Shown: one piece after another, positions 1-64,000 of the stretch
How positions within the stretch are numbered: position 1 is the stretch's first letter
Layout: the number at the start of each line of letters is the position of its first letter
Assembly: GCA_021775805.1 (NCBI GenBank)
Contig: JAJFHD010000015.1
Coordinates: forward strand, 62,001 to 126,000
Source of the DNA: Alphaproteobacteria bacterium
Lineage (GTDB): Bacteria; Pseudomonadota; Alphaproteobacteria; Rhizobiales; JAJFHC01
Direction: 5' to 3'
Length of the DNA: 64,000 bases
Notes under the pieces: model-generated
Databases searched by the model: none
What the model was told of the DNA's origin: nothing
What the model saw: the letters and a program-made list of their open reading frames with translations, nothing else
Program-made: the position numbers and the translations under genes

Positions 1-126
1 GGTTGGAAACGAGGCAAGGGTTGGGCGCCCGGATCGCACAACTACCAGGTTCTGCGCGGCTGGAACAAGGCCAAGGTCTATGTCCAGACAATCTCTGTCA
101 TGGCAACCAGGCTTGCCCAACGCTGA
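1..126 (+). CDS. C-terminal end of a lytic murein transglycosylase (partial)
   Basis: The window opens inside a reading frame that runs 41 codons to a TGA. The visible tail contains NYQVLRGWNKAKVYVQTIS followed by ATRLAQR. This resembles the final helices of MltB/SLT_2-type transglycosylases, where a pattern of N-(F/Y)-x2-L-x2-WN-x3-Y followed by a leucine-rich helix closes the catalytic domain. Such enzymes cleave peptidoglycan strands in the periplasm. The catalytic glutamate and signal peptide lie outside the window, so the call rests on this short tail alone. Confidence 0.55.
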   Translation, partial: GWKRGKGWAPGSHNYQVLRGWNKAKVYVQTISVMATRLAQR

Positions 127-216
127 ATATGCTGGCCGGGTCGAAAAGGAGAGTCGGTTGCCCTGCGCACGTTGTTGCTCTTACTTTCAGTGCCTGAATA
201 AAGAGGAACAGACATA

Positions 217-537
217 ATGATATATGACCACCGGACTTACACATGCCGTGCAGGAACCATTGCCCGGCATCTCAAACTTTACGATGAACTTGGCCGGTCA
301 CCGCAATGGCGGATTCTCGGGCGCCCTGTGCTCTATGCGTCGACCGATGTTGGCGATGTGAACAGCTATGTTCATGTTTGGGCCTATGCGGACGCTACCG
401 AGAGAGCCGAGAAACGTGCGGCAATGTGGGCGGATCCTGAATGGCTGGCCTACACGGTTAAATCAGCCGAGGCCGGATATCTGGTGAAGCAGGAAAACAA
501 GATTCTGGTGGCCACATCTTTCTTTGAGACAGACTGA
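217..537 (+). CDS. NIPSNAP family protein
   Basis: This 106-residue protein begins MIYDHRTYTCRAG and has the short alpha/beta ferredoxin-like layout of the NIPSNAP family: an N-terminal 'RxY...G' strand, a helix, then a central strand with the Y-x-H-V-W-A-Y signature near residues 51-57. Family members are small dimeric proteins of unclear biochemical role, often encoded beside catabolic oxidoreductases. An AGAGGA ribosome site lies about 8 bases before the ATG. The Gfo/Idh gene starts within 30 bases downstream, so the two are probably co-transcribed. The substrate is unknown. Confidence 0.85.
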   Translation: MIYDHRTYTCRAGTIARHLKLYDELGRSPQWRILGRPVLYASTDVGDVNSYVHVWAYADATERAEKRAAMWADPEWLAYTVKSAEAGYLVKQENKILVATSFFETD

Positions 538-565
538 TGCGTTTTCGGTCCGGTCGGTCATCCGC

Positions 566-1600
566 ATGAAGGAGCCAGTCCGCGTTTGCGTAGTCGGAAC
601 CGGCTTTTTCAGCCGGTTTCACTATGACGCCTGGTCGCGTATCGCCGGGGTCGAAGTGGTCGCCCTGTGCGCCGAGACACCGGAGCAGGCCCGGGAGGCC
701 TCCGAACGCCTCGGGGTCGAACGGTATTATAGCGACCTTGATCGTATGCTCACGGTTGAGACCCCCGACCTGCTCGACATCGTGACACCGCCACCGACGC
801 ACAGAAGATTTATCGAGTGTGCTGTGTCCCGTGGCGTCGCGGTTATCTGTCAGAAGCCGTTCTGCACCAGCCTCGAGGAAGCGCAGGCCGTGGTTGATGG
901 GATTGAGCGTGACGGCGGGTTTGTCGTTGTGCATGAGAATTTTCGCTTTCAACCCTGGTATCGCCAGATCCGAAGGCTTCTGGATGGCCGGGTTCTCGGC
1001 GACATCTATCAGGCAACGTTCCGCTTGCGCCCTGGCGATGGTCAGGGCCCTTCGGCCTACCTCGACCGCCAGCCCTATTTCCAGACCATGGAGCGGTTTC
1101 TGGTTCATGAAACCGCCATCCACTTCATCGATGTGTTCCGTTTTCTGTTTGGCGATGTCAAACAGCTTTACGCAAGCCTCTCACGGTTGAATCCGGCCAT
1201 CGCCGGTGAAGATGCAGGCGTCATCGTGATGGATCATGATAGTGGTGTCCGAACCCTGTTTGACGGCAACCGCCTGGTCGATCACGCCGCCGGCAATCAT
1301 CGTCTGACGATGGGCGAGATGCTGGTGGAGGGCGCCGACGCCGTCGCGCGGCTGGATGGCTGGGGCAGGCTTTGGCTAAGGGGTCACGGCGCGGCCGATG
1401 AAACGCCGGTTGCCTATGACTGGACCGACCGCGGGTTTGCCGGCGATTGTGTTTACAGCCTGCAGCGCCATGTGATCGATCATCTGCTCAACCAGACGCC
1501 GGTCAGCAACAGCGCCCGTGACTATCTTGCCAACCTCCGCCTCGAAGAGACCGTTTACACATCCAGCGCTGAAGGTCGCCGGATCGCGCTACAAGCCTGA
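566..1600 (+). CDS. Gfo/Idh/MocA family NAD(P)-dependent oxidoreductase
   Basis: The product is about 344 residues. An N-terminal Rossmann fold opens with VRVCVVGTGFFSRFHYDAW (glycine-rich dinucleotide loop). A QKP motif stands where the family usually has EKP, and the C-terminal substrate domain includes HETAIHFIDVFRFLFG, which holds the catalytic His. Family members oxidise or reduce sugars, inositols and related polyols in the cytoplasm. An in-frame ATG at 524 would overlap the NIPSNAP gene. The ATG at 566 is preferred because it places the Rossmann strand at the usual distance from the start. It probably forms a two-gene operon with the NIPSNAP gene. Substrate cannot be read from sequence. 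Confidence 0.9.
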   Translation: MKEPVRVCVVGTGFFSRFHYDAWSRIAGVEVVALCAETPEQAREASERLGVERYYSDLDRMLTVETPDLLDIVTPPPTHRRFIECAVSRGVAVICQKPFCTSLEEAQAVVDGIERDGGFVVVHENFRFQPWYRQIRRLLDGRVLGDIYQATFRLRPGDGQGPSAYLDRQPYFQTMERFLVHETAIHFIDVFRFLFGDVKQLYASLSRLNPAIAGEDAGVIVMDHDSGVRTLFDGNRLVDHAAGNHRLTMGEMLVEGADAVARLDGWGRLWLRGHGAADETPVAYDWTDRGFAGDCVYSLQRHVIDHLLNQTPVSNSARDYLANLRLEETVYTSSAEGRRIALQA

Positions 1601-1621
1601 GGCGCATCCTGACGCCCGTCT

Positions 1622-2344
1622 TCAGGCACGGGCAACTTCAATGGCCTCGGCAAGCGTGAACGTTCCGCCGAACAGGGCCCGGCCCGTAATCGCGCCTGCA
1701 ATGTTGGGCAGATACCGCAAGGTCGAAACGTCGTCGAGCGTCTTCACCGTACCGCTGGCAATGACCGGCAGGATGATTTCAGTCGCGATTTCCGTCGTCG
1801 CCGCGAGACTGCTGTCAGGCAGGTCGTCGTCACGGTCGATGTCGGTAAAGATCAATCCGGCAACATCCATCGTCTCGAACTGGCGGGCAAATTCCAACGG
1901 CGAGAACATGGTGGTTTCGCGCCAGCCCTCTACCACAACCTTGCCATCACGCGAGTCGACGCTGACAGTAATCTTGCCGGGATATTTGGTGCAGGCCTCG
2001 CGAACGAATGACGGGTCTTTGACTGCCGCCGTACCGACAACAACCCGGCCTGCACCCTGTTCCATCCACCAGTCGACGGCATTCATGCTGCGGATACCGC
2101 CGGCCACCTGAATCGGGACGGGGACCGCCTTGATGAGCGCGCAGACCAGGTCGCAATTGCCGTTCCCCCCGCCTTCGTCAACCGCGTCGAGATCGATCAC
2201 GTGCAGCCATTCCGCGCCTTGCGCGGCGAACTGTTTGGCGGCCTCCAGAGGGTCTACGTCGTAGACGACCGGCTGATCCATCTGGCCACGAACGAGATTG
2301 ACGCACTTACCGTTCTGCAATTCGATATCAGGGTAGATGATCAT
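1622..2344 (-). CDS. HisA-like (phosphoribosylformimino-AICAR ribotide isomerase family) paralogue
   Basis: A (beta/alpha)8 protein of 240 residues clearly related to HisA: IQVAGGIRSM, VVVGTAAVKDP, VSVDSRDGKVVVEGW, FTDIDRD and ITGRALFGG all have HisA counterparts. Several normally invariant positions differ. The N-terminal catalytic motif P-A-I-D-L reads P-D-I-E-L, so the first catalytic Asp is Glu. The D-R-D-G motif reads D-R-D-D, and the phosphate-binding S-G-G reads S-G-T. No other histidine gene is adjacent. This suggests a specialised paralogue rather than the housekeeping enzyme. The ATG at 2344 is chosen over a GTG at 2353 because AGGAG is correctly spaced only for the ATG. It converges on the Gfo/Idh gene. 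Confidence 0.85.
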   Translation of the reverse strand: MIIYPDIELQNGKCVNLVRGQMDQPVVYDVDPLEAAKQFAAQGAEWLHVIDLDAVDEGGGNGNCDLVCALIKAVPVPIQVAGGIRSMNAVDWWMEQGAGRVVVGTAAVKDPSFVREACTKYPGKITVSVDSRDGKVVVEGWRETTMFSPLEFARQFETMDVAGLIFTDIDRDDDLPDSSLAATTEIATEIILPVIASGTVKTLDDVSTLRYLPNIAGAITGRALFGGTFTLAEAIEVARA

Positions 2345-2473
2345 TGTCCGCACTCCTGGAAAACGTCGGCCTCACTCAAGGGAAGCGACCTTTCAGTATA
2401 GTACCATGAACAAAGTCGTGGCAATTCTGCGACCCATCATGGGCGGATTCCGGCGGCAACAGCCGGTGTAGCG

Positions 2474-3523
2474 TTAAAGCCCGAAATATTCCGGCGCATA
2501 ACCGAACAGCGCGGGCGTGCCACCGGTGTGAATGAACATCATGGACGTGCCCGGCGCGGCCTCGCGGGCACGCACGATGAGACCGGCCATGGCCTTGGCC
2601 GTATAGACCGGATCGAGTATCAGCGCCTCGGATTGCGCCGACATTTTGATGGCAGCCCGGGTGGCGTCGTTCATCTGGCCGTAACCGGGAGCCAGAACAT
2701 CGTCATAGATGTTGATGTCGGTATCAGACACCGGATTGGCGACGCCCAGCAGATCGGCGATCTCCTGGCAGCGCGATGTGATCCGGGGAACCTGGGCGTC
2801 GCGGGGTCGGCGCACGCAAATGCCCGATACCGTCGCCGTGCAGCCATAGGCCTTGAGACCGAACAGGAGGCCGCCATGAGTGTGTCCGCTCCCCGATGCC
2901 AGCACGATTTCATCGGGCGTGAAGCCCTGGCTGTCGAACTGTTCCATCAGTTCCCGGGCAGCGACCACATAACCCAGTGCGCCCAATGGGGCATGCCCCG
3001 GCGCCAGTGGAATGATGTAAGGGGACTTGCCTTCCTGACGCAGGGAATCCGCGATCTCGCCCAGCCTGCGGTCAGCGCCAGATTCGTCTTCGCCATCGGG
3101 ATAGGAATGAAGTGTCGCCCCCAGGATCTTGTCCAGCAGAACGTTTCCAGATTCGTGATAAAGCGCGGTCTGATTGGGCACGCGTTCTTCGAGCTGGATG
3201 TGGATGTCCATGCCCAGGGATCTGGCGCCTGCGGCGGCCAGCCGGACGAAATTGGACTGCACAGCACCGGTGATCAGGACCGTGTCGGCGTTTTGCGCGA
3301 CGGCATTGCCCAGATAGAATTCCAGCTGCCGCACCTTGTTGCCGCCGAAGGCAAGACCGGTACAGTCGTCACGTTTGACGGTCAGTCCGGCAAGGCCCAA
3401 TTCTTCCGCCATGCGTGGCATCGAGTCGATCGGCGTCGGCGCATGGCCAAGTCTTGCCCGTGGCATTCGGTCCAGCGCATCGCTGACGGATGCAGCCATG
3501 GGGGAGGTGACGGGGATGTTCAT
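2474..3523 (-). CDS. D-cysteine desulfhydrase / ACC-deaminase-like PLP enzyme
   Basis: The protein is 349 residues of fold-type II PLP enzyme. The Schiff-base lysine lies in GLAFGGNKVRQLEF (near residue 65), and further motifs are GAVQSNFVRLAAA and GSGHTHGGLLFGLKAYG. This pattern is typical of D-cysteine desulfhydrase and ACC deaminase, which convert D-cysteine to pyruvate, sulfide and ammonia, or open aminocyclopropane carboxylate. The start ATG overlaps the stop of the upstream TauE gene in an ATGA arrangement (3520-3523), implying translational coupling. The sulfur-exporter neighbour favours a desulfhydrase role, but that is inference. Confidence 0.85.
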   Translation of the reverse strand: MNIPVTSPMAASVSDALDRMPRARLGHAPTPIDSMPRMAEELGLAGLTVKRDDCTGLAFGGNKVRQLEFYLGNAVAQNADTVLITGAVQSNFVRLAAAGARSLGMDIHIQLEERVPNQTALYHESGNVLLDKILGATLHSYPDGEDESGADRRLGEIADSLRQEGKSPYIIPLAPGHAPLGALGYVVAARELMEQFDSQGFTPDEIVLASGSGHTHGGLLFGLKAYGCTATVSGICVRRPRDAQVPRITSRCQEIADLLGVANPVSDTDINIYDDVLAPGYGQMNDATRAAIKMSAQSEALILDPVYTAKAMAGLIVRAREAAPGTSMMFIHTGGTPALFGYAPEYFGL

Positions 3524-4269
3524 TTCCAAACTCCAGCATCTATGAGCAGGCCTATACCGGTTCCGGCGAGGATTGCCATGACGATACGACGAAACAGGGT
3601 TTCATTGATATGGTTGGCGAGCATTCTGCCCGATAATATGCCAACGGCTGTGGCCGGCAACAGTAGCAGCGAATTCCACCATGCCTCGACGTTGCCCCCC
3701 TCCAAAAACGATTGTACCGCGAGCACGGCCGGGTATGAAAACAGGAACAGCGCCAGAATCGTTGCGCGCACCACATCCTTTGAATAGTTCGCATAGGACA
3801 GCCAAGCCGCGGGAACCGGCCCGGGCATCGCCAGGCACGCACTCATGATGCCGGAAAGAACGCCGGCGGCGATACCTTGTGTCCGGCCGGTATCGGGAGG
3901 GCCGTCCTTGACATTCCGCGGCAGGAATCCGGCGAGGGGGATCAGCATCGCCAGAACCACGATGCCCGCGAGCAGCTTGATCGCGGCAATGTCGAACGTC
4001 AGGTAAACGTACAGCCCGGCGGGAATTCCCAGGCAGGTACCCAGGCAGACACGCTTCAGAAAACTCATGTCGACCTGGTGTCGCAGCGACGGCACCAGCA
4101 TTATCGCGATTGCCAGGGAGAGCAGGGCGGACATCTGAATAGCGGCGGTACTGCCGATCACCAGCAGAAATACCGGACCGGCCAGGAGACCGAAACCGAT
4201 TCCGATCGCCGCCTGGATTAGCGCAGCGGCAAACACGACAACATTGAGGATGATCAGGTCAGGAGACAC
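3520..4269 (-). CDS. Sulfite exporter TauE/SafE family membrane protein
   Basis: A 249-residue hydrophobic protein with about seven to eight predicted membrane helices. The early AALIQAAIGIGFGLLAGPVF and the mid-protein GVLSGIMSACLAMPGPVPA are the two half-repeats characteristic of TauE/SafE permeases, which export sulfite, sulfoacetate or related anions across the inner membrane. Translation probably starts at GTG (4269). Its stop overlaps the start of the D-cysteine desulfhydrase gene by four bases, so the two are coupled, suggesting export of a sulfur product or by-product. Confidence 0.88.
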   Translation of the reverse strand: MSPDLIILNVVVFAAALIQAAIGIGFGLLAGPVFLLVIGSTAAIQMSALLSLAIAIMLVPSLRHQVDMSFLKRVCLGTCLGIPAGLYVYLTFDIAAIKLLAGIVVLAMLIPLAGFLPRNVKDGPPDTGRTQGIAAGVLSGIMSACLAMPGPVPAAWLSYANYSKDVVRATILALFLFSYPAVLAVQSFLEGGNVEAWWNSLLLLPATAVGILSGRMLANHINETLFRRIVMAILAGTGIGLLIDAGVWK

Positions 4270-4346
4270 GGGCGTTTCCGAATGCGGGGATGGAGTCAGG
4301 TTCGTGATAACCTAGATCCGGATCGCATTGGAAAATATTTTGCACG

Positions 4347-4910
4347 TCACAAGTAGATGGCTGCCCTTTCAAGGGACACGGTGTCTTCCAATTCCTCTGT
4401 TTCGGTTTCCATGTGAAGCGACCGGATGCGGCGCTCCGGTCCGCAATAACCTTGGTCCTCGCGCCGTCGGCGGCACGGACCGAAAAATTCACCGGGAACG
4501 GAGATGTATGGGCGCGGCCTGTCGATCACATCGCGTAGCCGCTGCATCAGATCTATCGGCCGCACGGGTTTTACGACAAAGCCGTCGACCCCGATGTCTA
4601 TCGCCTTTTTCACAACAGGCAGACTGGCGTGCGCGGTCAGAAGAATGATCGGAACCCGTGAGTCCGGCAGATCGCCGTCCCTTCGCACCAACCGTGTGAA
4701 TTCGAACCCGTCGAGCAGCGGCATGTGGAGGTCCGCGATAACCGCATCGAACAGCTGTACCTTGAGGCGCTCCATCGCTTCTGCGGCGTCGGTCGTCTTG
4801 ACGACGGTGCGTATGCCGAAGCCTTTGAGAACCTGTCCGGCAATCTCCAGGAAATGCCGGCTGTCGTCGACCAGGAGAATTCGCAGGTGTTCTAATTCGC
4901 ACTTTTGCAT
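4347..4910 (-). CDS. Single-domain response regulator (CheY-like receiver)
   Basis: A 187-residue protein with one receiver domain (residues 9-130). The acidic pair D15/D16 lies in LLVDDSRHF, the phospho-acceptor is D60 in IADLHMPLLDGFEF, the Thr is in IILLTAHAS, and the conserved Lys is in FVVKPVRP. The C-terminal 55 residues hold FFGPCRRRRE and GPERRIRS, an Arg-rich tail seen in many alphaproteobacterial stand-alone receivers, with no DNA-binding or enzymatic output domain. No histidine kinase lies nearby, so its partner must be encoded elsewhere. No clear ribosome-binding site precedes the ATG. Confidence 0.9.
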   Translation of the reverse strand: MQKCELEHLRILLVDDSRHFLEIAGQVLKGFGIRTVVKTTDAAEAMERLKVQLFDAVIADLHMPLLDGFEFTRLVRRDGDLPDSRVPIILLTAHASLPVVKKAIDIGVDGFVVKPVRPIDLMQRLRDVIDRPRPYISVPGEFFGPCRRRREDQGYCGPERRIRSLHMETETEELEDTVSLERAAIYL

Positions 4911-5020
4911 GTCGGGTGCCGCGGCAATGATAGTTCGGTTTATCCGAGCGTGAACAATAGCAGGTCGCCGTGAAACCTACTCTAAGGCGGTCGTTAAGAT
5001 TTTAATCAAATTGGAAAGCC

Positions 5021-5440
5021 TCAGGCGGACCGTGCCGATTTTGCCTCCCGGGACATGTCCTTGAGGCTGGCCAGCGCCGCCTCCGCCCGGTCTTCGGGCA
5101 CGAACAAATGGTCATGATGGAACCCGGCAACCGGATTGACCCCCATCCCCAGTTCTGACAGGCGTGCTGCCACGGCCGCCAGGAAGCCGACGGCTTCCAG
5201 GGCCGAATGCACCTGGAGCGTGATCATGCGGCAGGGAAAAGCGTGGGCGATGTTGTTCCGGACGGCCACGGCGCGCTCGAGGATCAGCGTTGTTCCCTCG
5301 GCCTCGGTAAAGATCATCCGTGGTTTGAGGCCGTAGGGCGGCTCGGTATCCGGTGGCAGGCAGGCGAACACGAAAGTCGCGTCATGAAGCAGGGGTTCCA
5401 TTTCGGCAATCAGGCGTTCAAGGACGGTTATGCCGGTCAT
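5021..5440 (-). CDS. ACT-domain-containing protein (DUF2241-like)
   Basis: The protein is about 139 residues, starting MTGITVLERLIAEMEPLL. The C-terminal half, ITLQVHSALEAVGFLAAVAA followed by GMGVNPVAGFHHDHLFVP, is an ACT-like ligand-binding fold of the type annotated as DUF2241/ACT. ACT domains usually sense amino acids. Upstream in-frame starts exist (TTG 5467, ATG 5449), and the choice is uncertain because no site has a strong ribosome-binding sequence. It is a single gene between the receiver and the TctC-like gene, and its ligand is unknown. Confidence 0.75.
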   Translation of the reverse strand: MTGITVLERLIAEMEPLLHDATFVFACLPPDTEPPYGLKPRMIFTEAEGTTLILERAVAVRNNIAHAFPCRMITLQVHSALEAVGFLAAVAARLSELGMGVNPVAGFHHDHLFVPEDRAEAALASLKDMSREAKSARSA

Positions 5441-5603
5441 GGGGTACATGCTGCGTGGTTGGAACAATGATGCCCAACCTATACCAAAATAGATCAGGCG
5501 TCCTCAACACCTTCTCGAGGGTGAGGCCGCCGTCCGCCGCGCGTGAGGGTGGGGGTCGCCGATGGCAGTCATTCAGGAGCACTCGGCCCCGCCAGAATTC
5601 GCG

Positions 5604-6593
5604 TCAGTTGATCTTCCCCATACGGATCAGGATCTTGCGGTGAACTTCTTTTTCATCAGCCCAGTACTTCTGGAGTTCGGCATCGGTGATAAAACGGCCC
5701 CGAAGGCTCTTCTGGTTCATGTAGTCCTGCCATTCCTTGGACTCGTAGACCTCGCGAAACAGTTCGCGGTAGAATTCCGCGGCATCCGGGCCGATGCCGG
5801 GCGGTGCGACAATGCTCCGCTGCATGAAGTAGGTCATGTTCTGGCCTTTTTCGGTAAAGGTCGGCACATCCTTGAACATGTCGAGGCGCTCCGGCGTGAA
5901 GGCGGCCAGGGGCTCGGTAATGCCCTCGAGATAGTACTTTTCCTGTTCCGCCGGATTGTTGACCGTCGACTGGGCTTTTTCCTGCGCCAGTTCCTTGGCC
6001 ACCCGGCCGCCGCCCTTGAACGGCTTGTACTTCATCTTCAGACCGTAGGCGTCGTTCAGGAAATCCGTCAGCAGATTGTCTTCCGATGCCGTTCCTGTGC
6101 CGGCCATGGTCCAACGCGAGCCCATCTTGGCTGCCGCCTGGACAAAACCCTCAAGCGACTTGATGCCGGATTTCTTGTGCACCCAGAGCAGAAAGGTGTC
6201 TTCGGCCATGCGCGCCACCGGGGTGTACTTTGCGATGTCGATCTTGAGGTCGGGGCGTCTGAGCGGTGTGGTGTAGAAGCTGTTGAGCGTGACCATGATC
6301 ACATGCGGGTTGCCGCGGTTCTTCTTCAGGTATGATAAAGCATCCGCGCCCGAGTTGCCGGGCTTGTTCACCGGGTTGAAGGGCACGGGCGAGAGTTCCT
6401 CGGACTCTATGATGCGCGAGAACAGGCGTGCCATCTTGTCCGCGCCGCCGCCCTTGCCAGCCATGACCACAAGCTCGACCGGCTGTTGCGGATACCATTC
6501 CGCGAAAGCCTTTGTGTCGGCGAAGGCTGAAACAACAGCCAGCCCGGATAGAAGCACCGGCCTGATCACACAGCGGCGAATGAAACTCGACAT
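5604..6593 (-). CDS. TctC-like periplasmic substrate-binding protein (orphan)
   Basis: A 329-residue protein with a signal peptide (residues 1 to about 31, ending AFADTKAFAEW). Typical TTT (Bug/TctC) features follow: VELVVMAGKGGGADKMARLF, the VNKPGNSGADALSYLK region and the PPGIGPDAAEFYRELF C-terminal motif. These proteins bind carboxylates and deliver them to a TctAB permease. No TctA or TctB gene is adjacent, so it either uses a distant permease or acts as a sensor. AAGGAAG lies about 7 bases before the ATG. It follows the TAXI-type binding-protein gene in the same direction, separated by a strong hairpin. Confidence 0.87.
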   Translation of the reverse strand: MSSFIRRCVIRPVLLSGLAVVSAFADTKAFAEWYPQQPVELVVMAGKGGGADKMARLFSRIIESEELSPVPFNPVNKPGNSGADALSYLKKNRGNPHVIMVTLNSFYTTPLRRPDLKIDIAKYTPVARMAEDTFLLWVHKKSGIKSLEGFVQAAAKMGSRWTMAGTGTASEDNLLTDFLNDAYGLKMKYKPFKGGGRVAKELAQEKAQSTVNNPAEQEKYYLEGITEPLAAFTPERLDMFKDVPTFTEKGQNMTYFMQRSIVAPPGIGPDAAEFYRELFREVYESKEWQDYMNQKSLRGRFITDAELQKYWADEKEVHRKILIRMGKIN

Positions 6594-6619
6594 AACATCT
6601 TCCTTCGATATCGGGGCGG

Positions 6620-6646
6620 CGAACCCCGGCGGGCGGCCGGGGTTCG
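6620..6646. terminator. Intercistronic 10-bp stem-loop
   Basis: CGAACCCCGG and CCGGGGTTCG form a perfect 10-bp stem around a 7-base loop. It sits between the TAXI gene (upstream on the minus strand) and the TctC-like gene. No run of T follows on the minus strand, so it may be an mRNA-stability or attenuation hairpin rather than a full terminator. Confidence 0.5.
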
Positions 6647-6663
6647 AGGCTTGGGTGGCATTG

Positions 6664-7800
6664 TTATTGCGGATTTTTTTTCAGCCAGCGCTGGAAGTCC
6701 TGAAACAGGTTCTCCGCCTGTTGCGGGGTAATGGTGCCGGCGGCCGGGACAACGTTGACTTCCGTGAAGAACCGTTGAAACGCAACACGAAGGGCCGGTT
6801 CCGGACAATCATGACCGCTTCCGATTGCGGTTGAGGCGAGGACGGCGTCAACGGCCTGAACCCGGTTCCATCCGGGAATGTGAGCCGCAAGGTTCACTTC
6901 CGACCATTTGGAGTGGTACGGCTTTTCCTGAAGTTTCGGAAATTTCTTGAAAAAGGCATCGATGAACTTGGCCACATTCTGATAGCGGCTGGTGTCGGTC
7001 TTCCAGTTGAAGGCCATCAGCGCATTGCCGACGGCAAGGGTGGAGACGCTCTTGCCTTTGGGAATCAGGTTGGGGTAGTCCTCGCTGGTCAAGGTCGACG
7101 GCAGATAGGTGTTCTGGACCGCGTCGCTCAGCGGCACCGGGATAAAGCGCAACTTGTCCGCAGGCCTGATCCGCTTGAACAGGTTGAGCGGTTTGCCTTC
7201 CACATAGATCATGGCGTCGATCTGGCCTGCCTTGAGCATTTCCAGTGCAGTGTCTGGCTCCTGGAAGATAGGCTTGATCGGTATGTTCAGGCTGTTGAGA
7301 AGCAGGGACGAGGTCACATAACTGCCATCGGTCTGCGGCCCGATGCTGACTTTTCGGCCTGCCAGCTGTTTCAGCGACTTGAACGGCGCCCGGGCGAGGA
7401 TGTGGACCTCCTCGTTGAACAGTTTCGCAATGTAGCGCACGCGCCGCTCAATGCCGCCGTGCACGCGTTGCTTTTTCATGTAGTCCAGAACATCGGTCTG
7501 GACGATGGCGAGATCGACGCCCTTGAGATAGAGCATGTCGGCCACATTCTGCAGCGAGCCTTCGCCCATCAGCGAGAGCAGGCGCAAGCCCTCCGTACCG
7601 TCCACCAGCGACGACAGTTCCGACGCCATCTGAAACGATGTCGAGTGCATGCCTCCGGAGACAATTCTGACAACGCCTGCATTGGCCTGCTTTCTCAGTT
7701 TCCAGGTCGACGATTGCCCGCCAGTCGATTGCGCTGTGGCTTGATGAATTGGTGTGATCAGACAGGCAAGCAAAACTGCCGCCACAGCAAGATACTTCAT
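6664..7800 (-). CDS. TAXI-family TRAP transporter solute-binding protein (orphan)
   Basis: A 378-residue exported protein. The start at 7800 (MKYLAVAAVLLACLITP) is chosen because it gives a clean signal peptide and is preceded by GAGGG at good spacing; a longer frame upstream has neither. The mature part shows TAXI-family features: VRIVSGGMHSTSFQMASELS, VDLAIVQTDVLDYMK, GRKVSIGPQTDGSYVTS and IDAMIYVEGKP. TAXI proteins normally feed a fused DctQM permease, but none is adjacent. The next gene in the same direction is a TctC-like binding protein, so two unrelated types of binding protein are paired without a permease. Confidence 0.88.
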   Translation of the reverse strand: MKYLAVAAVLLACLITPIHQATAQSTGGQSSTWKLRKQANAGVVRIVSGGMHSTSFQMASELSSLVDGTEGLRLLSLMGEGSLQNVADMLYLKGVDLAIVQTDVLDYMKKQRVHGGIERRVRYIAKLFNEEVHILARAPFKSLKQLAGRKVSIGPQTDGSYVTSSLLLNSLNIPIKPIFQEPDTALEMLKAGQIDAMIYVEGKPLNLFKRIRPADKLRFIPVPLSDAVQNTYLPSTLTSEDYPNLIPKGKSVSTLAVGNALMAFNWKTDTSRYQNVAKFIDAFFKKFPKLQEKPYHSKWSEVNLAAHIPGWNRVQAVDAVLASTAIGSGHDCPEPALRVAFQRFFTEVNVVPAAGTITPQQAENLFQDFQRWLKKNPQ

Positions 7801-8037
7801 GACATGTTTCCCTCTACGACACTGATCGGGATGAACGTTGACGGCTTCAACCAACGCGCATGCAAACCGATCGCTTGAATGCGTGCGGAGACTCCGGATG
7901 TTTGTGTGCGTGCAGCCCGCCGGAATTCCCACCGCTATTTGAGATCAAACTGATGTGGCGTATTTTGGGCTGGTTCGCGGCAGTTATGTGGGCAAACTTT
8001 GGCGGGACCGCCGACGGCCCCTCCGGGCACCGTGGGT

Positions 8038-8397
8038 TTACGGCTTGTTTCTCACCTCGACGTGCTGCAGCCGGCCCTGGTGGACAATGACATATTCCAG
8101 CCCGGAAAAGTCGACGTCGTCCCCGTCGGCGGTGGTGCCCGTCATGACAAAGTCGAACAACACGATACCCGGCCGGACCTCCTCGGCTGAGTTGATGTGC
8201 CAGTGGAGAGACCTGAAACCGGCATGGAACGTCCGCTGCATGGCAATGATGTTTTCGGCCCCCAGATGAAGACCGGTGTTGAGGGAGCTGTAGGTGCTCG
8301 ACGGTGTGAACAGCCGTTCGATCTCGTCGAGGCGTCCCTGGTTGGAGAGGTCGAAGTAGTGTTGGGCGAGATCAAGGGCGTCGCGCATGGTGTCCAT
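8038..8397 (-). CDS. SnoaL/NTF2-like small protein
   Basis: The product is about 119 residues from MDTMRDALDLAQHYFDLSNQ. A helix followed by strands (LHWHINSAEEVRPGIVLFDF and LEYVIVHQGRLQHVEVRN) gives the cone-like fold of the SnoaL/NTF2 superfamily, whose members bind small ligands or act as isomerases or hydrolases. The open frame continues upstream across the tRNA gene, but that part is not coding. An alternative ATG at 8388 is also possible. It is a single gene between tRNA-Val and the TAXI gene, with unknown function. Confidence 0.75.
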   Translation of the reverse strand: MDTMRDALDLAQHYFDLSNQGRLDEIERLFTPSSTYSSLNTGLHLGAENIIAMQRTFHAGFRSLHWHINSAEEVRPGIVLFDFVMTGTTADGDDVDFSGLEYVIVHQGRLQHVEVRNKP

Positions 8398-8523
8398 CCG
8401 TTTAGCTGGATCAGGAATTGTGCACATTACACTGCACGATTCCCGTGCACGATGCAGCATGCCAGCGCTGCGTCGCAGACCCGGAACCGCGCCACATGCC
8501 AAGAATGTCTTTCGGTAAGGAAA

Positions 8524-8598
8524 TGGTGGGCGATACTGGGATTGAACCAGTGACCTCTCCGGTGTGAACGGAACGCTCTCCCGCTGAGCTAATCGCCC
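8524..8598 (-). tRNA. tRNA-Val (anticodon CAC)
   Basis: The minus strand folds into a full cloverleaf: acceptor GGGCGAT pairs with ATCGCCC, D-arm TAGCTCAGCGGGAGAGC, anticodon loop TTCACAC (anticodon CAC, reading GUG), and T-arm CTGGTTCAATCCCAG. The 3' CCA is encoded. Length is 75 bases including CCA. Confidence 0.95.
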
Positions 8599-8747
8599 TG
8601 ACCAAGGGTATTGCCGCGCCAACAATGCGGGTGCGGTGCGGACGGCGCCGATATAATGGGCCAAATCCGGTGAAGTCAAGCACTGTGGCAGGAAGGCCGC
8701 TGTTTCTTCTTGCCGGTTGACATCTAATTGGGCACAAGCGTCGTCCC

Positions 8748-9953
8748 ATGATCGCCCCGTCCCCGCTTCCCGCCAAAACCGCCTGGCCACGCCTTATCGT
8801 GCTGTTTTCTGCCGGCGTCGCGGTCGCATTTCAGATCGGCAAGGTGCCGGGTGCCTTGCCGATGCTGTCGGTGGAGTTCGGGTTGAGCCTGTTCCTGGCA
8901 GGCTGGGTGGTGTCGGTGTTTAATGCCATCTCGGCAGGCGGCGGTGCGCTTTTCGGGGCGACGGCCGACCGTTTTGGACACCGACGTGTGGCGCTTTCAG
9001 GCATGACACTGTGCGCAGCATCCGGTGTGTTCGGTGCATATGCCCCGTCGGCGGAGTGGCTGCTGGTGAGCCGCGCCCTGGAAGGCGTCGGGTTTCTGCT
9101 GACCGTGGTTTCCATCCCACCGCTGATCCTGGCACAGACCGCCGTGCGCGACCGCGCCAAGGTGATGGGACTGTGGGGCGCCTACATGCCCGTTGGCATG
9201 GCGACTCTGCTGTTTGCATCGGGTCCTTTGCTTGAGATCATGGATTGGCGCGGCCTGTGGCTGTTGACGTCCGTGCTGATTGCAGCAATTGCCCTGTTTC
9301 TGGGCGTGATCGTGCCGCGCGGTTCGGTCGCCAAGAACCCGGACCAGCGCTTGTCGATGGACGACATGCGCCGGCTTTTAACAACGCCTGGACCGGTGCT
9401 TCTGGCCGTCACGTTCTCGTCCTATGCTGCCCAGTTCCTGGCCGTCATGTCGTTTCTGCCCCTGCTTCTGGTGGAACGCGCAGGCATTGACACAGCCGAT
9501 GCCGCCATGCTCGGCGCCGTCGCCGTGGCCGCCAATGCCATCGGCTGTTTCCTGTCGGGATTCCTGCTCGACAGGGGGCTTACGCGTTCGCAGGTGATCG
9601 TCGCCACGAGCCTTGTCATGGCGGTGTGCGGCGTTGTTACATTTCTGGATGTGTTCGCATTTCCCGTACGTTATGCCAGCGCCCTGCTGCTGTCGGCGGC
9701 CGGTGGCCTCATTCCCGGAACCCTGTTTGCCGGCACGCCGGTACACGCCCCGAGCGAACGTCAGGTCTCCAGCGTCAATGGCATGCTTTTGCAAGGGGCA
9801 GCCCTCGGTCTGTTGGTCGGGCCCCCCGCCGTGGGATTCATTGTGACAGCAGCCGGTACCTGGCAGGCCGCGCCGCTGTTTACGTTGCCTGCAGCCGTTC
9901 TGACGATCCTGTTTGCCGTGATGCTCGGGAGGCTGGAACGACTGTCGCGTTAG
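8748..9953 (+). CDS. MFS transporter
   Basis: A 401-residue integral membrane protein with about twelve hydrophobic segments in two six-helix halves. The loop between helices 2 and 3 reads GGALFGATADRFGHRRVALSG, the MFS motif A form (G-x3-D-R-x-G-x-R-R). A central hydrophilic loop (about residues 188-208) separates the halves. It probably exports or imports a small organic molecule, which cannot be specified. It reads divergently from tRNA-Val and converges on gph, so it is likely monocistronic. Confidence 0.9.
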   Translation: MIAPSPLPAKTAWPRLIVLFSAGVAVAFQIGKVPGALPMLSVEFGLSLFLAGWVVSVFNAISAGGGALFGATADRFGHRRVALSGMTLCAASGVFGAYAPSAEWLLVSRALEGVGFLLTVVSIPPLILAQTAVRDRAKVMGLWGAYMPVGMATLLFASGPLLEIMDWRGLWLLTSVLIAAIALFLGVIVPRGSVAKNPDQRLSMDDMRRLLTTPGPVLLAVTFSSYAAQFLAVMSFLPLLLVERAGIDTADAAMLGAVAVAANAIGCFLSGFLLDRGLTRSQVIVATSLVMAVCGVVTFLDVFAFPVRYASALLLSAAGGLIPGTLFAGTPVHAPSERQVSSVNGMLLQGAALGLLVGPPAVGFIVTAAGTWQAAPLFTLPAAVLTILFAVMLGRLERLSR

Positions 9954-9965
9954 ACAGACCGGTTT

Positions 9966-10643
9966 TCAGCCGAGCTGCACGAAGTCTCCGATGTTGTCCA
10001 CAAGGTCGTCGAAATGATCGATCTGCCGGTCGGGCCGGTAGGTTGCGACCGGTTCCTCGGTATACCCGAAGGTCACCGCGATCACCGGCACGTTCGCCGC
10101 CTGTGCCGCCACGATATCTGCCTGGCTGTCGCCAACCATTACCGTGGCCGCCGGTTCGCCACCGATACGGCGCATGGTCTCGAGTACATGTTCGGGATCG
10201 GGCTTGCGCACGGCAAGGGTGTCGCCGCCGACGATCGAAGAAAAGTAGGCGCCCATGTCGAGGGTATCGAGAAGCAACCGCGACATGGATTCAGGCTTGT
10301 TGGTGCACACTCCCATGGCGCAGCCGGATGCCCGCAAGGTTTTCAGCGCTGTCATGACACCGGGGAAGGGCCGGCTGGTAACGGCAATGTTAGCGCCGTA
10401 ATACTCCAGGAACTCCGGATACATCTCTTCGATTTCGTCTGTCGTCGCAGGCGTACCGGTTGCCGTCATCGCCTTTGTCATGAGCGCCTTCGCGCCCTGG
10501 CCGACCATGTGGCGTACATCCTCAAGATCAAGCCGCGAACGCCCGCGCCGGACCAGCAGAACGTTCATGGAAGCGGCAAGATCGGGCGCGGTGTCGACCA
10601 GGGTGCCGTCGAGGTCGAACAGGATCGCTGGTGTCAGGGGCAT
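9966..10643 (-). CDS. gph: Phosphoglycolate phosphatase (HAD family)
   Basis: A 225-residue HAD hydrolase with all four motifs: DLDGTLVDTAPDL (nucleophile D10, acid D12), CTNKP (motif II), VRKPDPE (motif III lysine) and MVGDSQADIVAA (motif IV aspartates). The alpha-helical cap after motif I and the overall length match Gph, which removes phosphate from 2-phosphoglycolate formed in DNA repair or oxygenase side reactions. Other HAD phosphatases (PPase, beta-PGM) are less likely given the LVDTAPDLAAS segment. Single gene, divergent from the secreted protein at 10797. Confidence 0.88.
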   Translation of the reverse strand: MPLTPAILFDLDGTLVDTAPDLAASMNVLLVRRGRSRLDLEDVRHMVGQGAKALMTKAMTATGTPATTDEIEEMYPEFLEYYGANIAVTSRPFPGVMTALKTLRASGCAMGVCTNKPESMSRLLLDTLDMGAYFSSIVGGDTLAVRKPDPEHVLETMRRIGGEPAATVMVGDSQADIVAAQAANVPVIAVTFGYTEEPVATYRPDRQIDHFDDLVDNIGDFVQLG

Positions 10644-10796
10644 TGAGATTTTACTTTAAGTGAAAGGTGAGAGGAAAAACCGGCCACCGATTGCCGAAGA
10701 CCAGAATCGATACTTTAAGAGCAGCCCGATTGTGATTCAATTTCAAAACCTTACGACCATGAGATAAACTGCGCTATATTCCCGGAGGCGTGTTCG

Positions 10797-11267
10797 TTGC
10801 GTTGGACAATTCCATTGATTGCGGCCCTTGTTGTCACCTATGCGCAGGCCCTTGCCGGTGCCGGCCGTACGCATCCACCGGCCGGCTTCTTTGCAGGAAG
10901 TTACATTGTTGTCGGCAAGGCGGCGGATAATGGCGGGGTTTATGACGGCACAGCGACTATTGACGTCGTCGGCGAGGAGTTTCGGCTTTACAAGCGGTTT
11001 GGCGGCCTGGTCACAACCTGGCCGGGCCGCTTTGAAGTGCCCATGCCGCCGGGAGAGGGCACCGTTCTGCGTTTCCGCAACGTGAAATCGAAGATCGTGT
11101 CGACCTGCCTCTGGACGGTGGATTTAGACAATTATCCAAGATTAAGTTGCCTGATTCCGATACGCGAAAGGGATGGGCCTGCCACAGTGCCCGGCCTCGA
11201 GGTCTTCTATCCGGTGTCGTCATGGCCGGGGACAGCAAAGGAAATCTTCACGTTCCCCAAACCATAG
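10797..11267 (+). CDS. Secreted hypothetical protein
   Basis: A 156-residue protein starting at TTG, supported by GGAGG at 10784-10788 with 8-base spacing. Residues 1-21 (MRWTIPLIAALVVTYAQALAG) form a signal peptide. The mature part begins with a GSYIVVGKAADNGGVYDGTATI segment of the kind seen in lipocalin-like or fibronectin-binding-like beta-rich secreted proteins, but no named family is certain. Two cysteines near residues 107 and 122 could form a disulfide. It stands alone in a divergent intergenic context, and its function is unknown. Confidence 0.65.
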   Translation: MRWTIPLIAALVVTYAQALAGAGRTHPPAGFFAGSYIVVGKAADNGGVYDGTATIDVVGEEFRLYKRFGGLVTTWPGRFEVPMPPGEGTVLRFRNVKSKIVSTCLWTVDLDNYPRLSCLIPIRERDGPATVPGLEVFYPVSSWPGTAKEIFTFPKP

Positions 11268-11338
11268 GACAAAGCCGTGAAACCAATGCGGGTTTCAATC
11301 GCCGTTGACGGGTGCAGCGTGAGACAATAGACAGACGA

Positions 11339-11929
11339 ATGCTTTCCTTTGCCCTTGCGGTCTTCTTTCTCCTGATCACCCCCGGTCCCGGCGTCCTCTC
11401 GATAGCCGGCGTCGGCTCGGGCTTTGGCTATGCGGCCGGAATCCGCTATCTGATCGGCTTGTTTTTCGGGACCAACCTGGTCGCCCTGGCGGTTGTCTCC
11501 GGCCTCGCCGCAATCGTCTTTTCGCTGCCGCAGGTGCGCACCGTGCTGCTCGTGGCCTCCGGAGCCTATCTGCTCTACCTGGCCTTCAGGATCGCGTTCT
11601 CCGGCTCCAGGATCGCCTTCATCCGGAAGCAGAGCGAACCGGGTTTCTGGGGAGGTGTGGCGCTTCAGGCGATCAACCCGAAGGCCTACGCCGTCAACAC
11701 GGCCCTTTTCACCGGGTTTGCCTTCATGCCCTCGGCATTGGCTGTCGAAACCGCCGTCAAATTCCTGATCATCAATGCGATCTGGATCCCGATCCATCTG
11801 TTGTGGCTGTGGGCTGGCGTCACCGTGCGGCGGCTGGAACTGGGCGCGCGCGTACAGTTTGCCATCAACATCGTCATGGCGCTCTCCATGCTGGCCGTGG
11901 TCGTCCTCGCAGCCCTGGCGCCGCATTGA
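11339..11929 (+). CDS. LysE family amino-acid exporter (RhtB-like)
   Basis: A 196-residue membrane protein with about six helices. It begins MLSFALAVFFLLITPGPGVLS, where TPGPG is the N-terminal LysE/RhtB signature, followed by GxGFGYAAGIRYLIGLFFG and a later LQAINPKAY (the N-P-K motif). These exporters discharge amino acids such as lysine, threonine or homoserine. A GTG at 11312 in the same frame is less likely because it would extend beyond the normal family start. An NTF2-like gene follows closely, then an EamA permease, suggesting a transport-related operon. Confidence 0.87.
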   Translation: MLSFALAVFFLLITPGPGVLSIAGVGSGFGYAAGIRYLIGLFFGTNLVALAVVSGLAAIVFSLPQVRTVLLVASGAYLLYLAFRIAFSGSRIAFIRKQSEPGFWGGVALQAINPKAYAVNTALFTGFAFMPSALAVETAVKFLIINAIWIPIHLLWLWAGVTVRRLELGARVQFAINIVMALSMLAVVVLAALAPH

Positions 11930-11957
11930 CATAGCGCGGGAGCGGAAGGAGCGCGAT

Positions 11958-12362
11958 ATGCATGACACTAACGCCGAAAGAACTGTTCAAGGCTACCTGG
12001 CAGCGATGGAAGCACGCGATCTGGATAAGGCAAAATCCATGCTCGCACCGGGATTCACCATGGTGTTTCCCGGAGGTCACGAGTTCCGGGCGCCCGAGGA
12101 GCTGGTTGCCTGGTCGACATCGCGGTACAGAAGCGTTGCCAAGACGTATGACGCTTTTGAGTCCCTTCCAACCGGCTCTGAAAGCGACGATCAAGCGATT
12201 GTCTATTGCCGTGGCACGCTCTGTGGCCAGTGGCCGGACGGTACCGCCTTTTCAGGAATTCGGTTCATCGACCGTTTCACGGTATCTGGGGGCAAGATCA
12301 CAACCCAGATGGTCTGGAACGACCTGGCGGAAGTCGTCCGTGCCCAACGTGCTGAGACCTAA
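11958..12362 (+). CDS. SnoaL/NTF2-like protein
   Basis: A 134-residue protein starting MHDTNAERTVQGYLAAMEAR, preceded by GGAAGGAG. The N-terminal helix pair, the central APGFTMVFPGGHEFRAPEEL and the C-terminal strands IRFIDRFTVSGGKITTQMVW fit the SnoaL-like/NTF2 fold. The stop TAA overlaps the next ATG by one base (12362), so it is translationally coupled to the EamA permease gene. A ligand-binding or small-molecule isomerase role is possible, but nothing specific can be read. Confidence 0.8.
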   Translation: MHDTNAERTVQGYLAAMEARDLDKAKSMLAPGFTMVFPGGHEFRAPEELVAWSTSRYRSVAKTYDAFESLPTGSESDDQAIVYCRGTLCGQWPDGTAFSGIRFIDRFTVSGGKITTQMVWNDLAEVVRAQRAET

Positions 12363-13270
12363 TGCTCGAGCTCTGGATTCCAATAACCATCGCAGCGGCC
12401 TTCTTTCAGAACCTGCGTTCGGCCCTGCAAAAGCACATCAAGGGCAGATTATCGACTGTGGGCGCGGCCTACGCCCGTTTTTTCTATGCCTGGCCCCTAG
12501 CAGTCGCCTATGCCGCCGGGCTCAACCTCTTGGGCGGGTATCCCCTGCCGTCGCCAAACCTGACTTTCCTCGCCTATTGCACTTTGGGAGGCATGACCCA
12601 GATCCTGTTCACCGTGCTCTTGTTATGGATGTTTTCCTTCAAGAGCTTTGCCGTCGGCACAACATTTTCCAAGCTCGAAGTCATTATGGTGGCACTCCTG
12701 GGAGCCGTGCTTTTGGGCGACGGGCTGTCCTATCCGGCGATGCTCGCGATCGTCATCAGCGCCTTCGGCGTGGTTGCCCTTTCGATCGGGCAATCGAAGC
12801 TCACCTGGGCTTCCCTGATGTCTGGTCTGGCGGAAAAGACCACATTGATCGGCCTGGCGTCGGCCGCGTTCCTCGGCGCGTCGTCGGTTCTTTACAGAGG
12901 CGCGTTGCTGGCTTTGGGCGACGACAATTTTGTGATGGCGGCGGCTTACGCGTTGAGCATCAGCCTGATCATCCAGACCGTTATCATGGGCACATATATC
13001 GTTTGGCGTGAGCCGGGTGAGTTCACCCGGGTGATCCGGAACTGGCGCTGGGCCGGTGCCGTCGGCGTCGCCGGCATGATGGCGTCGGTGGCCTGGTTCA
13101 CCGCTTTCACGCTGCAGAATGCAGCCTACGTCCGGGCCTTGGGCCAGATCGAGCTTGTTTTCACCTTCCTGGCAGCGACCCTCATTTTCCGGGAAAAGGT
13201 CGAGCGCGCCGAGGTCATCGGTATCATCCTCATTGCCGGTGCAATTCTCCTTCTGGTTTTGGCTGCATGA
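12362..13270 (+). CDS. EamA/DMT superfamily permease
   Basis: A 302-residue protein with ten predicted helices in two EamA repeats. The first ends VVALSIGQSKL, the second ends VIGIILIAGAILLLVLAA. The polar helix-9 region AYVRALGQIELVFTFLAATLIFREK carries the family pattern (G-x-E-x3-T). Members export metabolites such as amino acids or nucleotides. Its start overlaps the stop of the NTF2-like gene by one base, so the two are coupled. LysE upstream and EamA here suggest an efflux operon. Confidence 0.88.
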   Translation: MLELWIPITIAAAFFQNLRSALQKHIKGRLSTVGAAYARFFYAWPLAVAYAAGLNLLGGYPLPSPNLTFLAYCTLGGMTQILFTVLLLWMFSFKSFAVGTTFSKLEVIMVALLGAVLLGDGLSYPAMLAIVISAFGVVALSIGQSKLTWASLMSGLAEKTTLIGLASAAFLGASSVLYRGALLALGDDNFVMAAAYALSISLIIQTVIMGTYIVWREPGEFTRVIRNWRWAGAVGVAGMMASVAWFTAFTLQNAAYVRALGQIELVFTFLAATLIFREKVERAEVIGIILIAGAILLLVLAA

Positions 13271-13361
13271 CCTTGAAGCGCATGAGGCGCTTTCCGTTCG
13301 GCATCATTTGAGGCATGATCGCTGCAACCATGTGGAACTTTCAACGACAGGATCGGCATTC

Positions 13362-15227
13362 GTGAGGTTCGCTGTTGGCATATTGACCATCGGGTTGCTT
13401 CTGCTCGGGCATGGCCTGGCTCAGGCGGAAACCCGGGTCGCCCTGGTCATCGGCAATTCGAACTACCAGAACGTCTCGAGCCTGCCCAACCCGGCCAACG
13501 ATGCCGCCGACATGACGGCCATGCTCAAGCGCATGGGCTTCAAGGTGCGCGAGGCGCGCGATCTGGGGGTCAACGCCATGCGTGCGACCCTGGCTCAGTT
13601 CAGCGACGATACCGTAGGCGCCGATGTTGCCGTGGTGTTCTATGCCGGGCACGGCATGGAGGTCGACAAGCAGAACTATCTGATCCCGGTGGATGCCAGA
13701 CTGGCCACCGACCGGCGCGTCCGGTTCGAAGCCATTCATCTCGATGACGTAACCGGCGCCATGGAAGGCGTGAAGGGCTTGTCGATCGTCCTGCTCGATG
13801 CCTGCCGCAACAATCCGTTCATAAGGTCCATGAAAAAGACGTCCGCGTCGCGCAGCGTCGGCAGGGGACTGGCGCGGGTCGAACCGCAGGCGGGATCCCT
13901 GATTGGTTTTGCCGCCCAGGCCGGCACGATCGCCGATGACGGCAAGGGCCGCAACAGTCCCTACACAAAGGCCCTGCTTTCGCATCTGCCCGAACCGGGT
14001 GTCGATCTGCGGCTGACATTCGCTAAGGTCCGCGACACGGTCATGAAACTCACCGGCAGGGCGCAGCAGCCGTTCACCTACAGTTCGCTTCCGGGCAGAA
14101 ACATTTACCTCACAACGCCGGAAAAACCGCAGGTCAAGGCGCCGGCGGCGTCACCGGCCTTGGCAGCTGACAAGGAAACCGTTTTCTGGAGCACCATCAA
14201 GAACAGCAAGAACCCCAGCATGTTCAACGAGTACCTGAAACAGTTTCCGAACGGAACGTTTGCCGGGATTGCGCGTGTGAGGCTTGTGGAGCTGCAAAAG
14301 CAAGCGCTGGTCGGAGCCGCGCCGCTCGTCAAGCCCGCGCCCAGAGCGGATGCAGGCGCGATTCGGGTGGGCAGTACATTCCGCGATTGCACGGGATGTC
14401 CGGAGATGGTCGTGATTCCGCCCGGTTCCTTCGTCATGGGGTCTCCGGCGGGCGAGAAGGGGCGCGCAAAGGATGAAGGCCCGGCGCACCGGGTTTCGAT
14501 TCCTGAGGCATTTGCGGTTGGCAAATTTGAAGTCACCGTTGAAGAGTTTACCACCTTCGCAAAGGAGGCGGGGCTTCTGACACTCAGCATTTACAACAAG
14601 GAGAAGGAATGCTGGGTCTATGACAAGAAAGCCAAGTGGAAAAAGAGGCAGGGTCGATACTGGCAAAAACCGGGCTTCCCTCAAGGCAGGTCGCATCCGG
14701 TTGTGTGCGTCAGCTGGAACGATGCGGCGGCCTACGTCGATTGGCTGAACGGCAAGGTTTCGGGCACACCCTACCGGCTGCTGTCCGAGGCCGAGTGGGA
14801 ATATGCCGCCCGCGGTGGTTCAACCGAACCCTATGGCTTCCCGGCGGCAGGGGCACAGGTTTGCCGCTTCGCCAATGGCGCGGACCGGACCGTCAAAACC
14901 ACGTTTGCCTGGGCCAATCGCCAATGTTCGGACGATATCGCCTTTACGGCGCCCGTCGGCTCGTTTCCGCCCAACAGGTTCGGCCTGCACGACATGATCG
15001 GCAATGTCTGGGAGTGGGTCGCGGATTGCTGGCACGATTCCTATCGCAATGCTCCCGCCGACGGCAGCGCCTGGACCCGCGGCAAGCAGTGCGGCTACAA
15101 GGTTTTGCGCGGTGCATCCTGGAACATGAGCATTGCTGAATTCCGATCCGCCAACCGTAGCAAGCTGGCAAACCAGGCCCGGGCGATTGCCAACGGGTTC
15201 CGGGTTGCCAGGACTCTCTCGCCGTGA
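13362..15227 (+). CDS. Caspase-like peptidase fused to a formylglycine-generating-enzyme (SUMF1) domain
   Basis: The frame opens upstream, but the GTG at 13362 begins a signal peptide (residues 1-22, LTIGLLLLGHGLAQA), giving a 621-residue product. Residues 24-250 are a C14 caspase fold: the family start TRVALVIGNSNYQN, catalytic H97 in VVFYAGHGME and C148 in LSIVLLDACRNNPF. A linker (about 250-340) holds a KQFPNGTFAGIARVRLVELQ segment common between these modules. Residues about 345-620 are an FGE/SUMF1 domain (CPEMVVIPPGSFVMGSP, VTVEEFTTFAKEAG, EWEYAARGG, GNVWEWVADC, GFRVART). The protein is probably periplasmic. The FGE part likely binds ligands or partners rather than activating sulfatases, since no sulfatase gene is nearby. 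Confidence 0.9.
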   Translation: MRFAVGILTIGLLLLGHGLAQAETRVALVIGNSNYQNVSSLPNPANDAADMTAMLKRMGFKVREARDLGVNAMRATLAQFSDDTVGADVAVVFYAGHGMEVDKQNYLIPVDARLATDRRVRFEAIHLDDVTGAMEGVKGLSIVLLDACRNNPFIRSMKKTSASRSVGRGLARVEPQAGSLIGFAAQAGTIADDGKGRNSPYTKALLSHLPEPGVDLRLTFAKVRDTVMKLTGRAQQPFTYSSLPGRNIYLTTPEKPQVKAPAASPALAADKETVFWSTIKNSKNPSMFNEYLKQFPNGTFAGIARVRLVELQKQALVGAAPLVKPAPRADAGAIRVGSTFRDCTGCPEMVVIPPGSFVMGSPAGEKGRAKDEGPAHRVSIPEAFAVGKFEVTVEEFTTFAKEAGLLTLSIYNKEKECWVYDKKAKWKKRQGRYWQKPGFPQGRSHPVVCVSWNDAAAYVDWLNGKVSGTPYRLLSEAEWEYAARGGSTEPYGFPAAGAQVCRFANGADRTVKTTFAWANRQCSDDIAFTAPVGSFPPNRFGLHDMIGNVWEWVADCWHDSYRNAPADGSAWTRGKQCGYKVLRGASWNMSIAEFRSANRSKLANQARAIANGFRVARTLSP

Positions 15228-15296
15228 ATGACGCACACTTCTGGCGCTCCCATCCTTTTGATACAGAAAATCCGGATATTCCTTTACAGTGACAGG

Positions 15297-15941
15297 ATGA
15301 ACGTCATTCGACTCTCCGCTGTGTTGATTTGTCTGTCCTGCCTCGGCCTGCCGGTTCAGGCCGGAACATGGAAGGCGGCGGGTCTGGTGTTCAGCGACGA
15401 GTTGGGAGGCTTCAGGATAGACTCCGTTTCTGGTGCCGGCACACTTGAAGATCCGGTTGTCATCCGTCAGCGTGTCGCGGGAACCGAACCGACCGTCCTG
15501 GTCGTCCGTCTCGACCCTGATGGCGACCAGATCGGGCGGGCATTTACCGAGCGGAACTATCTCAAGATTTCCATAGTCGCGGAGATCGTCAATGAGAGCC
15601 GCAGAGCCTGGGCGGGTTTCGATTTCGAACTGCAGGAAATCCTCGGCCAGCCAAGCGTGTACCGGGATGGCTTGTCATTCGATCAGGTTCGGAGTTTCGG
15701 CAAGAGGAAATTTGTCTCCGACCGCTTCAATCTGTTTACAGATCTTACCGAACCCTATGACCGCGTCAGGTTCGAACAGGGTCATGTCGATCCCGGTGAA
15801 ATGGCGTCATTCACATATTTCGTGACTGACGTCACCCCGATCAACGAGTTCTACGTGGTTCAGGAACCGAAACTGCTGACAGCGCAGCGTGACCCTGACG
15901 GGGCGCTGATCCGGTATGCGTTTCATCGCGGCCACCCTTGA
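15297..15941 (+). CDS. Secreted hypothetical protein downstream of the caspase-FGE gene
   Basis: A 214-residue protein starting MNVIRLSAVLICLSCLGLPV, a clear signal peptide cleaved near residue 23. The ATG is preceded by AGG a few bases upstream. An upstream in-frame ATG at 15228 would overlap the stop region and bury the signal peptide, so it is rejected. The mature protein is rich in beta-strand segments (RIDSVSGAGTLEDPVVIRQR) and has no recognised family. It lies about 70 bases after the caspase-FGE gene in the same direction and could be its partner or substrate, which is inference. Confidence 0.7.
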   Translation: MNVIRLSAVLICLSCLGLPVQAGTWKAAGLVFSDELGGFRIDSVSGAGTLEDPVVIRQRVAGTEPTVLVVRLDPDGDQIGRAFTERNYLKISIVAEIVNESRRAWAGFDFELQEILGQPSVYRDGLSFDQVRSFGKRKFVSDRFNLFTDLTEPYDRVRFEQGHVDPGEMASFTYFVTDVTPINEFYVVQEPKLLTAQRDPDGALIRYAFHRGHP

Positions 15942-16077
15942 TCGTCTGAGTCCTTTGATGTATCCCGCAGGTTGCCTGTGCCGGCCTCGCCGCACGGTGG
16001 ATAGGTGTTACCGCCTTCCCGAAGCCGTCGGTCGGCGCCAGACGTTGGTCGCAGCTTGATAACGGAAGACCAGAATT

Positions 16078-16716
16078 ATGCGTGACGTACCGGAACTAGT
16101 CGAAGGATACCGCCAGTTTCTCAACGGCCGTTACCAGCAGGACGCGGCAAAATACAGGGCACTGGCGGAATCCGGTCAGAAACCCAAGACCATGGTCATC
16201 GCATGTTGTGACAGCCGGGCAGATCCGGCGACCATATTCAACGCAGCGCCCGGGCAGCTATTCGTCGTTCGCAATGTGGCAAACCTGGTGCCGCCGTTCG
16301 AACCGATCGGCGATTACCATGGCACCAGTGCCGCCCTCGAGTTTGCCGTCAACGGCCTGGAAATCGAAACAATACTGGTCATGGGCCATGCCCGCTGCGG
16401 TGGTGTCCGCGCCTATCTGGACGGACTTTATGGGCCGTCCGTCAAACGCGGCTTCATCGATCGCTGGATGACATTGTTGAATCCGGCCCGCGTTGAAGCG
16501 CTGCGGGCCACTTCAGCTTCGTCGATCGACGTTCAGCAACGCGCGCTCGAATGGGCGTCCGTGCGTCATTCCCTGGAAAACCTGCAGACCTTTCCCTTCA
16601 TCAGCGACCGTATCAAGCAAGGGCTTCTGCGGCTGCGCGGTGCCTATTTCGACATCAGCGACGGCAAACTCGCAGCCCTCGATCCCGACAGCGGTGAATT
16701 CCGTCCCCTGGACTGA
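16078..16716 (+). CDS. Beta-class carbonic anhydrase
   Basis: A 212-residue cytoplasmic zinc enzyme that interconverts CO2 and bicarbonate. Zinc and catalytic residues are visible: the C-x-D-x-R motif C43/D45/R47 in IACCDSRADP, and H104 and C107 in VMGHARCGGV. Length and the PFEPIGDYHGTSAALEFAV segment are typical of the bacterial beta class. Single gene, followed convergently by the DUF2817 gene. Confidence 0.95.
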   Translation: MRDVPELVEGYRQFLNGRYQQDAAKYRALAESGQKPKTMVIACCDSRADPATIFNAAPGQLFVVRNVANLVPPFEPIGDYHGTSAALEFAVNGLEIETILVMGHARCGGVRAYLDGLYGPSVKRGFIDRWMTLLNPARVEALRATSASSIDVQQRALEWASVRHSLENLQTFPFISDRIKQGLLRLRGAYFDISDGKLAALDPDSGEFRPLD

Positions 16717-16728
16717 CCTCTGAAATTG

Positions 16729-17838
16729 TTACCAGTCAGCCAGACCATCGAGGGTCGACACATAGACATTCAGAGTGTTGTCCACCGCACGTTCTTCCCA
16801 GTCCCGCCGCCGAGGCGCGTAATTGTCGCGGATTTCCTCTCGCAAGTCTGCCGCCTGAGGCGCATCAAGCCCGCCCTCGAAGCGCATCCAGCGCTCGAGC
16901 ATCGGTATGCGGAATGTACCCGTTGGGCCGCTCGGAGGCGAGGCGGAGCATACTTCAATAACACCGCCGGCCACGCGGGTCCGGCCCGTCAGCAGAGCAG
17001 CTATGCCTTCCACCATGACGCCTCGACGGCTCGGTCTGCGTCCGCCCCACAGGCGGTCGACCTCGTGCTCGTCGAGATTGCTGCGCCCCCACCATGATTC
17101 CGCTACCTTGAAGGCATCGGAGGATTTGTCCGAATAACACAGATAGATAAGCTCGCCATCGCCCACCGGCCCCGAATGCCAGTCGATGAGAGCAACCGCA
17201 CGTACACAGGCCGGAAGGTCGAGAATGATCCTGGCGATGATTTTCCGCGACCAGGACTCCGAATGCCCGCCAAAGTAGTACCCGTCGGGGCGAACATATT
17301 GCCCTCGGCTCAGCGCGTCATCGACTGTCCACTGTCCGTGCCGTCTGCCCAATCGAGAGACCGCATCGGCGGCTTGAGCGAGGGCGTCGTCGTCTATCGA
17401 ATTGGGACAAAGCAGGCTGTGCATGTCCTCGTATAGAAGGTTGCGGGGCAACGGGGCGGAAAAATCCACCCAGTTCCGGTTCACATCCACATTGGATTGG
17501 GTACAGCGCAGCATGTTGGCAAATCCGAACGGGTTCACCGCGTGGACCAGGATCATCGCCGTGTCGGAGGGCAGGGCGCCGGGGCCCTGGTCGGTCAGCC
17601 AGGCGGTCTGTGCGGCAGAGCCGACAAAGCCTTCAGCACCGTGCGTGCCGGAAAACGATATCAGCAGACGCGTGGCGTCTGGCGGCCCGACCCTTGCCAC
17701 ATCGACGGCCGGCGCCGGACCTTCAGATGGTGTGCTTGAAGGACGATCGAAGCTAGTTATCGACGCACTCGCATTTTCGGCCGCGGACAGGAACTTCGCG
17801 CGTGCCTCATTGTAGGTTGCCGAAAACGCATTGCTCAT
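16729..17838 (-). CDS. DUF2817 family protein (M14-like zinc carboxypeptidase fold)
   Basis: A 369-residue protein carrying the DUF2817 signature LLISFSGTHGAEGFVGSAAQ, where H and E occupy the metal-site positions of M14-type carboxypeptidases, then a second His-containing segment VALIDWHSGPVGDGE and a C-terminal GVMVEGIAAL region. No signal peptide is seen, so it is probably cytoplasmic. The substrate is unknown. It is divergent from the succinate-semialdehyde dehydrogenase gene. A metal-dependent amidase or carboxypeptidase activity is inferred from the motif only. Confidence 0.85.
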   Translation of the reverse strand: MSNAFSATYNEARAKFLSAAENASASITSFDRPSSTPSEGPAPAVDVARVGPPDATRLLISFSGTHGAEGFVGSAAQTAWLTDQGPGALPSDTAMILVHAVNPFGFANMLRCTQSNVDVNRNWVDFSAPLPRNLLYEDMHSLLCPNSIDDDALAQAADAVSRLGRRHGQWTVDDALSRGQYVRPDGYYFGGHSESWSRKIIARIILDLPACVRAVALIDWHSGPVGDGELIYLCYSDKSSDAFKVAESWWGRSNLDEHEVDRLWGGRRPSRRGVMVEGIAALLTGRTRVAGGVIEVCSASPPSGPTGTFRIPMLERWMRFEGGLDAPQAADLREEIRDNYAPRRRDWEERAVDNTLNVYVSTLDGLADW

Positions 17839-18026
17839 TGCGGCTCATTCCAGGTGGCAAAGTGATTCCCGAACATCTTGTCGTGGGATTCGCCCAACCG
17901 TGCCCTCAAGTCAACTCCTGTTATCGCCGCGAATAGAGTCCAAATGCGGCGCGAGCCATGGTAACAAAGCCCAACGACCAAGAACTTAGCGGGCCTGCGG
18001 GCCCCGTGGAAACGGGAGACGGCACT

Positions 18027-19475
18027 ATGAACCTCAACGATCCTTCGCTGCTTTGCGACAAATGCTACATCAACGGCCAATGGGTCGGCGGCAATCAGAC
18101 ATTCGACGTGACAAACCCTGCAACCGGAGATGTAGTCGGGGCCGTCCCTGATCTCGGTGTCGAAGAGACCCGCCAGGCGATTGAGGCGGCCAATGGCGCC
18201 TTCAAGGAATGGGCGGCAACACCGGCGAAGGCGCGGGGGAAGATTCTGCGCACCTGGTTCGATCTGCAGATTGCCAACAAGGAAGACCTTGCCGTCATCA
18301 TGACCACGGAAATGGGCAAACCGCTCGCCGAAGCCCGCGGCGAGGTCGAGTATGCTGCCTCCTTCATTGAGTTCTATGCCGAAGAAGCCAAGCGCGTCTA
18401 TGGCGAAACCATCCCGTCTCATATGCCTGACCGCAGAATTGTTGTCATCAAACAGCCGATCGGCGTCATCGGCGCGATCACGCCGTGGAATTTTCCGGCA
18501 GCCATGATCACCCGCAAAGTCGGTCCAGCCCTTGCTGCCGGCTGCACCGCCGTATGCAAGCCGGCTGGCGCAACGCCGTTGACGGCCCTGGCGCTGGTGG
18601 CCCTGGGCGAACGGGCGGGCATTCCCGCCGGCGTGCTCAACATCATTACCGGCAAGCGGTCGTCTGCAATCGGCGGCGAACTGACCTCCAATCCGCTGGT
18701 CCGTCTCATCACGTTCACGGGCTCCACCGAAATCGGCAAGATCCTGATGGCCCAGTCCGCATCCACGATCAAGAAGGTTGATCTCGAATTGGGCGGCAAC
18801 GCGCCGTTCATTGTTTTTGACGATGCCGACATCGATGCCGCCGTCCAGGGCGCCATGGGGTCGAAATTCCGCAATGCCGGACAGACGTGCGTCTGTGCCA
18901 ACCGCATCCTGGTCCAGGACAGCGTCTATGACGAATTCGCTGAAAAACTCGCCACCGAAGTCCGTAAGCTGAAGGTCGGCAATGGCCTCGATGACGGTGT
19001 CACCCAGGGACCGCTGATCAACGCCGAAGGCGTAGAAAAGGTCGAGGAACATGTGCAAGACGCTGTTGCAAACGGCGCCAGCGTTATGGTCGGTGGCAAG
19101 CGTTCCGAACTGGGCGGTTCGTTCTTCGAGCCGACCGTTCTGACCGGTGTTACCACCGACATGAAAGTCACCCAGGAGGAAACCTTCGGACCGGTGGCGC
19201 CGCTTTTCCGGTTCGACTCGGAAGAACAGGCCATACAGATGGCGAATGACACCCCGTTCGGTCTTGCTGCCTATTTCTACAGCCGGGACATCGGTCGCTG
19301 CTGGCGGGTCGGCGAGGCGCTCGAATATGGCATGGTCGGGATCAACGAGGGCATTATCTCGACCGAGGTCGCACCCTTTGGCGGTGTCAAGGAGTCCGGT
19401 CTTGGCCGTGAAGGTTCGAGTCACGGCATCGAGGAATTCGTTGAAATGAAGTACATGCTGATGGCCGGGCTCTAA
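18027..19475 (+). CDS. gabD: NAD(P)-dependent succinate-semialdehyde dehydrogenase
   Basis: A 482-residue aldehyde dehydrogenase. It shows the cofactor motif [20 protein letters not shown], the glycine loop FTGSTEIGK, the general-base Glu in [12 protein letters not shown] and the catalytic Cys in [12 protein letters not shown]. The N-terminus [12 protein letters not shown] and the overall pattern match GabD, which oxidises succinic semialdehyde to succinate in GABA and polyamine breakdown. The ATG at 18027 follows GGGAG. An upstream ATG at 17958 adds 23 residues without similarity. RpiA begins 7 bases after the stop, so the pair is probably one operon. Confidence 0.9.
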
Positions 19476-19482
19476 CTCCGGG

Positions 19483-20175
19483 ATGTCGGCCGACGAGCAA
19501 AAGAAGCGGGCAGGCGAGGCTGCCGTTGGTCATGTCGAAGACGGCATGAGACTCGGTCTGGGAACGGGCTCGACAGCAGATCATTTTACGCGGTCACTGG
19601 CGCAGCGGGTCGCCGGCGGACTCAGCGTAGTCGGTGTGCCCACGTCCGAAGCCACGGCGGCCCTCGCCCGCTCTCTTGGCATCCCGCTGACCACGCTTGA
19701 CGAGACCCCGGAACTCGATCTGGTTGTCGATGGCGCCGACGAGTTGGATGCGGAACTCCGTCTTATAAAGGGCGGCGGCGGCGCGCTTCTGCGCGAGAAG
19801 ATCGTCGCGTCCTGCGCCCGGCGCATGATCGTCATCGCCGACGACAGCAAACAGGTGGCCATGCTCGGAAAGTTCCCCTTGCCCGTGGAAGTCATGCCGT
19901 TTGGGGCCACGGCAACCGCGGCGGCCATTGGCCGGGCGGCGGCCTCTGTGGGCTGTGACGGCGACATTGTTATGCGTACAGACCGGTCCGGGGCGGCATT
20001 TCTGACCGACGGAGGCCATGTTATTTATGATTGTGCGTTTGGTTCGATTCCGAACCCCGAAGCCCTGGCGCACACGCTGTCATCACTTCCTGGTGTGGTC
20101 GAGCATGGCCTCTTTATCGGCCTTGCCTCAATCGCCATATTGGGGACGGAAACGGGGACTCGGAAAATTAGCTGA
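19483..20175 (+). CDS. rpiA: Ribose-5-phosphate isomerase A
   Basis: A 230-residue isomerase of the pentose phosphate pathway. Diagnostic motifs are [11 protein letters not shown] (phosphate loop), the DGADELD active-site segment, and [16 protein letters not shown] with the catalytic Glu and Lys. Length and motif order are normal for RpiA. It lies 7 bases after gabD and is followed by the DUF2059 protein and gor in the same direction, a neighbourhood that recurs in alphaproteobacteria. Confidence 0.96.
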
Positions 20176-20210
20176 ATCGGCTGAATCGGCAGTGACAGGA
20201 GGTCGTTGAA

Positions 20211-20723
20211 ATGACGATGTGGTACGCGGTAAGGCGAAGTTTAACGGCAGTGTTTTTCACGGTGTTCTTCGGGCTGTCTGCCATCGCCCAGGACGCCGAG
20301 GTCAAACCGTCCCACTTGGCGGTGGCCAAGGAACTGTTGCAGACCATGCGTGCCGACCAGACCATGGATCAGATGATCACTTTGATCCTGCCGCAGCAGG
20401 TTGCCGCGATAAAGATGCTCCGGCCTGACATCCCGAAGAAGGCGCTCGACCGGTTTGCCGAGCTTTTTAGTGCAGCTTTCTCCCGACACAAGGGCGAATT
20501 CATCGCCGCCGCCGCCAAGACCTACGCGCGTCACTTGAGCGAAGCCGACATGAAGAATGCGATCGCTTTCTACAACACCGAAACCGGTCGCAATTTTCTC
20601 GATGCCCAACCGGCGATGATGGGCGAACTGACCAAGATCAACATTGCAATGGCAACGCAGATATCCAAGAGCGCCGTGCAAGAGGCGGTAAGGCAACTCA
20701 AGAAGGAAGGTCACGACCTCTGA
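20211..20723 (+). CDS. DUF2059 domain-containing secreted protein
   Basis: A 170-residue protein with signal peptide MTMWYAVRRSLTAVFFTVFF followed by GLSAIAQ. The mature helical part contains the DUF2059 pattern: AKELLQTMRADQTMDQMI, then FAELFSAAFSRHKGEFIAA, then LSEADMKNAIAFYNTETGRN. The fold is alpha-helical and its role unknown, though the family is often found beside rpiA and gor. AGGAGGTCG precedes the ATG. Confidence 0.9.
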   Translation: MTMWYAVRRSLTAVFFTVFFGLSAIAQDAEVKPSHLAVAKELLQTMRADQTMDQMITLILPQQVAAIKMLRPDIPKKALDRFAELFSAAFSRHKGEFIAAAAKTYARHLSEADMKNAIAFYNTETGRNFLDAQPAMMGELTKINIAMATQISKSAVQEAVRQLKKEGHDL

Positions 20724-20759
20724 CTGGTCTGAGCGGCATTTCCCAAAGGAACAAAAAGA

Positions 20760-22145
20760 ATGACAACTTACGACTATGATCTCTTCACAATCGGTGCGGG
20801 CTCCGGCGGCGTCCGGGCTTCACGCATGGCTTCCCAGTATGGCGCGAAGGTCGCCGTCGCAGAAGAACACCGGGTCGGTGGCACCTGCGTTATTCGCGGC
20901 TGTGTGCCCAAGAAGCTTTTTGTCTACGCCAGCCATTTTCATGAAGAGTTCGAAGCCGCCAAAGGGTTCGGCTGGACGGTCGGGGACACGTCTTTCGACT
21001 GGTCGACCCTGATCGCCAACAAGGACCGGGAAATCGACCGGCTCAACAGCATCTACATCCGCAACCTTGAGGCCTCGAATGTCGAGATCATCCAGTCGAG
21101 GGCTGTGCTGAAAGATGCGCATACAGTGCATCTGGTGGCTGAAGACCGGGACGTGACGGCGGAACGTATTCTGATCGCAACCGGCGGCTGGCCGCATCTG
21201 CCGTCTGATGTTCCGGGCATCGAACACGCGATTTCGTCAAACGAGACGTTTCATCTCGACAGCCTGCCGGATCACATCACTGTCGTCGGCGGTGGCTACA
21301 TCGCGGTCGAGTTTGCCGGGATCTTCAACGGCCTGGGCGTCAAGACGACACAGCTTTACCGCGGCGAGCAGATTCTGCGCGGTTTCGACGATGACGTCCG
21401 CGACATGCTGCACGAGGAGATGGTCAAGAAGGGTGTCGACGTGCGCGTCGAAAGCGATATCGCGGCTATTGAAAAAACCAGCGTCGGTTTCGATGTGACT
21501 TTGAAGGACGGCACATCGATGCAGACCGGCCTGGTCATGTACGCCACCGGCAGGCGCCCCAATGTGCAAGGTCTGGGGCTGGAAGCCGCGGGCGTTAAAC
21601 TGGGCCGCAACGGCCACGTGGTGGTCGATGCCTATTCGCAGTCGAGTGTTGCCAATATCTATGCGGTCGGCGACGTCACCGACCGGGCCGCCCTGACGCC
21701 TGTGGCCATCCGCGAGGGCGCTGCCTTTGCCGAAACCGTCTACAACAACAACCCCATTGCCGTGGACCATGCCATCATCCCGACAGCCGTTTTCAGCCAG
21801 CCCCAGATCGGCACCGTCGGTCTGACCGAGGCGCAGGCGCTCGAAACCCACGGCACGATCGACATCTACCGCTCGGCCTTCCGTCCGATGAAAAACACTC
21901 TGTCTGGATCCGACGAGAAGATGCTCATGAAGCTGATCGTGGACAAAGCCAGCCAGCGCGTGGTCGGCTGTCACGTCATGGGACCGGATTCGGGCGAGAT
22001 GGCGCAGCTCCTGGGCATCGCCGTCAAGATGGGCGCCACCAAGGCCGATTTCGACGCCACCATCGCGGTGCACCCGACGGCCGCGGAGGAGCTGGTCACC
22101 ATGCGCGAGATTACCGAGACCGTGACCGCGCAAGCGGCGGAGTGA
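20760..22145 (+). CDS. gor: Glutathione-disulfide reductase
   Basis: A 461-residue flavoprotein disulfide reductase that keeps glutathione reduced with NADPH. FAD binding is at FTIGAGSGGVRASRMAS. The redox pair is C43/C48 in GGTCVIRGCVPKKLF, the second Rossmann motif is VVGGGYIAVEFAGIFNGLG, and the C-terminal catalytic His-Glu lies in AVHPTAAEELVTM. The VIRGCVPKK variant and length fit Gor rather than dihydrolipoamide dehydrogenase or mercuric reductase. It is the last gene of the rpiA-DUF2059-gor run. Confidence 0.95.
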   Translation: MTTYDYDLFTIGAGSGGVRASRMASQYGAKVAVAEEHRVGGTCVIRGCVPKKLFVYASHFHEEFEAAKGFGWTVGDTSFDWSTLIANKDREIDRLNSIYIRNLEASNVEIIQSRAVLKDAHTVHLVAEDRDVTAERILIATGGWPHLPSDVPGIEHAISSNETFHLDSLPDHITVVGGGYIAVEFAGIFNGLGVKTTQLYRGEQILRGFDDDVRDMLHEEMVKKGVDVRVESDIAAIEKTSVGFDVTLKDGTSMQTGLVMYATGRRPNVQGLGLEAAGVKLGRNGHVVVDAYSQSSVANIYAVGDVTDRAALTPVAIREGAAFAETVYNNNPIAVDHAIIPTAVFSQPQIGTVGLTEAQALETHGTIDIYRSAFRPMKNTLSGSDEKMLMKLIVDKASQRVVGCHVMGPDSGEMAQLLGIAVKMGATKADFDATIAVHPTAAEELVTMREITETVTAQAAE

Positions 22146-22467
22146 GAAGTAAAGGAGTCCACCCGACGCCCGCTTTGCTTTCAGTCTTCGGCATGAGGCC
22201 CTCGCGTCAAGCGCGACGGTGACAGTGAGCCAGGCCGCAATGGTTCGGTCGGTTTCGAACGATTGAAAGTGAAATCCGTTATTTACCATCACCTGTCGTC
22301 CTCGTGCTTGACGCGAGGACCTCGTTCTTCCGGGTGCCGACGGCGGCACTCTCAACACAGTCTGCCCTTTTCGCATCCCGACTTTCGCCTTAAAACAATT
22401 GTGCACAGACGATCGAAAAAGTGCGTTAGGCTAACGCCACCACACTGAGAACCATACAAGAGGGGCT
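22146..22467. other. Intergenic region with palindromic element, no gene
   Basis: No convincing coding frame lies in these 322 bases between gor and the HpcH gene. The region holds an inverted repeat (see 22195-22320) and, near its end, the untranslated leader and ribosome site of the HpcH gene (AAGAGGGG). Confidence 0.7.
22195..22320. repeat. REP-like palindromic intergenic element
   Basis: The right arm (22298-22320) is itself a hairpin: GTCCTCG pairs with CGAGGAC around TGCTTGACG. The left arm (22195-22217) is close to its reverse complement (shared core CTCGCGTCAAGC). The pattern resembles the 'cctcgggcttgacccgagg' intergenic palindromes common in alphaproteobacterial genomes. It could act as a bidirectional transcription stop or as a repetitive element. 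Confidence 0.55.
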
Positions 22468-23238
22468 ATGACGCAAGGCAGTTTTCGTGACCGGGTGATG
22501 GCGGGAGAGCCTGTTCTCGGCGCTTTGGTCTTTGAGTTTTTCACCCCCGGCATTGCCCAGATCCTTCACCTGGCAGGCTGTGAGTACGTGCTCTACGACA
22601 TGGAACATACCGGCGTCGGTTTCGAGACCCTGCGTCAGCAGACGGCCGCCTGCCAGGGGCTCGACATAGTGCCGCTGGCACGGGTGCCGCGCGGCGAATA
22701 TCATTTCCTGGCCCGGGCCCTCGATATCGGCATGCGCGGGGTCATGATCCCGATGGTGGAGAGCGCCGATGAGGCCGCCAACATCGTCAACGCCACACGC
22801 TATCCGCCCATGGGCCGCAGGGGAGCGGCCTTCGGATTTGTCCATGACGGGTTTCTGCCAGGCCCGCCGTCGGACAAGGTTGCCCGGGCGAATGCCGACG
22901 TCATGGTCATCGCCCAGATCGAGACCGAACACGGGCTGGCCAATGTCGATTCGATCGCTGCGACAGAGGGCATCGATGTGCTCTGGGTCGGGCATTTTGA
23001 CATGACAAATTTTCTCGGCATCCCCGGTGACTTCGAGAACCCGCTGTTTATCGATGCCCTGCAGACGGTGGTGGCCGCCGGGCGCAGGCACGGCAAGGGC
23101 CTGGCCTTCATGCCGGGTGGGGCTGAGGATGCCCGCCGCTACAAGGATCTGGGGTTCAACATGCTTGGCGTCGGGACCGATCACGGTCTCTTCATGAACG
23201 CAGTGACGGCGGTGATACAGGCGGTTGCAGACTCATGA
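22468..23238 (+). CDS. HpcH/HpaI aldolase family protein
   Basis: A 256-residue TIM-barrel aldolase. Family markers are GALVFEFFTPGIAQIL, the acidic YDMEHTGVGFETL, MRGVMIPMVESADEAANIV with the metal-binding Glu, ATRYPPMGRRGAAFGF, and VMVIAQIETEHGLANVDSI with the second metal Glu. Members cleave or form 4-hydroxy-2-oxo acids in catabolic pathways. The stop overlaps the ATG of a 43-codon reading frame (ATGA at 23235-23238), and an Ldh-type dehydrogenase follows, indicating a three-cistron catabolic operon. Substrate is not determinable. Confidence 0.9.
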   Translation: MTQGSFRDRVMAGEPVLGALVFEFFTPGIAQILHLAGCEYVLYDMEHTGVGFETLRQQTAACQGLDIVPLARVPRGEYHFLARALDIGMRGVMIPMVESADEAANIVNATRYPPMGRRGAAFGFVHDGFLPGPPSDKVARANADVMVIAQIETEHGLANVDSIAATEGIDVLWVGHFDMTNFLGIPGDFENPLFIDALQTVVAAGRRHGKGLAFMPGGAEDARRYKDLGFNMLGVGTDHGLFMNAVTAVIQAVADS

Positions 23239-23366
23239 GCGGTTTTACGGTCGCCGTCACCAACGGCCTGCGCACGGCTGACGGTCAACCGTGCTTCAGC
23301 CTCGCGGCATTCCATGCACTGGCTGTCAACCCGGATGTCGCGGGCCACCTCGAGGAACAGGTCTGA
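23235..23366 (+). CDS. 43-residue coupled ORF, possible truncated hydroxyacid-dehydrogenase N-terminus
   Basis: ATG overlaps the HpcH stop in an ATGA arrangement and the frame ends 4 bases before the Ldh ATG, so the three genes are tightly packed. The product MSGFTVAVTNGLRTADGQP continues with CFSLAAFHALAVNPDV. The 'VTN..R.ADG.P.F.L..' pattern resembles the start of D-2-hydroxyacid dehydrogenases, and the frame then stops where the fold should continue. It may be a deletion remnant kept in frame by the operon, or a small real protein. Identification is weak. Confidence 0.45.
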   Translation: MSGFTVAVTNGLRTADGQPCFSLAAFHALAVNPDVAGHLEEQV

Positions 23367-23370
23367 TTTC

Positions 23371-24447
23371 ATGCGGATCAACGCACCGGAATTAACGGAT
23401 TTCGTCGAGCAGATGTTTGTCGCCGCCGGCAGTTCGGCGGCCGAGAGCAGACGTATTGCCGAGAATCTCGTAGACGCCAGTCTTCGCGGACATGACAGCC
23501 ACGGGATCATCCGTGTGCCGCGCTACATTTCCTGGTTGCGCGACGCCAAGCTGTTGGCCGACCAGGAGATATCCGTCGTCAATGACACCGGCTCCATCGT
23601 CGTCCTTGACGGAAATTTCGGTTTTGGCCAGACCGTTGGTCCTCAGGCCGTGCAGTTCGGCATCGACCGCGCAGCGGAAACCGGTGTCTGTGTCACCGGT
23701 CTTCGGCATGCCGGTCACCTGGGGCGGATCGGCGCCTGGGCCGAGATGGCCGCCGGCGCAGGTCAAGTCTCGCTTCATTTTGTCAACGTTGCCGGCAGTG
23801 TGCTGGTTGCACCCTTCGGCGGTGTCGAGCGACGCATGTCAACCAACCCGGTGGCTATCGGCATGCCGTCGCCTGATGGCAATCCGGTGATCCTCGATTT
23901 TGCCACGTCGGTCGTCGCCGAGGGCAAAGTGCTGGTTGCCGCAAAAGGCGGCAAGCCGCTGCCGGATGATGCTCTGATCGGTCCGGACGGCCGCCCGAGC
24001 GGCGACCCGCGACTGCTTTATGGCGACAACGACCCGGCGGTGACACCGGATCGAAAGGATGGCGAGGGGGCCCTGCGGGCGGTCGGCGACCACAAGGGTT
24101 CGGGCCTGGCCCTGATGTGCGAACTGCTCGCCGGTGCCCTGACCGGATCCGGGTGCACCGGCCCCGGCTATTCCAGGATCTATAACGGCATGCTGTCGAT
24201 TTACATGGCCGCTGACCGTTTCGGGTCCGACGACGCCATATCGTCGGAACTGTCGCGCTATATCTCCTATTTCAAGAGTGCCCGTCCGGCGACGGCTGGG
24301 CAGAATGTGCTGGTGCCCGGCGAGCCAGAACGAAACAACCGTGCCGAGCGCCTCGAAGCCGGTGTGCCCTTGCCCGACGATGCCTGGGACGCGATCGTGG
24401 ACACTGCAGCCGGCCTGGGCATTCAAGCGCCTGAAGCAGACGGATGA
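23371..24447 (+). CDS. Ldh family (malate/L-lactate/ureidoglycolate-type) dehydrogenase
   Basis: A 358-residue member of the Ldh2/MDH2 family, starting MRINAPELTDFVEQMF (an upstream in-frame ATG at 23314 lies inside the preceding ORF). The signature NLVDASLRGHDSHGIIRVPR includes the catalytic His. Later motifs are GLRHAGHLGRIGAWAEMAA, STNPVAIGMPSPDG and VGDHKGSGLALMCELLAGAL. These enzymes use NAD(P) to oxidise or reduce 2-hydroxy acids and related imino acids. With the HpcH aldolase upstream it probably handles a hydroxy or oxo acid; the exact substrate is unknown. Confidence 0.9.
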   Translation: MRINAPELTDFVEQMFVAAGSSAAESRRIAENLVDASLRGHDSHGIIRVPRYISWLRDAKLLADQEISVVNDTGSIVVLDGNFGFGQTVGPQAVQFGIDRAAETGVCVTGLRHAGHLGRIGAWAEMAAGAGQVSLHFVNVAGSVLVAPFGGVERRMSTNPVAIGMPSPDGNPVILDFATSVVAEGKVLVAAKGGKPLPDDALIGPDGRPSGDPRLLYGDNDPAVTPDRKDGEGALRAVGDHKGSGLALMCELLAGALTGSGCTGPGYSRIYNGMLSIYMAADRFGSDDAISSELSRYISYFKSARPATAGQNVLVPGEPERNNRAERLEAGVPLPDDAWDAIVDTAAGLGIQAPEADG

Positions 24448-24546
24448 CACTGCAGTGGGGCGCTTTGTTGCACTGCAAAACTTACGTGATATGAGATAGA
24501 CTGCGTTTTACAAGTCGATAGTCTTGACCAAACGACGGGGTCCGCC

Positions 24547-25371
24547 ATGAACGACACACCGGAACGCATCGGCGTTGACGAAATTTGTGCCCGCAAGGGA
24601 AAGGACCCGATCGTCTGTCTGACCGCCTACACCACGCCGATGGCAAAGTCTCTGGACCCTTATTGCGATCTTATGCTGGTTGGGGATTCTCTCGCCATGG
24701 TCGTCTATGGGCTTGAGACCACACGAGGTGTTACGCTCGAGATTATGATCGCCCATGGCCAGGCCGTGATGAGGGGCGCCAATCGGGCGTGTGTTGTGGT
24801 CGACCTGCCTCACGGTTCTTACGAGACATCCAAGCATCAGGCGATTGCCTCGGCCGCCCACGTGCTGGCGGAGACCGGTTGCCAGGCCGTAAAGCTCGAG
24901 GGCGGCGTCGAGATGGCCGACACCGTTCGCGCCATCGTCGACGCCGGCGTCCCGGTGCTCGGGCATGTTGGCCTGCTGCCCCAGAAGGCGGAACATCGCG
25001 GGGCTTTCAAGATCCAGGGCAAGGATGACGAAGGCGCAAAGCAGGTTATCGCCGATGCCGCCGCCATTACTGAAGCGGGCGCCTTTGCGCTTGTCATCGA
25101 GGGGACTGTCGAACCGGTGGCCCGTTCGATCACCGAGCAGTGCAGCATTCCGACCATCGGTATCGGGGCCTCGCCGGCCTGTGATGGCCAGATCCTCGTC
25201 ACCCAGGACATGGTCGGTCTTTTTTCCGACTTCACACCGAAGTTCGTCAAGAAGTATGCCGATCTTGGATCTGCACTGAGCGAAGCGGCGAAGGAGTATG
25301 CCGACGACGTCCGGTCCCGTCGTTTTCCGGGCCTGGAGCATTGTTTCGGCGTCGAAAAGCCCGAGTCCTGA
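24547..25371 (+). CDS. panB: 3-methyl-2-oxobutanoate hydroxymethyltransferase
   Basis: A 274-residue TIM-barrel enzyme that adds a hydroxymethyl group from methylene-tetrahydrofolate to 2-oxoisovalerate, the first step to pantothenate. Visible motifs are [32 protein letters not shown] (metal Asp), [12 protein letters not shown] (second metal ligand), [13 protein letters not shown], and [14 protein letters not shown]. PanC starts 16 bases after its stop, forming a panBC operon. Confidence 0.95.
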
Positions 25372-25387
25372 GCGGAGGGTTCCCGGC

Positions 25388-26218
25388 ATGAAAATTGTCC
25401 GTACCGCCTCTGAATTGCGAAGTGTTGTCGATCTTTGGCACCGGGTCGACATGCAGGTCGGCATGGTGCCGACGATGGGCGCGCTTCACGATGGTCATTT
25501 GTCGCTGATTCACATGGCCGCGTTGCAGGCCGACCGGGTCGTGGCGACCCTGTTCGTCAATCCCACGCAGTTCGGACCCAATGAGGATTTCGACCGATAC
25601 CCGCGTGACGAAGATGCTGACATGGCACAATTCCGGGCAAACGGGGTCGACGTGGTGTTTGCGCCGCCGCCTGACGAGATCTATCCCCCGGGCGACGCCA
25701 CACTGGTTCACGTGCAGGGTATCGGCGACAGTCTGGACGGCACGCACAGGCCGGGATTCTTTACCGGCGTGGCGACAGTGGTTGCCAGGCTCTTTACCAT
25801 CGGGCGGCCCGATTGTGCCGTTTTCGGCGAGAAGGACTATCAGCAGCTGCAGGTCATCCGGCGCATGGCACAGGATCTGCACCTGGGCGTGCGCGTGCTG
25901 GGCGCACCGACCATACGAGAGGCCGACGGCCTCGCCATGTCTTCGCGCAATCGTTATCTTTCGGACGCCGAACGCGCCATTGCCCCGGTTCTCCACGAGA
26001 CCATCCGTTCGGTGGCGGAAGAGGTTGCTTCAGGCGCAGAACCCGGGACCCAGGAAATGAGGGCCATTGAACTGTTGAAAGCAACCGGATTTGATCCAGT
26101 CGATTACGTTACGGTGTGTGACGCTCATACTCTGGATCCGTACGTCGACCGGGATCGTCCGGTCCGGGTTCTGGCCGCAGCCTGGCTCGGCGAGACGCGT
26201 CTGATCGACAATGTTTGA
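25388..26218 (+). CDS. panC: Pantoate-beta-alanine ligase
   Basis: A 276-residue ligase that joins pantoate and beta-alanine using ATP. Motifs: VPTMGALHDGHLSLI (HIGH-type nucleotidyl-transfer motif), TLFVNPTQFGPNEDFDRYPR, RPGFFTGVATVVARLF, FGEKDYQQLQVIRRM and MSSRNRYLS (the KMSKS-like loop). The ATG at 25388, after GGAGGG, is chosen over a longer frame opening inside panB. Immediately follows panB. Confidence 0.96.
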   Translation: MKIVRTASELRSVVDLWHRVDMQVGMVPTMGALHDGHLSLIHMAALQADRVVATLFVNPTQFGPNEDFDRYPRDEDADMAQFRANGVDVVFAPPPDEIYPPGDATLVHVQGIGDSLDGTHRPGFFTGVATVVARLFTIGRPDCAVFGEKDYQQLQVIRRMAQDLHLGVRVLGAPTIREADGLAMSSRNRYLSDAERAIAPVLHETIRSVAEEVASGAEPGTQEMRAIELLKATGFDPVDYVTVCDAHTLDPYVDRDRPVRVLAAAWLGETRLIDNV

Positions 26219-26359
26219 TCGTGAAGGTACAGACACAGACGTCCAACGCACCGAGATACATTCCAGATGGAATCGTCCCCGGTTGACGACGGTGCGCAAA
26301 CACGTCATCCGTATGATCCGTGGCACGTTAGCCTGTTGGCCTCCGGCATGCGGTGTTCG

Positions 26360-27490
26360 TCACGTTTCGCTGTTGGATAGGGCATCCATGACAGCAGCGG
26401 TGACCTCGGCTGTTGTCGCGATGCCCCCAAGGTCCGGCGTCAGAACGCCGTCGTCGACAACTGTCTCGACGGCGGCCTCTATGGCATCCGCCAGATCCGG
26501 ACGCCCCAATCCATACTGAAGCATCATGCCGACGGACAGGATTGTCCCGACAGGATTGGCGATGCCTTTTCCCGCGATGTCGGGTGCGCTGCCGTGGGTT
26601 GGTTCGTAGATTCCACCACGAATTCTCTGACCCTTGATTGTGGCAGCCGGCAGGGTCGCCGAGGGCAGCATGCCCAGTGAACCGGCGATCGCGCCGGTCA
26701 TGTCAGATATCAGATCGCCAAAAAGATTGTCGGCGAGCAGGACATCATAATTTCGCGGGGCCATGGTGACGGCGTAAAGGGCATGGTCCATGAGCAGATG
26801 GGTGAGCTCGATGTCCGGATAGTCCTGTTGGCCGATACGCTCCACGGTTTCCCGCCAGAGTTTTCCGCTTTCCATCACGTTGGACTTGTCAAGCGACGCC
26901 AGTTTCCCGCGCCGTGTCCGGGCTGCCTCAAAGGCGCAGCGCGCGATTCGTTCGATCTCGCCGGTCCGGTATTCACTGATTTCAAAGGCGCGTTCCTGGC
27001 CATCGGCTAGCAACTCCCGGCCCCGCGGTTCGCCATAGTAGATGCCGCCCGAATTCTCGCGCACAACCAGCAGATCGGCCCCGTCGATAATTTCAGGGCG
27101 AAACGGTGTGCGATCCGGAATTTTGGACCAGGCACGGGCCGGACGCAGTGCATTGTAGACGTCGAGTTCCACCCGCAGGCGGGTCAGTCCGTCCGACTGG
27201 GTGACCGGGCCGTCAAGGCGAAGTCCGTCCCACTCAGGACCTCCAACAGCGCCAACCAATGTTGCGTCAGCTGCGCGCGCCTTTTCGAGAACCGCATCGG
27301 TACAGAACGTCCCGTGCACGTCAAAGGAGGCGCCACCCAGCAGATCCTCGTCAATCTCGACGTCTATGCCGGACAGATTGGCAATGTGGCGCAGGACGTC
27401 GAGGCCGGCCGCGACAACTTCGGGACCGATGTGATCGCCACCGAGAGCCAGAACGCGAAACGTTTCTCTGGTTTGCGATGACTCTGTCAA
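26360..27490 (-). CDS. LeuB-like 3-isopropylmalate/isocitrate dehydrogenase family protein
   Basis: A 376-residue beta-decarboxylating dehydrogenase. Features: LALGGDHIGPEVVAAGLDVL, LRVELDVYNALRPARAW (substrate-binding Arg region), VVRENSGGIYYGEPRG, LASLDKSNVMESGKLWRE (catalytic Lys), HLLMDHALYAVTMAPRNYD, DNLFGDLISDMTGAI with metal aspartates, and YEPTHGSAPDIAGKGIANP. The start is taken as TTG at 27490 (after AGGGA), overlapping the dioxygenase stop as TTGA; the open frame further upstream is not coding. The coupling with a carnitine-pathway-like dioxygenase suggests catabolism rather than, or besides, leucine synthesis. Confidence 0.85.
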   Translation of the reverse strand: MTESSQTRETFRVLALGGDHIGPEVVAAGLDVLRHIANLSGIDVEIDEDLLGGASFDVHGTFCTDAVLEKARAADATLVGAVGGPEWDGLRLDGPVTQSDGLTRLRVELDVYNALRPARAWSKIPDRTPFRPEIIDGADLLVVRENSGGIYYGEPRGRELLADGQERAFEISEYRTGEIERIARCAFEAARTRRGKLASLDKSNVMESGKLWRETVERIGQQDYPDIELTHLLMDHALYAVTMAPRNYDVLLADNLFGDLISDMTGAIAGSLGMLPSATLPAATIKGQRIRGGIYEPTHGSAPDIAGKGIANPVGTILSVGMMLQYGLGRPDLADAIEAAVETVVDDGVLTPDLGGIATTAEVTAAVMDALSNSET

Positions 27491-28689
27491 ACCGAAATTC
27501 CCTGGCACAAGACAGTTGAAATGGTGTCGACACCAACCTGGCGCTGCAGCAACCGCAGCGACGAGTGGAAATCTTCGAGGTTTACGGAACTGGTCAGGAC
27601 AGACCTTGCAGGGCTTCCTTGTGTGAATGCCGTCCTTCCATGCAGAAGCCGTTGATTGTCGAACAGAAGACCTTCGCCCCGACCCAGCGAAAAGGTAATG
27701 CGCAAGTCGGGATCGTAGAGGATATCTAAGACCCGGCGAAGCGCGCTGTAGCACGGTTCCACAAGGTCTTCGTCAATTTCAAGCGGCGCAATCTGGCGCT
27801 CGTTCAGGCGGACCCCTGATACGTCCCCGTCGCAATCAAGCTTTATCACGGGCATCCGCGATGTGTACCATCGCTCCTGGCCATCGCTGTTGTGCGCGGT
27901 ATCGATGCGATGGGCGGTGATCGGTACCCTGGTCAGGAGATCAAAGTCCTCCGGCCATCCTTCCCGCAATCGCCGAACGGCTTCAAACCCGTCGACCAGT
28001 GTTGACTCTCCACCGGTCGCACTCGGCTGCAGCACCTGAAAAACCGTAATGCCAATGGTTGAAAGGCGGTACGTCTCGTCACTATGGGGATCCAGGGCAG
28101 CCGTGGTGTCGCCCACATTGTCGACCGCCTTTTTCCCCGAGAGAACGTATGTGCCATAATGTGTCTGGCGCTGCGGACCGACGAGTTCAATCAGCTTGCT
28201 GGCATCGCCCGCCTCGGTGGGCGCATCGACGATCTTGCAGAAGCCGTAGTCTCGAACTGCATTCAACGCTGCAAGGCGGGCATGCGGATCGGCACTGGCA
28301 AGCTTGAAACTGACTACCGGCGGATCTGCCCCAATGCTGCTGTCCCAAAGAACCGGACGGTGCTTGCGCACTTGTCTTTCCTGTTTCGAGTAACAATGGT
28401 CGCGCAGCCACCGGGCATCATAAACCGATCGATGGCCATCATCTGACCAGGCAATCTTGACCGAATGTCCGGAAACCTCTGCAGATGCGATGGAAATGTC
28501 GTGCGAAATATGGTGCAGCCGAATCCCGCGCACGGCGTTGTGCGGCGTGCCGCAGAATGTGCAAGTGCACTGGTGCCGGAGCCAGATGGCATGAAAGCGG
28601 CTCTGGTGGCCGTCCACCCATTCCACCCGGAGGCCGCCATCGGACACTATGGATTTGCCGATCTCATACCGAGCATTGTCGGTGTTCAT
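27487..28689 (-). CDS. TauD/TfdA-family gamma-butyrobetaine/trimethyllysine dioxygenase-like protein
   Basis: A 400-residue Fe(II)/2-oxoglutarate oxygenase. The N-terminal DUF971-like domain has a zinc-site pattern in WLRHQCTCTFCGTPHNAVRG (three Cys, one His). The catalytic domain has the iron H-x-D in ALDPHSDETYR, the distal His in QRLLHGRTAF and the oxoglutarate-binding Arg in SPARSVLTSSVN. This architecture is that of gamma-butyrobetaine and trimethyllysine hydroxylases in carnitine synthesis, though bacterial homologues act on other substrates too. The start at 28689 fits the family; the long upstream frame is not similar. The stop overlaps the LeuB-like start (TTGA). Confidence 0.87.
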   Translation of the reverse strand: MNTDNARYEIGKSIVSDGGLRVEWVDGHQSRFHAIWLRHQCTCTFCGTPHNAVRGIRLHHISHDISIASAEVSGHSVKIAWSDDGHRSVYDARWLRDHCYSKQERQVRKHRPVLWDSSIGADPPVVSFKLASADPHARLAALNAVRDYGFCKIVDAPTEAGDASKLIELVGPQRQTHYGTYVLSGKKAVDNVGDTTAALDPHSDETYRLSTIGITVFQVLQPSATGGESTLVDGFEAVRRLREGWPEDFDLLTRVPITAHRIDTAHNSDGQERWYTSRMPVIKLDCDGDVSGVRLNERQIAPLEIDEDLVEPCYSALRRVLDILYDPDLRITFSLGRGEGLLFDNQRLLHGRTAFTQGSPARSVLTSSVNLEDFHSSLRLLQRQVGVDTISTVLCQGISV

Positions 28690-28874
28690 GTCGGAAACTT
28701 CTCTCTGCTGTGACCCACAGAGGGTCGAATTTTCAGCAATGGTTGGCGCATGGCAAGCGCTAATCGAATGCGTGACGCGTAAGCCTGGCTCAATTATGAT
28801 TCTGCGATACTGCCGGATCCGAAAGATCCTTCGTTTTGTGCAGACCTTCGCATGCCTCCAACAGGAAGACCGCA

Positions 28875-29561
28875 ATGCTGAAATTCTACTACAACGCCGC
28901 ACCCAATCCGCTGAAAGTGGCCCTGTTCCTCGAAGAGACAGGTCTGGACTATGAACCGATTGCGATCGACACGCGCCGGGGCGACCAGCACCAGCCGGCC
29001 TACCTGGCCCTGAACCCCAATGGCAAGGCGCCGACTCTCGTCGACGGCGACGTCACCGTGTTCGACAGCAACGCGATCCTGCTCTACTTGGCTGAAAAGA
29101 CCGGGCAGTTTCTGCCGGAAGACACAGGCCAGGCGCGTGGCCAACTGCTTTCCTGGCTGATGTTCGTTGCCACAGGTGTCGGCCCGTTTTCAGGCCAGGC
29201 CGTGCACTTCCGTCATTTCACGCCGGAGCCGGTTTCATACGGCCAGCAGCGCTATTCGTTCGAGGCGCGGCGGCACTGGAAAATCGTCGATGAACGGCTT
29301 GCCGCCCATCCCTACATGCTTGGCGACACCTACACCATCGTCGATATGGCCGTTTGGGGGTGGGGCACCCGCATTCCGTTCATGCTCGGCGACGATGCAA
29401 TGTCGGATTATCCCTGCCTCAATCGGTTGATGCAGGAAATTGAAGCCCGGCCGGCAGCGCAGCGCGCCATGGCTCTCAAGGATAAGCATACCTGGAAGAC
29501 CGACTTCGATGACGCCGCCAAGCGGCACCTTTATCCGCAGATCTATGGGCCGGCGTCCTGA
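28875..29561 (+). CDS. Glutathione S-transferase family protein
   Basis: A 228-residue cytoplasmic GST. The thioredoxin-like domain starts MLKFYYNAAPNPLKVALFLE. The cis-Pro region NPNGKAPTLVDGDVTVFDSNAILLYLA has the conserved glutathione-contact P-T-L and D-S motifs, and the helical C-domain includes HPYMLGDTYTIVDMAVWGWG with the N-capping box. AGGAAG precedes the ATG at 28875. An upstream ATG at 28836 lacks such a site. Substrate unknown. Converges on the YbdK-type ligase gene. Confidence 0.92.
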   Translation: MLKFYYNAAPNPLKVALFLEETGLDYEPIAIDTRRGDQHQPAYLALNPNGKAPTLVDGDVTVFDSNAILLYLAEKTGQFLPEDTGQARGQLLSWLMFVATGVGPFSGQAVHFRHFTPEPVSYGQQRYSFEARRHWKIVDERLAAHPYMLGDTYTIVDMAVWGWGTRIPFMLGDDAMSDYPCLNRLMQEIEARPAAQRAMALKDKHTWKTDFDDAAKRHLYPQIYGPAS

Positions 29562-29743
29562 TTTCGATCCGGCCAAATCCGACCGTGCCGAGCGGTTGGC
29601 AAACACAAACCGGAGACACGGGGGATTTCGCCGGACAAAGACGACTGACTTTTAGTGCGGTGTGTTCCGATAACGTGACCGGACACATTCCCGTATGTTC
29701 GACGAAGGACGCCGTTCCCAGGCGAAAGCCGGAGCCTTTTTAG

Positions 29744-30898
29744 TCAGCCCGCCGGACCTTCAGCCGTGTTCGCCAGCGTTTCCTCGATCAGGCCGTCGAC
29801 CACATCGCGCAAGGCCTCGTCCACACTCTTGCCGGCTTCGAGGGCGGCATTGTAGCGGCCAAGTTGGCGGTCGGCGCTGGTGCCGCGCTTGAGGATTGTG
29901 CGTACATGCTCGATCTCCTTGACGCAGTCGAAGTGTTCGGCGTCTTCGCGGGTGAGTGCAAGGAGTTCCTCAACCAGATCTTCGTACGGCACAACCTTGC
30001 CCTGACCGAAGTCCACCAGCCCCTGTTCAAATCCGTAACGTTGTGCCCGCCAGCGGTTTTCGTTGATCATGAAACGCGAATAGGAGCGCCAGCGCTGGTT
30101 GTCGCGGCGCAGCCGGTAGAGCATGCGCGAAATGCATACGTAAAGCGCCGCAATACAGATCGCATCGTCGAGATACGTGCAGACGTCTGCAACGCGCATT
30201 TCAAGTGTGGGAAAACGAGCGCTTGGCCTCAGGTCCCACCAGATCTTGGTTGAATCCTCCAGGAGTCCGGCATTGACAAGCATGTCGACGGTGCGCTGGT
30301 ACTCGCCGAAGCTGCCAAAGGCTTCCGGCAGCCCGGTGCGCGGCATCTCGTCAAATACAGCAAGCCGATAGGACTTCAGGCCGGTCTGACGCCCCTGCCA
30401 GAATGGCGACGATGTGGAAAGCGCCAGAAGGTGGGGGAGAAAATAGGGCAGCTGGTTAAAAAGGTCGATCCGCAGGTCTTCGTGCTCGACGGCCACATGC
30501 ACATGCATGCCGCAGATCAACATGCGCTGAACCACCACCTGCATGTCTTTTGCCAGGGTATGATAGCGCTCCTTGTCGGTGTGATGTTGCTGGTGCCAGT
30601 CGGCAAACGGGTGTGTGGAGGCGGCGATCGGTGCCAGATTGTGCTTGCCCGCAATTTGGGCGACCGTGCGCCGCAACCTGGCAATCTCGTCGCGGGCCTG
30701 TCCGATCGAGTCGCAGACGCAGGTTCCGATCTCGACCTGGCACTGAAGAAATTCCGGGCTTACCTGGCCCTCGAGAGCGGCTTCGCATTCGCTCATGAAA
30801 TCCGGCGGCGCCTCGCGCACCAAGTCCCGGGTTGATTTGTCGACGAGGAGATATTCCTCCTCGATTCCCAAAGTGAATGTCGGTTCTTCGATAATCAT
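29744..30898 (-). CDS. YbdK-type carboxylate-amine ligase (glutamate-cysteine ligase family 2)
   Basis: A 384-residue protein beginning MIIEEPTFTLGIEEEYLLVD, the hallmark of the GCS2/YbdK family. Other motifs are QCQVEIGTCVCDSIGQAR, the metal-site CGMHVHVAVEHEDLRI, LSTSSPFWQGRQTGLKSYR, and RFPTLEMRVADVCTYLDDA. Members ligate glutamate and cysteine weakly, or other carboxylate-amine pairs. The frame's upstream ATG at 30940 is rejected because it precedes the normal family start by 14 residues. It is divergent from the methyltransferase gene at 31002. Confidence 0.93.
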   Translation of the reverse strand: MIIEEPTFTLGIEEEYLLVDKSTRDLVREAPPDFMSECEAALEGQVSPEFLQCQVEIGTCVCDSIGQARDEIARLRRTVAQIAGKHNLAPIAASTHPFADWHQQHHTDKERYHTLAKDMQVVVQRMLICGMHVHVAVEHEDLRIDLFNQLPYFLPHLLALSTSSPFWQGRQTGLKSYRLAVFDEMPRTGLPEAFGSFGEYQRTVDMLVNAGLLEDSTKIWWDLRPSARFPTLEMRVADVCTYLDDAICIAALYVCISRMLYRLRRDNQRWRSYSRFMINENRWRAQRYGFEQGLVDFGQGKVVPYEDLVEELLALTREDAEHFDCVKEIEHVRTILKRGTSADRQLGRYNAALEAGKSVDEALRDVVDGLIEETLANTAEGPAG

Positions 30899-31001
30899 GA
30901 CACCAGTTTGCCACATTGTTGCCGCTGCATCACGATCCAAATTGGCTAGATTGCCATCTTCTTGCTGGCATCGGCATCACCGCCCGATTATGATAGGAAC
31001 C

Positions 31002-31775
31002 ATGCGGAAACCATCAGTGGATTTTGGCCGTACCTCCGAAGACTATGCAACTTTCCGCCAGGGATTTCCCGCCGAGATGTTCGAGAGGCTGGTGGAGTTT
31101 GGAATAGGCCTCGAGGGCCATCGGATTGTCGACCTGGGAACCGGTACGGGCACGATTGCGCTCCAACTGGCCGCCGCAGGTGCGAATGTCATCGGCGTAG
31201 ACATCGCCGGCAATCAGCTGTCGCAGGCCCGCGACTTAAGTGTGAAGCAGGGTTTGTCGGCGACCTTCATTGAAGCCTCCGCCGAACAGACCGGTCTGGA
31301 GTCCGGTGCCTTTGATGCGGTCTTTGCCGGGCAATGCTGGCATTGGTTCGACCGTCCGCAGGTCACTGGCGAAGCGCGCCGATTGCTTAAACCGGACGGC
31401 GCATTGGTGATCGCTCATTTCGATTGGCTGCCGCTTCCCGGCAATGTCGTGGAATCGACCGAATCGCTGATCGTAAAAGCCAACCCGCAGTGGAAGATGG
31501 GCGGCGGCGCCGGTCTTTACCCGCGGTGGTTTGCCGACCTTTCGGTCGGCGGGTTCTGGCAACTGGAGAGTTTCTCTTTCGACATGTTTGTGCCGTACAC
31601 GCACGAAGCCTGGCGCGGACGCATCAGGGCAAGTGCCGGAGTTGCCGCGTCTCTGCCCAGCGAGAGTGTCGAGAAATTTGACCGCGGTCTTGCAGGTTTG
31701 TTGAAAGTCCGCTTTCCCAAGGACCCGCTTGAAATTCCGCATCGGGTTTGGGTGCTGATCGGACGAAGGGTGTGA
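31002..31775 (+). CDS. Class I SAM-dependent methyltransferase
   Basis: A 257-residue methyltransferase with motif I RIVDLGTGTGTIALQLAAAG, the acidic GVDIAGNQL after strand 2, and AVFAGQCWHWFDRP after strand 4. The ATG at 31002 follows TAGGAA at short spacing; an ATG at 30990 (MIGT) is an alternative. The longer frame overlaps the YbdK gene and is not coding. Similar small proteins methylate metabolites, and no specific target is evident. Confidence 0.88.
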   Translation: MRKPSVDFGRTSEDYATFRQGFPAEMFERLVEFGIGLEGHRIVDLGTGTGTIALQLAAAGANVIGVDIAGNQLSQARDLSVKQGLSATFIEASAEQTGLESGAFDAVFAGQCWHWFDRPQVTGEARRLLKPDGALVIAHFDWLPLPGNVVESTESLIVKANPQWKMGGGAGLYPRWFADLSVGGFWQLESFSFDMFVPYTHEAWRGRIRASAGVAASLPSESVEKFDRGLAGLLKVRFPKDPLEIPHRVWVLIGRRV

Positions 31776-31875
31776 GTACGCTGGCTGGATCCGGACAAAT
31801 TTTTCCGGCATGTGTCACGAGGCAAACCGCGGTTGCCTGTGGACATGTTGTGCTGAAAAACTGGCTGTGCCGACT

Positions 31876-32085
31876 TCAGGCATAGGTTTGTAGAAAAACC
31901 ACCAATCCCAGATTTGCCGCCACCAGCCACACATGAATGTGCTTGAACGCCTTGTTGTCCCAGTCGCTGTTTTGCGGGCCGCCAAAGAACAGATGCCAGA
32001 TCAGGAACAGCAGATTGACGATCAGCAGGTTCACGACGATACCGCTGTCGAGGGTAAACAGGAATTCTTGTATCGTTTCAATCAT
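31876..32085 (-). CDS. Small two-helix membrane protein (intact copy)
   Basis: A 69-residue protein starting MIETIQEFLFTLDSG, with helices at about residues 15-35 (IVVNLLIVNLLFLIWHLFF) and 51-68 (VWLVAANLGLVVFLQTYA), joined by GGPQNSDWDNKAFKHIH. GGAGGG sits 7 bases before the ATG. No family recognised. Its 5' half and leader are repeated at 34059-34231 with the start codon changed, which supports this copy as the functional one. Downstream of the alpha/beta hydrolase gene on the same strand. Confidence 0.7.
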   Translation of the reverse strand: MIETIQEFLFTLDSGIVVNLLIVNLLFLIWHLFFGGPQNSDWDNKAFKHIHVWLVAANLGLVVFLQTYA

Positions 32086-32131
32086 AGGAAATCCCTCCGA
32101 GCTCCAATCGGATTGATCTGCTCACTATGCC
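31956..32131. repeat. Direct-repeat copy 1: 5' part and leader of the small membrane-protein gene
   Basis: This stretch is nearly identical over about 170 bases to 34059-34231, covering codons 1 to about 45 of the small membrane protein plus its ribosome site and leader. Weaker similarity continues for about 25 bases further. Confidence 0.85.
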
Positions 32132-32250
32132 TTATTGAATTTAAGGTTTTGGCTTCAGTATCTTGAAGACTTGAGGAAACTTTTAGGCAATGGCTTAACT
32201 GATCATTGACTTTGAGGTTTCTGGACGGGTTGGCAATTGGCCGTGACGCC

Positions 32251-33141
32251 CTATCGTCGATTCAGGAACGACTCGATCGCCTCGTTCACCGGTTCCGGAT
32301 TTGTCACAGGTGACATGTGTCCGCCTTTGGCGATGGTCACGAACTCATGATCGTTGAGGCGCTGCCTGATCAGGTTCGCCACCCCGCCTGCGGCCAGTGT
32401 CGTGTCGGCGGCACACACAAGCAAGGTGGACCAGGGAAACGATCCGTACTGGGCAAGTTGGGTTGTGGCATTGAACGCTCCCGGCCATTCCGCGACGACC
32501 TTCGGCATCATGCGTGAAACGCCCAACCGGCGATCGTCGGGCATGGCGGCCCAGGCCTCCGGTCCCATCCAGTAGGTAATGAAACCCTCTGCGGCGTCGA
32601 GCGTTCGGTCGTCTGCCACCGCGGCGGTCTGCCGGTCCCTTGCCTGTCGAATTTCCTCGAAGGCTGCCTGCTCTCCGGCTTCCTCCAGGAGATGAAAACA
32701 GACCGGTTCTATGATCGTGAGCGACCGCACATGATCTGGATTGTCGCGTGCGGTGAGGATGGCCAGGAGGCCACCGTAGGAGTGACCGACCAGATGAACC
32801 GGTCCTCCGGCCAGCTCGACAAAACGCCGGACACGGGTGAGGTCATCCTGGAATGAAAAGCGCTCGGTCTCGGCGGTCGGGGCACCATAACCGCACAGGT
32901 TTGGTGCAATAACGCGGAAGTGTGGAGACAGACGCTCAACCAGGCCACGCCACTGACCTTTTGAACTTGCACTGCTGTGGACCAGAACAACCGGATCGCC
33001 CTGGCCTTTGTCGACAAAGCCCCAACGGTCTTCGTCTTGTTGCTTATTCTCCACGAGGCGCTCCGATTCTCGATTTCTGGGTGTGGCGTTCAGCGGCCTG
33101 ATACTCAACTGACCTTGGAGGATTGTCGCTTCGAGCTCCAT
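32251..33141 (-). CDS. Alpha/beta hydrolase
   Basis: A 296-residue hydrolase. The domain begins near residue 40: GFVDKGQGDPVVLVHSSASS has the oxyanion region, LVGHSYGGLLA the nucleophile Ser, and TIAKGGHMSPVTNPEPVNEA the catalytic His. The first ~38 residues have no similarity and the true start may be downstream. It ends a run with the DUF1989 gene just upstream on the same strand (21 bases), so it may be co-transcribed with it. The substrate is unknown. Confidence 0.88.
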   Translation of the reverse strand: MELEATILQGQLSIRPLNATPRNRESERLVENKQQDEDRWGFVDKGQGDPVVLVHSSASSKGQWRGLVERLSPHFRVIAPNLCGYGAPTAETERFSFQDDLTRVRRFVELAGGPVHLVGHSYGGLLAILTARDNPDHVRSLTIIEPVCFHLLEEAGEQAAFEEIRQARDRQTAAVADDRTLDAAEGFITYWMGPEAWAAMPDDRRLGVSRMMPKVVAEWPGAFNATTQLAQYGSFPWSTLLVCAADTTLAAGGVANLIRQRLNDHEFVTIAKGGHMSPVTNPEPVNEAIESFLNRR

Positions 33142-33162
33142 TCCTGAGGGATTTGTCGGGCA

Positions 33163-33768
33163 TCACGCAGCTCCAAGTATCTCGTAATGAACTTCCGTGG
33201 GCATCTGTCCGACGCCGTTGATCGGCGACAGATCCATCGGACATGTGGACAGGGCAACCACGCAATTCATATGCGCGCGCAGGACCACGTAATCGCCAGG
33301 CTTCGTCTTTGGCGGGTCGAAGGCAAGAGCGCCGTCGGGTGCCCAGGGAATGTTCATGAACAGGTTGAGCGGGCAGGGCGTTTCGGGGGCCGTCAAGGCG
33401 AGTTCGGACAAGGCGGAAGCCAGGTTGTCCGTGCAGTTGTCGTGATAATCCGTACAGCCCAGTTGCTCGTAGCGATGCACGTCGCAGGCAGCAATCAAGG
33501 TATCATGAATGCCGGGTGAGGTGTCTTGCTCAAGGGTCAGGATGGCTTGTCGATTGTTGGTGTAGAGCGGCTTGCCGTGCACCGGCATCATTGTCTTGAG
33601 ACTGGCGCGCGTGTGTTCCATTGACATGAACTCGTCGAGCCCCGGAATGGCGAACGCCCAGGTGTCGACCACTTGGGATCCATGGGTGTTGATGATCTTG
33701 ATTGCCTCTCCAGCCTCGAGTTTTGCGGCTTTTCCCCGTCGCGCCGGCACCGTGAATTGCTCTGTCAT
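33163..33768 (-). CDS. DUF1989 (urea carboxylase-associated) protein, copy A
   Basis: A 201-residue protein from MTEQFTVPARRGKAAKLEAG, preceded by GGGAGG. DUF1989 signatures include HGSQVVDTWAF, MPVHGKPLYTNNRQ, the Cys/His-rich CDVHRYEQLGC with HDNCTDN, and PLNLFMNIPW. Some family members accompany urea carboxylase; others stand alone with unknown roles. It reads divergently from a promoter region whose other side once led into a class II amidotransferase (now only its first 23 codons). A second copy lies at 35837. Confidence 0.88.
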   Translation of the reverse strand: MTEQFTVPARRGKAAKLEAGEAIKIINTHGSQVVDTWAFAIPGLDEFMSMEHTRASLKTMMPVHGKPLYTNNRQAILTLEQDTSPGIHDTLIAACDVHRYEQLGCTDYHDNCTDNLASALSELALTAPETPCPLNLFMNIPWAPDGALAFDPPKTKPGDYVVLRAHMNCVVALSTCPMDLSPINGVGQMPTEVHYEILGAA

Positions 33769-33826
33769 TGTGGACCTCCCCGAAAGATTCATTTGCCCGA
33801 TAGTTTTCCACTTTTTGCAGTGATCG

Positions 33827-33865
33827 CACAACAGCGCACACTTTTGTGACAAATTCTGGTAGTTA
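33827..33865. promoter_or_regulatory. Conserved divergent-promoter block, copy A
   Basis: CACAACAGCGCACA, four variable bases, then TGTGACAAATTCTGGTAGTTA is repeated with identical spacing at 36431-36469, between the other DUF1989/amidotransferase pair. Flanking bases have drifted more, so this 39-base block has been selectively kept or recently duplicated. It may be an operator or promoter core. Confidence 0.5.
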
Positions 33866-33983
33866 GCGCGGTGCCGTCATGCTTTTCAACATGACCGGTC
33901 ATTGTCATCGACTGGAATCGTGGATCCGCACCTCCTGCCGGAGGTTGGTATCTCGGTCGACCTGCATTCCGGAGGGAACGTTA

Positions 33984-34053
33984 ATGTGCCGTTGGATGAC
34001 TTACTCGGGAGACCCGGTTTATCTCGAGGATCTGATCTACAAACCAGGACATT
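33984..34053 (+). pseudogene. Class II glutamine amidotransferase, first 23 codons only
   Basis: ATG after GGAGGG, then MCRWMTYSGDPVYLEDLIYK followed by PGH, identical at protein level to the start of the amidotransferase at 36566. The match stops abruptly at about 34052, where the sequence joins the inverted fragment of the small membrane-protein gene. The nucleophile Cys2 is present but the domain is gone. Confidence 0.85.
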
Positions 34054-34058
34054 ATTAT

Positions 34059-34185
34059 CCCAATCGCTGTTTCGCGGGCCTCCAAAGAACAGATGCCAGT
34101 TCAGGAACAGCAGATTGACGATCAGCAGGTTCACGACGATACCGCTGTCGAGGGTAAACAGGAATTCTTGTATCGTTTCAATCGT
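34059..34185 (-). pseudogene. Truncated copy of the small membrane-protein gene, start codon lost
   Basis: On the minus strand this matches the first ~45 codons of the gene at 31876-32085, including the Shine-Dalgarno sequence, but the initiator ATG reads ACG (34183-34185). The 3' half is missing at the junction with the amidotransferase fragment. Confidence 0.8.
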
Positions 34186-34463
34186 AGGAAATCCCTCCGA
34201 ACTCCAATCGGATTGATCCGTGCACTATGCCACCGGGGATTTAGGCTATTGGCTTTGATGAAGTGACAATTTGACTAAAAGTTTAAACACCGAATTAGGC
34301 TTGCGTTGAGGCTTTGCCAGGCACGGGGCAGACAGGTCCGGTTCGATGTCGGCCGAGATTGAACCCGGCCTTTCGCCGGCGTCGGGTGGATTAACTGTTT
34401 GGCACAGACAGCAATTGAGGTATGCCGGTCCGGGTGGGGAAGTCCAGTCGCAGGTAAGGGGCG

Positions 34464-35810
34464 TTGGTCTTGAGCGGTTCAGGTCCGAGCAGCAATCAAC
34501 TGGAGGCACGATCGCGGTCGGTGGCTTGGTTTGCTGTATTGCTTCTGGTCGGCCTCAGCCCGGCACTCGTGAACGGGTTTCCTCTGTATTTCCACGATTC
34601 CGGACTTTACAGCGGTGCCTACCCTGCGGCTCAAAGCATCAGGTCGTTGATGCCGTCGATGTTGGCCAAGCTGGTTTTTCCGTTGTTTGGAGCCTATGCG
34701 CTTCCCGTAGTCAATGCAGTGTTTCTTGCAATTGTGTTGGTGAGGTTCTCACAAACCGTCCTGACGCGGGTGCCGAATGCTGTGATGGTCATAGCTGTCG
34801 TTTTGAGCGGCACGCCGTTTCTTGTTTCGGCGATCTTGCCGGATATCTGGTTGGCAATCGCCACGGTATCTCTGCTCACGCTCCTCGCACGGTTTTCATG
34901 GATCGACTTTGCGATCTGTTCGGTCGCGTTGGCGGGTCACGGCCTCGACATCTATGTTGCGCTCTCTCTGCTTGTCCTGTCTGTCATTTGCCCTGGGGAG
35001 GATCGCTGGCGTGCCGCCAGGCTGATCGCCTCAATCGTCGTCTGCGTGGTTCTGCTTGCCGGTATTGCAAACACGCTTGTCCGGGGCAGTTTCCCGGCGC
35101 CCAGACTGGGTACTGCTGTGATCGTGTCAAAAGTGATCAATGACGTTCCTGAAGCGTATGACGGGTTTTGTGTCTCGGCGCCGAGTGAAAAGATCTGCCG
35201 ACTCAAAGACAAGATCGATAAACGCAGAGCGTTGGGCTTAGACGAGGACAGCCAGTATCTCTGGCATGCCGGCCTGACGTGGTGGAGCGGCCCGGTGGAT
35301 GAAACCCTTTCGTGGCCTGAATTCAATGCCGCCGGACTCAAGTTGGGGTGGCATGCTCTGAAATCATATCCGTTCACCTATGTGAAGGAATCGTTGCTGG
35401 ACTACTGGCGCATGTTCTCGGTGAAAGGATGCCTGGGCAACGGGCTGGCATATCTCGAAGCCGATCCCGGAACTGACAGTTTTGTCGGATACCTGACCCA
35501 CAGGGGCACGGATTCGCTGGCACGCCGGGGTTTGCTGGGAAATACACCTTTCTGCTCTGTGGTTTCGTGGGCCAAAATAATTGTCTTTGCGGCTGGTTTG
35601 TTCGCGGCGTTGTATCTGTTCGTCCGCGGTCAGGGCGCAATTCGTCGGCAAACAATACTTCTGTCAGGGGCGATGTTTGCAAACGACTTTGGTTTCGCTT
35701 TCACGTCAGGCGGCTTCCCAAGATATCATGAGCGCATAGTGCTCCTCGCGGCCGTTATCCTGCTCCTTGCGATCAACCGGTGGCGACAGTCCCGACAGGA
35801 GGGTTTGTAA
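34464..35810 (+). CDS. Polytopic membrane protein of unknown function
   Basis: A 448-residue protein with roughly ten hydrophobic helices. The N-terminal part reads FAVLLLVGLSPALVNGFPLY, with a membrane core to about residue 205. A large extracytoplasmic region follows (about 205-370, with four or more Cys and WHAGLTWWSGPVDETLSWPE), then two or three C-terminal helices. The layout recalls GT-C-type glycosyltransferases, but no catalytic motif is evident. Start is probably TTG (34464 or 34470). It sits between the two DUF1989/amidotransferase copies. Confidence 0.65.
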   Translation: MVLSGSGPSSNQLEARSRSVAWFAVLLLVGLSPALVNGFPLYFHDSGLYSGAYPAAQSIRSLMPSMLAKLVFPLFGAYALPVVNAVFLAIVLVRFSQTVLTRVPNAVMVIAVVLSGTPFLVSAILPDIWLAIATVSLLTLLARFSWIDFAICSVALAGHGLDIYVALSLLVLSVICPGEDRWRAARLIASIVVCVVLLAGIANTLVRGSFPAPRLGTAVIVSKVINDVPEAYDGFCVSAPSEKICRLKDKIDKRRALGLDEDSQYLWHAGLTWWSGPVDETLSWPEFNAAGLKLGWHALKSYPFTYVKESLLDYWRMFSVKGCLGNGLAYLEADPGTDSFVGYLTHRGTDSLARRGLLGNTPFCSVVSWAKIIVFAAGLFAALYLFVRGQGAIRRQTILLSGAMFANDFGFAFTSGGFPRYHERIVLLAAVILLLAINRWRQSRQEGL

Positions 35811-35836
35811 CCCGTTCGGATGTGCCGGCCATGGCC

Positions 35837-36415
35837 TCACAGTGCCGGGAGAATTTTGTAGTGAACTTCCGTGGGCTTCTGCCCGATGCCGTTTATCGGA
35901 GACATATCCATCGGGCAGGCGGAGAGGGCAACCACACACCTCATGTGCGTCCGCAGGGTGACGTTGTCGCCGGGCTTGGTCATTGGCGGATCGAAGGCGA
36001 GCATTCCCTCGGCGGACCAGGGGTTGTTCATGAAAAGGTTGAGCGGGCAGGGTGTTTCCGGCGCCGTCATGTCAAGTTCCGCCATGGCGGCGGCCAGATT
36101 GTCGGTACAGTTGTCGTGATGTTCCGTGCAGCCCAGTTGCTTGTAGCGGTGCACATCGCAGGCCGCAATCAGGGTGTCATGTACGCCTGGCGATGTGTCT
36201 TCCTCAAGGGTGAGAATAGGCCGGCGGCGGTTGGTGTGCAGCGGTTTGCCAAGAACCGGCATCATCGTCCGAAGTGTCCCCCGGCTGTGCTCCATGAACA
36301 TGAATTCGTCGAGGCCGGGTAACGCGAAGGCCCATGTATCGACCACCTGGGATCCGTGGGCAGTTCGGTCATGGTCGGTGTCTCCTTGAAGTGCGTTCGA
36401 TCCATAGTCTGTCAT
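35837..36415 (-). CDS. DUF1989 protein, copy B (N-terminally deleted, probable pseudogene)
   Basis: From HGSQVVDTWAF onward this matches copy A (33163) at about three quarters of positions by eye, including CDVHRYKQLGC, HDNCTDN and PLNLFMNNPW. The original start (ATG at 36372 with AAGGAG) encodes M-T-E and then jumps to codon 29 of copy A, in the wrong frame: about 25 codons are deleted with a frameshift, and that frame ends within 40 codons. An upstream in-frame ATG at 36415 could restore reading with an unrelated N-terminus. It is divergent from the intact amidotransferase. Confidence 0.75.
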   Translation of the reverse strand: MTDYGSNALQGDTDHDRTAHGSQVVDTWAFALPGLDEFMFMEHSRGTLRTMMPVLGKPLHTNRRRPILTLEEDTSPGVHDTLIAACDVHRYKQLGCTEHHDNCTDNLAAAMAELDMTAPETPCPLNLFMNNPWSAEGMLAFDPPMTKPGDNVTLRTHMRCVVALSACPMDMSPINGIGQKPTEVHYKILPAL

Positions 36416-36430
36416 TAACGGCCGCTGGTA

Positions 36431-36469
36431 CACAACAGCGCACAGATGTGTGACAAATTCTGGTAGTTA
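36431..36469. promoter_or_regulatory. Conserved divergent-promoter block, copy B
   Basis: Same 14-base plus 21-base block and 4-base spacing as at 33827-33865, between DUF1989 copy B and the intact class II amidotransferase. It probably contains the shared promoter or operator of this divergent pair. Confidence 0.5.
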
Positions 36470-36565
36470 TACCCACGGTGCCTAATGTTGATCCATTTCA
36501 CCGCGACAATTTTGGTTTGCCGGCAAGGCGCGTTTCGGGCAACCCACACACCGGAGGGAATTTTC

Positions 36566-37330
36566 ATGTGCCGTTGGATGACTTATTCCGGAGACCCGGT
36601 TTATCTCGAGGATCTGATTTACAAACCCGGACATTCGCTCATCGAGCAAAGCCTGAAGGCCGAAGAGGCCAAAGTTCCGACCAACGGCGATGGCTTCGGC
36701 ATCGGATGGTATGGCGAGCGTGAAGTGCCGGGAACCTACCGTGAGGTGCTGCCTGCCTGGAATGATCCCAATCTTCGCAGCCTGGCCCAGCAGATCAAGG
36801 CAGGTCTGTTCTTTGCCCATGTCCGTGCCTCTACCGGCACTGAAACCATTCGTCCGAACTGTCATCCGTTCACCCACAACCAGTGGCTGTTCATGCATAA
36901 CGGTCAGATCGGCGGTTATGCCGGTCTGCGCCGCGATCTGGAAAGCCTTATTCCCGACGAGCTTTACCGCCATCGCCGCGGGACAACCGACAGTGAAGTG
37001 ATCTTTTACCTGCTTTTTGCCCATGGTCTCGAGCAGGATCCTGAAGCCGCAATCAAGGCCACGATCACATGCATCGAGGACAAGATGCGTGAGCGAGGCG
37101 TCGAAAGCCCCTTCCGTTTCACGGCGGCAGTTTCCGATGGCGATCGACTGTTTGCCGTTCGGTATTCGTCCGACGACCGCCCGCCCAGTCTCTATCACAG
37201 TCAGGATACGTCCCAGTTGATCGTCGTGTCTGAGCCCATAGACCTGCCTGAGTACGAATGGCGTCCGGTTCCCGAAAATCACGTTCTCAGCATTGTCGAC
37301 CAGCGGGTTGCCGGCATGATACCGCTGTAA
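36566..37330 (+). CDS. Class II glutamine amidotransferase (EgtC/YafJ-like)
   Basis: A 254-residue Ntn-hydrolase-type glutaminase. After Met removal Cys2 of MCRWMTYSGDPVYLEDLIYK is the nucleophile. Further motifs are NGDGFGIGWYGEREVPGTYR, ADGQ-like FAHVRASTGTETIRPNCHPF with substrate-binding Arg, and FMHNGQIGGYAGLRRDLES. A stand-alone glutaminase of this kind donates ammonia or hydrolyses gamma-glutamyl compounds, as EgtC does in ergothioneine synthesis, but no other ergothioneine gene is visible. The start follows GGAGGG. Paired divergently with DUF1989. Confidence 0.9.
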   Translation: MCRWMTYSGDPVYLEDLIYKPGHSLIEQSLKAEEAKVPTNGDGFGIGWYGEREVPGTYREVLPAWNDPNLRSLAQQIKAGLFFAHVRASTGTETIRPNCHPFTHNQWLFMHNGQIGGYAGLRRDLESLIPDELYRHRRGTTDSEVIFYLLFAHGLEQDPEAAIKATITCIEDKMRERGVESPFRFTAAVSDGDRLFAVRYSSDDRPPSLYHSQDTSQLIVVSEPIDLPEYEWRPVPENHVLSIVDQRVAGMIPL

Positions 37331-37606
37331 GATCCCGAGCGGTTGCAATATTCAAACGACGTGAAGCGATGTCTGGAATTGGCACGTGACAGTGTTCCTT
37401 GGCCTTGTCGGGCTGGAAATCGGCGGCTGGGGGGTATATATGTCCGTTTTGGCGCCTGTTGAACCCAACCAAGATGACGCAAGAATCGATCGGGTTCCCG
37501 ACACCAATCAGCTTGACGTCGATGAGGCACAGGGTTTTAAACAGCAAACAATTGTCAGTAACCGTCGGTCAGAGTGCCGGTGGAAGTAGTCGAAGGGAAT
37601 GAGAAG

Positions 37607-38998
37607 ATGGCGGAGCAGTGGACACCTGAAACCTGGCGGTCAAAGCCAATCATGCAGGTCCCTGAGTTTACCGATAAGGCGGCCCTTGCCGATGTGGAAA
37701 ACCGCCTCTCCGGATATCCCCCGCTGGTGTTTGCCGGTGAGGCCAGGCTGCTGAAATCGCAACTCGCTGACGTGGCCGACGGAAGGGCATTCCTGCTTCA
37801 GGGGGGCGATTGCGCCGAGAGCTTCCTGGAACATTCCCCGGACAATATTCGTGATTTTTTCCGCGTCATGTTGCAGATGGCGGTCGTCCTGACCTATGCC
37901 GCCGCATCGCCGGTGGTCAAGGTAGGCCGGATTGCCGGACAATTTGCCAAGCCCAGATCGTCCGATACGGAAGTCCAGGGCGATGTCGAACTGCCCAGCT
38001 ACCGCGGTGACATCATCAACGCGACCGAATTCAACGAAGCGGCGCGAAATCCCGATCCTGAACGGCAGATCGCAGCATACCGGCAGTCGGCCGCCACCCT
38101 CAATCTGCTCCGCGCATTCGCCCAGGGCGGATACGCGAATCTCGAGCATGTCCATCAATGGACATTGGGATTTCTGGGCGAAGGGCCAGCCTTTGAACAA
38201 TACAAGGAACTGGCCGACAGAATCTCCGAAACGCTCGGGTTCATGAGGGCCTGCGGGCTCAATTCCGACTCTGTGCCACAACTGCGGACGACAGATTTTT
38301 TCACCAGCCATGAAGCCTTGTTGCTGGGCTTTGAGCAGGCCCTGACCCGTGTCGACTCCACATCGGGCGACTGGTACGCCACATCCGGACATTTGCTCTG
38401 GATCGGAGACCGCACCCGCCAGCCCGACGGCGCACATGTGGAATTCTGCAGGGGCGTCAAGAACCCGATTGGCATCAAATGCGGGCCGTCGCTCGATTCG
38501 GAGGGGCTGCTCAAGCTGATCGATATTCTGAACCCTGAAAACGAGGCTGGCCGGATTACACTGATCGCGCGTTATGGTGCAGACAAAGTCGAGGGACACC
38601 TGCCTCAACTGGTTCGTGCCGTGAAGCGTGAAGGCCGCACCGTCGTCTGGTCGTGCGACCCCATGCACGGCAACACGGTCAAGGCATCCAATGGCTTCAA
38701 GACACGACCGTTTGACCTGATCCTCTCGGAAGTTCGCCGGTTCATGTCGGTCCACCGTGCTGAAGGTACCCATGCCGGCGGCGTTCATTTCGAGATGACC
38801 GGTCAGAATGTCACGGAATGCACGGGCGGCGCGCGTCCGGTGACCGAAGCTGATCTGTTTGATCGTTACCACACCCATTGCGATCCTCGACTCAACGCCG
38901 GACAAGCGCTTGAACTGGCGTTTCTCATAGCCGATGGTTTGAAGAGAGAACGCGCAGACAGCGCACCGGACGTCCAGACCGCGGTAGCAGGATTTTAA
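37607..38998 (+). CDS. 3-deoxy-7-phosphoheptulonate synthase, class II
   Basis: A 463-residue plant-type DAHP synthase, the first step of aromatic amino-acid synthesis. Characteristic motifs: [92 protein letters not shown] and [14 protein letters not shown]. Start at 37607 is preceded by AGGGAATGAGAAG. Metal ligands (Cys, His, Glu, Asp) of this class are in these motifs. Monocistronic. Confidence 0.95.
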
Positions 38999-39142
38999 CG
39001 CCGTTGACACAATTCAGCCGCGATATCGACATCGTGTTTGTGCCGAATCCAAATTCTGTGGTAGGTTTCTCGTGAGGGGTTTAGCAAAAGTGCAGTCATT
39101 TGATACGCAGTATCGAGGTCTGCAAGGATTAAGGAGAGACGT

Positions 39143-39463
39143 ATGGCGAGGATTGTTTCCAAAATCCGGTGGATGAGCTTTGTTGCTCTGATTGCGGCCA
39201 GTTTTATGTTTACTGCGGCGGAAGTCGAACCGGTCCAGGCCGGCGGCATCAATCTCGATATTTTCGTCGGCCCGAGCCACGGCGGATACCGCGACGACCA
39301 CTACTACAACGAGCCGTCATATTATGCCCCGCCGCCGCGATACAGCCGGCGTTGCCATTACCACAAGCGCAAGCTTCCCGGCGTTCATCGCCACCGGAGA
39401 GTAAGTTGTCACAAGCATCGCAAACGCGTGCGGCGTCACTGGAGCCACGTTCGCGTGCGCTGA
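39143..39463 (+). CDS. Small secreted, Tyr/His/Arg-rich hypothetical protein
   Basis: A 106-residue protein with signal peptide (residues 1 to about 32, SFVALIAASFMFTAAEVEPV then QAGG). The mature part changes from a Tyr/Pro/acidic stretch (YRDDHYYNEPSYYAPPPRY) to a strongly basic tail (HYHKRKLPGVHRHRRV, then KHRKRVRRHWSHVRVR) with two Cys. AAGGAGAG precedes the ATG and a good terminator follows. Family unknown; small envelope proteins of this type are common in rhizobial relatives. Confidence 0.7.
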   Translation: MARIVSKIRWMSFVALIAASFMFTAAEVEPVQAGGINLDIFVGPSHGGYRDDHYYNEPSYYAPPPRYSRRCHYHKRKLPGVHRHRRVSCHKHRKRVRRHWSHVRVR

Positions 39464-39497
39464 CAACACTGCCTGGCACGATTGCCGGATTAACGAG

Positions 39498-39523
39498 AAG
39501 GTGCAGTTTTTTGCACCTTTTTT
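39498..39523 (+). terminator. Rho-independent terminator
   Basis: AAGGTGCA and TGCACCTT form an 8-bp stem with loop GTTTTT, followed by TTTT. It sits 35 bases after the small secreted protein gene and before the convergent lipoprotein gene. Confidence 0.85.
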
Positions 39524-39576
39524 CGTTCTACGGTAAGTGTTTTTGTTTTTGTCCTCGACTGTCCGCGGACCGTTTG

Positions 39577-40035
39577 TCAGATGCAGGCCTTTGACCCGTT
39601 GGCCCACAACAGCACGTCGTCCTTGAGACGCTGTGCAAGCACCTGATCTTCTGGCACCTGTGAAAAATTCAGTTCCGTCAGGCTCGTCCCGGTATCACGG
39701 AAGCCGACCGAAAACACGGTGGTGGGCGGCGCACCGGCTTGGGCTCCTGCCGGTCTCAGCACAAGCCGTACAGTGGGGTGTCCTTTTGCTTCATCGGGCA
39801 CGGCCAGCACAGTCAGTGCGGCCAACTCTTCCGATTTCGTAGGCCAGCAGGTGCGGGCCAGTTCTCCAACGTTGGCCGCAAGCCGGCGCGGATCTCCGGG
39901 AGCGGTATATACCGTGTCGGAAACCGGCGGTTGAGCCGGGCTCCCGCCGCACGCGGCAGTCAGCATTGCCGCCGCGAACACAGCACACAACGACACCCCT
40001 GATTTCTGCAGATAATTGGCGTACCCAACCCACAT
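39577..40035 (-). CDS. Putative lipoprotein
   Basis: A 152-residue protein whose N-terminal hydrophobic segment (VSLCAVFAAAMLTAACGGS) ends in LTAAC-G, a possible lipoprotein cleavage site at C29. The -3 residue is Thr, so this is only a fair lipobox. The mature part (TVYTAPGDPRRLAANVGELA, LRPAGAQAGAPPTT) has no recognised domain. Start near 40035 is uncertain because a GTG at V14 is possible. Divergent from nadE. Function unknown. Confidence 0.65.
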   Translation of the reverse strand: MWVGYANYLQKSGVSLCAVFAAAMLTAACGGSPAQPPVSDTVYTAPGDPRRLAANVGELARTCWPTKSEELAALTVLAVPDEAKGHPTVRLVLRPAGAQAGAPPTTVFSVGFRDTGTSLTELNFSQVPEDQVLAQRLKDDVLLWANGSKACI

Positions 40036-40196
40036 GTACCTAATCTACAGCCAGTTCCCCCGGCGTCAATCTATCCGGGCCACATTTACACCATTCTTTT
40101 TTCTGTTTGCGCTGTTGCCGGCTTTTGAGCCGGGATATAAGAACCTACGTCAAATCCTTTGGTATCAATTCCTTGCAGAGAAAAACTCAGGCAGAC

Positions 40197-41858
40197 ATGA
40201 CGCGGACGCTGAAAATCGCAATGGCGCAACTCAATCCGGTGCTGGGCGATATCGCGGGCAATGCAGAACTGGTGCGCAGTACACGGGCAAAGGCCGCTGC
40301 GATGAACGCCGACCTTGTGTTGTTCAGCGAATTGTTCATCACCGGTTACCCGACCGAGGATCTGGTACTTAAACCAGCCTTCCAGCGCGCCGCCCGCGCG
40401 GCAGTCGAGACCCTCGCGGCAGAGACATCCGACGGTGGCCCGGCGGTGCTGTTGGGAACACCATGGGTCGATGACGGGAAGCTTTACAATGCCATCGCCC
40501 TGCTTGATCAGGGCCAGGTCAGGACTGTCCGTTTCAAGGTCGACCTGCCAAATTACGGCGTATTCGACGAAAAGCGTCTGTTCGAACCCGGTCCCATGCC
40601 CGGTCCTGTCGAATTCCGGGGCGTGCGCCTGGGCGTGCCGATCTGCGAGGATATCTGGAATGAGGAAGTCTGTGAGTGCCTTGAAGAGACCGGCGCCGAA
40701 ATACTGATTGTCCCCAACGGATCCCCCTACGATTTCGACAAGCAGGATGTGCGCCTCAATATTGTGGTCGGCCGGGTGACCGAAACCGGTTTGCCGCTTG
40801 CTTATCTGAACCAGCTGGGCGGGCAGGATGAGTTGGTCTTCGACGGCGCCTCGTTTGTTCTGAATGCGGACTGCACCCTTGCTCTCCAAATGCCGGCCTG
40901 GCAGGAATCGATCACCCTGACGTCCTGGGAGGAAGACGGCAACGGTTGGGTCTGCGAACCAGGCGAAGTTGTCCCTGTAGAAGAGGGGCTTGAGTCGATC
41001 TACTCGGCCTGCGTGCTGGGCCTGCGCGACTATGTCAACAAGAACCGGTTTCCCAGTGTCGTCCTTGGCATGTCCGGCGGCATAGACTCCGCAATCTGTG
41101 CCGCCATGGCGACCGATGCCCTTGGAGCCGACCGGGTTCACTGCGTCATGCTGCCCTACCGCTACACCAGTGAGGACAGTCTCACTGATGCCCGGGAATG
41201 TGCGGCGGCTCTCGGCGTGCGCTATGACATCGTTCCCATATCCGACCCGGTCGAAGGATTCGACACCGCTCTGTCGAAAATGTTTGAAGGTCGGGAGCCG
41301 GACGTCACTGAAGAGAATATCCAGTCCAGGGTCCGCGGATCGATACTGATGGCGATCTCGAACAAGTTTGGTCCCATGGTTGTGACCACGGGCAACAAGT
41401 CGGAGGTGTCGGTCGGCTACGCCACCCTTTATGGTGACATGAACGGCGGCTTCAATCCGATCAAGGACCTTTACAAGACACAAGTTTTCGATCTGGCGGG
41501 CTTCCGCAATCAAAAACGGCCCAAGGGCTGTTTGGGTCCCGAAGGCCGGGTGATTCCGGAGAACATCATCATCAAACCGCCCACCGCCGAACTTCGCGAA
41601 GGCCAGAAGGATGAGGACTCTCTGCCGCCTTATGACAAGCTCGATGACATTCTGGCATGCCTGATCGAGGACGAGTTGTCGGTTTCGGAGATTATGGCGC
41701 GCGGCCACGAAAAAGAGACGGTGGAGCGGATCCAGCACTTGCTCTACATCGCCGAGTACAAGCGCCGTCAGGCGGCCCCCGGTGTCAAGGTTTCGGATCG
41801 AAATTTCGGTCGCGACCGCCGCTACCCTATTACCAATGCCTATCGGGATCGCGGCTGA
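40197..41858 (+). CDS. nadE: Glutamine-dependent NAD+ synthetase
   Basis: A 553-residue two-domain enzyme. The N-terminal nitrilase-like glutaminase (1 to about 265) shows LVLFSELFITGYPTEDL (Glu), VRTVRFKVDLPNYGVFDEKR (Lys) and GVPICEDIWNEEVCE (Cys). The C-terminal ATP-pyrophosphatase synthetase domain has VLGMSGGIDSAICAAMATDA and TTGNKSEVSVGYATLYGDMN. It makes NAD from deamido-NAD and glutamine. The start at 40197 is the first position matching the family. The amidase-like flavoprotein gene follows in the same direction after 44 bases. Confidence 0.96.
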   Translation: MTRTLKIAMAQLNPVLGDIAGNAELVRSTRAKAAAMNADLVLFSELFITGYPTEDLVLKPAFQRAARAAVETLAAETSDGGPAVLLGTPWVDDGKLYNAIALLDQGQVRTVRFKVDLPNYGVFDEKRLFEPGPMPGPVEFRGVRLGVPICEDIWNEEVCECLEETGAEILIVPNGSPYDFDKQDVRLNIVVGRVTETGLPLAYLNQLGGQDELVFDGASFVLNADCTLALQMPAWQESITLTSWEEDGNGWVCEPGEVVPVEEGLESIYSACVLGLRDYVNKNRFPSVVLGMSGGIDSAICAAMATDALGADRVHCVMLPYRYTSEDSLTDARECAAALGVRYDIVPISDPVEGFDTALSKMFEGREPDVTEENIQSRVRGSILMAISNKFGPMVVTTGNKSEVSVGYATLYGDMNGGFNPIKDLYKTQVFDLAGFRNQKRPKGCLGPEGRVIPENIIIKPPTAELREGQKDEDSLPPYDKLDDILACLIEDELSVSEIMARGHEKETVERIQHLLYIAEYKRRQAAPGVKVSDRNFGRDRRYPITNAYRDRG

Positions 41859-41902
41859 GCGCCCGTTCTCCAACGAACCAATCGACGACAAGGATACGCC
41901 CG

Positions 41903-44002
41903 ATGACTCGTGATCCACGTTACGACATTCTGTTTGAACCGGTGCAGATCGGACCGGTGACCGCCCGCAACAGATTTTTCCAGGTGCCCCACTGTATCAG
42001 CATGGGCCATCGTTATCCCTTTGCCCAGGCAGCCCTGCGCGGCATCAAGGCCGAAGGCGGCTGGGCCGTGGTCTGCACCGAGGAAGCCGAGATCCATCAT
42101 TCATCGGAAATCTCGCCGGCCTGCGAACACCGCATCTGGGACGCCCAGGACATGCCGGCATTGCGCCTGATGACCGAGGCCGTGCACGAACATGGCAGCC
42201 TTGCGGGCATTGAACTTGTCTACAACGGCCATCATGCGCCAAACCGCTACAGCCGCGAGACGCCAATGGCGCCGTCCCATGTGCCGGTCGATAGTCATGA
42301 ACCGGTCCAGGCGCGCGCCATGGACAAGCAGGACATTTCGAATTTCAGGCGCTGGCACCGCGATGCCGGACTGCGTGCCCGCGATGCCGGCTTCGACATC
42401 GTCTACGCCTATTCCGGCCACGACATGAGCCTGCCCATGCATTTTCTGTCGAAGCGTCACAACGCCCGTATCGACGAATATGGCGGCAGCCTGGAAAACC
42501 GGGTACGGCTGTTCCGCGAAATGATCGAGGACCTCAAGGATGCCGTCGGCGACCGCTGTGCTGTGGCGGTCCGTCTGGCGGTCGACGAAATGCTTGGCGC
42601 CGATGGACTGGAATCGAACAGCGAGGGCCATGATACCGTAGCCATGTTGGCGGAGCTGCCCGATATCTGGGACGTCAATATCGCCGACTGGAGCAACGAC
42701 TCCATGACCGCCCGTTTCAGCGAGGAAGGCTTTCAGGAACCCTACACCGCGTTCGTCAAGAGCCTGACCACCAAGCCGGTGGTCGGCGTCGGGCGCTTTA
42801 CCTCGCCGGACGCCATGGTCAGCCAGATCAAACGCGGCGTGCTCGACATGATCGGCGCCGCCAGGCCGTCGATTGCCGATCCTTTCCTGCCGAAAAAGAT
42901 TGAGGACGGCCGCGCCGATGAAATCCGAGAATGCATCGGCTGCAACATCTGTGTCGCCTCCGACAACGTGGTGATGCCCATCCGTTGTACCCAGAACCCG
43001 ACAATGGGTGAAGAATGGCGCCGCCAGTGGCATCCTGAAGTGATACCGCCAACTCAGGCCGATACCCGTGTCCTGGTCGTCGGAGCCGGCCCGTCCGGCC
43101 TCGAATGTGCCAGGGCTCTGGGTGTCAGGGGCGCCTCGGTCACGCTTGCCGAGGCAAGCGGCGAACTCGGCGGGCGGTCTGCCCGTGAGTCGCGTCTGCC
43201 GGGGTTGTCTACCTGGGCACGCGTGCGCGACTACCGGGTGGGGCGCCTGCAGGAAATGGTCAATGTGGAAACCTATCTGAAAAGCGCATTGGACGCCGAA
43301 CACGTGCTCGAGTTTGGTTGCGAGCATGTGGCTCTGGCGACCGGTTCGTCTTGGCGCAGGGATACCGTCGGCCGTCACCTCAAGCGGCCCGTCGATGGCC
43401 TCGATCAGATGCCCGTCTTCACGCCTGACGATTTACTGTCTGATGGTTTCGACCCTGATGCCATGCCTGAAGGCAATGTCGTCGTGTTTGATGACGACCA
43501 TTATTACCTCGGCGGTGCCATCGCCGAGGTCCTTGTGAATCAGGGCAGGGGCGTGACGCTTGTCACGCCGGCTTCGGAAGTGTCCGCATGGACCAGCAAC
43601 ACGCTCGAGCAGGTCAGAATTCAGACGGTACTTCTGGAGAAAGGTGTCACGATCCTCCAGCAACGAGGCCTTGCGCGGGTCGGGCAGGGCGCCGTCGACC
43701 TGCACTGTGTCTTTACCGGACGGCAGGAGACCATCGACTGCGCCGCCCTGGTATCCGTCACCGCCCGGCTTCCGGACCGAACCCTATACGACGCTTTGCT
43801 GGCGCGCGACGACGACTGGCCCGGCGCGGGGATCAAATCGGTCACCCTGATCGGCGACGCCCTGGCGCCGGGCACGATTGCTGCAGCCGTCTATGGCGGT
43901 CATCGCTACGCCCGTGAATTTGACACCACACCGGATCCCGACAAGGCACCCTTCAGAAGGGAAATGCCCTGGTACGGTGATAGGCACCCGGCCTGGTCGT
44001 AG
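41903..44002 (+). CDS. Trimethylamine/dimethylamine-dehydrogenase-like flavin/iron-sulfur oxidoreductase
   Basis: A 699-residue protein laid out like trimethylamine dehydrogenase. The Old-Yellow-type barrel begins DPRYDILFEPVQIGPVTARN. VPHC at C31 aligns with the Cys that carries covalent 6-S-cysteinyl FMN, and R-N-F/D-E-Y-G-G-S-L-E-N-R motifs follow. CIGCNICVASDNVVMPIRC is a C-x2-C-x2-C-x11-C [4Fe-4S] site with TMADH spacing. A C-terminal Rossmann domain (VVGAGPSGLECARALG) follows. The bowl residue equivalent to Tyr60 appears to be Glu (TEE), so the substrate may differ. Such enzymes pass electrons to ETF. Confidence 0.88.
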   Translation: MTRDPRYDILFEPVQIGPVTARNRFFQVPHCISMGHRYPFAQAALRGIKAEGGWAVVCTEEAEIHHSSEISPACEHRIWDAQDMPALRLMTEAVHEHGSLAGIELVYNGHHAPNRYSRETPMAPSHVPVDSHEPVQARAMDKQDISNFRRWHRDAGLRARDAGFDIVYAYSGHDMSLPMHFLSKRHNARIDEYGGSLENRVRLFREMIEDLKDAVGDRCAVAVRLAVDEMLGADGLESNSEGHDTVAMLAELPDIWDVNIADWSNDSMTARFSEEGFQEPYTAFVKSLTTKPVVGVGRFTSPDAMVSQIKRGVLDMIGAARPSIADPFLPKKIEDGRADEIRECIGCNICVASDNVVMPIRCTQNPTMGEEWRRQWHPEVIPPTQADTRVLVVGAGPSGLECARALGVRGASVTLAEASGELGGRSARESRLPGLSTWARVRDYRVGRLQEMVNVETYLKSALDAEHVLEFGCEHVALATGSSWRRDTVGRHLKRPVDGLDQMPVFTPDDLLSDGFDPDAMPEGNVVVFDDDHYYLGGAIAEVLVNQGRGVTLVTPASEVSAWTSNTLEQVRIQTVLLEKGVTILQQRGLARVGQGAVDLHCVFTGRQETIDCAALVSVTARLPDRTLYDALLARDDDWPGAGIKSVTLIGDALAPGTIAAAVYGGHRYAREFDTTPDPDKAPFRREMPWYGDRHPAWS

Positions 44003-44059
44003 TTGGGGGCGTGAGCGAAAGCGACGACCCGGCGGCATCAATGAGGGGGTGTACTATTT

Positions 44060-45016
44060 TCAGTAAAGCGTTTTCCCAATTCGGTCGAAGCGTATGGCTC
44101 CGGGCCACCGCATCACCTGCCACCAATCGGCCGTTCCGTTCTGAGAGAAGTACAAAACTTCCGCTCGGCTGACGAGATTGACTGCCGGTACAAATCCGAC
44201 GTGAGACATGAACCGGCTATCGGTGGAATTGTCCCGATGATCCCCCATCATGAAATAGTGATCGTCCGGAACAACAAACTTGCCGGTGTTGTCGCCAGGG
44301 CCGCGGTCGAAAAGATCCAGCGTCCTGTAGAAGACGCCGTTGGGCAGCGTCTCACGATGCATCTTGATATGCTGAACACTTCCATCGGGGTGTTCGTTGG
44401 CAAAATCATCTATGCGTTCACGCTTGATCGGCTTGTCATTGATATGAAGCACGCCATCGATCATCTGAACCCGGTCGCCCGGCAAGCCGATCAGGCGTTT
44501 GACATAGTCAGTCTGATTGTCGCTTGGTAATTTGAAGATCACAACGTCGCCGCGGTTGGGATCCCGCTCACGATAGGCGTTCTTGTCGGCAAACACGTAA
44601 TCGCCGATGAGCAGGGTCGGTTTCATCGACCCTGCAGGAATTGAGTAACTTGCGACGGGTGGTTCGAAGACGACCTGAATGAGCGTCATTGCAAGATAAA
44701 CGGAGACGTAAACATACCAGCGATTGAAACGCGTCAGTTCCAGTTTGCCCACGTAGCGCGCACCGATGAACGCATCAGCAATGGCGTAGATGTAAAGCCC
44801 CGCGAAGATCGCCGCAGCGAGATAGAGCCCGATGACGCCATGAAAAGAAAAAAGGAACATTGAAACGGTGGCTGCGACACCGAAGGCGGCCACGTAGAGA
44901 GCAAAAAACACAGCCGCCCGCTTGAGTTGGCCGTTGTAGAGTTGGCCCAATCCCATGAGAACGGCAGACAGCAGCGCCGCGACAACCGGATGCCGCTTTT
45001 TTGCGTGTTGTGTCAT
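44060..45016 (-). CDS. lepB: Signal peptidase I with extended membrane N-terminus
   Basis: A 318-residue protein. Residues 110-318 are signal peptidase I: catalytic S130 in SIPAGSMKPTLLIGD, K173 in DYVKRLIGLPGDRV, and the conserved FMMGDHRDNSTDSR. Residues 1-117 contain three to four hydrophobic segments (AALLSAVLMGLGQLY, then YVAAFGVAATVSMFLF, then GLYLAAAIFAGLYIYAIADAF) not found in compact LepB. It cleaves signal peptides at the outer face of the inner membrane. It starts 6 bases before the end of the malic enzyme gene on the same strand, so they are probably co-transcribed. Confidence 0.93.
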   Translation of the reverse strand: MTQHAKKRHPVVAALLSAVLMGLGQLYNGQLKRAAVFFALYVAAFGVAATVSMFLFSFHGVIGLYLAAAIFAGLYIYAIADAFIGARYVGKLELTRFNRWYVYVSVYLAMTLIQVVFEPPVASYSIPAGSMKPTLLIGDYVFADKNAYRERDPNRGDVVIFKLPSDNQTDYVKRLIGLPGDRVQMIDGVLHINDKPIKRERIDDFANEHPDGSVQHIKMHRETLPNGVFYRTLDLFDRGPGDNTGKFVVPDDHYFMMGDHRDNSTDSRFMSHVGFVPAVNLVSRAEVLYFSQNGTADWWQVMRWPGAIRFDRIGKTLY

Positions 45017-45022
45017 GTATGA

Positions 45023-47302
45023 TCAGGACTGTGCGTCAACAACCGCCAGGGCCGAAATGTTGACAATCCCTCTCGACGTCACGCTGGTGGTGACGATGTG
45101 AACCGGCTTTGCGGCCCCCAGCAGAATCGGGCCGATCGAGGTTGCAGCCCCCAATGTCTTGAGCAGGTTATAGGATATGTTGGCCGCATCCAGGGTCGGC
45201 ATGACCAGCAGATTGGCGGCGCCCTCGAACGATGTGTCCGGAGCCGCGCGCCGCCGGATTGACTCGCGCAGCGCCGCATCGCCCTGCATTTCGCCGTCGA
45301 CCATCAGGTCTGGGTCGGCCTTTTTGATCAGCGCCAGGGTATCGCGCATCTTGTTGGCCGAGCCTGTGTCTGCCGAGCCGTAGTTCGAATGAGACAAGAG
45401 CGCAACCTGCGGCGTCAGTCCGAAACGGCGGATCTGTTCGGCCGCCAGCAGGGTCATGTCGGCCAGCGCCTGCGCCGACGGGTTCGACGTTGCCTGGGTG
45501 TCGCAGATGAAGACGGTTTCCTGCTGCGGCATGATCAGGACGCTCAGGCTGGACAGTTCGTCGACGCCCGGTTTGCGGCCAACCAGCTTGTGGACGTGGC
45601 GCAGGTGGTCGTAATAGGGCTCCAGCGCGCCGCAGATCATGGCATCCGCGTCGCCACCATCGACCATCATGCAAGCGATCACCGTCGGCGTCGAGCGCAG
45701 TGCGGCCCGCGCTTCATCGATCGAGACGGCAAGTTTTTCGGCAAATCGCGTCACGTACAGTTCGAACAGCGCGAAATTTTCCGGATCGACTACCTCGAAG
45801 TCGCGGCCGGGTTGTGCACGAAGGCCGAGTTCAGCAACCATGTCGGCGATTGCCGACGGCCTGCCGATCAGCACCGGTGCGCAGACACCGTCGTCGATCA
45901 GGACCTGAATCGCCCGCAGCACGCGCCGGTCTTCGCCTTCGGCATAGACCACGCGCTTTGGGTCGGCCCGGGCGTTCTCGAACACCGGCTTCATGGTCAT
46001 GCCGGATTTGTAGACAAACCGCTCAAGCTGCAGGCGGTAGGCATCGAAATCCTCGATCGGGCGTTTCGCGACGCCGCTGTCCATGGCAGCCTTGGCAACC
46101 GCCGGCGCGATCTCCAGGATCAGCCGGGGGTCGAACGGTTTGGGGATCAGATACTCAGGTCCGAAGGCAAGCTTTTCGCCGAGATAGGCGGCCGCGACGA
46201 TTTCCGAGCTTTCCGCCATGGCCAGATCGGCAATGGCGTAGACCGTGGCCCGCTTCATTTCCTCGTTGATGGTTGTTGCGCCGCAATCGAGCGCCCCTCT
46301 GAACAGATAGGGGAAACACAGCACATTGTTGACCTGGTTGGGATAGTCCGAACGCCCGGTCGCCATGATCACATCGTCGCGGGCGCCGAAGGCGACAGCC
46401 GGGTCGATCTCAGGATTGGGATTGGCGAGTGCAAAGACCAGTGGCCTGTCGGCCATCGAGCGCACCATGTCGGCGTCCATGACGCCGGGTCCCGACATGC
46501 CCAGGAAAACGTCTGCACCATTGAGGGCGTCAGCGAGCGTACGGTCGCCGGTGTCTTTTTCATAGACCTTCTTGGACGCGTCTATGGATCCCTCGCGTCC
46601 CACATAGACCACGCCCTTGCGGTCGGTGATGTAGATGTTCTCCACCGGCACGCCCAGTCCGACCAGAAGGTTGAGGCTGGAAATCGCTGCCGCGCCGGCA
46701 CCGGAGGTGACAATCTTGACGGTCTCCAGGTCCTTGTGAACCACCCGGAGCCCGTTGATCAGGGCGGCGCAGACGCAGATCGCGGTGCCGTGCTGGTCGT
46801 CGTGAAAGACGGGTATGTTCATGGCGTCCTTGAGGCCGTTTTCGATCCGGAAGCAATCCGGCGCCTTGATGTCTTCCAGATTGATGCCGCCGAATGTCGG
46901 TTCCAGTGCCTTGACGATCTCGATGAATTTTTCGGGGTCGGTCTCGTCGATCTCGATGTCGAAGACATTGACGCCCGAGAATTTCTTGAACAGGACGCCT
47001 TTGCCCTCCATCACCGGCTTGGACGCCAGCGCCCCGATGTTGCCAAGGCCCAGTACGGCTGTGCCATTGGTGATGACGCCGACCAGATTGCCCCTTGTCG
47101 TCACATTGAAAGCTTCTTCCGGATCCTCGACGATCAGTTCGCACGGTGCCGCCACGCCAGGCGAGTAGGCAAGGGCCAGGTCGCGCTGGTTGGCCAGGGG
47201 CTTGGTCGGTATGACTTCGATCTTGCCGGGCACAGGCCAGCGGTGAAAGTGGTTGGCGTCCCGTTTGAGATCGCTCGCATTCTGATCCTTGTCGACAGTC
47301 AT
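45023..47302 (-). CDS. maeB: NADP-dependent malic enzyme (MaeB type, with C-terminal PTA domain)
   Basis: A 759-residue fusion. The malic enzyme domain (1 to about 420) shows [39 protein letters not shown]-type segments, [18 protein letters not shown], metal-binding [13 protein letters not shown], and the Rossmann [21 protein letters not shown]. The C-terminal half (about 435-759) is a phosphotransacetylase-like domain ([20 protein letters not shown]) that usually acts as a regulatory, acetyl-CoA-sensing module. The enzyme turns malate into pyruvate with NADPH. LepB follows on the same strand. Confidence 0.95.
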
Positions 47303-47529
47303 GTCGCCCCCTCTTTGTTGGCCTGAAGAGTATCGTGTGCGTGGAATTGTCCTGTGGGAACGCTAACACAGTTTGTCCGTGCGATAACGGATATTGTCAG
47401 ACCGAAGCGGGGTTCGATGTTGCCGCAAACGCCAAATGCTCCTGTCTATGTTCATCATTCAGCATCAGTTCACGTTCGGTACGCGATACCGGAGAGGGAG
47501 GGCGCGATCTGTTGTGAAGGAAAACTGCG

Positions 47530-48273
47530 ATGAACATGTTTCGTACAGTGATAATGACAGTGGCTGTGTTTGGCGTGTCGGCCAGCCTGACCCCGGCATT
47601 GGCCAAGAAAGCTAGAGTTTGTTTCTATGAGCATGCCAACTACCAGGGCGACCGGATATGTGCCCGGGTTGGCGAGGCCAGGGAAGCATTGCATGAATTT
47701 AATGATGTCATATCGTCGGTCAGGATGCGCGGTCGTGCCCGTGTCACGGTTTGCGAACACTTTGGCTTCGGCGGCCGTTGCCGGGAAATCAGGGGCAATA
47801 CGCCATTCGTGGGCAATCGCTGGAACGACAGGATTTCAGCCTTCCAGGTGGCAAGGCCCGGGTCTCGCGGCTATGACGAGGACAACGACGACAATCGTTA
47901 CGACGACCGGGACGAAGACGGATACGACGAAGACTACGATGATGGCAGGCAGAGCAGGCCTGAACGCCGGCACCGCCGCGGCGGGTTCCCCAGACCCGGC
48001 TCTGCCGACCACGATCCCCATCGCGTCTGCTTTTATACCAACTCCAAATTCCGGGAACGCAGATTTTGCGATCGCCCCCGCAACCGGGTAAACCGTTTGC
48101 CACGGCGTTGGGACAACGACATCGAGTCGATTAGCATGTTCGGAAACTCGATTGTCAGAATTTGCAGCAAGCCCAACCTGAGAGGCGCCTGTCATGTCTA
48201 CAGGCGAAGCCAGAAGCGGATAGGTGCCGCCTGGATGAACAACCTGTCGTCCTATGAAATTATCCTGGAATGA
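47530..48273 (+). CDS. Secreted protein with two beta/gamma-crystallin domains
   Basis: A 247-residue protein with signal peptide (MNMFRTVIMTVAVFGVSASL, cleaved near ALA-KK). Domain 1 (about 28-110: VCFYEHANYQGDRICA, VCEHFGFGGRCREI) and domain 2 (about 160-247: VCFYTNSKFRERRFCDRP, ICSKPNLRGACHVY) each show two Greek-key motifs of peptidase inhibitor I36/beta-gamma-crystallins with paired cysteines. The linker is very acidic (DEDNDDNRYDDRDEDGYDED), suggesting calcium binding. AAGGAAAA precedes the ATG. A hairpin follows at 48289. Likely periplasmic or extracellular. Confidence 0.85.
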   Translation: MNMFRTVIMTVAVFGVSASLTPALAKKARVCFYEHANYQGDRICARVGEAREALHEFNDVISSVRMRGRARVTVCEHFGFGGRCREIRGNTPFVGNRWNDRISAFQVARPGSRGYDEDNDDNRYDDRDEDGYDEDYDDGRQSRPERRHRRGGFPRPGSADHDPHRVCFYTNSKFRERRFCDRPRNRVNRLPRRWDNDIESISMFGNSIVRICSKPNLRGACHVYRRSQKRIGAAWMNNLSSYEIILE

Positions 48274-48288
48274 CACTACCGGATGACG

Positions 48289-48319
48289 CCGGCCCCAACA
48301 CGACAAATGGGGCCGGTTT
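48289..48319. terminator. GC-rich hairpin between convergent genes
   Basis: CCGGCCCC (48289-48296) pairs with GGGGCCGG (48309-48316), loop 12 bases, followed by TTT. It separates the crystallin gene from the RraA-like gene and may serve as a bidirectional terminator. Confidence 0.5.
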
Positions 48320-48334
48320 GTCCGGCCTGTGAGG

Positions 48335-49003
48335 TCAACCAGGCTTGACCATGGTGACCTCGGGCACACCATAGACGTCGGCAAGCGAACCGCCGCGGGC
48401 GAGGCCCGCCAGGGCCTTCTGCTCCTTTTCCAGGAGACCGTTGGCCGCCGCGAGCGTATCCTCGATCCGCGAATAGGGCACCACCGTAACGCCGTCGGCG
48501 TCGCCGATAATCAGGTCCCCCGGCGACACCGAAACCCCGCCGCAGCTGACGGCGCCGTCGATCGCGCCGCCAAAACCCTTGTGCGGACCGCCCGGCACCA
48601 CCGATCTTGCAAAGCAGGCAAAACCGGCCTCGACGATTTCTGCTGAATCGCGCACGGCGCCATCGATCACAAGACCGGCAATCTGGTGCTCAAGCGCCGA
48701 TCGGGTCATGAGGCCGCCGAACAGTGCGCCGTCCTCGAAACCCTTTCCGTCGCACACAAGCACGTCTCCCGGCTCGCAGCGCGCAATAGCTGCATGAAGC
48801 GCACTGTTGTCCGAGACCATGCAGTCGACAGTACGGGCCTGCGCCACGATCCTCATGGTCGGCGCCAGGGGAGAGATCGCACCGGCCATGGCCTGCGAAC
48901 GGCCCAGACAATCGGATGCCACCGCTGCCGGAATGTCCTGCCAGGCGCTCAGGTCGGATTCGGTTAGTCGGGGAATTTCAATGTCATAGCAGATGACCGG
49001 CAT
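48335..49003 (-). CDS. RraA-family protein (HMG aldolase / oxaloacetate decarboxylase type)
   Basis: A 222-residue protein with the family core: GDVLVCDGKGFEDGALFGGL, then LVIDGAVRDSAEIVEAGF (the R-D metal/substrate motif), and VSVSPGDLIIGDADGVTVVP. Bacterial RraA-like proteins act as 4-hydroxy-4-methyl-2-oxoglutarate aldolases or oxaloacetate decarboxylases, or bind RNase E in enteric bacteria. Here the metabolic role is more likely. Single gene in this context. Confidence 0.88.
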   Translation of the reverse strand: MPVICYDIEIPRLTESDLSAWQDIPAAVASDCLGRSQAMAGAISPLAPTMRIVAQARTVDCMVSDNSALHAAIARCEPGDVLVCDGKGFEDGALFGGLMTRSALEHQIAGLVIDGAVRDSAEIVEAGFACFARSVVPGGPHKGFGGAIDGAVSCGGVSVSPGDLIIGDADGVTVVPYSRIEDTLAAANGLLEKEQKALAGLARGGSLADVYGVPEVTMVKPG

Positions 49004-49255
49004 GGCAGATCCGTATCCTTAGATTGTTGTCTGCAGGTGAGAGTTGGAGAGTCTCACACGGATTGGCATCAGGTGCCAGCGTTTCGCGTTTGATTGTACT
49101 CATCAACAGACTTCACGGCTGCATGACGTCCTTGAAAATCTGTCATGCACGTGTCTGCACACGAGGACGACAATCAGGGAGGGCGGTAAAGCCAATGCTT
49201 TGGCGGTGCAATGCCGATCAGCACCAGGAATGAATCCCATAAATTGCGACACGCT

Positions 49256-50488
49256 CTAGCGGCCGTCGCCAACCGGTGCGAAGATCGGCATCGGTTGGGA
49301 AAACCCCTTCATCTCATGACGGCCCGCGGAGCGGAATTGCCGGGGATCAAGCAGTTTGCGAAAGTTGTCCGAGACCAGCAGGTGCGCGTCCAGTGCGCCG
49401 CACAGTGTGGCAATCCGGCTGGCCAGGTTCACGTCGCGGCCGACCACCGTGTAGTCGAGACGCCTGCCCGATCCGATATTGCCGTAGGCGACGTTGCCAT
49501 AATGCAAGGCGATGCCGATTTCGAAAGCGGGCTTGGCGGTTTCGTTCCGTTCGGAAACCGAGACCAGGCCCTTTCTCGCCGCCTGGAGGGCGCGGGCGCA
49601 GGCATCCTCCGCGCCCCGTTCTTCGCGGAAAATTGCCAGGACACCATCGCCCATGAACTTGAGGACTTCGCCGCCGTGGGTTTCGATTGCCGGCACGACG
49701 CAGTCGAAATAGTCGTTCAGGAGAGCGGTCACATCTTCCGCTGACATATCGGCCGTCAATGACGTGAAGGCACGCATATCGGCGAACAGGATCGCTGATT
49801 CGATGCGGGTCACTTCACCGCGATGAACATCGCCGGAGAGTATGCGCTTGTGCGGCTCCTCGCCCACATACATCCGCGTGACTTCCTTGAGGATACGTTC
49901 CAGAACGAGTATCTCGTGATATGCCGAGATCGCCGGGAAGGTTGCCCGCAACAGGGCGATGTCTTCGGCGCTGAAGCCCGCCGCCGATTTGGTCGCAAAC
50001 GAAAAGGAATCCTCCATGCCATTGGCCAGCCGCACCGGAGCACAGATGTAGTGGGTAAACCCGGCCTCCCTGAGTTCGGACACGATATCGAACTGTTCGA
50101 CGGGAACCGCACGGGGATCGAAGTCGATCCAGGTTCCTTGTTCATGGGCAAAGGCGGGGGGCGAGGACCGGTAGGCATCGTCCATCGCTGATTTGTAGGG
50201 AATTGCCACATCCGAAAGACCGGCGCCGGGTTCCCAGAACTGGACCATGGCAATCTGAGTGGAGTGGAGAATGCGGATGATCGATGCATACCGGTCAAGC
50301 GGCAGGCCGGCATCGACCAACCGGTCGCAGAGTTGCGCCGATACGCCACGCCCGTCACGGTGCAGTCTGCCGTCGCCGAGCAGATAGGTGCACAGGGCTC
50401 GTGCCTTGTTCCGCCGCACCGGCGACAGGAGGTCCCAGGGATCTTGTTCCGTATCTGGAAGTATCAGGCTCCGGGAATTGAACGCCAC
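49256..50488 (-). CDS. Class III adenylate/guanylate cyclase with sensor-like N-terminal region
   Basis: A 410-residue protein. The C-terminal cyclase domain (about 220-400) has ESAILFADMRAFTSLTADMS (first metal Asp), KFMGDGVLAIFRE (second metal Asp) and GRDVNLASRIATLCGALDAH. The N-terminal 200 residues carry a GAF-like segment (TKSAAGFSAEDIALLRATFP and AISAYHEILVLERILK just before the cyclase). No membrane segment is seen. It makes cAMP or cGMP in response to an unknown cytoplasmic signal. It follows the VOC gene of the TTT cluster by a few bases, on the same strand. Confidence 0.9.
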   Translation of the reverse strand: MAFNSRSLILPDTEQDPWDLLSPVRRNKARALCTYLLGDGRLHRDGRGVSAQLCDRLVDAGLPLDRYASIIRILHSTQIAMVQFWEPGAGLSDVAIPYKSAMDDAYRSSPPAFAHEQGTWIDFDPRAVPVEQFDIVSELREAGFTHYICAPVRLANGMEDSFSFATKSAAGFSAEDIALLRATFPAISAYHEILVLERILKEVTRMYVGEEPHKRILSGDVHRGEVTRIESAILFADMRAFTSLTADMSAEDVTALLNDYFDCVVPAIETHGGEVLKFMGDGVLAIFREERGAEDACARALQAARKGLVSVSERNETAKPAFEIGIALHYGNVAYGNIGSGRRLDYTVVGRDVNLASRIATLCGALDAHLLVSDNFRKLLDPRQFRSAGRHEMKGFSQPMPIFAPVGDGR

Positions 50489-50493
50489 CCGGA

Positions 50494-50901
50494 CTATTCC
50501 GGCGCCTGATGGACCTCAATGACGTTGCCGTCCGGGTCATAGAAGAATATCTGCTCCCAGCCGCTCATCGCCCAGCCGCCATAGTCGGAGTAGGCGACGC
50601 CGCTGTCGTCGAGGCGTTTCTTGAAGGCCGCGATATCGTCGGTACGGAAGGCAATGTGTCCGCGTTCCATGGGGTTGACGATATTGTTGGTGCGAAATCC
50701 ACAGTTCAGGTCCTTTTCAGCCAGGTGTACCTGCGTGGTGCCATCGGTGACGAACGACACATCGCCCGGATAGCCTTGTCCCTTTACCCGCTGTGAGTCC
50801 ATGGCAGGGTCCGTCTCCATGTCGAGCACCTGCTTGTAGAACTCATCCATGGCGGCAACGTTAGTGGTGCACAGGTTCAGGTGATGTAGCTTGAGTTTCA
50901 T
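50494..50901 (-). CDS. VOC family protein (glyoxalase/dioxygenase fold)
   Basis: A 135-residue protein with two beta-alpha-beta-beta-beta modules: MKLKLHHLNLCTTNVAAMDE (metal His8), RGHIAFRTDDIAAFKKRLDD (second His), and FFYDPDGNVIEVHQAPE (metal Glu). The start at 50901 follows AAGGA; a longer frame upstream is rejected. It lies between tctA and the cyclase gene in a five-gene run and may process the transported carboxylate, which is inference. Confidence 0.88.
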   Translation of the reverse strand: MKLKLHHLNLCTTNVAAMDEFYKQVLDMETDPAMDSQRVKGQGYPGDVSFVTDGTTQVHLAEKDLNCGFRTNNIVNPMERGHIAFRTDDIAAFKKRLDDSGVAYSDYGGWAMSGWEQIFFYDPDGNVIEVHQAPE

Positions 50902-50944
50902 GGAAGGTCCTTCAGTCGTGTTTGAGTATTTGCATGTCTCAGTC

Positions 50945-52459
50945 TCAGTCGCCCTGGGCAACGCCGTCGCGCAACGCCTTGGCACGCCGGCGGCGATAGG
51001 CGGGCAGGAAGATCAGAGCGCCACCGATCACCAGCAGGGCAAGCGTCATGGGTCGCTCGTACATGAAAGCGATGCCGTCGGTCAGGTTGACGGCGCGGGC
51101 AAAATTGTCTTCCAGAATGCCGCCGAGAATGAAGCCGATCAGCATAGGCGCGAGCGGGTAATCGGCGAATCTCAGGAGTGTGGCGAACACCCCCAGCCCG
51201 ATCAGGATCAGAAGTTCCGTCGCATTGTTCTGACCGATATAGGCCCCGATCATCGTGAAGAACAGAATGAACGGGATCAGATAGTTTCGGGGAATCGTCA
51301 GGAGCTTGGCAATGTAGGGGATGAGCGGCAGGTTCAGGATCAGCAGGACCACGTTGCCCAGGTACATCGAGATGATGACCGCCCAGAAGATTGAAGGGTT
51401 GTCGACCATCAGACGCGGGCCGGGCTGCACATTGAGGGCAATAAGCGCGCCCAGCAGAATGGCCGTCGTGCCCGATCCCGGGATGCCGAGCGTCAGCAGG
51501 GGCACGAACGATCCGGTGCACGCGGCGTTGTTGGCGGCCTCGGGCGCTGCAAGCCCCTTGATCGAGCCCTTGCCGAATTGGTCCTGTTCGGCGCCCTTGG
51601 CAATGTTGCGTTCCACCGCATAGCCCAGGAACGAGGCGATCGTGGCGCCCGCTCCGGGCATGACGCCGATCAGGAAACCCTGCACGGACTGGCGTCCGAT
51701 GACCGGCGCAATGGCACGGGCCTCGGCACGCGTGATCCGCAAATCCTTGATCGCGCGGCCTTGGTCGGTGGTGCTGCGTTTGGGGTCGAGCACCAGAAAC
51801 AGCGCCTCTGGCAGGGCAAACAGCGCCATGGCAAGCGTGATGAAGCTGAAGCCGGACTGCAGGTCGAGCAGGCCCATGGTGAAACGCGGCGCGTTGAACA
51901 GGGCGGATTCGCCGACCGTTGCCAGGATCAGGCCCACCGCCGTCATCATCAGCGCCTTGAGCACCTTGCCGGTGCCGGCGAACGCAGCGATTGCGGAAAG
52001 TCCCACGACCATCATGGCAAAATATTCCGCGGAATGAAACAGCAGCGCCACCGACGACAGCGCCGGCGCGAATCCCATCAGCAGGACCGCTCCAATAGTT
52101 CCGCCTGAGAACGATGCGATCGCTGCTATGGTCAGCGCTTTGCCGGCCTTGCCCTGCTGGGCCATGGGATAGCCGTCGAAGGAGGTGGCGACAGTGCCGG
52201 CCACACCGGGCGCATTGATCAGGATCGATGACGTGGAGCCCCCGAAGATGGCACCATAGTAAACCCCGGCCAGCAGGATCAGAGCCGCCGAGGGGTCGCC
52301 GATCTTGATCGCCACCGGGATCATGATGGCAATGATCGACATCGGCCCCAGACCGGGCAGCATGCCGATGAACGTGCCGAGCAGGCAGCCGGCGACGACC
52401 ATGATCAGGTTCTGCAGCGAGAATGCCGTGGCCAGGCCAAGGAGAAGTCCGTCAACCAT
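50945..52459 (-). CDS. tctA: Tripartite tricarboxylate transporter, large permease TctA
   Basis: A 504-residue protein with about eleven to twelve helices. The N-terminal GTFIGMLPGLGPMSIIAIMI and the later FLIGVMPGAGATIASFLGYA are the two TctA signature loops. YYGAIFGGSTSSILINAPG is a typical substrate-channel motif. It forms the channel of the transporter with TctB and uses the periplasmic TctC. The gene is read after tctB (12-base gap) and before the VOC gene. Confidence 0.95.
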   Translation of the reverse strand: MVDGLLLGLATAFSLQNLIMVVAGCLLGTFIGMLPGLGPMSIIAIMIPVAIKIGDPSAALILLAGVYYGAIFGGSTSSILINAPGVAGTVATSFDGYPMAQQGKAGKALTIAAIASFSGGTIGAVLLMGFAPALSSVALLFHSAEYFAMMVVGLSAIAAFAGTGKVLKALMMTAVGLILATVGESALFNAPRFTMGLLDLQSGFSFITLAMALFALPEALFLVLDPKRSTTDQGRAIKDLRITRAEARAIAPVIGRQSVQGFLIGVMPGAGATIASFLGYAVERNIAKGAEQDQFGKGSIKGLAAPEAANNAACTGSFVPLLTLGIPGSGTTAILLGALIALNVQPGPRLMVDNPSIFWAVIISMYLGNVVLLILNLPLIPYIAKLLTIPRNYLIPFILFFTMIGAYIGQNNATELLILIGLGVFATLLRFADYPLAPMLIGFILGGILEDNFARAVNLTDGIAFMYERPMTLALLVIGGALIFLPAYRRRRAKALRDGVAQGD

Positions 52460-52471
52460 CCGGCATACCCC

Positions 52472-52954
52472 TCATCCCATGAACCAGGGCAGCGGTTTTA
52501 GGAATATCCCCAGCGCCTGCTGTACAAGCAACCACACAGTACCGGCTCCAGCCAGGGCAATCGGGATCATGACGTGCAGTTTGCGCTCCCCCAGAGACCA
52601 GCCTGTGCCAACCAGGAAAACCGTGGTGGCAATCAGAAACCCTGCAGGGCGCAGGGCCACCGCATAGAGGATCATCAGGCCGATCAACATCGCCGCCTGA
52701 CCGGTCTTGTAGTCCTTTGGTTGCGTGTCGTTTGTGTTTTCCAGATTGTCAGATGACGGCTTTTCAATCTGGTTTGGCGACACCAGAATCAGAAACGCAA
52801 GCACACCGGCTAAGATGCTCAGGACGATCGGCAGCGTGTTCGGCAGGAACGCCATGTTGCGCTCGAACGGCAGGAGACGATAAGTGAAGGCGGCATATCC
52901 GTAAACGATGCTGCCCACGAGGAAGAACGCGGCTATCCACTTGTCGAGCGCCAT
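52472..52954 (-). CDS. tctB: Tripartite tricarboxylate transporter, small permease TctB
   Basis: A 160-residue membrane protein with four predicted helices (MALDKWIAAFFLVGSIVYGY; LPIVLSILAGVLAFLILVSP; the MLIGLMILYAVALRPAGFLI pair; the final LAGAGTVWLLVQQALGIFL). Length and position fit TctB. It is located between tctC and tctA, the usual order. Confidence 0.92.
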   Translation of the reverse strand: MALDKWIAAFFLVGSIVYGYAAFTYRLLPFERNMAFLPNTLPIVLSILAGVLAFLILVSPNQIEKPSSDNLENTNDTQPKDYKTGQAAMLIGLMILYAVALRPAGFLIATTVFLVGTGWSLGERKLHVMIPIALAGAGTVWLLVQQALGIFLKPLPWFMG

Positions 52955-53002
52955 GCGGATGCTCCCGATGCTGACACGCCGGCGATTTCCTGCCCGGTTC
53001 CC

Positions 53003-53983
53003 CTAAAGAAATCCGAGTTTCTTCATGAGGTCCCCGATCACCTTTTCCTGAGTCTCCAGAAAGGTCCGGAAATCGTCGCCGGAATTGTGGATGTCGGCCC
53101 ACCCGTTACGGTCACGGACCTCCTGCCACTCAGGCGTTTCATACATCTTCGCCAGGACATCCCGGTAGGCTTTCGCCTTGTCTTCGGGCAGGCCGGGGGC
53201 TGCAAAAAATCCGCGCCAGTTGACGAACTCGGCCTTGACCCCTTGCTCGCTGAGCGTCGGGGCATCCGGGTAGGCGCCGACGCGATCGGCCGATGTCACC
53301 CCGATGATCTTGACCTCACCGGCCTTGGCCAGGCCGACCGCTTCGGAGAACCCTGTCGATAGCGCCTTGATCTCGCCGGACAGAAGAGCCGCCATGGCTT
53401 TGCCGCCGGCGTCGTAGGGGATGTATTTCAGTTTGGTCGGATCTTCGCCGGCGGCTTCAACCGCCATGGCGGCAACCAGATGGTCCATGCCGCCCGGCAC
53501 CGACCCGCCGCCAACCGCCACGTCACGGGGTGCGGTTTTATAGGCGGCGATCAGGTCGGAAAACGAATTCAGCGGGCTGTCCTTGGCGACCACGAAGGCC
53601 GCGTAGTCACCGATGGTTCCGGCGATCAGGGTCAGGTCGCGGAAATTCTGCGGAAATATGTTGGTCAGGGAGCGGATCACGATCGGTGTCGAGTTGACCA
53701 TCAGCGTTCCGTGGTTCGAGGCTGCATTCTCGATCAGGTGACCGATCGCCTTGCCGCCGCCGCCGCCGGACATGTTTTCGTAGGATACGGAACCCACCAG
53801 CCCAGATTTGGTCAGCGCTTCGCCGGTGCCGCGCGCAGTGCCGTCCCAGCCGCCGCCGGCACCGCCGGGGATCAGGAAGTGGATCGATTCAACCATCTTT
53901 TCAGCGGCAATGACCCGATCTGGCGCGGTAAAGGCCATAGTCGCGGCTATCGCGATTAATCCAACTGACGTGAACTTCTTCAT
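53003..53983 (-). CDS. tctC: Tripartite tricarboxylate transporter substrate-binding protein TctC
   Basis: A 326-residue exported binding protein. The signal peptide is MKKFTSVGLIAIAATMAFTA (start at 53983). The mature protein has IHFLIPGGAGGGWDGTARGT, YENMSGGGGGKAIGHLIE and PGLPEDKAKAYRDVLAKMYE. These are characteristic of Bug/TctC carboxylate-binding proteins. First gene of the tctC-tctB-tctA-VOC-cyclase run. It may bind a tricarboxylate or an aromatic acid. Confidence 0.93.
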   Translation of the reverse strand: MKKFTSVGLIAIAATMAFTAPDRVIAAEKMVESIHFLIPGGAGGGWDGTARGTGEALTKSGLVGSVSYENMSGGGGGKAIGHLIENAASNHGTLMVNSTPIVIRSLTNIFPQNFRDLTLIAGTIGDYAAFVVAKDSPLNSFSDLIAAYKTAPRDVAVGGGSVPGGMDHLVAAMAVEAAGEDPTKLKYIPYDAGGKAMAALLSGEIKALSTGFSEAVGLAKAGEVKIIGVTSADRVGAYPDAPTLSEQGVKAEFVNWRGFFAAPGLPEDKAKAYRDVLAKMYETPEWQEVRDRNGWADIHNSGDDFRTFLETQEKVIGDLMKKLGFL

Positions 53984-54179
53984 CCGGCGGTCTCCGACAC
54001 TTTGTTTTTGCAAACAGGATTCTATAATTGAAACCGTACACAGTGTGACTTTCGTCGTCTATCGCGAGCTTCATCCATGAGCATAAGTGCTTTCCACTGA
54101 ATGTGCCACAGGATGGCACTGACGTTGAAGCGACCGAACTGTCGTTCAGAAAATGTGCCCCATGGCTGACGGGGGATTG

Positions 54180-54746
54180 ATGAGACTTTTTATTGCCGCA
54201 ATGGCGTTTCTCGTGTCCGCGGGCATGGCGCAGGCGGAAAAGCGCGTCGCCCTGGTCATCGGAAACGCGAACTACAAGCTGATCTCGCCTTTGGGCAACC
54301 CCCGGAACGATGCTGAACTGATGGCGTCGACGCTCAAGAAAGTCGGTTTCGAAGTAGTGGAAGCAACTGATGTGAATCGGCGCCAGATGTGGCGGGCGGT
54401 CAAGAAGTTCGGCAAGGAACTCCAGAGTGCCGGCCGTGAGGCCGTGGGTCTGTTCTACTATGCCGGACATGGAATTCAGGCGCAGGGCAACAATCACCTG
54501 ATCCCTTTGAACGCACGGATTGAAGATGAAGCCGACATCGATGTGGAAGCTATCAGCGCTGCCAATGTTCTGCGCCAGATGGAAATCGCGGGTAACGGTT
54601 TAAACCTCGTCGTCCTCGATGCCTGCCGCAACAATCCCCTTAAGAGTTCGACGCGCTCGAATGTCCGCGGTCTTGCCCGCGTCAAGGCGGCGTCGGGCGC
54701 AGTTGGTCAGAAGCCGCGATCCAGATTCTGGAAGCGGTCAAGCTGA
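54180..54746 (+). CDS. Caspase-like peptidase, truncated after the catalytic core
   Basis: A 188-residue protein from MRLFIAAMAFLVSAGMAQAE (signal peptide; start after GGGGGA). The C14 domain shows KRVALVIGNANYKL, H97 in LFYYAGHGIQAQ and C149 in LNLVVLDACRNNPLK, so both catalytic residues are present. After RGLARVKAASG (residue 173) the homology ends and a short unrelated tail QKPRSRFWKRSS leads to a stop. The expected continuation (substrate-specificity region and downstream modules) is absent. Compare the full-length paralogue at 13362. It may be inactive or a regulatory fragment. Confidence 0.8.
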   Translation: MRLFIAAMAFLVSAGMAQAEKRVALVIGNANYKLISPLGNPRNDAELMASTLKKVGFEVVEATDVNRRQMWRAVKKFGKELQSAGREAVGLFYYAGHGIQAQGNNHLIPLNARIEDEADIDVEAISAANVLRQMEIAGNGLNLVVLDACRNNPLKSSTRSNVRGLARVKAASGAVGQKPRSRFWKRSS

Positions 54747-55341
54747 AACACGATCCGGCCGTCACAGCGTTGAGCGCGACCGGGACCCTGCGTGATCCAT
54801 CCTTCCTTAGAAGCCTGCAGCAGAAGCTCAGACACTTGGACACTACGGGGGAAGCATCGATGGCAGGTGGGGAGCAAACAGCCGCGATGCGGTGCTCGCA
54901 CACGCTGGCCGTTCGCGCCGGAAAGAAACAGTGAAACGGAAGTCTCCGCAGAAGGTTTCCAAACCCGCTGCCAGAAAACCAGCCCAGAAGTAAAAGCAGT
55001 CATCGCGCAAGGTCAATTGCCGCCGCATCACGTCCACGGCCAAATGCCTCGCGACGCCACAATGCGTATACGCCGGTGAAGGGTTTTGCCACAACGTTAA
55101 CTAGGTCGCGACCTTGCCAATGCCATCGATTGATGCCGCACAGCGGTTTCTCCGGGCAACTCCCGACTTCTAGCGTCCCTATGTGAGCCACGGCGCGAGA
55201 ATTGGGTGTCCGGAACGTCATTTGTTGAGGTTGCGACAATGGCAGCGCCGATCTCAAGCAAGACGTTCCCAATCGGGATTCTGGACAAATCTTAGGACGT
55301 GCGTTTATTCTCTTGCTGAAATGGAAATCGGAAAACTGGTT
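54747..55341. other. Gene-poor stretch with fragmentary reading frames
   Basis: No confident gene. Around 54717-54934 an open frame reads AIQILEAVKLKHDPAVTALS and beyond, offset from the truncated caspase gene, perhaps the 3' end of another lost gene. A Lys/Pro/Ala-rich frame (KSPQKVSKPAARKPAQK) ends near 54993. The last 20 bases lead into the nitrile hydratase alpha gene. This looks like rearranged DNA at an island edge. Confidence 0.5.
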
Positions 55342-55989
55342 ATGGCTTCATACGATCCGGAAAACGCCAACGTGGTTCACGAACACGTTCATTCGCACAT
55401 CCCGTCTGATCCTGCATTGCGGGTGAAAGCGATGGAAAGCCTACTTGTTGAAAAAGGGCTTCTGACTTCTGAGGCAGTGGATGTCTGGGTCGAAACCTAC
55501 AGCGAAAAGGTGGGCCCGAAGGTGGGCGCGGGTATCGTTGCGCGGGCATGGTGCGATCCACAATTCAAAGCGCGTTTACTTGAGGACGGCACAGCGGCCA
55601 TCAAAGAACTCCAGATTGAAGGCTGGTTTCTGGCGCACTTGAAGGTCGTCGAAAACACGGACGCGGTGCACAATCTCGTCGTTTGTACACTTTGCTCTTG
55701 TTACCCGCACGGCGTGCTGGGGCTGCAGCCGTCGTGGTACAAGAAAGAGGCGTATCGTTCGCGTGCGGTGCGCGATCCGCGTTTGGTTCTCTCGGAGTTT
55801 GGCGTGGACTTGCCGGAAGGTGTGCGGGTCAAGGTTTGGGACAGCACCGCCGAGGTGCGGTACCTAGTCTTGCCTCAACGCCCCGCGAATACCGAAGATT
55901 GGGACGAAGTTGCCTTAGCCGATATTGTCACGCGCAACAGTATGATCGGAACAGATCGCGATCTGTCGACCGTTACGAGCGAAGGCTGA
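55342..55989 (+). CDS. Nitrile hydratase alpha subunit, cobalt-type
   Basis: A 215-residue subunit. The metal motif VCTLCSCYP (C115, C118, S119, C120) has Thr and Tyr at the positions that mark the cobalt type. Iron enzymes normally have Ser and Thr. Other features are YSEKVGPKVGAGIVARAWCD, VENTDAVHNLVV and the C-terminal DSTAEVRYLVLPQRP. The enzyme hydrates nitriles to amides and needs a beta subunit plus an accessory protein for cobalt insertion. ATG at 55342 or 55321 are both possible starts. It is followed by beta after 3 bases. Confidence 0.93.
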   Translation: MASYDPENANVVHEHVHSHIPSDPALRVKAMESLLVEKGLLTSEAVDVWVETYSEKVGPKVGAGIVARAWCDPQFKARLLEDGTAAIKELQIEGWFLAHLKVVENTDAVHNLVVCTLCSCYPHGVLGLQPSWYKKEAYRSRAVRDPRLVLSEFGVDLPEGVRVKVWDSTAEVRYLVLPQRPANTEDWDEVALADIVTRNSMIGTDRDLSTVTSEG

Positions 55990-55992
55990 TTC

Positions 55993-56655
55993 ATGGACGG
56001 AATTCACGACGTCGGCGGTCGCCAAGGCTTTGGTCCGATTGAGATCACAGATGCAGACCCGCCCTTTCCGACAGAGTGGGAGGCGCGCGCATTCGGTATC
56101 ACAAAGTCTGTGACTGCGGCTTCGGACTACAGTGTCGACAAGTTTCGATATACCCGCGAACAATTGCCGCCTCTGGAATATCTGACGGCGCCCTATTTCG
56201 AACAGTGGATGCGCTGCACGATGGCAATGCTGGTGGGCAGCGGCCTTGTGACGGCAGAGGAATTGGCCAACGGACTCAGCGACGGAACCATTCCGTCCGA
56301 TGTCGGACCGCAAAAGACGGCAGAAGATGCACACGCTGCAACTGCTGCGACAGCCAGATTTGATGGCCCTTACGATGGCACGCCCGGGTTCGCATCCGGT
56401 GATAGCGTAACAGTGAGCCTGGATGCTCCAAGTGGGCACACACGTCTGCCGCAATATGTGCGGGGCCGGGTCGGGCAAGTCCTCGCCTATCGTGGGTCGC
56501 ATGGCGTCCCGGAAGATAATGTGAAGAACGTCAAAACCTTTGAACCGCTTTATTCGGTTACTTTTGGGCTTGGCGATCTCTTCGAAGAGCATCAGGGATC
56601 CGCAGACCAGATCAATGTCGAGATTTGGGAGCGGTTCCTTGCCCCTTCAATGTGA
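55993..56655 (+). CDS. Nitrile hydratase beta subunit
   Basis: A 220-residue subunit beginning MDGIHDVGGRQGFGPIEITD, the canonical NHase-beta start. The C-terminal SH3-like domain has TRLPQYVRGRVGQVLAYRGS, PEDNVKNVKTFEPLYSVTFG and INVEIWERFLAPS. It contributes Arg residues near the cobalt centre of the alpha subunit in known enzymes. It lies 3 bases after alpha and overlaps the accessory gene. Confidence 0.95.
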   Translation: MDGIHDVGGRQGFGPIEITDADPPFPTEWEARAFGITKSVTAASDYSVDKFRYTREQLPPLEYLTAPYFEQWMRCTMAMLVGSGLVTAEELANGLSDGTIPSDVGPQKTAEDAHAATAATARFDGPYDGTPGFASGDSVTVSLDAPSGHTRLPQYVRGRVGQVLAYRGSHGVPEDNVKNVKTFEPLYSVTFGLGDLFEEHQGSADQINVEIWERFLAPSM

Positions 56656-56962
56656 TGTGCCCGAGGGTTTTGATGCGCCATGGCAAGCAGAAGCTTATGG
56701 GATAAGCCAAGCGTTGATCGAGGCAGGCCATGTTTCGGCTGAGAAATGGGCCACTACAATGAACCGGGCGCTGCGCCGAAAGCTCCATGATGAAGGACTT
56801 CCGGACAACGCCGACACATATTCGGTCGCGGTTATCGAGGCGCTCAGCGAAGTGACCTCGGCAAATGGCATCGTATCGGCAAAAGAACTCGAGCAGCGCT
56901 CAGAGGCTTGGCGCTCCGCCTACAAGCGAACGCCGCATGGCAAGCCTGTGAAGCTCGAGTAG
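56615..56962 (+). CDS. Nitrile hydratase accessory (activator) protein
   Basis: A protein of about 115 residues. The core LPLQCDVPEGFDAPWQAEAY followed by GISQALIEAG resembles nitrile-hydratase accessory proteins (P14K/NhlE type), which help load cobalt into the alpha subunit. The C-terminal ELEQRSEAWRSAYKRTPHGK has the family's final W-x3-Y-x2-T-P-H-G-x-P motif. The start could be ATG 56615 (overlapping beta by 41 bases), TTG 56639 or GTG 56657; the first keeps the conserved L-P motif. Third gene of the operon. Confidence 0.85.
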   Translation: MSRFGSGSLPLQCDVPEGFDAPWQAEAYGISQALIEAGHVSAEKWATTMNRALRRKLHDEGLPDNADTYSVAVIEALSEVTSANGIVSAKELEQRSEAWRSAYKRTPHGKPVKLE

Positions 56963-57320
56963 GGATGACCCTAAAGGCGATGTTGTCCGCATAGCAGGCA
57001 TCGATGCATGGAGGCCGAACTTCCGTGGAGGGTCATCTATCCCCGTATTCGCCCCTCTAAACTGACGGTGAAAAGGTCGGGTAGAACGGATCTTCCGTCG
57101 TCAGATGTCCGGTGTCGGATCATCTGCGGAAGGAAAAATGCCGACTTCAGCACGGGGGGAAAGTGCCATTTTCTGTCTTTCCTTGAGTTCCTAGCGTGAG
57201 GCGGCTTCGAGATCATAACGGACATTTCGACTTGATGGCGATACGCCACATCACGGGCTTTTGAATTATGCAATCTACGACAGTTCGATTAGTATCTTAC
57301 AAGCTCATCGCGAGGATTTC
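56963..57320. other. Intergenic region between nitrile hydratase and methyltransferase
   Basis: About 358 bases without a convincing gene, repeat or terminator. The last ~20 bases contain the methyltransferase ribosome site (GAGGA at 57312-57316). Confidence 0.6.
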
Positions 57321-58328
57321 ATGAAACTGACAGAGGCAGAAATCCAAGTCCTGGCCTCCATTGCCGTATTGGAAACTGAGACCAAGGCAACAACGCCAGA
57401 AGACGTTGAAAAACGGGGTGAAGCGTACTGGACCTACAAAGAGGACTGGTCGAGCACGTTCGAGACCCTTGTGAACAAAGGACTGATAGAGAGTGATGAG
57501 GCAGGCCTAACGTTAACGGAAACGGGGCGCCCCTACGCTGAGAAGTTTCGCAAAGAACGGCCTGACCTGTACTGGTATCAGTACCAGAAATTCTACATCG
57601 CCGCATATGCAAGCCAAGCACACTCGGAACTCTGCAGGCGTGTTTTTGGCAAGGACCTTTGTCAAGATGGTCAGACAGACATGCCTGCGCTGATGCATGC
57701 CTTGGACTTGCTGAAGCTTGAGCCTAAGGACAAGGTACTTGATCTTGGGTGTGGTGCTGGTGCGATTTCTGAATTCATATCAGACGAAACCGGAGCCAGT
57801 GTCGTTGGTTTAGATTATTCAGAGTCGGCGATCGAAGCCGCAAAAGAACGAACCAATGCGAAACGCGACCGGATTGAATACATCACGGGAAATTTCAACG
57901 ACCTCGATTTCCCTGATGAAAGTTTCGATGCAATTGTTTCGCTAGATACACTCTATTGGGCCGCAGATCTAAAGGAAGTCACAGCACATTTGATTGCCAT
58001 GCTCAAACCCAACGGGCGCATGGGCGTGTTCATGAACCACCATATTGGCCCATCGGACCCACTCGAAGACTTGGCTATCAGACATTCAGACCTTGCGAAT
58101 GCGCTGAACAGCATTGACCAACCGTACGACAGTTTTGACTACACCAAGGAGATTTGCGAATTCTGGAAGAGAAACTGCGCCACCGCCGAAGAGCTTCTGC
58201 CTCTTTACGAAAAGGAAGGCAACGGCTTTATCGCAGAAGGTCTCATTCGAGAATCACGCGATGACTATCTGCCCGACGTAGAAGCAGGGCGCATAGCTAG
58301 ATATCTGTTTTTTGTATCCCGCAGGTAA
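57321..58328 (+). CDS. SAM-dependent methyltransferase with N-terminal winged-helix-like segment
   Basis: A 335-residue protein from MKLTEAEIQVLASIAVLETE. Residues 1-80 are helical with an EAGLTLTETGRPYAEKFRKE stretch that looks like a winged-helix dimerisation unit. The class I fold follows, with motif I KVLDLGCGAGAISEFISDET, GLDYSESAIEAAKERTNAKR and the FDAIVSLDTLYWAADLKEV segment (motif IV). GAGGA sits 5 bases before the ATG. The gene looks more A+T-rich than most of the window, suggesting recent arrival. Its target is unknown and nothing ties it firmly to nitrile metabolism. Confidence 0.85.
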   Translation: MKLTEAEIQVLASIAVLETETKATTPEDVEKRGEAYWTYKEDWSSTFETLVNKGLIESDEAGLTLTETGRPYAEKFRKERPDLYWYQYQKFYIAAYASQAHSELCRRVFGKDLCQDGQTDMPALMHALDLLKLEPKDKVLDLGCGAGAISEFISDETGASVVGLDYSESAIEAAKERTNAKRDRIEYITGNFNDLDFPDESFDAIVSLDTLYWAADLKEVTAHLIAMLKPNGRMGVFMNHHIGPSDPLEDLAIRHSDLANALNSIDQPYDSFDYTKEICEFWKRNCATAEELLPLYEKEGNGFIAEGLIRESRDDYLPDVEAGRIARYLFFVSRR

Positions 58329-58743
58329 GACCTCTATGGGCTAAGGATCTAACAAAACATCGCTAAGCGTCCAGCCAATATTGTGGCTTAGAGAATGGCA
58401 GCTTCGTCCGCAACTCGGTCATTCGCAACTCCAGGCATGCATATCCCCGGTAGGTTGTGATTCAATGGGCACGCAGCGGCCCAAGAATAAGAACATGCAG
58501 AAGAATTGATAGTCCGGCAGCGTATTGACAACAGAAATGACCACCGTTCTCACACATTCAATACAGCAGTCTGTGTCGCAGCAAGTGTCATATTTTGCAT
58601 CAGTCAGCGAGTCCTGAGCCAGGCTGTCATGTTCGTGCCTTGTTCCTCAGTGGGTGATGGTGTCAAACGCGAACACGACAAATTCCGAAGGCGTCGTGCA
58701 TCTTCGCGAACGCCGCGATGATTGCGGTGGAACGCAAGCCGCC
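58329..58743. other. Intergenic region, no gene seen
   Basis: About 415 bases of mixed composition, between convergent methyltransferase and XRE-cupin genes. A 71-codon open frame at 58506-58721 has no ribosome site and no recognisable features and is not called. No terminator was found. Confidence 0.6.
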
Positions 58744-59346
58744 TCAGTTCGGCGCAAAGACATAAAGGCAGCGACAGACCTCGCCGCCCACCGAAAGGCA
58801 GGCGTGGGGCATGCGGCCATCGAAGTGAATGCTTTGTCCCGGCGTCAGGGTGAACGTTTCGTAGCCTTCCGAATGAAAGCCGAGTTCGCCTTCGAGCACA
58901 TAGAGCATGTCTTCGGTGTCGTGCCGGTTCCAGGGTCCGAAGACCTCCAGGTCGGAACAGGTGAACTCCACCACCATGGCTTCAAATGGCTTGTCCTTGA
59001 GTTGCGCCGCCAGGGGGAAGAGACGGTTGTTGGCATATTCGATGACGTTTTCGTCGGAATTGCCGCTCGGACCGCGGTCGACGTAGAGGCGGCCTGTGAG
59101 GGCTGGCCGGTCGTGCGTGTTCAGGAGATCGGCGACATCGACGTCAAACCCGTGCGCCAGTTTCAGCAGGATCTCGAAGGTCGGCGACAACTGGCCGTTC
59201 TCGATTTTCGACAGCGTCGAGCGTGCAAAACCTGCACTTTCGGCAAGCTGAACCTGGCTCAAACCCTTTTCCCGACGCCACCGGCGCACCCGTGCAGAGA
59301 GTTCGGCGTGGGCGTCACTGTGGATGGTACGCGATGCATTCTCCAC
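58744..59346 (-). CDS. XRE-family transcriptional regulator with C-terminal cupin
   Basis: A 200-residue regulator. An N-terminal helix-turn-helix (LSARVRRWRREKGLSQVQLA and AGFARSTLSKIENGQLSPTF) is followed by a cupin domain (RHDTEDMLYVLEGELGFHSE, FTLTPGQSIHFDGRMPHACL). Such proteins sense small ligands and often repress adjacent catabolic genes. The start is taken as GTG at 59346, after GGAGA; a TTG at 59373 opens the frame but is less well supported. Divergent from the aminomutase-like gene 85 bases away, which it probably controls. Confidence 0.88.
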   Translation of the reverse strand: MENASRTIHSDAHAELSARVRRWRREKGLSQVQLAESAGFARSTLSKIENGQLSPTFEILLKLAHGFDVDVADLLNTHDRPALTGRLYVDRGPSGNSDENVIEYANNRLFPLAAQLKDKPFEAMVVEFTCSDLEVFGPWNRHDTEDMLYVLEGELGFHSEGYETFTLTPGQSIHFDGRMPHACLSVGGEVCRCLYVFAPN

Positions 59347-59379
59347 GGCTCTTCTGTCTCCATTTGACTTCAATATGTT

Positions 59380-59408
59380 CTTATAATAACAATTTGAGAT
59401 AATCGCAA
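59380..59408 (-). promoter_or_regulatory. Candidate promoter of the XRE-cupin gene
   Basis: On the minus strand TTGCGA and TATAAG are separated by 17 bases, close to the sigma-70 consensus. Transcription would start near 59373, giving a 27-base leader to the GTG. The AT-rich region also overlaps the leader of the divergent gene, so it may be the operator. Confidence 0.4.
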
Positions 59409-59430
59409 ACAGAACACGGAGTTCCCCCCG

Positions 59431-60753
59431 ATGAGTGGTTCAGCGTCACAAAAGCTGTTTGACCGCGGCATGAAAGTCCTGGTGGAGGGCGTGTCGTCGG
59501 CCTCACGGGGCCCGGCCGCTTTCGGGACCACGCCCCGGTACATGTCCCATGGCCAGGGCACACGACTCTACGATGTGGACGGGCGCGAATATCTCGACTG
59601 GATGATGGCCTTCGGTGCCCTGCCCCTTGGTCATGCTCATCCGGCGATCGTCGAGGTTGTCGCCCGTGAGGTTGCCAGGGGCACGCATTTCGCAACGGCG
59701 CTGGAAGTGGAGGTAGAGGTTGCCGAAATTCTGGTCGATCTTCTGCCCCATGTGGAAAAGATCAGGTTTGCCAACACCGGGACTGAAGCCTGCATGGCGG
59801 CCTTCCGCCTGGCCCGGGGCCACACCGGCCGGCGCAAGATCATCAAGTTCGAAGGCCACTATCACGGCTGGTCGGACTCGGTCTTGCTGAACACCAACCC
59901 TCAGCCGGTGACGGCATTGGGACACCCTAACTCCCCCATCCGTATTCCTGACAGCTCAGGCATCCTGGAGGAGTGCTGGCTCGATACGATTGTCGTGCCC
60001 TGGAACGATGTGGAGGCGCTCGAGCGCGCCATGGAAGTCCATGGCCGGGACGCGGCCTGCGTGGTGACGGAGGGGGTCATGTCGAACATGGGCGTGATCC
60101 CGCCCAAGGCGGGTTATCTCAACCGCATGCAGGAGCTGTGTCGGGAATACGGCGCCCTGTTCTACCTTGACGAGACGGTCACGGGTTTCCGGCTGGCCGC
60201 GGGGGGCTGTGCAGAACTCTATGGGCTCCATCCCGATATCGTGACCTATGGCAAGGCCCTGGGCGGCGGCGTTCCGATGGCGGCGATCGGCGGGTCGTCG
60301 GACATCATGTCGGGTCTTGAATGGGGCAAGGTGCTGCACTTCGGCACCCACAATGCAGGGCGCCTGGCGCTTCATATCTGCAAGACAATGCTGACGACGA
60401 TGCTGGCCGACGAACAGAACGGCTTTGCCGTGATCAAGGATCTCGGCCAGAAAATGACCGCTGAGATCCAGAACGTCGCCCGCGGCAACAACAAGCACGG
60501 CGTGATCTGCCAGGGCGTCAATTCGATGTTCCAGATATTCTTCACCGACCTGGACGAGATTAGCGACTACCGGGATTTCTGCGGGCATGTGGACCGGCTC
60601 AAGTTCCGGGACTTTACGCTCAGGCTGTTCGACAAGGGCGTTTACATGAACCCGTCCGCGACGCTTCACTCGCTGTCCTCGGTGGTTCACACGCAAGACG
60701 ATATTCAGTTCACCGCCAGGGCGATTGCGGAAGTTCTCGACGAGATGCCTTGA
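59431..60753 (+). CDS. Class III PLP aminotransferase, glutamate-1-semialdehyde aminomutase-like
   Basis: A 440-residue fold-type I PLP enzyme: RLYDVDGREYLDWMMAFGAL, VEKIRFANTGTEACMAAFRL (PLP phosphate), KIIKFEGHYHGWSD, LFYLDETVTGFRL (the PLP-binding Asp), and the Schiff-base Lys in DIVTYGKALGGGVPMAAIGG. It resembles glutamate-1-semialdehyde aminomutases, yet the regulator and the downstream P5C-reductase-like gene suggest an amino-acid catabolic aminotransferase or mutase rather than haem synthesis. The P5CR-like gene begins 3 bases after the stop. Confidence 0.87.
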   Translation: MSGSASQKLFDRGMKVLVEGVSSASRGPAAFGTTPRYMSHGQGTRLYDVDGREYLDWMMAFGALPLGHAHPAIVEVVAREVARGTHFATALEVEVEVAEILVDLLPHVEKIRFANTGTEACMAAFRLARGHTGRRKIIKFEGHYHGWSDSVLLNTNPQPVTALGHPNSPIRIPDSSGILEECWLDTIVVPWNDVEALERAMEVHGRDAACVVTEGVMSNMGVIPPKAGYLNRMQELCREYGALFYLDETVTGFRLAAGGCAELYGLHPDIVTYGKALGGGVPMAAIGGSSDIMSGLEWGKVLHFGTHNAGRLALHICKTMLTTMLADEQNGFAVIKDLGQKMTAEIQNVARGNNKHGVICQGVNSMFQIFFTDLDEISDYRDFCGHVDRLKFRDFTLRLFDKGVYMNPSATLHSLSSVVHTQDDIQFTARAIAEVLDEMP

Positions 60754-60756
60754 CCG

Positions 60757-61557
60757 ATGGGCATCAAGGTCCCGGCAAATCCGAACGCAACGACACTCGG
60801 CATTATCGGTGTCGGCCGTCTTGCACAGTTCATTGTGCAGGGGCTGGCGCTCGCAGAGGGCCGATACCGGATCGTGCTGTCACCCCGCAGCGCTGAACGC
60901 GCGCGCCTGTTGTCGGAGCAGTACGGGGCGGAGATTGCTCGCGACAATCAGGCGGTCGCGGACGCCAGCGACATTTTGCTGGTATGCCTGCCGGAAGCCA
61001 GCAGCGGTCGCATCCTGTCCGGCCTGGTGTTTCGGGGAGACCAGACTGTGCTCTCGGCCGTGGCCGGGTTGAGCGCCGGCGATCTCGCCCGAACGGTGTC
61101 GCCCGCCAGAGCCTGCTGCACCATGATGCCCGGCCACGCCAATGCCCTGGGCATGGGTCCAAGCTTGCTCCATCCGCCTGACGCTGCCTGCCGGGCCCTG
61201 CTCGGACATCTGGGGCCGGTCCATGCGTTCACGGAAACCGCAGCCTTCGAGGCGGCCTGTGTTTTCGGCGCGTTTTCGGGCGCGAGTTTCATTTTCATGA
61301 ACCGGATCATGACGTGGTTCGAAGACAAGGGCATCGAACCCGAGGTGGCCCGGGCCCTGGTGGCCGACACCCTGCGCGGCAATGCCGAAGTCGTGCGTCA
61401 GGCAGACCGGCCCATGGCAGCGATCATCGACGGTGTTGCGACCCCCGGCGGCATCTCCCGGCACTGCGCAGACACGGTCGATGCAGGCGGCGGCCTGGAG
61501 GCCTGGTCAACGGCTCTGGAGGCGGTCCACAAGCGGCTGTCGGGCAGTCAGGACTGA
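60757..61557 (+). CDS. Pyrroline-5-carboxylate-reductase-like NAD(P)-binding protein
   Basis: A 266-residue protein with an N-terminal Rossmann fold (TLGIIGVGRLAQFIVQGLAL), the ILLVCLPEASSGRILSGLVF segment, then SAVAGLSAGDLAR and CCTMMPGHANALGMGPSLL (the ProC-type conserved P-x2-A region). The C-terminal helical domain has GATPGG-like VATPGGISRHCADTVDAGGG, close to the PGG-T motif of ProC. It probably reduces a cyclic imine or acts on an amino acid derivative. Co-transcribed with the aminotransferase. Substrate not established. Confidence 0.8.
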   Translation: MGIKVPANPNATTLGIIGVGRLAQFIVQGLALAEGRYRIVLSPRSAERARLLSEQYGAEIARDNQAVADASDILLVCLPEASSGRILSGLVFRGDQTVLSAVAGLSAGDLARTVSPARACCTMMPGHANALGMGPSLLHPPDAACRALLGHLGPVHAFTETAAFEAACVFGAFSGASFIFMNRIMTWFEDKGIEPEVARALVADTLRGNAEVVRQADRPMAAIIDGVATPGGISRHCADTVDAGGGLEAWSTALEAVHKRLSGSQD

Positions 61558-61670
61558 TTGCGGCTCAGAGCCTGATTTAAAAGTTGCCGAGTGATATCAG
61601 CAGGTTGTGATTCCATCGGATTGATGAAGATTCGAAGGAGACCACGATGGCCTGGACTGATGGCACCCGC

Positions 61671-61686
61671 GTTACGGTGACAGTTT
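61671..61686 (+). repeat. Direct repeat, left copy
   Basis: GTTACGGTGACAGTTT, identical to 61991-62006. The two copies bracket the RHS remnant at a distance of 320 bases. Confidence 0.8.
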
Positions 61687-61716
61687 TCTACCCCCCCCAA
61701 TGACCAACAATTGAAC

Positions 61717-62000
61717 GACGGTGCCAGCGCGCTTATCTGGCAAGACGCTATTAACGCGCTCAGCCTGCTGGTCGAGCAGACCGACGCCAAGGGCCAACTG
61801 ACCACCATCACCTACAATACGCTGGGCGCATATTGACGCGCACGGACGATGCCTTCGGCACGCCCCAGGTCTCGACGTGGTTCTACGACACCGCCACCAC
61901 CGACATCGGCAAACTGCATACCGCATCGAGCACGGCCGGCTATTTGGTCACGCAAAGCTACGACACCTTGGGGCGGCCGTCATCGTCGGGGTTACGGTGA
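61717..62000 (+). pseudogene. Remnant of an RHS/YD-repeat protein gene
   Basis: One frame reads LVEQTDAKGQLTTITYNTLG and stops after AY. Shifting by one base near 61830 (the G-R of L-G-R) continues in RHS style: LTRTDDAFGTPQVSTWFYDT then GYLVTQSYDTLGRPSSS. The Y-x-x-L-G-R pattern occurs twice, typical of YD repeats of polymorphic toxin or wall-associated proteins. Only about two repeats remain, with a frameshift and no start, so it is a dead fragment. Confidence 0.75.
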
Positions 62001-62006
62001 CAGTTT
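61991..62006 (+). repeat. Direct repeat, right copy
   Basis: Second copy of the 16-base repeat at 61671. The remnant's last frame stops in it (TGA at 61998-62000). Confidence 0.8.
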
Positions 62007-62029
62007 ACTTAGGTGAACTAGTTTCGACT

Positions 62030-64000
62030 TTATCTGCACGCCGCGGCCTGATTCGTACGTGCCTGGAGCATATCGACAGCTGTCTCGTCACCTGCCTTGG
62101 CGGCCTTGGCTAGCCAGTTGATACCGTTTCGACATTGGGTGGATCCCAGCAGCCACTCGCTTCCGTCGAGAAGTTTCTCACCAAACTTTCTCATGGCAAG
62201 AACGAACCCGCCTTCTGCCGCTCGTCGGACAAGGTCGTCTACTTCATTGGTGTTTCGTTTGGTAAGTCGGTACATCGTGGCCAATTGATACATCGCAACA
62301 GGATTTTGCTTTTCCTTGATCGCGAGATTGTATGCCGCTGCTGCAACTTTTCGATCTCTGTCAACCAAGGGAATGCCGTCGACCGATCCATCTCGGTATG
62401 CAAGCCCTTTCAGTGTCAAGGCTGCGGAATAAAGTTCGCTTGCCGCAAGTTCCAGTTCATGTAGGGCAACGTCATTGTCCTTGCCTATATGCGCTCGTGC
62501 CATTTGGTAGCGGTATCGGGTATCCTGAGTATCCGCGAAGGCCTTCCTGCACGATCGAATGGCAATATTGCGTTCAACGTCAGATAAGGATTTCAGATCG
62601 GCATTGGTCACGGCAATATGCTTTGCGTTCGGATCAACATTGTCGCCAGCTAGAGCATCGCATCTCGTGGCCGCCGCGAAGGTAAGGCCTACCCTGGCAA
62701 TTTTCTCCTGTTCGACGAGTTGCAATTCCTTGTCATCGACTACAGATGGAACACCGATTTTCGTAAGAAGCTCCTTGTCCCAAATTTTCCGTTGCTCATC
62801 CAACCAAATCGGCAAGCGCTCAAGTTCAGTAGGTGCGCCATAATGGTCCACCAGACTCATAGGAGTTTCTGGTGGTTCGTTCAGTCTTGCTACTTCTGCC
62901 TTGTGTTGAGAAACGAGTTGAGCATTCCCCTGCTTGAACTCGTCAATCACTTCCTTGTGTCCTTCTATCTCCTTCTCATACCATTCTGTCAGCTGAGACA
63001 GGAATCCTGGGGCATCATATTTGCTCACTAATTCCCTCGGCGTGATTGGCATCACGTCGTTTCGAATAGCCGCCATAGTGGCGCCCAATCCTACTATGCA
63101 GAAAACAACTGCTGCCATCCAGGCCCTCGCAGTTCGCGGTACAACGAAGGCAATGAAGTCAGAGAGTGGTTTTTCCTTTTTGGAATCGGATAGTTCCTTC
63201 TTCAACTCTTCGATCTGAGAATTCTTCTCTTCGATCTGAGAATTCTTCGCCTTTAAATTGCGTTCGTGGTCGGCCTTCGATTTTTCAATCTCTCTGTTCA
63301 GTCGATCTTCAAATTCCTCATTCAGTTTGGCGGCAAGGTCTGATTTGGACCTATCGACTTTCTCTTTGACCGCACTATCGAAACCTTTGGTGAGTTGCGC
63401 CAGGTCCTTTTCCAGTTCCGACTTGTGTGATCTCTCTGCACTGAGTTTCTCCTCAAAGTTTCGCTCAAGTTCGGCAACAGAGGACTTCAGATCCGTCAGC
63501 TCTTTTCGCTCGGGAGCGAATGCCAGCTCCTGCCATTGCAAGACGGCTTCCGACAAAAGTAATGCGCCTGCGGAGAAACTGTGCAGTATGTCAAACCGTG
63601 CCATGTCATCGGCGTTTTCAATCGAAATGTTGTTTTCGAATTGATTGAGGAAACCACCCCAGAGTTCTCTGGTCCCCTCGTCGAGCAGTTCGTGTCGTGC
63701 AGTCTCGTCAATTGTTGATCGGACGTCGGCGATCTGTCGTGGCCATCTGTTCTTTCCGATGACCGGATAACCCTCGCTGGGTGTATCGGGCCACAGGCAA
63801 GGATTCTGTTTACTTCCCTCAAGAGCTCTTTCAAGATACCGATGAATGTCCCTGATCGTGATGTCTTCCTTGGCGGAATTGCTGTTTGTTGCGTCTCCCG
63901 TCACCAATCCTTTGCAGAGATGATAGGTAAACACGCCCATTTCCAAATTTGGATCTTCTTTGGCGACCTCTGCTGGCAAGGCGGCTGTCAGCACAGTAAG
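62030..64000 (-). CDS. Caspase-related protein with coiled coil, membrane segment and Sel1-like repeats (partial)
   Basis: The frame is open to the window edge, so the N-terminus is missing. The visible 656 residues start in the tail of a C14 caspase fold (VLTAALPAEVAKEDPN, MGVFTYHLCKGLVTGDA, ITIRDIHRYLERAL, then QNPCLW), whose catalytic His and Cys would lie outside. A long charged coiled coil follows (about 165-270 of the visible part), including a duplicated KNSQIEE heptad. A membrane helix (AWMAAVVFCIVGLGATMAAI) and Sel1/TPR-like repeats (AAYNLAIKEKQNPVAMYQLA, INWLAKAAKAGDETAVDML) complete it. It is probably an inner-membrane signalling or effector protein. Confidence 0.78.
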   Translation of the reverse strand, partial: LTVLTAALPAEVAKEDPNLEMGVFTYHLCKGLVTGDATNSNSAKEDITIRDIHRYLERALEGSKQNPCLWPDTPSEGYPVIGKNRWPRQIADVRSTIDETARHELLDEGTRELWGGFLNQFENNISIENADDMARFDILHSFSAGALLLSEAVLQWQELAFAPERKELTDLKSSVAELERNFEEKLSAERSHKSELEKDLAQLTKGFDSAVKEKVDRSKSDLAAKLNEEFEDRLNREIEKSKADHERNLKAKNSQIEEKNSQIEELKKELSDSKKEKPLSDFIAFVVPRTARAWMAAVVFCIVGLGATMAAIRNDVMPITPRELVSKYDAPGFLSQLTEWYEKEIEGHKEVIDEFKQGNAQLVSQHKAEVARLNEPPETPMSLVDHYGAPTELERLPIWLDEQRKIWDKELLTKIGVPSVVDDKELQLVEQEKIARVGLTFAAATRCDALAGDNVDPNAKHIAVTNADLKSLSDVERNIAIRSCRKAFADTQDTRYRYQMARAHIGKDNDVALHELELAASELYSAALTLKGLAYRDGSVDGIPLVDRDRKVAAAAYNLAIKEKQNPVAMYQLATMYRLTKRNTNEVDDLVRRAAEGGFVLAMRKFGEKLLDGSEWLLGSTQCRNGINWLAKAAKAGDETAVDMLQARTNQAAACR
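63206..63247. repeat. 21-bp perfect tandem duplication inside the coiled coil
   Basis: Two identical 21-base units (63206-63226 and 63227-63247) encode KNSQIEE twice, one heptad each, on the minus strand. The reading frame is preserved. Confidence 0.9.

Follow-up and report, generated by a model that had tools for sequence, protein, structure and literature searches.

The window, by which we mean the whole stretch of 64,000 nucleotides analysed here, carries on its forward strand two neighbouring genes for proteins with leader sequences. The first (positions 13362..15227), which we call CasFGE, opens with a GTG codon and encodes 621 amino acids in one open frame, predicted to form an exported fusion of a C14 caspase, a linker and a PvdO/FGE-like domain. 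The second, UNK (15297..15941, 214 amino acids), follows on the same strand after an intergenic gap of 69 nucleotides. According to Pfam, the pair is flanked by a gene for an EamA-type transporter upstream and one for a carbonic anhydrase downstream. The source genome (6.6 Mb in 152 contigs) has an estimated contamination of 7.86%, so that foreign sequences may be present among its caspases. Full-length relatives of CasFGE, 42-47% identical, are found on another contig of this genome and in two other genomes, and the fusion is thus unlikely to be an assembly artefact.

CasFGE starts with a Sec-type leader (residues 1-22, 13362..13427), with cleavage predicted between MRFAVGILTIGLLLLGHGLAQA and ET, that is after AQA. 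Export, also called in a first-pass annotation of this DNA, is supported by hydropathy, and the cleavage site was read by eye and not by a trained predictor. The caspase domain (residues 24-244, 13431..14093) matches Pfam Peptidase_C14 with an E value of 1.4e-40 (139.8 bits, cut-off 21.4). His97 (YAGHG) and Cys148 (DACRN) are both intact; among 80 aligned caspases the column of the former is invariant and that of the latter nearly so, which bears out the residue numbers given in that annotation. The best solved relative of this half is the paracaspase MALT1 (E 2.2e-11 over 129 residues). CasFGE differs from MALT1 in being bacterial, in carrying a leader and in lacking the Ig-like domain of paracaspases and a death domain. 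More generally, no Pfam family besides C14 and FGE-sulfatase is found at E<=0.1, with no Ig, death domain or STAND NTPase match. A linker common to many paralogues follows (residues ~272-318, 14175..14315; these are residues 265-311 of our census, shifted by seven because of the earlier start). The C-terminal domain (residues 346-617, 14397..15212) matches Pfam FGE-sulfatase with an E value of 1.3e-61 (208.9 bits, cut-off 23.3) and opens with a CxxC motif (DCTGCPEM). A single-sequence fold model of CasFGE reached a pLDDT of 36.8 and was discarded.

The product of UNK has the leader MNVIRLSAVLICLSCLGLPVQA, followed by GT after the cleavage site, and belongs to no family recognised by Pfam (E<=0.1) or NCBIfam (E<=1); the earlier description of a secreted protein of no recognised family, encoded in the same direction as the caspase, therefore holds. 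Its structural model (pLDDT 84.9) is a beta-sandwich with no PDB match by Foldseek at E<=0.001, and its best VIA Z score, 6.3, is of a size for which the program cautions that the similarity may be fortuitous. On this model, UNK would be a beta-sandwich protein without convincing structural match, which is no proof of a new fold. The unnamed family is well conserved, with 24 invariant columns in 35 sequences (alignment A2: the window and 34 of the 80 UNK loci described below). Its members (window 15297-15941 and L094-L173) display the motifs FSDELGGF and W.GF..ELQE, and many come from Rhizobium and Mesorhizobium records. Overall, relatives lie in records named Hyphomicrobiales/Rhizobiales and in those of neighbouring alphaproteobacterial groups, and no match was obtained by tblastn in plasmid records.

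The first-pass annotation had proposed UNK as a partner or substrate of the caspase, and a protease acting on, or controlled by, an exported neighbour would be consistent with the arrangement of the locus. Both proteins carry leaders and are encoded on the same strand, and a sequence scan of the 69-nucleotide gap flagged nothing resembling a terminator or promoter, such that co-transcription of CasFGE and UNK would be possible. Comparison with other genomes argues strongly against this idea. We detected 249 stretches encoding a UNK relative in genome contigs and kept 80 loci. None of the 80 has either a caspase gene or an FGE-like one within the flanks fetched (up to 8 kb on each side, six loci having less than 8 kb in all), as searched with a caspase HMM and with the FGE-like half, both of which recovered the window as a positive control. 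UNK occurs once in the source genome and has relatives in five of 60 other genomes drawn from the same order, all of them outside its genus and family; nothing similar to CasFGE at E<=1e-8 surrounds them within ~9 kb on each side (3.4 kb on one side in genome G048). In G048 (L025:1499-3904, contig C35), the UNK gene adjoins relatives of three frames that lie at 55183-56962 in the window, some 40 kb from UNK.

The distribution of the two genes across the order leads to the same conclusion. UNK is present in 27 of 397 genomes; full-length CasFGE, for which three candidates were scored in each genome, passes E<=1e-100 in three: the source genome, G078 and G002. At this threshold, both are found together only in the source genome and in G078, where UNK lies on contig C71 and the fusions on C29 and C30. 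Among the genomes with weaker caspase-FGE fusions (G010, G033, G038 and G011), G038 likewise has UNK (C11) and its fusion (C15) on different contigs. Conversely, when six fusion-bearing stretches were compared (the window, C84 and C140 of the same genome, G002:C241, G078:C29 and G078:C30), the fusion itself was the only common item at E<=1e-12, and UNK was absent from all the stretches read except the window. Profiling of both genes thus reveals no conserved linkage, the very outcome that the first-pass annotation had named as speaking against its proposal, and we rejected UNK as a partner: that the two proteins form a protease-substrate or protease-partner pair appears very improbable. Instead, UNK would be an independent exported protein that came to adjoin CasFGE in this genome by chance.

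The fusion of a caspase with an FGE-family domain is of a type known since 2012, and CasFGE is thus not new in this respect. In the parts of the sources that we consulted, FGE-sulfatase accompanies 33 of 671 sequences in a survey of that year, whose authors speculated that such fusions require both proteolysis and formylglycine modification (PMC3501461). Further cases were later reported in archaea (PMC6426788) and in Baltic Sea data (PMC4933709), and domain swapping was suggested for MaOC4 of Microcystis (PMC5756287). As in CasFGE, the C14 domain of these metacaspase or orthocaspase fusions comes first and the FGE-family domain second (PMC3501461, PMC5756287); orthocaspases are distinguished from type I metacaspases by the absence of a p10 domain (PMC6426788). 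Compared with the fusions described in these excerpts, CasFGE appears distinct in having a PvdO-like half without the FGE cysteine pair, together with a leader.

Several lines of evidence concern the nature of this half. Its closest solved structure is PvdO of Pseudomonas (5hha, E 1.9e-61), far ahead of the best human FGE chain (E 2.1e-22). The active-site cysteine pair of FGE, which we take to be Cys336 and Cys341 of the human enzyme, has no counterpart in CasFGE: when the two are aligned, a Met and an Ile of CasFGE stand opposite the cysteines of 1y1e, where both are present, and the corresponding sequence stretch lacks the pair. This stretch is also free of cysteines in 11 other caspase-fused domains, namely those of C84, G002:C241, G002:C120, G033:C3, G038:C15, G011, G078:C29, the broken copy on C140, G010 and two of the three fusions of G078:C30 (the pattern used missed the third). 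The first-pass annotation was thus correct as to the family of the domain, while the formylglycine-generating function suggested by its name did not stand: judged by its sequence, the FGE-like half of CasFGE is not an FGE, and we rejected formylglycine making by this protein on account of the missing pair. More broadly, its absence from 12 fusions speaks against a formylglycine role for this group.

PvdO itself, when aligned, likewise has no cysteines at the FGE site, and shares with CasFGE the CxxC-PEMVV and DCWH motifs in addition to an FGE-family domain. However, PvdO has no caspase domain, and the likeness is bounded in another way: the PvdO model NF051459 (dihydropyoverdine dehydrogenase equivalog) is the best NCBIfam match of CasFGE with 249.1 bits, against a cut-off of 500 bits that CasFGE does not reach. 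According to the accessible part of a study on PvdO, this periplasmic protein is needed for an oxidation step, and yet the purified protein was inactive and contained no detectable cofactor (PMC6206403), so that PvdO-type chemistry may be conceivable for CasFGE. In such a scheme, the C-terminal domain would catalyse the extracytoplasmic oxidation of a peptide or small molecule, with the product, or the enzyme itself, being processed by the caspase half. The structural and NCBIfam matches, as well as the CxxC and DCW motifs that several copies have in common with PvdO, are in its favour. We nevertheless regard it as rather unlikely, given the NCBIfam score, the inactivity of purified PvdO and the presence of non-enzymatic binding modules at the same place in paralogues. 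Moreover, the CxxC pattern, present in the window, C84, C140, G038:C15, G078:C29, three frames of G078:C30 and the free-standing domain of G038:C25, was not found in the copies of G002, G010, G033 and G011.

The other modules joined to related caspases support an alternative role of the C-terminal half. The linker of ~47 residues that follows the caspase domain was matched by an HMM in 59 of 89 proteins and in none of the reversed controls, the HMM having been built from 40 of the proteins on which it was scored. It is present in CasFGE, in C84 and in two proteins of the source genome that carry solute-binding modules, and absent from the FGE fusions of G010, G011 and G038:C15. In one of these two proteins (L068:2153-4609, contig C79, 819 amino acids), leader, caspase and linker are in frame with an ABC-type solute-binding domain (SBP_bac_5) covering nearly the full profile. 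The solute-binding half is 72-78% identical to solute-binding proteins of six other genomes, and the three best-matching loci of these show no caspase or linker alongside, suggesting a recent fusion; among the matches listed (two candidates scored per genome), the row of the source genome is the only one to span both halves. The other protein (L070:1952-3910, contig C141, 653 amino acids) combines leader, caspase and linker with a TRAP solute-binding protein (DctP). On G078:C29, a gene read by eye as encoding a solute-binding protein (L238:6424-8070, minus strand) lies 6 nucleotides after a caspase-FGE fusion and on the same strand; the window's genome has such a protein fused to a caspase.

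Related caspases also differ in their modules when sequences are compared. CasFGE is 57% identical to a G036 caspase devoid of an FGE-like domain, and to G002:C241 it is 31% identical in the caspase half and 51% in the FGE-like half. When 88 caspase domains were placed in a quick tree, the FGE label, carried by eight rows, required seven changes, compared with a mean of 7.8 after shuffling, and at least six changes are forced by starred branches; CasFGE belongs to a set of five caspases with a support of 99*, the other four of which have no FGE-like domain. This tree comes from a short search in which two long branches meet and which does not distinguish gain from loss, and the scatter of the label could come from repeated loss. 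A tree of the FGE-like domains, for which only seven rows were long enough, had no supported branch. On balance, the C-terminal module of CasFGE would be exchangeable and probably ligand-binding.

Binding-protein-like modules are also joined to caspase homologues elsewhere, as PBP_like_2 (presumably a periplasmic-binding-protein-like family) or ANF_receptor; those found here, SBP_bac_5, DctP and the PvdO-like domain, belong to different families. In the sections of the papers available to us, one sequence combining Metacaspase and PBP_like_2 is tabulated (PMC4933709), ANF_receptor is described on cyanobacterial orthocaspases (PMC5756287), and caspase homologues with peptidoglycan-binding domains, or with N-terminal helices resembling leaders, had been noted in 2012. 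No PvdO-like module, missing cysteine pair, or fusion with SBP_bac_5 or DctP was found in these sections. For caspases joined to solute-binding proteins, a literature search gave a single paper, concerning ankyrin repeats, which is weak evidence that such fusions are undescribed.

CasFGE belongs to a large family in its own genome: a C14 search yields 24 hits at E<=1e-3 and, at the stricter threshold of E<=1e-20, still 21. The latter count is the highest among 61 sampled genomes of the order (the next are 19 and 15), 24 of which have no hit at this threshold. A hydrophobic leader was recognised by eye directly before the caspase domain in 21 of the 24 hits; in the others, the leader precedes MORN repeats (C144), none is seen (C47c) or the broken frame cannot be judged (C140). 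We further assembled a census of 88 caspases, including 17 from the source genome, from own-genome hits and, among the matches listed, by similarity to CasFGE, so that it leans towards the CasFGE subfamily. In 80 of the 88, mean hydropathy reaches 2.0 over ten residues among the ~45 that precede the domain, by a rule of our own instead of a trained predictor. The caspase alignment used above (A3) retains 80 of the 88 as well, the others being truncated, too divergent or unusable at the C-terminus (L081, L083:6332, L187, L189, L215, L217, L227 and window 54180).

Diverse modules follow these caspases. A Pfam run on 20 of the 24 own-genome hits (all but C140, C68, C107 and C117, whose frames are interrupted or run off a contig) identified Sel1 with or without a peptidoglycan-binding domain, PvdO/FGE-like, SBP_bac_5, DctP, PAN, DUF4384 or no recognised module. 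The PG_binding_1 matches of C24, C93 and C3b are below the family cut-off, and C30 has a PG_binding_2 match inside the caspase domain. Among 80 census members, counted at E<=0.001 and not at Pfam's own cut-offs, we found PG_binding_1 in 22, Sel1 in 11, FGE in seven and LprI in three. SBP_bac_5, DctP, PAN, SH3_3 and others each occur in single members, and many members have no recognised module. On contig C30 of G078 (L239, ~6737-13172), three caspase-FGE fusions are arranged in tandem with one frame that matches only the FGE-like half.

Some family members are broken or truncated. Stops interrupt the frames of C140, C68 and C107, and the window itself contains a second caspase (54180-54743, plus strand, 188 amino acids), a truncated paralogue that ends soon after the Cys motif. 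CasFGE might accordingly be just one more copy in a gene family that duplicates and decays, with no selected function of its own. We find this improbable, as its frame is open over 621 codons, its dyad is intact and full-length relatives persist on a second contig of the source genome as well as in two further genomes. Two further members were noted: a third caspase, at 63788-64000 of the window and beyond (L078:3034-5889, minus strand, 952 amino acids), with a weak C14 match, a Peptidase_C13 match and no leader seen, and a pseudo-caspase (L073:1198-2850, contig C69) in which the catalytic Cys is replaced by Ser (LDASR) and GHG by GHS.

A role in suicide or anti-phage defence must also be considered, in which the C-type-lectin-fold domain joined to the caspase would sense invasion. 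In the excerpt consulted, C-terminal FGE-like domains are proposed as sensors in conflict systems and retroelements (PMC10907252), and a PADLOC caspase model gives a match with CasFGE, though a weak one (E 1.5e-4). Yet CasFGE differs from these systems by its export leader and by the lack of a STAND NTPase, holding nothing but C14 and FGE-sulfatase, and the genes around it encode an EamA transporter and carbonic anhydrase. The source genome shows no RVT_1 match at E<=0.001, and hence no reverse transcriptase of which CasFGE could be a retroelement target. Both a diversity-generating retroelement, on this last ground, and a defence system, for which all PADLOC matches were weak, were rejected as candidates, and a defence function seems to us unlikely.

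The role we favour, with some but by no means full confidence, is that of an exported and most likely periplasmic caspase-like protease whose activity would be positioned or triggered by the PvdO/FGE-like domain at its C-terminus. The features that lead us to it are those of the protein sequences: the His-Cys dyad, the leader read by eye, the shared linker, the PvdO-like domain without the FGE pair and the variety of modules in paralogues. The leader would export CasFGE, presumably to the periplasm. There, the PvdO-like domain would bind a ligand or a component of the envelope instead of making formylglycine, and this binding would localise proteolysis, or switch it on, outside the cytoplasm. 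A counterpoint is that oxidation could affect the catalytic cysteine of a protease located outside the cytoplasm.

Extended to the whole family, this role suggests a more tentative picture, which we consider possible although less probable than the proposed role of CasFGE itself. The lineage may keep a set of exported-caspase cassettes, in which a constant unit of leader, caspase and linker is combined with exchangeable envelope-facing modules (PvdO-like, ABC-type and TRAP-type solute-binding, peptidoglycan-binding and PAN), each paralogue being placed or switched by a different ligand outside the cytoplasm. For the fusions read here, the missing cysteine pair points to an extracytoplasmic role in binding or in PvdO-type chemistry. 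If the cassette interpretation is true, caspases such as these would serve bacteria as envelope proteases gated by ligands, and not as suicide effectors.

Follow-up and report, generated by a model that had tools for sequence, protein, structure and literature searches.

Organisation of the locus

The window analysed (64,000 nucleotides, positions 62001-126000 of contig C47) belongs to a 6.6-Mb draft genome of 152 contigs with a contamination estimate of 7.86%. The following features were located within the window between positions 31876 and 37330:

31876-32085, minus strand: intact SMP (small membrane protein) gene, encoding a 69-aa hydrophobic protein with no Pfam or NCBIfam match
31952-32130, minus strand: source copy of the SMP core repeat, comprising the 5' leader and the 5' 44 codons; its identity to 34052-34230 is 94%
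32131-32185, no strand: flank of the SMP repeat, diverged to 58% identity with 34231-34285 in the same register
32251-33141, minus strand: alpha/beta hydrolase gene (PF00561/PF12697), present only between the left SMP and left DUF1989 genes
33163-33768 (ATG at 33768), minus strand: left DUF1989 gene, intact (PF09347, E = 2.4e-47; PDB 3oru/3siy, E = 1e-62)
33827-33865, no strand: conserved 39-bp site in the left divergent spacer, 36/39 identical to the right copy
33984-34053, plus strand: left amidotransferase 5' fragment of 22-23 codons, matching the intact copy
34052-34060, no strand: amidotransferase/SMP fragment junction, with an overlap of about 2 bp in the alignments
34052-34230, minus strand: SMP 5' fragment, the copy, with its start ATG changed to ACG and the last 25 codons missing
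34464-35810, plus strand: gene for a predicted 448-aa membrane protein, present only between the right SMP fragment and right DUF1989
35837-36372, minus strand: right DUF1989 gene, broken by a 70-bp deletion which removed about 24 N-terminal codons and shifted the frame
36431-36469, no strand: conserved 39-bp site in the right divergent spacer, 36/39 identical to the left copy
36566-37330, plus strand: intact class-II glutamine amidotransferase gene, 254 aa (PF13230, E = 2.1e-15; TIGR03442, 189.8 bits)

The order in the first half is SMP (-), alpha/beta hydrolase (-), DUF1989 (-) and amidotransferase 5' fragment (+), and in the second half SMP 5' fragment (-), membrane protein (+), broken DUF1989 (-) and amidotransferase (+), after which comes a gene for DAHP synthase. 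A sequence-only reading had proposed that a divergent DUF1989-amidotransferase pair is present twice, which was borne out by profile matches and by self-comparison, where direct repeats were found for DUF1989 (33159-33458/35833-36132, 78%), the spacer site (33827-33865/36431-36469, 92%), the amidotransferase 5' region (33953-34053/36535-36635, 87%) and the SMP region (31952-32185/34052-34285, 85%). All homologous pairs are co-ordered direct repeats, as in a tandem duplication, and no inverted repeat joining the two copies was found in the self-comparison. The same reading's description of the locus as scrambled was not supported, since every homologous piece keeps plain tandem order and strand.

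As had been reported, each copy has lost a different member. In the left copy DUF1989 is whole and the amidotransferase keeps only its first 22-23 codons, joined to a 5' portion of the SMP gene; the fragment differs from the intact copy by four synonymous and no amino-acid changes (22 codons), and past codon 22 its frame enters SMP antisense and reaches a stop after 44 residues. In the right copy the amidotransferase is whole and DUF1989 is broken near its start by the frameshifting 70-bp deletion. The fused junction at 34052-34060 was seen in the alignments and the breaks were confirmed base by base; the claim that the two copies, with one intact member each, supply one full set was supported.

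The coding part of the SMP fragment (34052-34185) corresponds to the 5' 44 codons of the intact gene, with the substitutions I29N and Q38R. It had been called inverted, which is correct relative to the amidotransferase only; relative to its intact source it has the same orientation, as a direct repeat at an offset of exactly +2,100 bp. With no inverted repeat present and the fragment oriented as its source, an inversion was rejected as the cause of the junction.

The SMP product is probably a membrane protein, by prediction, and the gene is an apparent orphan: searches of the order (396 other genomes, E<=1e-4), of plasmids and of viral contigs found no relatives. A search of its own genome returned the SMP repeat (E=2e-75), the next match having an E value of about 1, which places the repeat well outside anything expected by chance. 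Carriage on a mobile or multicopy element was rejected, as SMP sequence occurs at two genome places only and in none of the plasmids or viral contigs.

The middle gene differs between the copies, and no remnant common to both was found. The alpha/beta hydrolase has 12 matches within its own genome and its best relatives are 36-38% identical. The 448-aa membrane protein was not assigned to any family in the Pfam/NCBIfam profile search and had no counterpart among 40 relatives; its own genome carries a 50% identical paralogue on contig C8.

Families of the DUF1989 and amidotransferase proteins

The left DUF1989 protein matched PF09347 at full length (model positions 2-168 of 168) with 161.2 bits against a gathering score of 27, whereas the right copy matched positions 24-167 of 168 only (121.3 bits), its N-terminus missing, in agreement with the damage originally noted. 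The zinc cysteines C95, C112 and C176 are present in 99-100% of 85 relatives and in both copies, and His109 is also retained in the right copy. In the DUF1989 domain of Tdm the corresponding residues are C263/C279/C343, H276 and D346, and Cys95/Cys112/Cys176, His109 and Asp179 of the left copy are spaced like them (PMC12560246). DUF1989 here groups with 3ORU/3SIY, the Tdm domain and similar zinc proteins, and probably encodes a zinc-dependent enzyme acting on a small molecule, in the same superfamily as TMAO demethylase and carboxyguanidine deiminase. UAAP1 and UAAP2 are the subunits of carboxyguanidine deiminase. The present protein differs from UAAP and Tdm in standing alone (about 200 aa, no GCV_T fusion) and in scoring far under the curated cut-offs, with 90 vs 284.7 bits for TIGR03424 (UAAP1), 71.5 vs 205.95 bits for TIGR03425 (UAAP2) and 108 vs 1100 bits for the TMAO demethylase model.

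The intact amidotransferase most likely starts at 36566 (MCRWMTYSGD) rather than at the ORF start, 36485. Relatives were found in 138 of 397 genomes of the order. The protein resembles EgtC in covering nearly the whole of the TIGR03442 (EgtC) model and in its Met-Cys N-terminus, but its score lies under the curated cut-off of 218.65 and no above-cut-off match for EgtB or EgtD was found in the genome; assignment as EgtC was rejected on both grounds, and the protein is described here as EgtC-like. Elsewhere in the window, a weak match to the EgtB model was observed at 14400-15209, inside a 715-aa open frame which is probably another formylglycine-enzyme-like domain protein.

In other genomes, 80 DUF1989 loci inspected with flanks of up to 6 kb and 19 amidotransferase loci with flanks of about 1.5 kb all lacked the partner gene, and a conserved partnership of the two is therefore unsupported. 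Clustering of the genes neighbouring relatives of either protein gave no conserved partner informative on function.

A conserved site in the divergent spacers

Apart from the 39-bp site, the two divergent spacers are 43-46% identical, which is near the level of unrelated alignments and significantly below that of the site itself (Fisher, p=3e-8). The site lies at a similar distance from the DUF1989 start in both copies, some 55-60 bp. A 21-mer taken from it occurs only twice in the genome, allowing <=3 mismatches, and no convincing match was found in related loci; membership of a wider regulon was rejected on these two results. The simplest reading is that the site is a common control element, a candidate divergent promoter/operator, the promoter role being one that we infer.

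Uneven divergence and history of the duplication

In a tree of 87 rows the two DUF1989 copies group together, with all 85 relatives outside (support 100/100), which makes the duplication lineage-specific; the nearest relatives compared share about 67-68% protein identity. Over 172 stop-free codons the copies differ with Ka 0.123 and Ks 1.173 (changes at the three codon positions, 25/16/75), which indicates that both were under selection through most of their separate history and that the break is recent. Change at four-fold sites of the amidotransferase (2/10) did not differ significantly from that in DUF1989 (34/75; p=0.18).

The SMP region is not of the same apparent age. The core is 94% identical (168/179) and the adjoining flank 58% (32/55; p=2e-9); four-fold sites are changed at 1/17 in the core compared to 34/75 in DUF1989 (p=0.002), with a Ks of 0.07 vs 1.17. 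Such differing ages across the unit mean that more than one event is needed. Homology in the flank is weak, with a local score equalled in 26 of 2000 shuffles; at the offset of 2100 it gives 34/60 matches, rank 1 of 1200 offsets. A close core beside a diverged flank suggests late gene conversion or re-copying.

From the observed order, orientation, breaks and divergences we infer a sequence of events, which as a whole we consider probable: old tandem duplication, reciprocal decay and late homogenisation of SMP. An ancestral SMP(-)-[x]-DUF1989(-)-amidotransferase(+) unit would have undergone an ancient tandem duplication in this lineage, and purifying selection would have kept both copies functional for long, the divergent control site being present in each. 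A deletion over the unit boundary would then have cost the left amidotransferase its 3' part and the right SMP gene its 3' end, leaving the remainders joined tail to tail, and the 70-bp deletion would have taken the start of the right DUF1989. The middle genes may have come to differ through insertion or differential loss, and late homogenisation with the intact gene, or a fresh copy made from it, would account for the right SMP core. A tandem unit of this kind predicts the right SMP gene after the left amidotransferase, tail to tail, and 34052-34060 is that boundary; as the homologous pieces keep tandem order and strand, a boundary deletion suffices and inversion is unnecessary. The intact left SMP, hydrolase and DUF1989 genes and the right membrane protein and amidotransferase genes give one full set. 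No undivided ancestral unit was found among the genomes compared, none of which is from the same genus or family, and given the weak flank homology (58%) SMP may have been absent from the old unit altogether.

The mosaic is best fitted by an old duplicate that had its core homogenised afterwards with the intact SMP gene, the main rival being a recent templated copy. Under that alternative two unrelated events occurred, an old tandem duplication of the DUF1989-amidotransferase pair alone and, recently, breakage of the left amidotransferase followed by repair with SMP filler from 2.1 kb away. It accords with an SMP core far younger than the DUF1989 duplication, an overlap of only about 2 bp and the complete absence of SMP 3'-end sequence at 34052, and we regard it as a tentative possibility; beyond the core, however, homology of about 58% continues in exact register, which is unexpected for a recent copy, and the fragment sits and points as tandem duplication predicts.

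Status of the right DUF1989 copy

The native ATG of the right copy (36372, with AAGGAGA upstream) now yields an out-of-frame peptide of 36 residues, and the original frame can be entered only through an upstream ATG at 36415, where a ribosome-binding site is not clear. A living, diverging paralogue with a new N-terminus from this ATG could explain why 172 codons remain open, why the zinc-site Cys 95, 112 and 176 and His109 persist and why Ka/Ks is about 0.1, although so low a ratio is equally expected for a recently broken gene. Against it, the native ribosome-binding site feeds the frameshifted reading, the copy lacks P8, R10, G12, A14, N27 and T28, all invariant across 85 relatives, its branch is longer (0.23 vs 0.13 for the left copy), and it carries four private departures at conserved sites (S49F, Y108H, I140N and A165T) compared to two in the left copy. 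We consider a living gene improbable. Slightly more doubtful again is that a re-started, working right DUF1989 and a 39-bp site co-regulating the half-loci make this a functional pair split over two promoters, not mere decay.

Mis-assembly, or binning of pieces from two strains, might be suspected in a draft of this fragmentation and estimated contamination, but is very unlikely, given that the longest exact string common to the copies is 83 bp (32001-32083/34101-34183), that they are otherwise well diverged (DUF1989 78% identical), that the locus lies within a long contig, about 94 kb in, and that both breaks (the deletion and the start-codon loss) are simple mutations.

Significance

Reciprocal loss after tandem gene duplication, that is, duplication followed by degeneration, is generally known in bacterial genomes. 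This locus resembles it in its direct repeat units, in the inactivation of a different member in each and in the retention of the full set, and differs in involving a head-to-head pair, a conserved spacer site and an unevenly diverged SMP core that suggests gene conversion; the literature found on duplication with conversion consisted of general works only. As an instance of reciprocal loss the locus is neat but unremarkable, ordinary genome wear and no new kind of system, and pseudogene is the appropriate annotation for the left amidotransferase frame and for the right DUF1989 frame. It shows no new mechanism. It is a clear single-genome record of a duplicated divergent pair pared back to one set, in which the conserved spacer site points to a shared control element and the patch of uneven divergence to gene conversion.
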